Positions 1 to 22,339 of a stretch of DNA of 22,339 nt are shown here, piece after piece (positions within the stretch are counted from its first letter, which is position 1; every line of letters starts with the position of its first letter). The stretch covers positions 1 to 22,339 of IMG/VR virus record IMGVR_UViG_3300024518_001214, one strand, 5' to 3'. Source of the stretch: a virus. Both the position numbers and the translations under genes were made by a program. Below the pieces are notes generated by a model. The model was not told the origin of the DNA. It did no database searches and saw nothing but the letters and a program-made list of their open reading frames with translations.

Positions 1-480
1 CGAGATGATGTAATCGCCAATAAGGCTAAACCGCTTCTCCCCGTTCTTGCGGATGTCGTCCGTGTCCACATGCCCGTCGTGCACCCAGCCGCCATGGGGT
101 GGTCGCCGCTTGTACACCAGCTTGCCGCGGATAGACGCTCCGATGATGGACGCCGTGGCACCCGTGGAGTTGGTGAGAAGTATGCGCGCGCTGTCCCCTC
201 GGCTGGAGGTGTCAAATATCGTGGCGGTGAGACTAACCGAGACATCGCTGGCATTCACCGCCGCGGTAACCAGTACCGCGTTCTGGATGCCAATAACGTT
301 GTCCGCTTCGTTGATCGGGGCCGACGCCCAGATGTCTACCGAACCTCCCACGGGACTGGTTCCCGTCACCGGGGAGGGAGCGGTATCGTCCCCTGTTTCG
401 ATTGGCTGCCCGGTTACGGTACGCCCTTGCTCCCGTAGATGGGCGAACAATTCGGTTGTGTCAAAATTGAAAAGCCCCAT
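1..480 (-). CDS. Minor tail/baseplate protein, N-terminal part (cut by window edge)
   Basis: The minus-strand frame opens with ATG at 480 (MGLFNFDTTELF...) and stays open for 160 codons to the left edge, so the C-terminus is missing. The start directly abuts the TAA of a neighbouring gene's coordinates at 481, in the same tightly coupled style as the rest of the operon. The visible part is beta-rich and Thr/Ser/Ala-rich in the middle (about residues 45-110), then becomes basic and aromatic near the edge (YKRRPPHGGWVHDGH). No catalytic motif or signal peptide is visible. Its position as the second gene after the tape measure is where siphoviruses keep distal-tail, hub and adhesin proteins, so a baseplate or minor tail role is inferred from context. 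I do not recognise a specific family. Confidence 0.7.
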   Translation of the reverse strand, partial: MGLFNFDTTELFAHLREQGRTVTGQPIETGDDTAPSPVTGTSPVGGSVDIWASAPINEADNVIGIQNAVLVTAAVNASDVSVSLTATIFDTSSRGDSARILLTNSTGATASIIGASIRGKLVYKRRPPHGGWVHDGHVDTDDIRKNGEKRFSLIGDYIIS

Positions 481-2709
481 TTAGAACGGTACGTAAATCC
501 CCGGACCGGGTAGCTGCGTAGCTATCGCCAAAGGAGCACCTTCCCCGTACTGCGCCCAGTACTCGCCGTACTCCGTAGAGGGTGGCCACGTTGCGCCGTT
601 GGCTATCGACTCTTTCATGTGCCCACCATCGTCTGCCGTGAAGTGCCCCGCTGCTGCTGCGTTCCAGACTTCCCGCAAGTTGGTTTGCTTGTCGATTCTG
701 GTTCCCCCAATGACGATGGAATTAGCGCTTTTCTGCTCCAGGATGGTGGTAAGATCTCGGGTCGTAGCCAAGGTCTCCAGGGACGACGGGTCGCTGTACC
801 CCGTGGCCAACCGCGATCGGTACACCAGCGTGCCAGCTGCGTCGAAACCCATGTAAAGGGCAAGGGTGCCGTCTGCCAGCTTCCCGAGCTCTCTCCATGG
901 GGATGAGTACATCGGCAGAAATAGCCACGGATGCACAACTGCCACGGTATCCACGTCGAACCCTATGGTGTCGTATGCCGCACTGTCCGCGTCGTCCGCC
1001 GACTCCACTCCCGCCGCGCCATCGTTGTTGTTCAGCACAACCCAGTTGAGTGCCACGTCCGTCTGGGTAAGCATGGCTGCGTCCATGCTGAGAGTCTGCC
1101 CGGTGGTGGTGAGCCGGATGTACACCGACAGCCGATCGCTGGTGGCATCGGTAATGGTGTGGGCGACATCGTGTTTCGTCCAGTTGGCATTAGCAGTCAA
1201 CGAGTACGCGGTGCTGGTGGAATCGTTTGCTGCGCTTGCGTCCCTCTCCTCAAGAATGATGGACCCCGCCAGAGTAGCACCAGCTTTCAGCATGATGGAA
1301 AAGGTCCACGTCTCCCCAAGGTTGAGAGTCTTGGTGCCGGTAAACGTCACGATCTGGAACACGTCCTCCCCGGCGCCAGTGGTAGACGCTTGCCCCTCGA
1401 ACGAATCAAACAACCCTCCAGCTGCCCGAGCCAGAGTCACGTTGGTGTCATCGCTCCAACTGTTCCCTATGGTAGCGTTTGCAAAGCTGCTGTTTGCCAG
1501 GTAGTTGAAATACTGTTTCTGCGTGGACAGTCGCGCAAGAGTGTGCACCAGGGACGTGGCCTCGCTGGCGGTGTTGCTCATGGTGTAGTCCTCGTACGTG
1601 ACTGCACTCCTAACTACCTTCCGCGCGAGCTCATCGGTCCCGTCTAAGATGTTCACTTGCACCCGGGAAACGTCTTTTAGCTGCGTGCGTCTCCCGAAAC
1701 GGCTGTCATCGGTACGACCACTGATCATCAGCTCGAAGCCGTTGCTATACCACGACTCCACCTCGATCGGGCATCGATGCTGCATGTACGCTTGGGCAGC
1801 CAGTCCGTTATACACCTCGTTCGCTGGGTCGAATGCCGCGTACTGGTCGTCTGCAAACTCTCCCGCCGGGGAGGTGAGCTGGATGCTGGCCACGTTGGCG
1901 CCGCGCCGGCCAGTCTGGTCCACCACACTGCGCTCGAACTCAAAGTCAGTGGTCCGCGCGGTGATGTTGCACCGGGTGTGCCCTTGGCCATGCCCGTTGA
2001 AGTGCCAGACTATCTGTTCATCTTTGACCCCTTTGTAATCCACCAGCACTTGGGCAGCTGTGGCTACAAAGCTGGGAATAACGATCACCTGGTTGAGAGA
2101 TACGTCGGCAGTTTGCGTCCCGTCTGTTTGCGCGCGAGCGGTGAGGATTGGTATTGATGTGGTCTTGGTATCGATGGCACCCGACCAGGTTGTGTCCTGG
2201 GATGCCCGGTTGTAGTACAGCGCCGACCCAGAGGTGTCACCAGTGGTGAGATCGATGGATGCATCAAATACCAGATCCTGATCTATGTCCTCTTCAGCCG
2301 CCCCGTCATCGAACTGCAGGGAAGACAACGTGCGCGCCGTCCCACCATCCTGCCACTGCAACACAAAGGTGTCACTGCTGGCTTGGTAGAAAAACTGCAA
2401 CGCCACCGTGGCCGATACATACCAACTCCAAATGGTCTGATCGGTTGCTACCGTGTAAACGAACTCTGGCCGAAACACTGCCCGTACCGTAAGGGTGGAG
2501 GGCAAATCCAACAGATAGCCCGCATCCCCACCGGTCATGTCATGACTCCCGGAACGATTCTCCGCCGAAGTGATTAGGGTGTACGTGTCGTTGCTGATGC
2601 TGAGAGGCGGGTACTCTTGCTGGCGGAAATCTGAGTAAAAGCGCAGATCCCGGGGGAACCCGGTCAGCATGTTTGTTTTCCACGCGCTCGATATGTGCTT
2701 GATGCTCAT
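481..2709 (-). CDS. Large minor tail / baseplate protein with lectin-like domains
   Basis: This 742-residue protein starts at an ATGA overlap with the tape-measure stop, so its translation is probably coupled. Residues about 40-215 look like a concanavalin/laminin-G-type beta-sandwich. Residues about 220-395 (IVWHFNGHGQGHTRCNIT to VHTLARL) look like a tail-hub or baseplate-type domain. Residues about 402-552 (NSSFANATIGNSW... to DAAMLTQTD) have the pattern of a carbohydrate-binding jelly-roll: an N-terminal NxSF-type opening, a central FSIMLKAG strand and a closing 'D.A.LTQ' strand. The C-terminal 190 residues are mixed. The gene follows the tape measure, where siphoviruses place distal-tail, hub and adhesin genes, so I infer a structural tail-tip protein that contacts surface glycans. 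The fold assignments come from sequence pattern only. No peptidase or lysozyme motif was seen. Confidence 0.75.
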   Translation of the reverse strand: MSIKHISSAWKTNMLTGFPRDLRFYSDFRQQEYPPLSISNDTYTLITSAENRSGSHDMTGGDAGYLLDLPSTLTVRAVFRPEFVYTVATDQTIWSWYVSATVALQFFYQASSDTFVLQWQDGGTARTLSSLQFDDGAAEEDIDQDLVFDASIDLTTGDTSGSALYYNRASQDTTWSGAIDTKTTSIPILTARAQTDGTQTADVSLNQVIVIPSFVATAAQVLVDYKGVKDEQIVWHFNGHGQGHTRCNITARTTDFEFERSVVDQTGRRGANVASIQLTSPAGEFADDQYAAFDPANEVYNGLAAQAYMQHRCPIEVESWYSNGFELMISGRTDDSRFGRRTQLKDVSRVQVNILDGTDELARKVVRSAVTYEDYTMSNTASEATSLVHTLARLSTQKQYFNYLANSSFANATIGNSWSDDTNVTLARAAGGLFDSFEGQASTTGAGEDVFQIVTFTGTKTLNLGETWTFSIMLKAGATLAGSIILEERDASAANDSTSTAYSLTANANWTKHDVAHTITDATSDRLSVYIRLTTTGQTLSMDAAMLTQTDVALNWVVLNNNDGAAGVESADDADSAAYDTIGFDVDTVAVVHPWLFLPMYSSPWRELGKLADGTLALYMGFDAAGTLVYRSRLATGYSDPSSLETLATTRDLTTILEQKSANSIVIGGTRIDKQTNLREVWNAAAAGHFTADDGGHMKESIANGATWPPSTEYGEYWAQYGEGAPLAIATQLPGPGIYVPF

Positions 2710-4490
2710 CCGACCGACGCCACCCGCGCCGCCAGGTTGCGCTCGCTGATGAACGATCCCTGGATGTTGTTAATGATGATGGTCCCCGCCGGCTGTTGTG
2801 GACCAGTGGGGGCACTGTATGTACTGCTCGCCTTGGAGAGATCGCCGCCTGCCGTGGATGGTGCACCATCGCTGGTGCTATCCCCAGAGCTCGACACCGC
2901 TCCCCCGATGAACGCTGCCAGTCCCGATGCAACGATCAACGCAAGTCCCAACGGCAAGTTGGTGGGCAACAGCAAGAGGCCAGCTTGCAACATAGTGGCC
3001 GATAGCGTGTCCAAGATGTTCCCGAGCAGCTTGGTCATCGACGCGCCCAAGGCATCGGTGGCACTGGTGCCAGACGCTATCGCTGCACCGATGTCGTGGA
3101 AGGTGTTCAACACGCCTTCCTGCAAGATGCCACTGATGTCCATCATGTCACTTAGCAGAGACTTGTTCTCATCCCGCCAGCCGGCGGTTGCGTCTGATGC
3201 CTCCCGTATTTGCCTGGTGGCCTCTTGCAGCGTCTTTCCGGTGTCCTCGAACGCTATGCCCAGATCGGTGGCAAGCCCTACAGCTGCACCCAGTCCCACG
3301 TCCGCACCGGAACCCGCCATCCGTATAATGGCAGCGTCCATATCTAATAGTCCGTTGACAACCTTGCGAGCAGAAGCCGCCACCCCATCGTCGCCATCAC
3401 CTTCGCCCAACGCGGCTGCAAACTCTTTGGCCGAAACGATAACCGGACGCAGCACCTGCAGCGTGGTGGCGATGTTAGTGAGGGTTTCACCCGCCGCCGC
3501 TTGTGCTTGGGTAGCTAAGCGCAGCCGCTGAGCTTCGCCCTCGTTCGTCGCCTGCCCTATGGACTCGATCTCGCGCATGGCGATGAGAAAATCCGCTTCA
3601 GCCTTGCCCTCCGCAACCAACAGCTGCCCATGAATGCGCGTTACCTGGTTTACGTCCTCCCACTTCGTAACGATGCCATCCACGATGTCCTGCAGCAGCT
3701 GGACATCTTCCTTGTCCTGGCGAATTAACTGCAGGTTACTGGTCAGTTCGTTAGACACACCTGTGAGCATAGACGCCACACTACTGACCAAAGGGACCAA
3801 CCCTTGACCAAGTTCGGTCCTAAACTCGATGACAGCAGCGACAAGCGCATCCCATTTTTCGATGTCGGTGAGGTCATCCAGCGATCCTCCTACGTCTTGG
3901 ATGATCTGGTCTCCCTGGACCAGCACCGCGTTGAGCAACGCCTGCTTCTTTTCCGCCGCCGTGAGCTCTGCCACGGTTTTGTTGAGAGACGCGGCATAGG
4001 ATTCGTTCACTTCCCCGAGCTTCACCGTAATGCCAAGGTTGTCCAGGATGAGAGGGCTGGTGCGACCGATACCGGTGGTGATCGACTCGAACAAGAATGA
4101 CAAGTCTTGACCAGTAGCTCGAGCCGCCGCCGCCGAAATCTTCATCAGCTTTGGCATTTCCTCGAACCCGATGCCCAATAGGCTTGCACGCGACGCTGAT
4201 CGGATGAGGTCCATCTGCGTGACGGTGCCCCCCGCCATCGCCTGCATCGCCTCCAGTACCTGCTGGCCATCTGCCCCTGCCGATCTCGCAAGGTTCTTGA
4301 ACGCATCTGCCTGCTGGTTGAGCGCAGCTGCCATCTTCTGATTCTCGAAGGCGAACCGCGCGACACCCTCGAACGCCTTGACCGCAGCCACAGCAGCAGC
4401 GATGCCCACAGTAAGCGACTTGATGTCGCCTACCGCTTTCTTGGTCTGGGCGACCAGTTCGATGATTACTTGATCACGAGTTGCTGCCAC
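2706..4490 (-). CDS. Tail tape measure protein
   Basis: This 594-residue protein begins with GTG at 4490 (MAATRDQVIIELVAQTKKAVGD) and overlaps the end of the chaperone frame by 17 nt. The N-terminal half is Ala-rich and helical, with the tape-measure-like pattern of a short strand followed by long helices and a hydrophobic stretch (GIAAAVAAVKAFEG, about 29-42). A strong hydrophobic segment lies near the C-terminus (LLLLPTNLPLGLALIVASG and following, about 503-532). The tail end GTIIINNIQGSFISERNLAARV matches the usual closing motif of these proteins. It sits directly downstream of the frameshifted tail chaperones, the canonical position. In the family the protein sets tail length. At the usual ~1.5 angstrom per residue, 594 residues would correspond to a tail near 90 nm (inference). 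It is modest in length for a siphovirus. Confidence 0.9.
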   Translation of the reverse strand: MAATRDQVIIELVAQTKKAVGDIKSLTVGIAAAVAAVKAFEGVARFAFENQKMAAALNQQADAFKNLARSAGADGQQVLEAMQAMAGGTVTQMDLIRSASRASLLGIGFEEMPKLMKISAAAARATGQDLSFLFESITTGIGRTSPLILDNLGITVKLGEVNESYAASLNKTVAELTAAEKKQALLNAVLVQGDQIIQDVGGSLDDLTDIEKWDALVAAVIEFRTELGQGLVPLVSSVASMLTGVSNELTSNLQLIRQDKEDVQLLQDIVDGIVTKWEDVNQVTRIHGQLLVAEGKAEADFLIAMREIESIGQATNEGEAQRLRLATQAQAAAGETLTNIATTLQVLRPVIVSAKEFAAALGEGDGDDGVAASARKVVNGLLDMDAAIIRMAGSGADVGLGAAVGLATDLGIAFEDTGKTLQEATRQIREASDATAGWRDENKSLLSDMMDISGILQEGVLNTFHDIGAAIASGTSATDALGASMTKLLGNILDTLSATMLQAGLLLLPTNLPLGLALIVASGLAAFIGGAVSSSGDSTSDGAPSTAGGDLSKASSTYSAPTGPQQPAGTIIINNIQGSFISERNLAARVASVG

Positions 4491-4833
4491 GGTTGTTGTC
4501 CTCGATCAACAGGGATTCCACCAGATCGACAAGCTGGCACGGCTGCTCCGCCCAGCCTCCAGCGTAGGGCCATGCCACTGGACTGCCGAATAGTCTGCAC
4601 TTGGCGTAGGTGTCGAGCATAGCCCGGTGGGATAGTGAGAGAATGAGAGGGATGGCTGCGCGTTCTACCCAGACGCCCTCGGCGGTGTACTCGGTATTGA
4701 GGTCGCCGTTGCTGTCCAGGTCTACGAGCACTCCCGGGGTTGTCTTGGTAACCTGCATCATCCGTCCCGCGTCGCGCTCCGTTGGTTCGTAGTCGCCCCA
4801 GCCCTCGCGCAAGAGGACCAGAGCGACCCTTAG
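4474..4833 (-). CDS. Tail assembly chaperone, -1 frameshift extension (gpT-like part)
   Basis: This frame has no convincing start of its own; the first candidate is a TTG at 4812. It is open upstream into an A-AAA-AAC heptamer at the end of the preceding gene and lies exactly in the -1 frame. A ribosome slipping there would continue with CTA (Leu) at 4833-4831 and add 119 residues (LRVALVLLREGWGDYEPTERD... to IEDNNRGSNS), giving a fusion of about 240 residues from the ATG at 5195. This matches the gpG/gpGT arrangement of lambda-like tails, where the minor fusion product bridges the tape measure and the tube subunits during assembly and is absent from the virion. Its end overlaps the tape-measure start by 17 nt. 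The frame geometry is seen directly; use of the shift is inferred. Confidence 0.85.
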   Translation of the reverse strand, partial: LRVALVLLREGWGDYEPTERDAGRMMQVTKTTPGVLVDLDSNGDLNTEYTAEGVWVERAAIPLILSLSHRAMLDTYAKCRLFGSPVAWPYAGGWAEQPCQLVDLVESLLIEDNNRGSNS

Positions 4834-4839
4834 TTTTTT
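4792..4839 (-). promoter_or_regulatory. Programmed -1 frameshift signal (slippery heptamer plus stem-loop)
   Basis: On the minus strand the last sense codons of the first chaperone read CTA AAA AAC TAA, so the heptamer A AAA AAC (4839-4833) sits directly before the stop. After TAA and two further bases a potential stem begins: GTCGCT (4827-4822) can pair with GGCGAC (4797-4792). Nested inside, GTCCTC can pair with GAGGGC around the loop TTGCGC. The 5-nt spacer and the heptamer fit the standard -1 frameshift rules, and the downstream ORF is in the -1 frame. Frameshift efficiency cannot be judged from sequence. Confidence 0.85.
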
Positions 4840-5195
4840 AGGTCGTCGTCCTTCCGAGAATTCTGCTTGACGATTTCCATGACCACCTCCAGGAACAAGT
4901 CCTGTAGCCCCGGTGCCTTTAGGAACGCCTCCGCAGTCGTGATCCGCTCGTTGTTCACCTCGAGGTTTTCAATCCCTTGCACCGCTTGCGTGAACAAGCC
5001 CTCGTAGTTGACATCGAACTGGTACCCGCCACCGTTGCTGGCCGACAGTGCCAGGTTGACCGGGTCGATCTTGAGTAGCCTCTGCCGCTCCCCGGTGGTG
5101 AGCTGGCGCAGCTTGATCTTGACCGGCCAGCTCTCTTGGTCGTTGTCCCGGAACTCCGGGATAAACACTGTGTCCCGTTCAACCGTTAGCTTCAT
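4830..5195 (-). CDS. Tail assembly chaperone (gpG-like)
   Basis: The preferred start is ATG at 5195 (MKLTVERDTVFIPEFRDN), preceded by a G-rich Shine-Dalgarno stretch (GGGGG), which gives 121 residues. An in-frame upstream start at 5234 would overlap the tube gene and is less likely. The protein is small and acidic, with a conserved-looking middle (LRQLTTGERQRLLKIDP) and a helical C-terminus ending in a charged RKDDDLKN tail. This size, composition and position between tail-tube and tape-measure genes are typical of gpG-like chaperones, which coat the tape measure and recruit tube subunits. The slippery sequence in its last codons supports the assignment strongly. Sequence similarity within this family is generally weak, so context carries most of the weight. 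Confidence 0.85.
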   Translation of the reverse strand: MKLTVERDTVFIPEFRDNDQESWPVKIKLRQLTTGERQRLLKIDPVNLALSASNGGGYQFDVNYEGLFTQAVQGIENLEVNNERITTAEAFLKAPGLQDLFLEVVMEIVKQNSRKDDDLKN

Positions 5196-5215
5196 GTAGT
5201 CGCCCCCTACAGTGC

Positions 5216-5632
5216 CTACGTAGCCGCTGTCCAACTCAGCGCGCCGTCACCCCGCAGGGTGGCTGACCAGCTGATCTTGTCCTTGACCGGTGCCGAGAAG
5301 GTGTCGGACTCCACGATGGCGTTGCCGTTGTAGAACGCTCCCGCGGTGGAGCTCGACAAGAAAAAGTAGAACGCCAGGTTGGCGAGGGTTGCATTCTCCA
5401 GCTGGTCCCGAATCCGCAGTTGCTCGGTGTCCGTGGAGTCCAGAGTGCCCGCAACGGATGCCGTCCACGACCGAATGGTTGGGTCGTGATCCTCCCAGGT
5501 TGAGCCAAAGGCGGTGATTTCTGCCGTGCCTACCGATCGGCTGAGCGTCCAGGTATCCAGCAGCGCCACCTTGTTTTCCGTTGATCCGGTAACGATCTGT
5601 ACGCTACCGTCCTTGCCCATTACTGCGCCCAT
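5216..5632 (-). CDS. Tail tube protein, second paralogue
   Basis: A start at ATG 5632 (MGAVMGKDGSVQ) overlaps the stop of the upstream paralogue by one base (TAATG), giving 138 residues. A further in-frame TTG at 5647 is possible but less likely. The protein is nearly all beta-rich and shares its core with the preceding gene: over 45 aligned residues from LLDTWT to AGTLDSTD only three conservative changes occur, and both end in ...SAPVKDK.SWSAT.RGDGA. It differs by a longer N-terminal loop (VTGSTENKVA) and a more hydrophobic strand (LAFYFFLSSSTAG). Position between the tail terminator and the chaperones fits the major tail (tube) protein. It could be the main tube subunit or a specialised variant; sequence alone does not say which. 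Confidence 0.8.
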   Translation of the reverse strand: MGAVMGKDGSVQIVTGSTENKVALLDTWTLSRSVGTAEITAFGSTWEDHDPTIRSWTASVAGTLDSTDTEQLRIRDQLENATLANLAFYFFLSSSTAGAFYNGNAIVESDTFSAPVKDKISWSATLRGDGALSWTAAT

Positions 5633-6030
5633 TACGATGGATCCCAAGCCATGGCGCCGTCACCACGGATAGTGGCCGACCATGACACTTTGTCTTTGAC
5701 AGGAGCCGAAAAGGTGTCCGACTCGATGATGCCGTTGCCGCTGTACACGGGAGCGGTGGTCCCCGCCAGCCGGAAGTTGCACGCGATGTTCGCCAATGTG
5801 CCGTCCTCCAGCTGGTCTCGGATTGATAGCTGCTGCGCATCCGTGGAGTCCAACGTGCCAGCTATGGACGCCGTCCACGATCTGATGGTGGGGTCGTGGT
5901 CTTCCCATGTGGAACCAAACGCGGTGATTTCCGCTGTCCCGAGGGACCGACTGATGGTCCAGGTATCCAGCAATCCCGTGATGTTTGCCCCGACACGGAA
6001 CGATCCGTCCTTGCCCATTATCTGGCCCAT
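5632..6030 (-). CDS. Tail tube protein, first paralogue
   Basis: This 132-residue protein starts at ATG 6030 (MGQIMGKDGSFRVGANITG) behind a very strong Shine-Dalgarno sequence (GGGAGGGG). It is beta-rich with no signal peptide or long helix, the expected composition of a siphovirus tube subunit, and it lies just after the tail terminator. It is a clear tandem duplicate of the next gene. The strongest shared stretch contains GTAEITAFGSTWEDHDP, and the C-terminal ESDTFSAPVKDK is also common to both. Because its ribosome site is the best in the tail module, this copy may be made in larger amounts than its coupled neighbour (inference). I cannot assign a subfamily. Confidence 0.8.
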   Translation of the reverse strand: MGQIMGKDGSFRVGANITGLLDTWTISRSLGTAEITAFGSTWEDHDPTIRSWTASIAGTLDSTDAQQLSIRDQLEDGTLANIACNFRLAGTTAPVYSGNGIIESDTFSAPVKDKVSWSATIRGDGAMAWDPS

Positions 6031-6039
6031 ATCCCCTCC

Positions 6040-6483
6040 CTACGGGTTGGCGTGGTTGTAATGATACCAAACCTCAAATGTCTGCGTGAACGTGGCGAAG
6101 TTGTCTTGCACCCCTTCGTCGTCCACATCAGACACCGGGTAGATGTCCTTTACCACGCCGGCCACTGCCGTCGATGACACCAACTTTTTCTCCACAAGTC
6201 CGAGGTATTCGTCCTTTGGTGTCGCAGTCTGATTAGTGATCTCGAACAGTTTACCCTGTACCTCCAGGGTCAACAACGCTTCCATGTCGATGTACGTAGA
6301 CAGCGTGCTTGCCGGGAACGCTATCCGGTCGCGTTCCACGATCGCATCGCGCATGTACAGCGCCGGCATGTCTACCGGGTCTGCCTCGCCAAGCCCTTCC
6401 GAGTACTGCACCACCTTGCCCACGCCGCTGATGGTTTCCAGCGCTGTCTGGATGGTGTCGAGCACTGTTTTCTTGGCACTCAT
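6040..6483 (-). CDS. Tail terminator / tail completion protein
   Basis: The preferred start is ATG 6483 (MSAKKTVLDTIQTALETISG), which overlaps the stop of the gp10-like gene as ATGA and has an AAAGG-type ribosome site upstream; a longer in-frame start at 6498 is possible. The 147-residue product has an N-terminal amphipathic helix (VLDTIQTALETI), then alternating strands including a YIDMEALLTLEVQGKLFEI stretch, and ends in FTQTFEVWYHYNHANP. That layout resembles the small alpha/beta tail-terminator proteins (lambda gpU-like) that cap the tail tube before joining to the head. Position between a gp10-like neck protein and the tube genes agrees. The function is inferred from order and overall pattern. 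Confidence 0.75.
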   Translation of the reverse strand: MSAKKTVLDTIQTALETISGVGKVVQYSEGLGEADPVDMPALYMRDAIVERDRIAFPASTLSTYIDMEALLTLEVQGKLFEITNQTATPKDEYLGLVEKKLVSSTAVAGVVKDIYPVSDVDDEGVQDNFATFTQTFEVWYHYNHANP

Positions 6484-6950
6484 AGTTTGCCTTTCCACTT
6501 CTTCGCGATCATCTGCAAAATCTTAGGTCGGTTCTTCTGCACCGGAGCTCGCAGAAACGGACGCGCCGGCATCCGTACCTGCCGGGTGATGACTTCATCC
6601 TGCCGCCCGGGGAGCGTAAATACGAACTGCTCCCGCGCAGTAAGTAGCGCGCCATCGTGGTGGATGCGTGACAGTGGGTGCTTGCTGATGATGCTGGCCT
6701 GGACGTTCTTCTTGCTGTCCAGCTTCACCTTGGTGGTAATACCACTACGCAGCGCACCGCGGCTGTTGATGGTTGGTTTTGATTCCGAGCCGATTCCCAC
6801 CGGCATCCGAGGACCGGATAGGTGCTTCTGCTTGGCCTCTCGAGCTACCAGAGCAGTCCCTTTCTCCAGCGCTTCCTTGGCTGCCTCCGGGGACTTCTTG
6901 GCCCACCGCTGTAGCTTGCGCTCGTACTGTACAGCCGTATACCGTCCCAT
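6480..6950 (-). CDS. HK97 gp10-like neck / tail-completion protein
   Basis: This 156-residue basic protein (MGRYTAVQYERKLQRWAKKS...) has the usual layout of the HK97 gp10-like group: an N-terminal helix with many Lys/Arg, then KGTALVAREAKQKHLSG, a central GALRSGITTKVK strand segment, and the C-terminal hallmark RMPARPFLRAPVQKNRPKI. The 'PARPFLRPA'-type motif is the part I recognise best. The family acts at the head-tail interface or on the tail side of the neck. It starts immediately after the connector stop and its own stop overlaps the tail-terminator start as ATGA, so the three neck genes are translationally coupled. Confidence 0.85.
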   Translation of the reverse strand: MGRYTAVQYERKLQRWAKKSPEAAKEALEKGTALVAREAKQKHLSGPRMPVGIGSESKPTINSRGALRSGITTKVKLDSKKNVQASIISKHPLSRIHHDGALLTAREQFVFTLPGRQDEVITRQVRMPARPFLRAPVQKNRPKILQMIAKKWKGKL

Positions 6951-6951
6951 C

Positions 6952-7587
6952 CTATTGCCGCCAGTCCCGGTACTCCTCGATAACCGACATGGCAGTCATC
7001 GGGATCGTGTCAAAGTAGGACATGCTCCCGTCGTCGTGACTGATGGTCCTGGTGACCCATGCGCGCCGTCTCTGCTTCTCCCACTGGAACGCCAACAACT
7101 CATGCACCGCGTCTTGCAAGTCCCCGGGGATGTGGTTGGCTGTCGTGGTGGCTGCCGAGGTCGTGTCGTAGCCGGCGGTGTACACCACCCGAACGTTCTC
7201 GTTGCCCAGAGTAAACGACTGGTCCTTGATGAATAGCTCGCCCTTCTCCGTGTTGACGTTGATGTCTTCCCAGTCCACCTGGGTGTCGAAGTCCGTGGAG
7301 CTCGAGAAGTCATCCCGGGTACTGGTAATGTACAGCTGCAACGTGGAGGAGGAGCTGACCACCGGGTACTGATTCAGCATCAGCCGCCGGGAACCGTCCC
7401 CGTCATACACCTCATCGTGGCTGCGCTGCTTGAGTTGACGCCCGGTAAGGCTATTCGCTCGTAGGCTCGCCGCGTTGATCGCCGCTACTATCCGCCCGTC
7501 CAGTCCCGTGCTGCCCGTTGATTCCCCCAGATACTCGCTTGCGCGGTCCAAGGTTGTTAGCTGGTTTTTTGCGTCCAGTGTCGCCAT
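6952..7587 (-). CDS. gp6-like head-tail connector protein
   Basis: I chose ATG 7587 (MATLDAKNQLTTLDRASEYLG) because GGAGG lies just upstream; a GTG at 7602 is the alternative. The 211-residue product opens with an LTTLDRASEYLG-type helix, then a run that aligns by eye with gp6-like connectors: IVAAINAASLRANSLTGR, a turn DEVYDGDGSRRLMLNQYPV, and a C-terminal helix rich in Arg/Trp (AVHELLAFQWEKQRRRAW). In this family twelve or thirteen copies form a ring below the portal. It is followed directly by the gp10-like gene. The first 137 nt of the reading frame overlap a small zinc-ribbon ORF in another frame. Confidence 0.85.
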   Translation of the reverse strand: MATLDAKNQLTTLDRASEYLGESTGSTGLDGRIVAAINAASLRANSLTGRQLKQRSHDEVYDGDGSRRLMLNQYPVVSSSSTLQLYITSTRDDFSSSTDFDTQVDWEDINVNTEKGELFIKDQSFTLGNENVRVVYTAGYDTTSAATTTANHIPGDLQDAVHELLAFQWEKQRRRAWVTRTISHDDGSMSYFDTIPMTAMSVIEEYRDWRQ

Positions 7588-7672
7588 CGGTCCTCCATCC
7601 ACACACCAGGCATGTGGTGGTGTTGTCGTTGTCGAACTGCTCCTGGCAGTCCGGGTTTACGCAAGTCCTCAT
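7451..7672 (-). CDS. Small zinc-ribbon protein overlapping the connector gene
   Basis: This 73-residue ORF begins at ATG 7672, overlapping the previous stop as ATGA, the coupling style used elsewhere in this operon. The first 28 residues form a convincing zinc-ribbon: Cys4 and Cys9, then Cys21 and Cys24 within CLVCGWRT. The remainder (RKKPANNLGPRKRVSGG...) is basic, Gly-rich and probably disordered, and lies out of frame inside the first 137 nt of the connector gene. Without this ORF there would be an 84-nt gap between stop and start, unusual for this operon. It may be a small nucleic-acid-binding or virion protein; no function can be assigned. The C-terminal half could be a by-product of overlap. 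Confidence 0.5.
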   Translation of the reverse strand: MRTCVNPDCQEQFDNDNTTTCLVCGWRTDGDTGRKKPANNLGPRKRVSGGINGQHGTGRADSSGDQRGEPTSE

Positions 7673-7998
7673 CAGTCCATGTACCCCTTGCGGAAAATCC
7701 GCTGAGCCCAGGTGTTGCCGATGAATGTGCTGGCACCGATCACGACGTGAGTGTTGAAGTGCCACCACCCGCTGACCGTGGTCTCGCTGGTGATGTCGTA
7801 AATCGTAAACCGCGTGCTGTCCGCAGTGATCGGCCCCAGAGCACCAGTGGTCCCGTTGGGGTCTCGGTAATCAAAGGTCGAGGCGGTGGTCAGCCCTGTG
7901 ATCGCCTGGGTGGATCCTGTCGTGATCGTCTCCAGCCGCAATCGCCAATTCTGCCCGACATGCACCCGCGCCTCGGTCGTGCTCTTGGTGTGTGCCAT
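7672..7998 (-). CDS. Small beta-sandwich virion protein, possibly BppU-N-like
   Basis: This 108-residue protein starts at ATG 7998 (MAHTKSTTEARVHVGQNW) behind a GAGGT ribosome site. The sequence is strand-rich with the pattern 'ITGLTTASTFDYRDPNGTTG ... TVSGWWHFNTHV', which resembles small Ig-like or BppU-N-terminal-type domains where a 'K/RDPDG' turn is followed by a 'GxWxxxxxV' strand. Such proteins occur among neck and baseplate genes of many phages as adaptors or decorations. It lies between the repeat-bearing fibre-like protein and the connector. The comparison is by pattern only and the role is uncertain. Confidence 0.6.
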   Translation of the reverse strand: MAHTKSTTEARVHVGQNWRLRLETITTGSTQAITGLTTASTFDYRDPNGTTGALGPITADSTRFTIYDITSETTVSGWWHFNTHVVIGASTFIGNTWAQRIFRKGYMD

Positions 7999-8000
7999 GC

Positions 8001-9968
8001 TTACCTCACTATACTCTTCCCGCTCACTTTCGTCGTGATCAGGGAAGACCCGCCCACTTTAGTGGTAAGCAGCGACGTGCCATTAATCACTGTTGTGATC
8101 AACGATGTGCCGTTGATCAGATCCAGCACCACCGTTGGCGCAACAGTTGCCGCAGTTCCACTTACCAGAGCCTTGCCGGTGGCGGTGGCGACAACAGTGA
8201 CGGTGGCGACGCTTGTGGATGTTCCCCTAACCAGCGATCGCCCCGTCCCAGCATAGGACAATGTGATAGCAGACCCACCGACGCCCTTGGCCAACAAGGT
8301 GCCATCGGCGGCAAAAGAGAATGCCAGCTCAGCTCCACCGACACCACTCGCGAGCAGGGTACCATCCGCCGCATAGCTAAACGCGACAGTAGTGGTGGCT
8401 GCACCACTGACCAGCGATAAACCATCGCCCGTATAGGAGAAAACCCCCGAAGTCGGCCCCGAAGTGGCGGCAACTCCCTTGAGCAGCGCCTTGCCATTCC
8501 CAAGATACGAAAGGGATACAGTCGCTCCACCAGCCCCTGTGAGCAACGCCTTGCCAGTGCCGCTATAGGAAAAAGAGGCCAGATTGGTGGTTGCGGCGAC
8601 ACCCTTTAATAGCGCCTTGCCAGTACCGGCGACGATAACCGTAACCTGCGAACCGGCCACGCCCTTGGCTATTGCTTTGCCAGTGCCCGCGTAGATACCA
8701 GTAGTCTGCGTACCGGAAATCGCACCCTTAGCAAGCGCCTTCCCTGTGCCAGCGTAGGAGAACGCAACCACAGTGACGGCGGAGCCCTTGGCAAGCGCTT
8801 TACCCGTGCCAGCGTAGGAGAACGCAACCACAGTGACGGCGGAGCCCTTGGCAAGCGCTTTACCCGTACCAGCATAGGAGAACGCAACGGCGGTAGCTGC
8901 AACACCCTTGCCGAGTATCTTGCCGCTACTCTGATAGGTGAACACACCACCAGCAACCGACACCTCATGCGCGCCCATGTCGTATGCCGCATCTCTGGTG
9001 CCATCAAGAATATCTTCGGACGGTATGGTAAGGCCCGCCCCCGTAGATGAGGAATGAGCTTCCTGGGCATCGTTGTCGGTGGCGTTGTCTTGGAGAGTGA
9101 AATCATAGGGTGAGGTGGTGTCGTCGGTGAAGATGACCCAGTCCCCCGCACCCGGACTCGCAGTATCGGTACTGGTTCGGCTTTCGAGCGCACCCACCGC
9201 ACCTGCGTCCTCTGTGCTAATCGAGGTGTCTGAAGCTACGCAGTAGTCCAGGTTTGCTGTCGTCGGATTGCTATAGAAGTTAAAATCGGCATTAGCACCG
9301 CTGTTCATCGCGATGGTATTGAACACAGCCCATACGGCAGAGCCTGTGTTTGACAGGCATCCTCTATCAGCCGCGGCTGCTGCCTCCTGACCACCATACA
9401 TAACCGTACAGGAATTGACATTGAGAGTGGGAGTGCCCGACTGATTGTGAATGCACCCTCTCCCCCAGTTGAAGATGATGCAATTGGTGAAGGTAGCGGT
9501 TACGGACGTTCCGCTGCCTGTGTAACAACCGTCCTGATCAGTGGACGACGCTGTGTTGGCGTGAATGATGAGGTCATTCAGGATGAGACCCGTCGCCGTG
9601 CTGTTAATCCGGACGCCCTCGCTTGAGCTACTTGTTGCATCCTGACGGATAACAAACCCTTCGAGGGTGATGTCGGAATCGTCGCATGTGATAACATGCC
9701 CCGACGCTCCCGCCAATCGGTAGTAAGTGGGCGAAGCTTCGATCTTCCCGGTGTGCTTGGAATCACCTGTCGCGACAATGTTTATGATGACACTTGCCGC
9801 AAACCCGCTGATTGTAAAAGAATTGGCGTCATCTACCGACCAGGTTCCAGTTATGTTGGCGTTCTCAGTATCTCCGGCTCCCGAATTACCATCCCGGTCA
9901 GCCTCCCAGGCAGTCAACGTGGTGAAATCGCCGCCGCTTTGCTGAACAGCAGAATTATTGACCGCCAT
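8001..9968 (-). CDS. Parallel beta-helix fibre/spike-like protein with 13 tandem repeats
   Basis: This 655-residue protein has three parts. Residues 1-342 resemble secreted or phage right-handed beta-helix proteins: an opening GGDFTTLTAWEADRDGN, strand ladders such as ITLEGFVIRQDA and GLILNDLIIHANTAS, and the typical closing motif ILDGTRDAAYDMGAHE. Residues 343-614 are 13 tandem repeats of about 20 residues, consensus FSYAGTGKALAKGxAxxxVA. Residues 615-655 switch to a 10-residue repeat (INGTSLITTV-like) with four copies. It starts directly after the preceding stop (TAAATG). There is no signal peptide. The form suggests an elongated trimeric fibre or spike, attached to head or neck because its gene is in the head block rather than after the tape measure. 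Receptor binding or decoration is inferred; no catalytic residues could be assigned. Confidence 0.75.
   Translation of the reverse strand: MAVNNSAVQQSGGDFTTLTAWEADRDGNSGAGDTENANITGTWSVDDANSFTISGFAASVIINIVATGDSKHTGKIEASPTYYRLAGASGHVITCDDSDITLEGFVIRQDATSSSSEGVRINSTATGLILNDLIIHANTASSTDQDGCYTGSGTSVTATFTNCIIFNWGRGCIHNQSGTPTLNVNSCTVMYGGQEAAAAADRGCLSNTGSAVWAVFNTIAMNSGANADFNFYSNPTTANLDYCVASDTSISTEDAGAVGALESRTSTDTASPGAGDWVIFTDDTTSPYDFTLQDNATDNDAQEAHSSSTGAGLTIPSEDILDGTRDAAYDMGAHEVSVAGGVFTYQSSGKILGKGVAATAVAFSYAGTGKALAKGSAVTVVAFSYAGTGKALAKGSAVTVVAFSYAGTGKALAKGAISGTQTTGIYAGTGKAIAKGVAGSQVTVIVAGTGKALLKGVAATTNLASFSYSGTGKALLTGAGGATVSLSYLGNGKALLKGVAATSGPTSGVFSYTGDGLSLVSGAATTTVAFSYAADGTLLASGVGGAELAFSFAADGTLLAKGVGGSAITLSYAGTGRSLVRGTSTSVATVTVVATATGKALVSGTAATVAPTVVLDLINGTSLITTVINGTSLLTTKVGGSSLITTKVSGKSIVR
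8004..8126 (-). repeat. Short 10-residue repeats at the fibre C-terminus
   Basis: The last 41 codons of the beta-helix protein encode four degenerate units: INGTSLITTV, INGTSLLTTK, VGGSSLITTK and VSGKSIVR. The DNA repeats with a 30-nt period. The period is half that of the upstream 20-residue repeats, and the G-T-S/G-K/S-L core is shared, so both arrays may derive from one strand-turn element. Confidence 0.7.
8127..8942 (-). repeat. Thirteen tandem ~60-nt coding repeats
   Basis: Residues 343-614 of the beta-helix protein are 13 units of 20-24 residues with core F-S-Y-A-G-T-G-K-A-L-x-K-G. The most similar pair, 8761-8820 and 8821-8880, differ at only two of 60 bases, while outer units are strongly diverged. 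The pattern points to repeated unequal exchange or slippage with one recent duplication. Unit lengths remain multiples of three, so the frame is kept. The arrangement is protein-coding; there are no unique spacers as in a CRISPR array. Confidence 0.9.
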
Positions 9969-10541
9969 TTAGCGAGTTTCCCCTACTCGCGCATCTTCTA
10001 TCTCTTTCTCCGCAGTGCGATCTGGACCCAGAGAGGCTTCGCGTTCCTTGTTGTGCATCTTGCGAATCACCGCTTCCCTGGTCTGCCGCGCTGCTGTTTT
10101 CTCAGCCTTCGTTGTTTGGCCAGCAGGCTTCCCTGTCATCGTCGCCGCAAGATCAGCGTCTGTCGTGCTTAGCAAATCCTTCTCAGCGACAGTGAGGTTA
10201 CGCAAAGAGTTGTTGTACTTCGGCCCCTCTACGGACATCTCGTACCACTTGCCATCGGTGTGTTGCTGAATCAGCGTCTCGTCCAGACCAGGTTGCGCAG
10301 ATGCCTCGCGCATCTCCAACTGTGGACGCGCCTCCTCGGCCAAAAGCCGATGGTATGCCGCTACCGAAATACCTGGCACATCGACAATGTCGAAAACCTT
10401 CTGTTCACGCGGGGAGAAGACGTGAATATCCAGATAGGCGCCGAGAACGTCCCCGGACTCGATGTCTGGTACTCCACGCAATCGGCCCCCAACATGGGGG
10501 CCTTTAGTTGAAGAGGTGTTGACGACAAGCAGCCTACACAT
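9969..10541 (-). CDS. Hypothetical virion-operon protein with charged helical C-terminus
   Basis: This 190-residue protein starts at ATG 10541 (MCRLLVVNTSSTKGPHVGG) behind an AAGGGA ribosome site. Residues 1-65 look beta-rich with GRLRGVPDIESGDVLGAYLDIHVFSP. The rest is largely helical and highly charged (TKAEKTAARQTREAVIRKMHNKEREAS), without any transmembrane segment or signal peptide. I do not recognise the family. The early part has a compact, possibly small-barrel pattern. Its stop abuts the start of the large repeat-bearing beta-helix protein, so it could be a partner, chaperone or attachment subunit for that fibre-like protein (inference from adjacency only). Confidence 0.65.
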   Translation of the reverse strand: MCRLLVVNTSSTKGPHVGGRLRGVPDIESGDVLGAYLDIHVFSPREQKVFDIVDVPGISVAAYHRLLAEEARPQLEMREASAQPGLDETLIQQHTDGKWYEMSVEGPKYNNSLRNLTVAEKDLLSTTDADLAATMTGKPAGQTTKAEKTAARQTREAVIRKMHNKEREASLGPDRTAEKEIEDARVGETR

Positions 10542-10809
10542 ACACGTCCCTTACATGGACAGCCGCCACCAGCTCAACCCCGTGCTTGTACTCGTAGATC
10601 CAACCATCGACAACCCGACGAGCTTGGATGTTCGCCAGATTCACTCCCCCGTTTTTTTCGACCAGCATCTGGGAATGCACGGGCATTGCCCTCATTTGGC
10701 TTAACAGCTGGGAGTCCTTTGCCAGCCTCTGGGCTAACTCTAAGGAGTTACGACTATGATCACCCGCAAGCTCTGCGGCTCGCCCGGTGGTGTCGCTGGG
10801 GTTACGCAT
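10534..10809 (-). CDS. Small hypothetical protein
   Basis: The frame from ATG 10809 encodes 91 residues (MRNPSDTTGRAAELAGDHS...). Its first 70 nt overlap the end of the signal-peptide gene, and no clear ribosome site precedes the ATG, so the true start may be internal, for example the ATG encoding MRAMPVHSQM near 10694. The N-terminal half is helical; the C-terminal half (ARRVVDGWIYEYKHGVELVAAVHVRDVYV) looks like a small beta-hairpin unit. The end overlaps the next gene's start by a few bases. The C-terminal sequence looks like genuine coding sequence, but no family or function is recognised. Confidence 0.55.
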   Translation of the reverse strand: MRNPSDTTGRAAELAGDHSRNSLELAQRLAKDSQLLSQMRAMPVHSQMLVEKNGGVNLANIQARRVVDGWIYEYKHGVELVAAVHVRDVYV

Positions 10810-11183
10810 TCAAATACAAACGCCGCAGGAACCACGGTACTCCAGGCTATGGATGAATAGTCATGCGCTACCTGACTGTCTACATTGACAACGGTCCGCA
10901 CACCAAAAGCACTGATCCCTGTGCCGCAATTCCATGTCCATACCAACCCGCCGGGTGATCCCAGCAGCTCATGCGCTAACGGGTCCTGCGGGTTGGCCAC
11001 CGGATCGGCAACAGCAGCGATCTGCGCCCGATATACCTCGTACCACACAGAGTCAACCACCGGTGGTGGAGTGCCAAAGTTGGTAACGGCATCCCAGCCT
11101 ATAGTAATCGCCTGCCCTTGGTGCACCGTCTGCGCACCAACCACACCCGCGACAAACAGCAGCAAAACAGCAAGTGCTCTCAT
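10740..11183 (-). CDS. Secreted FN3-like protein with signal peptide
   Basis: I place the start at ATG 11183, two bases after the previous stop, because this gives a textbook signal peptide: MRAL, a hydrophobic core AVLLLFVAGVV, then a GA-QT cleavage site near residue 18. A longer ORF reaching 11411 would bury this signal and overlap the upstream gene. The mature part, about 129 residues, resembles a single fibronectin type III or Ig-like domain (ITIGWDAVTNFG ... SVWYEVYRAQ) and has two cysteines (NCGTG and FECVT) that could form a disulfide. Export by the host Sec route is inferred. It is unusual inside a head/neck gene block. A role at the host envelope, such as superinfection exclusion, is speculative. 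Confidence 0.65.
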   Translation of the reverse strand: MRALAVLLLFVAGVVGAQTVHQGQAITIGWDAVTNFGTPPPVVDSVWYEVYRAQIAAVADPVANPQDPLAHELLGSPGGLVWTWNCGTGISAFGVRTVVNVDSQVAHDYSSIAWSTVVPAAFVFECVTPATPPGEPQSLRVIIVVTP

Positions 11184-11185
11184 GG

Positions 11186-11599
11186 TTATGAGGTCGAGGA
11201 CTTGAGGTCGTAGTCCGGGGTGATTGTTACCGTTCCACCACCTGCAGGAATCGTATACGGCCCATCGGTGAACTTTTCTGCGAAGTACAAATAGGTCGTC
11301 CCTGTGCTGGTAACATAGTACCCATACACCGTATCTCCCGAGGTGTAGGTGAACGTTCGCGCCGTTGCACTGCCAATGGCAATCCCAGAACCGGTGGTGG
11401 AAATCGTCCATGTTGACGCGGTCATCGACTCCGCCGAATACCCCGCCCCCGTGGACTCGGTGAAGTGGGTGCTCTGGCTTCCCCCTACCGGGGTGTAGTT
11501 GTTGCCATACAGCCGCAGCTTTTTCGTGCCAGCGCTGGAAATGCCCATAACATGCTCGAGCATCCGAGCCGCACCTGTGGTTGGGGTGACTACCGCCAT
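11186..11599 (-). CDS. Small beta-rich virion protein
   Basis: This 137-residue protein starts at ATG 11599 (MAVVTPTTGAARMLEHVMGIS) behind an excellent AAGGAG ribosome site. The N-terminus MLEHVMGISSAGTKKLRLYGNNYTP, followed by a Thr/Ser/Gly-rich beta region ending in TVTITPDYDLKSS, is a pattern that I have seen in phage structural modules of unknown function. The middle YGYYVTSTGTTYLYFAEKF is a clear strand pair. There is no enzyme motif, coiled coil or signal peptide. Good ribosome site, composition and position suggest a virion decoration or fibre-associated protein. The specific role is unknown. Confidence 0.65.
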   Translation of the reverse strand: MAVVTPTTGAARMLEHVMGISSAGTKKLRLYGNNYTPVGGSQSTHFTESTGAGYSAESMTASTWTISTTGSGIAIGSATARTFTYTSGDTVYGYYVTSTGTTYLYFAEKFTDGPYTIPAGGGTVTITPDYDLKSSTS

Positions 11600-11602
11600 T
11601 CG

Positions 11603-11875
11603 TTACTCCTTGGGCTTGGTCGCCCGCCTCTTCCTGGGTGCCGCTGGGACTTCTGGTTCTTGGGTTTCGGGTTCGTCGTCCACCGCTTGAGTATGCCGGG
11701 GTGGCTCTGGAGCTCCACTCTGGATTACCTCCACGTCTACCGGCGGCCTCGAGTCCCGAACAGCGTACCCGCCATCAATCAGTTCCTTGGCTTCCGCCGA
11801 TGGCAGATTGATGTGCTTCCCCGATCGGGCTTGTCCGCGTGGTCCACTGTAGTTGCTTCTCATCCTAACGATCAT
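11603..11875 (-). CDS. Small basic hypothetical protein
   Basis: This 90-residue protein starts at ATG 11875 (MIVRMRSNYSGPRGQARSGK) behind GGAGG at good spacing. The N-terminal 50 residues contain a compact module: GKHINLPSAEAKELIDGGYAV, similar in form to short phage head-region proteins in which a small barrel with 'L....A..LI..GYA' occurs. The C-terminal 40 residues are Pro/Glu/Lys-rich and probably disordered (PEVPAAPRKRRATKPKE). It lies in the accessory head block between two beta-rich virion proteins. It may be a small structural or linker protein. I cannot name a family with confidence. Confidence 0.6.
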   Translation of the reverse strand: MIVRMRSNYSGPRGQARSGKHINLPSAEAKELIDGGYAVRDSRPPVDVEVIQSGAPEPPRHTQAVDDEPETQEPEVPAAPRKRRATKPKE

Positions 11876-11887
11876 GTTGTGCCTCCA

Positions 11888-12589
11888 TTATCGCACCAGT
11901 TCTATATCGAAGCCAGCGTCCCCGCGCATGTTGTTTGCGCCCGCTGTGCCCTCGACCCTAACGTCTGTTTTCGGCGCGATGTAGCGCCGCTTGGGATACA
12001 TATGTTGATAGGGTGGCATCGAGTCGTTCATCTCCACCCGTTCCTTGAGGTTCCACGCCCCGCCCTCTGGTCGCTCGAACAGCCGGAACACGATGGTGTT
12101 GGCAACTGATTTCCCCGCCGCACACCACCAGCCGTGCATGTAGCTATACCGGTAGTCCGCCGGGATCGTGTATAGCGCCATTAGCGTCTGCCCTTCTCCC
12201 GCCGTTATGCGCGCCATCGTAGTACCACTGGTGGTGGTGACAGCAATGTCAGCTGCGTTGGTTTGGCCGCTGCCAGCCGTGACCACCTTTGCTCGGAACA
12301 CCCGCAGATATGTGTTGGCCAGCGTAACCGCCGTGGTGCCAGCCATCGTGACTGTTTCCGACTGAACCTTGTAATCCTCGCCCAGTCCTTGAACGTTGAG
12401 CGTCTTGGCTCCCGCTGCCGTGCTCGCGCTTCGGTCCCCGCTGGTTGCCGAGACTGCTTGCAACGTGACAGCAGCGGCGGGGAAAGGATACGCTCCACCC
12501 CCGTCCCACACATCCTCTGCGCCGGAGTCCATGTCCGAGTTGGTGCCGAACTTGAAGACCATGGTTGTCCCAGCAACCAGATCACTCAT
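11888..12589 (-). CDS. Phage structural protein (accessory head/virion)
   Basis: This 233-residue protein starts at ATG 12589, directly after the TAG of the preceding gene. Motifs include the start MSDLVAGTTMVFKFGTNSD, a DVWDGGGAYPFP turn, a LNVQGLGEDYKVQSETV strand pair, and GEGQTLMALYTIPADYRY followed by a C-terminal RVEGTAGANNM segment. This ordered pattern (WDGGG..YPFP, GLDxxY, GxGQTxMAxYTxP) looks like a phage structural protein that I have seen encoded near the major capsid in podovirus- and siphovirus-like genomes. The function inside the virion is not known. No signal peptide, coiled coil or catalytic motif is visible. Confidence 0.7.
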   Translation of the reverse strand: MSDLVAGTTMVFKFGTNSDMDSGAEDVWDGGGAYPFPAAAVTLQAVSATSGDRSASTAAGAKTLNVQGLGEDYKVQSETVTMAGTTAVTLANTYLRVFRAKVVTAGSGQTNAADIAVTTTSGTTMARITAGEGQTLMALYTIPADYRYSYMHGWWCAAGKSVANTIVFRLFERPEGGAWNLKERVEMNDSMPPYQHMYPKRRYIAPKTDVRVEGTAGANNMRGDAGFDIELVR

Positions 12590-12991
12590 CTACGTGGTCC
12601 AGTTGCCGTCTATGTAAACGTCGAACCGCCCGGTAAGGCCCGCCGCCGTGGTAGCGCCGAGCACAAACTTGACCCGCTCATCTGCCAACGGAATCTTGCT
12701 GCCCTGCTGTACCGCCGATGTGGCAGCCGTGGTCTCGTATGTCAGTGCTCCGGTGACTGAGTTTGTCTGCCCTCGTGGATACCATGTTTTCGTGCCGGTG
12801 GTGGTGACGGTTAGGATTGGCTCCCCCGACGCCTCCGCCGTGATGGTAAGCACCGCGGTAGTGGAGATTGCCGTGGCGATGGTCGTGTACGCGATAGAGC
12901 TGATGTACCCGTTAGCCACCGCCGAGTACTGCGTGGAGCCACCGCCAGTGCTGTCCACCATCGTGACTCTGTTTCTGCCTACGTATGCCAT
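12590..12991 (-). CDS. Small beta-rich structural protein
   Basis: This 133-residue protein starts at ATG 12991 (MAYVGRNRVTMVDSTGGGST) behind a GAGGA ribosome site. It is almost entirely Thr/Ala/Ser/Val-rich strands, with one aromatic turn (TKTWYPRGQTN) and a C-terminal GRFDVYIDGNWTT strand. That composition is typical of small decoration or fibre subunits rather than enzymes. Its stop directly abuts the start of the next structural protein, so the two are probably translated in coupled fashion. I do not recognise a named family. Confidence 0.65.
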   Translation of the reverse strand: MAYVGRNRVTMVDSTGGGSTQYSAVANGYISSIAYTTIATAISTTAVLTITAEASGEPILTVTTTGTKTWYPRGQTNSVTGALTYETTAATSAVQQGSKIPLADERVKFVLGATTAAGLTGRFDVYIDGNWTT

Positions 12992-12992
12992 G

Positions 12993-13814
12993 TCATTCCT
13001 CTGTCTTCCATCTGGCGTCCCGCATCGGCATGTACGCCTTCTCCTGCTGCATCAGCTCCTGGTGAGCTCCTATGTACTGGTCCAGCTGTGACTGCACCGA
13101 CCGGGACTGGTTCTGCAAGTTCTGGATAGCCGTAGATATCTCCTTCTTGCGTGCAGTTATCTTGGCTTGGATCCGCCGGTCCTCTGGATCCTCGATTGCG
13201 TACATGAACGTGGTCAACAGGATGTCAGACTCTGGCGGGATGTAAACTTCCACTCCCAACCCGCGAGCCCAGCCAACGAAGTACTCCACCGATGGTCTCT
13301 GGTACTCGTACTCCTCGGACCGCGCCATGTCGATGCCGTATAGGCTGATCTTGCGCGCGCCCTCGAGCACTGCAAAGGCAATCATCCAGCTGACGGTGTT
13401 GGTGTAGTACTGCGTCCCCGTCTGCTCTACCACGTACTCCCACGGGAACTTGATTGCCCCGGGAATGTCCTTGTACTTCTCCAGCATGTAGATGGGGATC
13501 TTCGCGTTCTGCAGCCACTCCAGATGCTTGGGGTTGCGCTGCTTCATGGTGAGATACTTGTGGTTGTGCATCTCGAACAGCCGGTCAATCCGCCTCACCC
13601 CGGGGGCTATGTAGATCTCGTTCAGTCCCCATATCTCGATGTTGGGATTGTCGAACGGAGCCAACAACATGCTGGCCGGCGCGAACCCAAGGATTGCCAC
13701 CTCGGTTGATCTGATCGGGATGTGCCACGGTGGTGCTGTGACCACCTCTGGCTTGTGTCCGTTTGTCTTGGCGGCGGGTGGCTTTTTCACCACCCGCCCC
13801 TTGGTTGTTCCCAT
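12993..13814 (-). CDS. Rossmann-like protein of unknown function with C-terminal coiled coil
   Basis: I chose ATG 13814 (MGTTKGRVVKKPPAAK) because AGGAGG lies upstream; a longer frame to 13865 is less supported. The 273-residue product has a basic disordered start, then a Rossmann-like core: strand-loop VAILGFAPAS (39-48), EIWGLNEIYIAP (60-71), RLFEMHNHKYL (78-88), and a helix-strand NTVSWMIAFAVLEG to LYGIDM (139-163), then YIPPES. Residues about 212-260 form a likely coiled coil. Similar proteins, pairing a 'GxAPSS' start with an 'EG....LYGxDM' core, are common in phage structural modules; their activity is unknown. The pattern is reminiscent of MptE/DUF115-like or sugar-nucleotide transferases (inference only). 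A glycan- or nucleotide-related virion modification is possible. Confidence 0.65.
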   Translation of the reverse strand: MGTTKGRVVKKPPAAKTNGHKPEVVTAPPWHIPIRSTEVAILGFAPASMLLAPFDNPNIEIWGLNEIYIAPGVRRIDRLFEMHNHKYLTMKQRNPKHLEWLQNAKIPIYMLEKYKDIPGAIKFPWEYVVEQTGTQYYTNTVSWMIAFAVLEGARKISLYGIDMARSEEYEYQRPSVEYFVGWARGLGVEVYIPPESDILLTTFMYAIEDPEDRRIQAKITARKKEISTAIQNLQNQSRSVQSQLDQYIGAHQELMQQEKAYMPMRDARWKTEE

Positions 13815-13836
13815 AAACGTTGCGCCTCCTACCGCG

Positions 13837-14352
13837 CTACGTGGTGCTGGTGGTCGCTGCCACACTCCCCACGTTGCCTACGATCCCCCACTTGGTAGCA
13901 CTGATGCCAACCAAGCTCACAGCTTCCTCGGCTGCATTGAACTTGAGGTAATGGTTATCGGTTGTCTCACCAAACGTAATCGAGGTTGCCCCCGTGTAGA
14001 CGTTGACGAAACCGGTGGCCGACGCGCTGTCGCAGTAGATGTATTTGGTAACACCCGCCGCTGGCGTGTCGATGGTGTACAGCTCCTTGGTCCCAGTTGA
14101 ACTGACAACACTCACCCCAGATTCGCTGAGGTTTGCCGCTGTCGTCTCCGAGACTACAGAGTGCTTGAGCACCCCCGCCGTGGTAAGGGAGATAGTCCCC
14201 GCTACCGACAGCGTACCCCCAGCAGACACCGTGATGGTGCCAGTGGAGTTGAGAGTACCCTCCAACGTAAGAACCCCGCTGGAGTCCACCACCAATTCGG
14301 TGGACCCCTGCTTGGTATAGACGCTGGCATTGTAGCTTGCGTCCGATGCCAT
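13837..14352 (-). CDS. Beta-solenoid-like small virion protein
   Basis: This 171-residue protein starts at ATG 14352 (MASDASYNASVYTKQGSTEL), just after the preceding TAA. No strong ribosome site is seen, so coupling is likely. Residues about 20-70 repeat short 'GTLxxxGTITVSAGG' strand-turn units, suggesting a small beta-solenoid. The C-terminal half (TKYIYCDSASATGFVNVYTG) is a globular beta domain ending in a Thr/Ser tail. The pattern is that of a head-decoration or short fibre protein. It lies two genes after the major capsid, which supports a head location. No family is recognised. Confidence 0.65.
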   Translation of the reverse strand: MASDASYNASVYTKQGSTELVVDSSGVLTLEGTLNSTGTITVSAGGTLSVAGTISLTTAGVLKHSVVSETTAANLSESGVSVVSSTGTKELYTIDTPAAGVTKYIYCDSASATGFVNVYTGATSITFGETTDNHYLKFNAAEEAVSLVGISATKWGIVGNVGSVAATTSTT

Positions 14353-14354
14353 GA

Positions 14355-14795
14355 TTAGGTGCTCGGCGAGATCGACTGGTCAGTGTCGTCGATCAGGAAC
14401 GCAGTGGTGTGACCCCCTACGCTCATCTTCGCCGCTCCGTACAAGCACGCCACAATCGGACCGATGGATGAATTCTGCGTAGCGCGCGTGATCGTGCACT
14501 GCACAAACTGATCCTTCGGTCTGATGATATCCACCAGCATGACCATCGAGTCTGCCACCGTAGTCCCGGTGACGTTCGCCGAGGTCGCTGTCAGCGTCTG
14601 GAACGAACTGGTGCTCGCTCCTTCGCCAAACGTAGCCGCCACCGTGCCGGCGTTGGTGTGAGTCGATACAGGGATAATCCACTGCACTGACTCGTACCCA
14701 GCCATGTCCACGTTGACGCTGTAGTTGGAGGTTCCAGCCGCGCGCGCTGCGAAGGCGCGGAGCTCAACCTCATCTTGCATGTTTCTCAGTCCCAT
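14355..14795 (-). CDS. Small beta-rich head protein, possible capsid decoration
   Basis: This 146-residue protein starts at ATG 14795 (MGLRNMQDEVELRAFAARAAG) behind AGGGGA, immediately after the major capsid. After the short N-terminal helix it is made of strands (YSVNVDMAGYESVQWIIPV, GTVAATFGEGAS, DSMVMLVDIIRPKDQFVQCTI) resembling the small proteins that follow the capsid gene and decorate the shell in many phages. The FVQCTITRAT segment is a recurrent pattern in such proteins. The decoration role is inferred from position, size and composition. Confidence 0.65.
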   Translation of the reverse strand: MGLRNMQDEVELRAFAARAAGTSNYSVNVDMAGYESVQWIIPVSTHTNAGTVAATFGEGASTSSFQTLTATSANVTGTTVADSMVMLVDIIRPKDQFVQCTITRATQNSSIGPIVACLYGAAKMSVGGHTTAFLIDDTDQSISPST

Positions 14796-14804
14796 ATCTT
14801 TCCC

Positions 14805-16040
14805 CTATGCCAACGCCGACCGCGCGAAGGCTTCCTCGAAGATAGGCATAGCATCGACTTCCATGCGTCCAATCCATCCCACTTCGTTGGAGGCCGCGTA
14901 CAGCTCGTTTAGCACCTGCAGTTCCATGCTCAGTGCGGTGGCAATCCAGTAGTACGAAAAGTCACCCAGAATGGCGACGTACAGTCCAGTGGTGAACGTG
15001 TTGGGCGCAAACTCAGACATCCGGTACGGACGGTCTATGATCGCGTTGGGACGGTTGCCCGCAATCCCAGCTTGCCACAGATAGTCGCCGTTGCCGTCCT
15101 TGAGTAGACGTACCCGCTTCACCCAGTCCCTATGCCCAATCCATGTGGCCCGATTGAAGTACCCCTCTTTCAGGGAGTACGCCACCTCGATGAGGTTGTC
15201 TGCGCCGATGGTGGTGGTGGTGTTACCAGTGGAGACATCCCGCCCGGTGGAGATGCCCGAGGCCGACGCGGTAAACACGCCGAGAGGTCGGCCAGCACCG
15301 CTGCCGGTCAGGAACGCATTCTCCTCGGTTTCACCAAACAGCCGCGCAAACTCTGCCCGCACAAACTCTGCCACCGGAGTGGCCGCGTTGCGGATGTAGT
15401 TGCGACTGGACCGCACCAGCTTCGCCGACAGCCGGGGATACAGTTCGCGCTTGCCCAACACCCAGGTCTGCGACCTCGACGTTGACGCTACCTCTCCCTG
15501 CCAGTCTGCGTCGCTTTCCTTGGTTTCCAAGGTTGGCACACCCAAGCTAACCGCTTGCGTGACAGTCTGCGTGGTGGAGAGACCGCGGATGTACGTGGTG
15601 TCATCGATCTTTTGCAGCAACTGCCGCATGAACTGCTCGGGGACTACGTTGTAGCCACCACCCGCCAAGTCATCGGTCTGCAGTACAGCCCGCTCCTCTG
15701 CGGTGAGCTCAGTTCTTTCGTTCCGGTCTGGCTTGGGTACCAGCGCCTTATCGTAGGCTCTGCTTACCAGTTCCGGGTCCGGTTGCCCTGGAGTGATTAC
15801 CGGGGGCTCTGCATCGTCGGCTGGTTCGGCCAGCCGGTCCTCGCGATCATAGTGGGCTTGCACAGCCTGCAACTGCTCATCCAGACGGGTGATTTCCTCG
15901 TCCTTGGCGTTGTAGGTGTTCCACTGCTCCGTGCTCATCTCCGTGCCGGCCTCTACGGTCTCGGCAAGCAGACTCCGGTTTTCTCCGACCAGGTTGTTAA
16001 GCCTGCCCTGGAGATCCCGAACCTTTGCGTTGTTACGCAT
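14805..16040 (-). CDS. Major capsid protein, HK97 fold
   Basis: ATG 16040 (MRNNAKVRDLQGRLNNLVGE) is chosen over a TTG at 16052 because GGGAGAAGG lies just upstream. The 411-residue product has an N-terminal delta domain: a charged coiled coil over residues about 1-70, then a Pro/Asp-rich linker, probably removed by the protease. The mature part opens near DDLAGGGYNVVPEQF and shows HK97-family landmarks: LGKRELYPRLSAKLVRSS (P/A domain), an ETEENAFLTGSGAGRPLGVF motif, and a C-terminal FEEAFARSALA close. The gene overlaps the protease stop by 8 bp, so levels are likely coordinated. Assignment is strong; fine details of cross-linking cannot be told. Confidence 0.95.
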   Translation of the reverse strand: MRNNAKVRDLQGRLNNLVGENRSLLAETVEAGTEMSTEQWNTYNAKDEEITRLDEQLQAVQAHYDREDRLAEPADDAEPPVITPGQPDPELVSRAYDKALVPKPDRNERTELTAEERAVLQTDDLAGGGYNVVPEQFMRQLLQKIDDTTYIRGLSTTQTVTQAVSLGVPTLETKESDADWQGEVASTSRSQTWVLGKRELYPRLSAKLVRSSRNYIRNAATPVAEFVRAEFARLFGETEENAFLTGSGAGRPLGVFTASASGISTGRDVSTGNTTTTIGADNLIEVAYSLKEGYFNRATWIGHRDWVKRVRLLKDGNGDYLWQAGIAGNRPNAIIDRPYRMSEFAPNTFTTGLYVAILGDFSYYWIATALSMELQVLNELYAASNEVGWIGRMEVDAMPIFEEAFARSALA

Positions 16041-16782
16041 ACCTTCTCCCAATGTGCTTGTACCGTTGATCCTCGGTATGGGCGAAGGCTACCAGCATCC
16101 GCTGTCGCTCCCCGGCGTCCGCCGGTTCGTCCTTTACTTCGGTCGTGGTGGAAACGTTGCCCCAGGCAGCCTCGAGCTGCTCCACGGCTTCACGTTCCTC
16201 GTTGGTAAGTATCATACCATGATCTGCCTTGCGTGCTGCAACCATCAAATGTTGGTCCCGTGCATCAAGGCTGGTCTGCGGATAGGCCGGAAAAGTAACC
16301 GGGGAAACGTCGAACAAATCCACGTCCCGCAGTTCCCGTAGCACCTCTTTCGAGTCCTTCTCCTGCCACCACGTATCGCCGCCCTTGGGCACCTTGAAGC
16401 CAAAGCTCATCTGATCGATGTCCCCGCGCTTGACGGACTCCATGAGGTCTCGAGCCCACTGCGCATCCGGCGGATTGATGTGCACCCGCAATCCGGTGTC
16501 GTCGGTCGCCATCGTGAGAGTGCCGTTGGTGCTGCGTCCCAGTACGAAGTTGGAATCATGGTTCCACAGCGCGCGCACGTCTTGCTCCTCTGCCAACGCC
16601 CGGTCAAACGCTCCCTTAGCGATGCGCTCCTTGAAGCCCATCATCGGCACTGACCAGACATCGTACTTGGCTGCGTAGCCAACCAGCCCGCCATCGGCGT
16701 CGTCCACCCGGAGCTCGGCAATTACCGTGCGAAACTCCCGCATTTCCTTGTGGACCTCATCTCTTACTTGTGCAATTTCCAT
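16033..16782 (-). CDS. HK97-type prohead protease
   Basis: I place the start at ATG 16782 (MEIAQVRDEVHKEMREF), behind a perfect GGGAGGGG ribosome site and after the portal stop; the longer frame to 16824 would overlap the portal. The 249-residue product carries the family landmarks in order: GYAAKYDVWS (35-44), GAFDRAL, the catalytic-His motif ALWNHD (His75), MSFGFKV with the catalytic Ser126, and FDVSPVTFPAYPQT (157-170). These are hallmarks of the HK97-like serine protease that cleaves the capsid delta domain during maturation. The last 80 residues are charged, perhaps serving as scaffold. It lies between portal and capsid, the standard order. Confidence 0.93.
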   Translation of the reverse strand: MEIAQVRDEVHKEMREFRTVIAELRVDDADGGLVGYAAKYDVWSVPMMGFKERIAKGAFDRALAEEQDVRALWNHDSNFVLGRSTNGTLTMATDDTGLRVHINPPDAQWARDLMESVKRGDIDQMSFGFKVPKGGDTWWQEKDSKEVLRELRDVDLFDVSPVTFPAYPQTSLDARDQHLMVAARKADHGMILTNEEREAVEQLEAAWGNVSTTTEVKDEPADAGERQRMLVAFAHTEDQRYKHIGRRYA

Positions 16783-16796
16783 GTTCCCCTCCCAGG

Positions 16797-18785
16797 TTAC
16801 GCTGGCACAATTTGACAATCGCACCCTTGATGCAGTGGCGGATGGCGGACGTTCCGGTATGTCCGCATCGTTGCCTGGTCTGCTTGTACTTCGTCCCCGC
16901 CGGGCACAAACTCAGTGCCCACCGGAATTATACGCCCATTCATTTCCTTGCAAAACGGACAGTTATCGCCAAACGCTACCCACCGCACGCTCCGCACCAT
17001 CTGGCTGTCCTGAAATGACACCAGCGTGAAGGCGTTCACTCCACGCAAGGTTTCCTCTCGAGCCATCTTCCCCGGGCGCCGCTCCGTCCACTCGCTAAGC
17101 CGTGTTAACACAGCATCCCGAGGACTGGTGTCGAACTCTTGCGCCCGATCCATAACGGACCGCAGCTGCCCCGTAGACCCCAGGGTGTACCCCGCGATCA
17201 GGTTGTCGAAGTAGTTATCGATGAACCGGGTCAGCTCATCGTCGTTCATCTGGGTGCCAGTGTCGCCAATCAGCATGGCCCGCGCGTTCTGGAATAGCGA
17301 CTGGTACAGTGGACCCGTCCGCTGCCGGATGAACTCCCCGTGCTCTCGGTAGAAGTTGGATAGGAACTGCTCAAAGCTGTTGCGGTCCCGGGTGTCCAGC
17401 ATCTTCCGCGCAGCCTTGGCGATGTCCTGCTCTTCCCGGACCACCACCCGCCGCCATGCGTCCTCGAAGATGTCCACCATGGACAACGCAAATGACCGCC
17501 GTTGGTCTGCCCTCTGCTGGCGCTCCTCCCGGAACGCATCGAAGGGATCTTCATCCTGGTCATCGTTGTCGCCCGGTTGCTGGCCTTCTCCCGGCGCCGC
17601 GGACTCTGCCATGTTCACCGGTTGCCAGTATGTTTCCCCGATACCCTCCGGTAGGGGATTCATGTCCTCGAGCTCTCGGATGTCGTCCGCACTCATCCAG
17701 CCCCAGTTACGTGCCTTGGCGTAATACTCCGCCCGGGACTGTGCATCGCCACGTAGTAGGGCTTGCACGCTGAACTTGAAAAAGAACTCGTCCTGCTCTG
17801 CCTCGCTAAGCAACTGCGAATCTAAAGACTGCTCCCACCGTACCAGCCACGGCATCATCGTGAACGTGATGAACTCCCGGGACTGCTCCTCCACGTTGGT
17901 GAACGTGGCGTGCTCCAGGTCAGCAATAAGGTGTGGCGGGATGTTGTACCAACGCGCCACCTCGCTCACTTGGTACTTGCGCTCCTCGATTAGCTGGGAG
18001 TCCCGTGGGGTGTTAGCTGTGGACTTCCACTCCAGCCCTTCCTCCAACACCGCAACGCCTTGTTTCTTGCCCCACCGGCCTTGCTTGCGTCGCCAGTCGT
18101 CCTTGAGCCGCTGCCGCGCATCGTCGTTGCGTAGTCTGCCTTTCATTTGGAGCACCCCCGAGGGTGCCGCCTCGTTGGCTAAGTAGTCCGAGGCGTACTG
18201 CTGCAATCCAAGGGAAAGCCCGAACGAATCCCGAGCTTGGCTGATGGGATCCTCCCCGGCAAACCCGTTGAACGCGAACCATGACATATGGAACACCTGG
18301 TCTGGGCGAAATTTGCGCATCTGCCCGTCTGGCCGGGTGTAGATGTACACCAGGTTCTTGCCATCTACTTGGATCTCAGTCTGTCCCGCCACCAACGGTA
18401 CCACTGCGATGATTCTGCCCACCCGATCGCGCACGAGCTGGGAGATGTGGTTGCCCCATAGGAGCGTCTGTATCTGGGCGGTTTCCCGCCACTGGTAGGA
18501 TGTCGTGAGTGGATTTGGTTGCTTGCCGATCAGTCGGAACAGTGGATGGTCGCGTGCTTCCTCTTTCCCGCGATCCCCCACCCGGCGGTACAGCTTGAGC
18601 GGCAGAGTGGCAAGGAACTCCGAGATCCGAGTAACCGCGCTCTTGACCGCCATGACTTGGAATGCGTTTTCCTGGTCTACGTGGATGCCAGACGCGGCTT
18701 GATCCCCGGGCCATAGGCTAAGGTTGCCCTCTGCTTGGGTCACCTTCGTTGCACGCTTCCCGAACAGAGACTCCAGAAAGCCCAT
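16797..18785 (-). CDS. Portal protein fused to a MuF-like head morphogenesis domain
   Basis: The start at ATG 18785 (MGFLESLFGKR) overlaps the TerL stop by one base (TAATG). Residues about 1-400 form an HK97-family portal: AVKSAVTRISEFLATLPLKLY, GNHISQLVRDRVGRI, and a C-terminal wing ending near MNPLPEGIGETYWQPVN. A Pro/Asp/Gln-rich linker follows (about 405-435), then a domain ending in a MuF-like signature: C609 and C612 (CPFCKEMNG), and H648, H652, C655, C657 (RHPPLHQGCDC). MuF proteins are minor head proteins, normally separate from the portal, so this gene is a natural portal-MuF fusion of 662 residues. The fusion is seen directly; head ejection or assembly roles of the MuF part are from family knowledge. 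Confidence 0.92.
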   Translation of the reverse strand: MGFLESLFGKRATKVTQAEGNLSLWPGDQAASGIHVDQENAFQVMAVKSAVTRISEFLATLPLKLYRRVGDRGKEEARDHPLFRLIGKQPNPLTTSYQWRETAQIQTLLWGNHISQLVRDRVGRIIAVVPLVAGQTEIQVDGKNLVYIYTRPDGQMRKFRPDQVFHMSWFAFNGFAGEDPISQARDSFGLSLGLQQYASDYLANEAAPSGVLQMKGRLRNDDARQRLKDDWRRKQGRWGKKQGVAVLEEGLEWKSTANTPRDSQLIEERKYQVSEVARWYNIPPHLIADLEHATFTNVEEQSREFITFTMMPWLVRWEQSLDSQLLSEAEQDEFFFKFSVQALLRGDAQSRAEYYAKARNWGWMSADDIRELEDMNPLPEGIGETYWQPVNMAESAAPGEGQQPGDNDDQDEDPFDAFREERQQRADQRRSFALSMVDIFEDAWRRVVVREEQDIAKAARKMLDTRDRNSFEQFLSNFYREHGEFIRQRTGPLYQSLFQNARAMLIGDTGTQMNDDELTRFIDNYFDNLIAGYTLGSTGQLRSVMDRAQEFDTSPRDAVLTRLSEWTERRPGKMAREETLRGVNAFTLVSFQDSQMVRSVRWVAFGDNCPFCKEMNGRIIPVGTEFVPGGDEVQADQATMRTYRNVRHPPLHQGCDCQIVPA

Positions 18786-20407
18786 TATTCACCACCCACT
18801 ATCGACAGTCCACGATTCTCATATATCGACTCACCTTCGCCACGTAGTGACAGCGACAGTGCCATGATCAGCGCCACTATCCCGTCAATCCTTTTGGATG
18901 ACTTCCGCCGGTCTGGCTTAACTGGCTTGATGTTGCCGGCAGCGTCCTGGCGTACCGCCGTGCATTCAGCGTTCCAGTTGAGCACGGGATTGTTGCCGTT
19001 GCGCAGCTTGCGCTCCGCGGTCAAGTCAATCAGTGCCTTGGATGGCTCGGACATGCTGGCCCAACCTTGGCCAAACTGCACCATGGTTATCCCGGTCCGG
19101 TCTTCTATTCGTTCGCTAATATGCCCAGCACCCCACCGGTCGAAAGCAGCTTCTGCTACGTGGAACCGTTCTGCGTCTGCTGCTATGCCGTCCAATACGT
19201 CCTCGTACCTAACGGTTCGTCCTGGTGTCGCTGTGATCAATCCCTGGGCTACCCAGACATCGTACGGGACTCGGTCGCGCCTCACCCGCTCCTGTACGGT
19301 GTCCTCCGGCATCCAGAACCGCGCCAGGACATCGTAACTGCCATCCTCATCCGGGAACACCATCACCCACGCGGTGAGGTCTATACGGGACGACAAGTCC
19401 AGACCAGCATAGCACACCTCGCCTTCGAGGTCGTCTTCGTGCACTTCCCCGGCAGACTGTTCCCAGTCGTAGGTGTCAATCCACCGCTCGACTTGCGCGG
19501 TCCACTGGTCCAGATACAGCCGGCGGAAGGTGTTTTGATACGCCGGGCTTCTCTCGGCTTTGGATGCCTCGGTCCGTAGCTGGTCGATGTTGCGGAAGAT
19601 ACCCAAAGCTGGATTAGCTGCTGCCCATACTTTCTCATCCCGCCAATCAGCATCGCGGTCCGCAGTGAATACCATGGCGTAGTGCGACGGGTCCGACATC
19701 GGATCCTTGATAACGTCCATCGCATACTGATGCTGTTCCCAGCAAATGTGGTCTTCCTCGTACACTCCCGCGGTGGTGATTGCCATGGCCAGCGCTTGCT
19801 CCCGAGCTGCCCCGGTGCCGCTAACCAACGTATCCCACAGTTCCCGATTCTTCTGCGCGTGGAGCTCATCGAATATCAACCCGTGGAGATTGGGTCCGTG
19901 CTTGGATGGCACATCGCTCGAGACTGCGATCATGACCGAGCCAGTCGCCATGTCTACGATACGCTTGCGAGAATCAATCACCTTGAGTCGCGATCGCAAC
20001 AAGTCGCTCTGCAACACCGCGTCCCGCCCATAGCCGTACACGATACCCGCTTGCTCTTTGTCAGACGCTGCCACGTAGACCATGGCCCCGGGCTCATTGT
20101 CCGCCACCAGCAGAAAAAGCCCCACACCGGATGCCAATGGCGATTTCCCGTTCTTCTTGGGGAGCTCCAGGTAAGCACTGCGCACCATTCGGTTGCCAGT
20201 CTTGTCTACCCAGCCGAATACCTCGCTAAGAAACTCCTCTTGGTAGGGGATGAGGGAGAAAGGTTGTCCCGCCCACTTGCCTTGGGAGTGGGTCAGCACC
20301 TTCTCGAAAAAGTTGATGACGTAGTCCGCGTGCGAGTTGCTGAACTGGTAGCGGACGCCGTTGTGGGTGATGCGCTTACGGTTACTTCTTGACGAGGCGA
20401 GGCCCAT
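18785..20407 (-). CDS. Terminase large subunit
   Basis: ATG 20407 abuts the methyltransferase stop (TAGATG). The 540-residue protein has the two expected parts. The ATPase has a Walker A-like ELPKKNGKS at 81-89 and Walker B LIFDE at 177-181, preceded by SKHGPNLHG, plus an ITTAG motif III near 210-214. The nuclease begins with GLDLSSRIDLTA (Asp337) and ends near DGIVALIMAL (Asp508), providing metal-binding aspartates. This is a Terminase_1/HK97-type large subunit that cuts and pumps phage DNA into the prohead through the portal encoded next. Length is normal and no interruption is seen. Separation from the small subunit by a methyltransferase is unusual but not unique. Confidence 0.96.
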   Translation of the reverse strand: MGLASSRSNRKRITHNGVRYQFSNSHADYVINFFEKVLTHSQGKWAGQPFSLIPYQEEFLSEVFGWVDKTGNRMVRSAYLELPKKNGKSPLASGVGLFLLVADNEPGAMVYVAASDKEQAGIVYGYGRDAVLQSDLLRSRLKVIDSRKRIVDMATGSVMIAVSSDVPSKHGPNLHGLIFDELHAQKNRELWDTLVSGTGAAREQALAMAITTAGVYEEDHICWEQHQYAMDVIKDPMSDPSHYAMVFTADRDADWRDEKVWAAANPALGIFRNIDQLRTEASKAERSPAYQNTFRRLYLDQWTAQVERWIDTYDWEQSAGEVHEDDLEGEVCYAGLDLSSRIDLTAWVMVFPDEDGSYDVLARFWMPEDTVQERVRRDRVPYDVWVAQGLITATPGRTVRYEDVLDGIAADAERFHVAEAAFDRWGAGHISERIEDRTGITMVQFGQGWASMSEPSKALIDLTAERKLRNGNNPVLNWNAECTAVRQDAAGNIKPVKPDRRKSSKRIDGIVALIMALSLSLRGEGESIYENRGLSIVGGE

Positions 20408-21874
20408 CTACATCACCAGCTGCATCTGCAGCGCCTCTATGCGTCGCTCAGCCAGCGCCGCGTATTCAGGGTTAAGCTCGCAGCCGATGAACTCACGCCC
20501 CTCCTCGTGGGCCACCTGGCCGGTGGTCCCGCTGCCCAAGAATGGATCGAGAACCGTCCCGCCTACTGGGGAACCAGCCCGGATGCACGGTCGCACCAGC
20601 GCTGTCGGGAAGGTGGCGAAGTGTGCCTCGGGGTAGGGCTCGGTGGCGATGGTCCATACGTCGCGCTTGTTTCGGCCGGCAGGATGCCCCGGTATTTCCT
20701 TTGTCATATCGGCTCGCGGGCGATGAAAGTCAGCGTGTGTGCCCACTTCGCCCTTGCCAATCTTGCCGGGACCATTCGGTCCCCAATGATTCTCCCCATG
20801 CGGCTCACGTACAGCATCGCTGTCGTAGAAATAAGTCGCCCGCTTGCTCAGCATGAACAGGTGCTCGTGGCTCTTCGTCGGCCGGTCAGTCACCGACTCG
20901 GGCATGGGGTTCGGCTTGGCCCAGATGATATCGCTGCGTAGATACCAGCCGTCGAGCCGTAGCGCCGTGGCCAGCATCTGCGGCTGATCGATCAGATCCT
21001 TCTGTTTGAACCCTCGGGACGCTATGGTACAATACGCTTGTGCCAAGGCGAAAGGTTCCCTGTCCTCTATGCGGTCAACCAAAGTCCGCAGCTGCGAAAG
21101 CATGTCGGCGGTGCTCTCAGCCGTATGAGCGGACACCCGCGCATCGGCAAGAGATGAGCGAGCGCTTGACTGATCAACCGAAGCCTCATCTACAAGGACG
21201 AAAGCGCCCGGAACACGCGGCGTGGATGCGTCGCTACTGGACAGACGAGCGGCGGGCGACGATGCGGGGGCGTCAGCTTGATCCGAACGCCCGTTACCAT
21301 GGTCTGTCGTCTCGCCAGGCTGCGGCGCTTGTTCGCTCCGTTGGCCACTGCCAGGAGTGTCGCCATGATGGCTCGGTGAGTCGCCTTGGCGTTCATCATG
21401 TGGATCGGGACAAGCACAATCAGAGCCCCGAGAATCTGCGCGTTCTATGCCATCGCTGCCATATGACGGACCATCGGCTCGCTGGCGACTTTCACCGCCA
21501 GTAGCGTAAGCGCTACCCATATTCAGCCACAGCGTGCCGTCGTCCCGCAGCACCCGGCGCACCTCGCGGAACACGCCCACCATGTTGGCGATGTACTCGT
21601 CGATGGTCGGCTCCAGGCCGAGTTGGTTGTCCACGCGGCGAGCACCGCACTTGCCGCATACGGCTCGAAATGGCTGTGCCATCTTGCCGTTGTTGCCTTT
21701 GTTCTGCGTGGAGCCAGTCGCTGGTAGCGCATGGTCGCACTCCGCGTCGCCGCCTTCCCACTCAGCCGTGCCGTAGTCGCGCAAACCCCAGTAGGGCGGG
21801 CTCGTCACCACGCAGTGCGCAACGCCGTCGGGCAGCTCGCGTAGCTTCTCGCGCACGTCGCCTACCAGGATCAT
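20408..21874 (-). CDS. DNA methyltransferase (beta class) with a long internal insert
   Basis: ATG 21874 (MILVGDVREKLRELPDGV) overlaps the TerS stop as ATGA; the frame is open further to 22150 but only inside TerS. The 488-residue product has motif IV TSPPYW at 24-29, a CGKCG zinc-like knuckle, LWLNMGSAYA at about 116-124, then resumes GFKQKDLIDQP at 288 and WYLRSDIIWAKPNPMPESVT, and ends with motif I, DPFLGSGTTGQ. Motif IV before motif I marks the beta order, typical for N4-cytosine or N6-adenine enzymes; the SPPY form suggests N4-cytosine. Between residues about 125 and 288 lies a low-complexity Ser/Asp/Ala/Arg-rich stretch which is antisense to an HNH gene. Without it the length would be about 325, the family norm. 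Function in packaging or anti-restriction is inferred. Confidence 0.9.
   Translation of the reverse strand: MILVGDVREKLRELPDGVAHCVVTSPPYWGLRDYGTAEWEGGDAECDHALPATGSTQNKGNNGKMAQPFRAVCGKCGARRVDNQLGLEPTIDEYIANMVGVFREVRRVLRDDGTLWLNMGSAYATGGESRQRADGPSYGSDGIERADSRGSDCACPDPHDERQGDSPSHHGDTPGSGQRSEQAPQPGETTDHGNGRSDQADAPASSPAARLSSSDASTPRVPGAFVLVDEASVDQSSARSSLADARVSAHTAESTADMLSQLRTLVDRIEDREPFALAQAYCTIASRGFKQKDLIDQPQMLATALRLDGWYLRSDIIWAKPNPMPESVTDRPTKSHEHLFMLSKRATYFYDSDAVREPHGENHWGPNGPGKIGKGEVGTHADFHRPRADMTKEIPGHPAGRNKRDVWTIATEPYPEAHFATFPTALVRPCIRAGSPVGGTVLDPFLGSGTTGQVAHEEGREFIGCELNPEYAALAERRIEALQMQLVM
21006..21033 (+). promoter_or_regulatory. Promoter-like sequence for the antisense HNH gene
   Basis: TTGAAC (21006-21011) and TACAAT (21028-21033) are separated by 16 bp, and TG one base before the -10 box makes it an extended -10 element. 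The predicted transcript would begin within a few bases of the GTG at 21040, so the mRNA would be leaderless or nearly so. The -35 half lies in methyltransferase codons (GFKQ). The match is good but unproven. Confidence 0.5.
21040..21504 (+). CDS. HNH endonuclease, antisense inside the methyltransferase gene
   Basis: This is the only plus-strand gene. GTG 21040 is the only near start after an in-frame TGA, giving 154 residues. It has an N-terminal zinc knuckle (C8, C11, C22, C25: CPLC...CRRC), a basic middle resembling NUMOD-like DNA-binding elements (KPHLQGRKRPEHAAWMRRYW, 48-67), and a C-terminal zinc-bound HNH nuclease: C104/C107, catalytic-type HH at 119-120, N132 in ENLRVLC, C137/C140 and H141. 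This is the architecture of free-standing phage homing endonucleases. The ORF occupies almost the entire insert in the methyltransferase, so no intron or intein accompanies it. An alternative role is as a packaging-associated HNH, as some terminases have, given its location between TerS and TerL. No ribosome site is seen. Confidence 0.88.
   Translation: MPRRKVPCPLCGQPKSAAAKACRRCSQPYERTPAHRQEMSERLTDQPKPHLQGRKRPEHAAWMRRYWTDERRATMRGRQLDPNARYHGLSSRQAAALVRSVGHCQECRHDGSVSRLGVHHVDRDKHNQSPENLRVLCHRCHMTDHRLAGDFHRQ
21501..21516. repeat. Perfect inverted repeat at the HNH 3' end
   Basis: GTAGCG, a four-base TAAG loop and CGCTAC form a perfect 6-bp hairpin that includes the HNH stop codon. There is no following T-run, so it is not a standard rho-independent terminator. 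It coincides with the likely insert junction, in methyltransferase codons SAYAT, so it may mark the target site or cap the HNH transcript. Confidence 0.5.
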
Positions 21875-22308
21875 TTCTTGACTAACCTCGGCCCAGACAG
21901 CAGCTCTTCCAGCGGGGTCGCAGTGTCGCCACCCGGGGTTGAGTCGATCTTGGTTCTGCTGGCCGGGGTCATGCCAAACTCGCACAGCATCCGATAGTAC
22001 TTGTCCCAGTGGCGCAACATCGGTGTCACACTTCCCGCCAACCGTGCCTCCTCGTACAGTGCGTAAAAAGTACACAGTGCCCGGAACGCCTCGAAGTCCG
22101 CTTCGGTGAGCAGCCCCAGCTTGTACAACATGGGGCCAATCTCCTCCCACTTTTCCTGGGCCATGGCTGGGATATCCCCAGGGGCTTTTCGATACGCCCG
22201 GGTTGGCTTGGCCTCGGACTTGCGGATGCGTTTCTTGTGGTCTTCGCCCTCGAGCTTTTTGAGGGATGTGGGCTTGGGTGGCCGACCGGCTCTATTGGCA
22301 GCTGGCAT
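21871..22308 (-). CDS. Terminase small subunit, P27 family
   Basis: ATG 22308 (MPAANRAGRPPKPTSLKKLEG) encodes 145 residues, a usual length. The P27-type signatures are present: GRPPKPTSLKKLEG at 8-21, a Pro-containing linker, the helix block AQEKWEEIGPMLYKLGLLTEAD at about 50-71, and EFGMTPASRTKI at 110-121. The small subunit recognises phage DNA and loads the large subunit for packaging. It is the first gene of the visible operon, and its stop overlaps the methyltransferase start as ATGA. No good Shine-Dalgarno site precedes the ATG; instead a CATAAT box lies 7 nt upstream. Confidence 0.92.
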   Translation of the reverse strand: MPAANRAGRPPKPTSLKKLEGEDHKKRIRKSEAKPTRAYRKAPGDIPAMAQEKWEEIGPMLYKLGLLTEADFEAFRALCTFYALYEEARLAGSVTPMLRHWDKYYRMLCEFGMTPASRTKIDSTPGGDTATPLEELLSGPRLVKK

Positions 22309-22315
22309 AGCTCAA

Positions 22316-22321
22316 ATTATG
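22316..22321 (-). promoter_or_regulatory. Possible -10 box for a leaderless TerS transcript
   Basis: On the minus strand CATAAT lies 7 nt before the TerS ATG, and no Shine-Dalgarno sequence is between them. A transcript from this box would start at or next to the ATG. The matching -35 region would lie beyond the right edge, so the call is tentative. The spacing resembles that of the HNH promoter. Confidence 0.35.
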
Positions 22322-22339
22322 CCGGGGTGCCAGAGACAC

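Follow-up and report, generated by a model that had tools for sequence, protein, structure and literature searches.

The window analysed here, meaning the whole stretch of 22,339 nucleotides, is a virus record of 22.3 kb whose main genes lie on the minus strand in tailed-phage order (Table 1). The gene of interest lies after the capsid gene and ahead of the head-tail adaptor gene and encodes a protein with a long repeat array; beyond the adaptor follow a tail tube, a probable tape measure and a tail protein. There are two tandem tail tube genes (Phage_tail_2; 5216-5647 and 5632-6030, minus strand) with a mutual identity of 71%, whereas the syntenic relative L003 carries a single copy. A gene in the middle of the structural cluster (12993-13865, minus strand) is kept in both phages (L003:3903-4658) and neither version has a Pfam match at E 0.01. 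On the plus strand, an ORF at 21040-21504 with HNH-endonuclease-like matches just below the Pfam cut-offs lies antisense within a long N6/N4 DNA methylase ORF (20408-22150, minus strand), opposite a variable-looking insert.

Table 1. Positions of the features discussed, numbered from the first base of the window
Feature	Position	Strand	Remarks
Terminase	18785-20407	-	
Portal, then protease-like gene			Structural cluster of the window, tailed-phage order
Major capsid protein	14805-16052		Run of small genes after it
Partner gene	11186..11599	-	Conserved upstream of arrays in many phages
Gene directly upstream of the array-protein gene	9969..10541	-	Homologue directly upstream of the L070 beta-helix gene
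Array-protein gene, whole	8001..9968	-	655 aa; ATG start
N-terminal domain	8946..9968	-	Residues 1-341; acidic (pI 4.05); probable right-handed beta-helix
Repeat array	8130..8945	-	Residues 342-613; 13 units of 20-23 residues; basic (pI 10.0)
Units 2 and 3	8766..8885	-	Recent tandem duplication, 58/60 bases identical
C-terminal tail	8004..8129	-	Residues 614-655; 10-residue period
Head-tail adaptor (phrog_442)	6952-7602	-	Flanks the accessory slot downstream; also present in L003

The repeat array and its growth

The first-pass annotation had described thirteen units of about 20 residues at 8004-8942, which corresponds to residues 343-655, followed by a shift to a period of 10. Both features hold. 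The identity at lag 20 is 44% in the array, whereas none of 5,000 shuffles exceeds 22% even at its best lag between 6 and 30, and the anchors of the 13 units are spaced by 20, 20, 20, 21, 20, 22, 20, 24, 20, 20, 20 and 22 residues. In the last 63 residues the identity at lag 10 reaches 38% against a shuffled maximum of 35%, and the period of 10 covers the final ~42 residues of the protein. Units 2 (8826-8885) and 3 (8766-8825) are the pair reported to share 58 of 60 bases, a count that is reproduced here, and TRF independently delimits 8725-8888 as a tandem repeat of period 60 with 2.7 copies and 94% matches. The claim that the units grade from diverged outer copies towards this pair stands for the near-identity of the pair itself; the grading is uneven from the two ends, because units 2 and 3, with unit 4 close to them, form the N-terminal end of the array and not its middle.

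The 58/60 pair supports the suggestion of ongoing expansion, and recent pairs are also found elsewhere, with 59/60 identical bases in L036 and 57/60 in L010. The predicted difference in length between relatives is seen in another pair of family members, with 6 units in L036 and 4 in its 73%-identical relative L048. Judged from their sequences, these cases show arrays gaining and losing single units. The copy number of 13 in the window may include an assembly error.

Glycine makes up 17% and alanine 19% of the array, which, having only 3 Asp and 1 Glu among its 272 residues, is devoid of acidic Ca2+-binding turns. The second strand of the unit carries Leu or Ile at position +7 in 13/13 units and mostly Ala at +6, and Lys occupies +5 and +9 in most of them. 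This basic array adjoins the acidic N-terminal domain. Among 10 other arrays compared, those of L048, L062 and L059 are basic as well (pI 10.3, 9.3 and 8.7), the other seven being acidic.

A widespread and unnamed repeat family

A whole-protein search of 50,697 phage records returned no relative, and a scan for the array with exact peptides gave 37 pattern matches with 0 confirmed. Relatives were therefore sought, by a method aware of the period, with degenerate DNA patterns of the form Y-x-G-x-G ... G-x-A at 60-base spacing. Successive scans of viral contigs returned 1, then 10, then 46 stretches, and the unit is found in 36 other distinct viral proteins, with 308 units in total. The pattern of the unit is Y-x-G-[ST]-G-x-hyd-x-hyd-x-G-x-A with a period of 20, and L007-L068, the loci by which the family is delimited here, give the consensus [FY]-S-Y-T-G-S-G-x-[LI]-x-[FL]-S-G-x-A. 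Arrays range from 2 to over 50 units with a near-constant spacing of 20/22, and the turn glycines and the aromatic and hydrophobic positions are strictly conserved across the 36 unrelated viral proteins. Three of the array proteins (L014, L032 and L038) carry an N-terminal zinc-ribbon-like segment, CCSCKKEY...CPYCG.

The window and L007 had supplied the search patterns, so three tests of membership were chosen to be less circular; the third of them, the gene neighbourhood, is taken up below with the partner gene. A two-unit profile built from the 36 other loci, with the window left out, scores the window array at 124.4 bits; the best control reaches 25.2 in 1,000 shuffles and 46.8 in 1,000 column permutations, which preserve both period and composition. 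This profile was used instead of a first single-unit HMM, which was over-fitted and placed the window below some controls. Columns lying outside the search patterns also agree with the window (z=3.05, 6/5,000). The second strand is where the window departs from the family, which is hydrophobic at +6/+8 instead of at +7. On these sequence comparisons the window array is shown to belong to a widespread, unnamed viral family of GSG repeats of 20 residues.

Searched with the first pattern (hydrophobic +7), 84,980 bacterial and archaeal genomes gave 10 matches, which on translation appear to be wrong-frame or low-complexity. One stretch from the viral scan (L012) is spurious, its translation being the same as that of bacterial match L020, and a match in Phage C48C1 is a different kind of repeat. 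A minor tail protein of a Mycobacterium abscessus prophage (L027:2830-4047) contains a TITGGxP array of ~20-residue units that may be a more distant cousin of the GSG repeat. Within open-access papers, none describing the phage GSG repeat was found.

The annotation's view that the unit is new and matches nothing is correct in that no family of Pfam, PHROG or NCBIfam passes its cut-off for the window array, but the repeat is widespread among viruses and its family is partly covered by phrog_11522 or DUF2807. The former, a PHROG of unassigned function, recognises 14 out of 30 array proteins in the family but neither the window array (at E 0.01) nor the full-length window protein (at 0.1). DUF2807 (PF10988; cut-off 24.2) is reached by the relatives L059 (110.5 bits) and L056 (42.2 bits). 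The window array is not reported up to E 1 and is therefore not filed as a DUF2807 member. In the PDB, the family profile matches 3jx8, 4opw and 3ljy, of which 3LJY and 4OPW are DUF2807 adhesin structures (PMC10949514); 3jx8 and 3ljy are Parabacteroides proteins. WD40 proteins appear in the same search at similar E-values, so that it does not by itself prove the link to DUF2807. Scored with the viral repeat profile, 3jx8 stands above all 2,000 controls and a WD40 protein does not.

Head domains, tails and a suggested exchange of modules

The N-terminal domain of the window protein is related to those of L002 and L070. It scores 16.4 bits (E=0.007) with PF13229, under the cut-off of 25.9 bits, and membership is not claimed. 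Its model is weak (pLDDT 42) and matches beta-helix lyases and phage tailspikes with Z 12.5-14.7, which makes a right-handed beta-helix weakly probable. Relatives carry other heads before the GSG array, including LamG-type domains (L007, L009, L016, L030), RCC1 (L040) and further N-terminal domains. A tail of period 9 or 10 ends at least six relatives (L014, L043, L032, L038, L048 and L053), and L007 has a shorter ending similar to these.

Homologues of the partner gene (E=4.9e-34 for the match to the window gene) lie upstream of the array in 22 of the 48 array loci, or 16 of 36 clusters, at a distance of 4-1847 bases and on the same strand. Only two loci without a scanned array have the partner: L001, which is the window's own copy, and L028 from cyanophage S-CAM1, where a repeat protein of the phrog_11522 type follows just downstream. 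A partner near the array is common in the family but not universal. Scans with the partner genes and with the N-terminal domain yielded one or two loci each. In L003, whose capsid protein is 64% identical to that of the window, both the array gene and the partner are absent between the corresponding flanking genes, and the module is therefore accessory or exchangeable. L070 has a window-like N-terminal domain with a homologue of 9969-10541 directly upstream; its beta-helix-type protein (L070:3878-5257) bears a different ~20-residue array of DGV..D repeats, apparently another unnamed phage repeat. A related head on a different repeat suggests that heads and stalks are exchanged.

Several relatives place the array in a virion context. 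In L008 (5236-9468), ~40 GxGxIxFxGxAP units of 20 residues are fused before a tail sheath stabiliser of the T4 gp15 type (PF16724, 190.7 bits; phrog_227). The array of L015 is fused N-terminal to a phrog_399 structural protein of the head/neck type, and genes for the scaffold and the major head protein are close to the array gene in both L041 and L013. The place of the window gene in the capsid-to-adaptor interval agrees with this. Such gene context supports a structure on the particle, perhaps near the head or neck, a position in the genome being no proof of one in the virion. Since the array precedes the virion-core domain in the fusions, the C-terminal end would be the virion side, a hypothetical polarity that depends on few fusions (L008, L015 and L016). 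The label "fibre-like" given to the protein at first pass is in this respect plausible, a location on the virion being hypothetical.

A putative solenoid stalk and its alternatives

Over 294 units, large hydrophobic residues predominate in columns -2, 0, 6 and 8, and polar ones in columns -3, -1, 5, 7 and 9. Such alternation is the pattern of two strands that would pack on a common core. AlphaFold2, run on 15 sequences, models the array as a beta-solenoid with two strands per unit, at a pLDDT of only 62 and a pTM of 0.57. AlphaFold2 has a documented tendency to turn repeats, random 20-residue ones included, into confident beta-solenoids (PMC11795689), and for this reason the array model alone proves nothing. 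With this low-confidence model the nearest solved folds are beta-solenoids, namely CsgA (8c50), MpAFP (3p4g), 3jx8 and 3ljy. The comparison with 3p4g gives Z 19.2 and an rmsd of 2.8 over 252 residues, and the same model (pLDDT 62, with the solenoid bias of AlphaFold2) gives Z 15.5 with 3jx8 and Z 15.4 with 3ljy; Foldseek finds no match better than E 0.06. Taken together with the DUF2807 relatives, an adhesin-type beta-solenoid is the likely fold. The idea in the annotation of a beta-structured repeat gains support from the alternating hydrophobic columns and the model, and the structure prediction it had proposed, run as a single chain, returned a solenoid, albeit at that low pLDDT and with that bias. 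Should the core be lined by the even positions, a lysine-leucine-lysine face would run along the stalk.

The preferred explanation, with a probability of roughly 0.6, is an appendage on the virion surface made of a beta-helix head, a beta-solenoid stalk whose length changes by tandem duplication, and a tail of 10-residue repeats. The protein would comprise three pieces: an acidic domain folded as a beta-helix, 13 two-stranded coils forming a basic stalk, and a short tail of 10-residue beta repeats. Each unit would supply two strands whose inward residues share the core, with glycines at the turns, so that whole units could be added or removed without breaking the fold. Slippage or unequal recombination would bring about such changes in frame, and a gain of a unit has happened recently in the window array. 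The beta-helix would form the outer head facing a receptor or glycan, with the tail at the virion. For the window array, the most probable role is that of the stalk in such an appendage.

Many phage fibres are trimers, and the array could instead be an intertwined trimeric beta fibre shaft with the tail as a triple-stranded beta-helix tip and the N-terminus as the anchor, on the model of known phage and adenovirus shafts and with the anchor where classical tail fibres have it. The fold of an obligate trimer could differ from that of the monomer, whose model has a pLDDT of only 62; the C-terminal change to a 9-10-residue period recurs in relatives, and the family profile weakly matches the trimeric T4 gp5 spike (E 0.01-0.25). 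These gp5 matches, however, map to the array and not to the tail of the profile, the sequence links of the family lead to single-chain DUF2807 solenoids, and the arrays of L008 and L015 precede a virion-core domain, the reverse of the classical polarity. A trimeric shaft is regarded as rather unlikely. Less probable still is a flexible low-complexity spacer devoid of regular tertiary structure, in which repeats persist only as tolerated in-frame duplications of 60 bases. Such a spacer would agree with the glycine and alanine content, the low pLDDT and the recent duplication, but it does not account for turn glycines, aromatic/hydrophobic positions and a 20/22 spacing kept over 36 unrelated viral proteins, nor for hydrophobic columns that alternate.

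That the repeats are blades of a WD40-like propeller or a beta-flower domain is hardly credible. The best-scoring Pfam rows for the window are the WD40/THOC3 propeller PF25174 (31.9 bits) and the 6-fold beta flower PF21786 (20 bits), both rejected as candidates since the window falls far under the respective cut-offs of 305 and 34 bits. The L008 array does pass the PF21786 cut-off with 42.7 bits, possibly by cross-match. The WD40 protein Ika8 lies inside the null of the repeat profile (37/1,000), and a beta-flower closes into a barrel of 4 to 6 hairpins (PMC10584680), in contrast to arrays of 2 to over 50 units.

Tentatively, and with rather low odds, the family could represent an unnamed class of phage stalks: DUF2807-like adhesin solenoids of 2 to >50 coils, exchangeable together with the partner and an anchoring tail of 9-10-residue period. 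They would attach to the virion by the C-terminus, copy number would set the reach of the head, and the stalk in the window would bear an unusual lysine-rich face. If true, such stalks would be mounted opposite to classical tail fibres. The GSG repeat is common in environmental phages, unnamed in Pfam and NCBIfam and partly covered by one PHROG, and annotators can use the combination of repeat, partner gene and tail to name dozens of structural proteins now called "hypothetical". Growth that is visible unit by unit also gives direct access to the question of whether surface stalks are tuned in length by phages.

The window array is a recently expanded case of a widespread unnamed repeat and not a new kind of system. 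Among the closest in phages are phrog_11522 and the repeat proteins of cyanophages S-CAM1 and S-CAM3, which have units of the YxGSG type as in the window family and differ in their N-terminal domain and virus group; the partner-type gene directly upstream of the S-CAM1 protein is a further likeness to the window module. The L070 protein resembles that of the window in its N-terminal domain and in the gene immediately upstream, but its C-terminal repeats are DGV..D and not GSG units, the stalk module appearing to have been exchanged. The curli subunit CsgA and the ice-binding solenoid MpAFP consist of short coils with two strands each, like the array model, a likeness that depends on a low-confidence model and implies no sequence membership for the window array. 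The DUF2807 proteins are adhesins of the cell surface in which the coils are limited in number, and the window itself has no PF10988 match; like the viral family, they show a GSG-x-hydrophobic motif about every 20 residues. This link to adhesin solenoids suggests a building block common to phage and bacterial surfaces.

Follow-up and report, generated by a model that had tools for sequence, protein, structure and literature searches.

An antisense HNH homing-type endonuclease gene nested in the open reading frame of phage N6/N4 DNA methyltransferases

Computation shows that an HNH endonuclease gene lies nested and antisense within phage DNA methyltransferase genes, that the methyltransferase frame avoids stop codons across the insert, that the insert is patchily distributed, that sequence identity forms a gradient at its junction, and that promoter-like sequences are enriched ahead of the HNH gene. 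The HNH gene is very probably a mobile, non-splicing homing gene that has its own promoter and through which the methyltransferase is read.

An antisense HNH gene in a methyltransferase loop

The window, which is the whole stretch of DNA that was analyzed, is a complete 22,339-base IMG/VR virus record. It encodes an N6/N4 DNA methyltransferase of 488 aa (positions 20408 to 21874, minus strand) in a single open frame that runs across the insert. The motif order is that of the beta type, with SPPY near the N terminus and DPFLGSG near the C terminus, and the protein matches Pfam N6_N4_Mtase (E = 7.3e-47) and phrog_67 (E = 8e-75). The HNH homing-type endonuclease gene (21040 to 21504, plus strand; GTG start, 154 codons) is located wholly within this frame, where the insert is held by an enlarged loop of methyltransferase residues 124 to 289 (21008 to 21505, minus strand) between an N-M-G-S-A-Y motif and K-Q-K-D. 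The two genes are in relative frame 1, and the HNH wobble base is opposite methyltransferase codon position 2, as the original prediction had stated. The HNH protein consists of an N-terminal zinc ribbon or ribbon-like region, a NUMOD3-like segment, and a C-terminal HNH domain with two CxxC pairs; by itself it matches Pfam HNH with an E value of 5e-4, slightly short of the curated cutoff. Elsewhere in the window, a 655-residue open reading frame (8001 to 9968, minus strand) contains a Y-x-G-T-G-K-A-L-x-K-G-like unit about 12 times and is perhaps a virion decoration or fiber protein.

Relatives were collected with the methyltransferase as the query, which returned five loci with a homologous nested HNH (L002 to L006), and with HNH alignments in searches blind to the methyltransferase frame, which returned 28 and 45 loci. 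The locus searches were seeded by conserved peptide patterns and so favor conserved members. Two loci whose HNH and methyltransferase matches were identical to those of L082 (L083 and L084) were dropped before counting, and merging of repeats left 33 distinct relatives whose alignment extends past the HNH core, or 34 loci with the window. The HNH gene is antisense and at the same position between two methyltransferase halves in all 33 relatives (34/34 with the window). An antisense HNH gene nested in an uninterrupted methyltransferase frame, as had been proposed from the window alone, was confirmed there and in 31 of the 33 relatives, which share the same phase. In the two exceptions, L099 and L103, the methyltransferase halves are in different frames and the gene is split. 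Three loci (L138, L087, and L085) have additional interruptions elsewhere in the methyltransferase.

All 21 aligned HNH proteins match Pfam HNH, and H119, H120, N132, H141, H145, and four cysteines are invariant among them. NUMOD3 was matched in 12 of the 21 (E values up to 0.1, best 4e-9), with the window member not among the 12. The N-terminal ribbon is missing from 4 of the 21 (L092, L096, L098, and L103), a count that depends on the chosen starts. On the other strand, N6_N4_Mtase was recognized in 57/57 methyltransferases scanned, 27 of them nested; alignment A4 drew on 57 of 73 listed references. By pattern, 30 of 32 nested methyltransferases have SPPY in that open frame, and 27 of 32 have a motif-I-like sequence.

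The HNH family is known solely from metagenomic virus contigs. A tblastn search of 50,697 named phage records with the window HNH returned nothing at 1e-5, and the same type of search with the L090 HNH returned 28 weak records at 0.01. A search of genome contigs with HNH alignment A1 found none, while alignment A3 found two distant HNHs that had no antisense methyltransferase match. Distant HNHs matching by the HNH core alone (6 rows in the first HNH search and 12 in the second, for which only antisense methyltransferase matches were kept) had no match to a window methyltransferase half within 3 kb. A Foldseek search with the HNH model had no match within an E value of 0.001; PacI came closest, at 0.25.

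The loop between the N-x-G-x-S-Y and K-x-K-D motifs spans 8 to 67 aa in 46 parsed insert-free loci compared to 111 to 219 residues in the 31 nested loops measured, all but one of which have at least 143. This agrees with the original proposal that the HNH gene invaded a variable loop. In the AlphaFold model of the window methyltransferase, 200 of 488 residues, on both sides of the insert, have a pLDDT of at least 90, and residues 149 to 255 fall below 50, a low value that may partly reflect an alignment unable to cover the loop. When the loop composition was tested, the GRAVY Stouffer z was −6.7, or −2.5 when conditioned on no stops. With the same conditioning, z was −11.9 for aromatic residues, −5.6 for proline, +5.1 for acidic residues, and +2.7 for cysteine. 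The low aromatic value is at least partly TpA avoidance, so no constraint on the loop beyond stop avoidance is claimed; the combined count of V, I, L, M, and F is almost fixed by the synonymous shuffle and is uninformative.

A spliced element was considered and rejected. There is scant room for a ribozyme or intein, as was originally argued, since the HNH ORF occupies almost the entire insert. Against a group I intron, the window and eight related loci gave no Rfam match at the gathering score. An intein is disfavored by the low pLDDT (<50) of the insert in the host frame and by the lack of a splicing-domain family among the Pfam and PHROGs matches of the 488-residue protein.

Other insertions were observed in these methyltransferases. 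L010 (3992 to 5590) and L013 have a sense-strand insertion that keeps the frame and is located elsewhere, between A-L-Q-A and G-W-Y-L-R-S; it was read as LAGLIDADG-like and is assigned by PHROGs to HNH endonucleases (phrog_5046, E = 2e-14). In L085, the methyltransferase is also interrupted by a second, sense-strand HNH-like ORF (4693 to 5277, minus strand), located upstream of the antisense ORF. In L016 (1151 to 1786, minus strand) and L035, the methyltransferase frame is broken, and an HNH-like ORF from another family lies antisense between the fragments, at a site other than that of the present insert.

Stop codons in the methyltransferase frame

Whether a stop arises in the methyltransferase frame hinges on the HNH wobble base, so synonymous codon choice in the HNH gene can avoid stops. 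The null expectation was obtained by shuffling synonymous codons within each HNH gene, which keeps its protein and codon usage. Over the 32 open loci, the methyltransferase frame contained 0 stops compared to 114.8 expected. A 19-locus version that drew on locus codon usage in place of in-gene usage gave 52.8 expected stops and agrees. The offset-2 antisense frame contained 276 stops compared to 237 expected and so shows no avoidance; the offset-0 frame contained 97 and is unaffected by this shuffle.

For the window by itself, 1.8 to 2.2 stops are expected, and the probability of none is 0.07 to 0.12 depending on the null, so that its open frame is near chance. It could be argued from this that the open frame is a product of chance or composition, including base composition and TpA avoidance, and that the methyltransferase is simply disrupted. 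Composition does contribute. Because TpA is generally avoided, tyrosine codons were compared in the same TpA context, and they occur 92 times compared to 177.5 expected (a ratio of 0.52), which lowers the expectation to ∼65 stops. For TGA, 0 were observed compared to 11.0 expected, while the other TGN codons together were not depleted (285 versus 270). TGG alone is low (20 versus 37.8), and scaling TGA by this deficit gives ∼60 expected stops and a P value of about 10^-26. The joint P value, which is multiplied over loci and thus assumes independence, changes from a naive 10^-66 to about 10^-28 after the tyrosine control.

The zero stops stand against ∼60 to 65 expected even after these corrections, and neither the lack of avoidance in the offset-2 frame nor the five loci that each have 5 to 10 expected stops and zero present (L086, L132, L135, L137, and L140) fits a chance explanation. 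Inserts with stops or frameshifts, which the original prediction held should be as frequent as open ones if the frame were chance, are in the minority: 32 of 34 loci are open, and 2 are broken. Those two, the split loci L099 and L103, contain 7 stops compared to 5.4 expected, near expectation, so that in this small sample avoidance is absent and stops return once read-through of the methyltransferase is lost. The pooled test refutes chance unless the 32 loci are near-copies, and the closest pair of HNH proteins among them is at a distance of 0.20. We therefore regard chance as extremely unlikely. The results support the conclusion that frame compatibility is kept by selection, as had been suspected from the window, and they suggest that one DNA stretch makes two proteins, one per strand. 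Read-through of a mobile antisense HNH gene is well supported by computation.

Selection on the frame could also act on something other than methyltransferase activity. The window methyltransferase gene overlaps the terminase small subunit gene (21871 to 22308, minus strand; phrog_83, E = 1.3e-21) by 4 nt at its start, and its stop abuts the start of the terminase large subunit gene (18785 to 20407, minus strand; phrog_9, E = 2e-152). With such neighbors, an insert might be kept readable only to avoid polarity, in which an early stop would reduce the translation or transcription of downstream operon genes. However, a large subunit related to that of the window was found only in L140 and a related small subunit in none of the 33 other loci, as judged with one query pair over a few kilobases around each locus, and the near absence of related terminase neighbors makes the contexts look diverse. 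In addition, the methyltransferase domain is recognized in every nested member scanned (27/27), and polarity alone would not call for the retention, in split-gene members, of both fragments and their conserved tails. We consider polarity an improbable explanation and favor selection for a methyltransferase that is read through the insert.

The tails of the split genes were observed in L099, L103, L085, L016, and L110 (ShiLan gp65/gp66), which share a pair of peptides. The N-terminal fragment ends with an LRxDLT-like peptide ahead of its stop, and the C-terminal fragment contributes an IPxxLxxYF-like peptide, which in ShiLan belongs to a small ORF, gp66, that precedes the methylase fragment. 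The pair recurs at several different split points and, with its synonymous changes, is conserved at the protein level. A DNA pattern for the tail gave one match, which reads as another protein. In the four metagenomic split loci, an HNH ORF of either orientation is found between the fragments. The two tails may be a portable docking pair.

Spread and promoter of the HNH gene

In a tree of methyltransferases (29 nested, 46 insert free), the two classes interleave, with 17 label changes, at least 7 of which are forced by well-supported branches; support for many branches is weak, and bootstrapping had yet to settle. The tree was built without L085, L127, and L138, in which the motif was not found, and L010 and L013, which carry the other insertion, were counted as insert free. 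Insert-free sequences were taken from the 80 best methyltransferase matches, out of at least 595, with 29 of 75 candidates left unparsed by motif. Shuffled labels required 23.3 changes, and only 2 to 3 of 500 shuffles were as low as 17. The nested label is therefore somewhat clustered, and the distribution is partly inherited. Distances between HNH proteins were weakly correlated with those between methyltransferase proteins (r = 0.15 and 0.16), compared to r = 0.43 between the N and C halves of the methyltransferase.

Pairs of loci with close HNH proteins are also more similar next to the insert. On its promoter side, identity over 40 columns was 0.087 higher for close than for distant pairs (0/5,000 permutations), although the first ∼10 of these columns are the tail of the insert and the excess may partly be a shared promoter constraint. 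Farther from the insert, the difference was 0.001 (P = 0.45). These values compare 37 close pairs (HNH distance of <0.40) with 393 distant pairs (≥0.45), which are not independent. When profiled, the other side of the insert showed no clear trend; its first block had an excess of 0.05. The junction gradient is as expected from homing with co-conversion of flanks.

The original prediction had further raised the idea that the HNH and methyltransferase form a pair resembling a restriction-modification system, with the methyltransferase protecting the HNH site. The two are physically linked in 34/34 distinct loci, as such a pair would be. The same linkage arises if homing targets the methyltransferase gene itself, and NUMOD3 (in 12/21 members), the patchy distribution, and the junction gradient all fit homing, so that this part of the prediction fared poorly, and we judge the pair very unlikely. 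What stands of the original interpretation is the invasion of a loop, the selected frame, and the lack of room for a ribozyme or intein. It included neither a promoter-like site of the HNH gene's own nor the sense-strand precedent in phage ShiLan.

In the window, a sigma-70-like promoter, TTGAAC-16-TACAAT with TG ahead of the −10 box (21006 to 21033, plus strand), is predicted by sequence match and ends 6 nt ahead of the HNH GTG, a spacing that would allow a leaderless transcript. Its −35 box lies across methyltransferase codons G288, F289, and K290, the last of which opens the conserved K-x-K-D, making the promoter part host and part insert. Promoter scores of at least 9 (of 13) were obtained for 16 of 32 nested loci but for none of 42 insert-free loci in the matching 75-nt stretch. 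Mean scores were 8.75 for nested loci (7.19 for shuffles) and 6.62 for insert-free loci (7.03 for shuffles); taken singly, only 13 of the 32 nested loci exceed their own shuffles at P values of <0.05. The best −10 box ends 5 to 6 nt before the start codon, a leaderless-like placement, in 18/32 nested loci. By scan, the others have a Shine-Dalgarno-like stretch (10/32) or neither feature (4/32).

Known systems and the proposed mechanism

Homing endonucleases can reside in phage genes without splicing. The mobE insertion splits nrdA of phage Aeh1, and the host gene there yields two chains, whereas here read-through seems to be the rule, with L099 and L103 as apparently split exceptions. The closest known system is the ShiLan-domain HNH of mycobacteriophages, a hidden, out-of-frame HNH in DNA methylases for which the authors detected no intron or intein (PMC11855218 and PMC9957025). 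ShiLan and the present family have in common an HNH gene within a phage DNA methylase, a frame that is open through the insert, an insert predicted to loop out, and a disjunct distribution that suggests horizontal spread. Antisense orientation is what differs. In ShiLan, the HNH is encoded by the sense strand of gp65 (L110; Pfam HNH_3, E = 9e-8), and in Pacc40 a 159-codon sense-strand ORF fits the published 160-aa product and has no Pfam match here, whereas the present HNH is antisense in 34/34 loci. The proteins themselves are only distantly similar: gp65 resembles the window methyltransferase only over residues 5 to 59 (E = 0.001), and a single comparison of the HNHs matched 28 HNH-core residues only (43%, E = 0.001). 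The ShiLan paper leaves open how its hidden HNH is expressed without splicing, and the words "antisense" and "promoter" are absent from its text (PMC11855218). A search of the PubMed Central literature, which covers few preprints and subscription papers, found no antisense version of the ShiLan type.

Antisense genes within other genes have precedents. Homing endonuclease genes that are likewise antisense to the host gene occur in nuclear group I introns (PMC9548176); they are in an intron of ribosomal DNA, unlike the present HNH, which lies within the coding, apparently translated sequence of a protein gene. The pop gene embedded in Escherichia coli ompA is, like the HNH gene, a complete antisense protein gene inside a coding gene with its own sigma-70 promoter (PMC7103648). 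It was shown experimentally, in contrast to the computational case made here, and is not a mobile endonuclease.

We propose that the HNH gene enters phage N4/N6 DNA methyltransferase genes at a single site and in antisense orientation and that its product would cleave insert-free alleles. The gene would be transcribed from its own promoter, with the −35 box lying over conserved methyltransferase codons and the −10 box brought by the insert, and its message could be leaderless in many members. The methyltransferase, expressed from the other strand, would be translated through the insert as a long, predicted-disordered loop with the catalytic core intact, and the long form would be active. The element would persist because its reverse strand lacks any stop in that frame, and dual coding would thereby do for it what splicing does for introns and inteins. 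It seems rather likely that this is a third mode of residence inside a coding gene, beside the intron and the intein, which combines a translatable antisense element, a disordered host loop, and a half-host promoter and in which the frame-broken members are split methyltransferases with conserved tails.

Long antisense coding overlaps are rarely accepted because the evidence for translation in two frames is usually weak. The 32 diverged loci and two split-gene controls form a natural experiment, in which the signal for reading of the antisense frame is strong. For the antisense variant, the promoter of its own and the often leaderless placement offer an answer to the question of expression that was raised by ShiLan.
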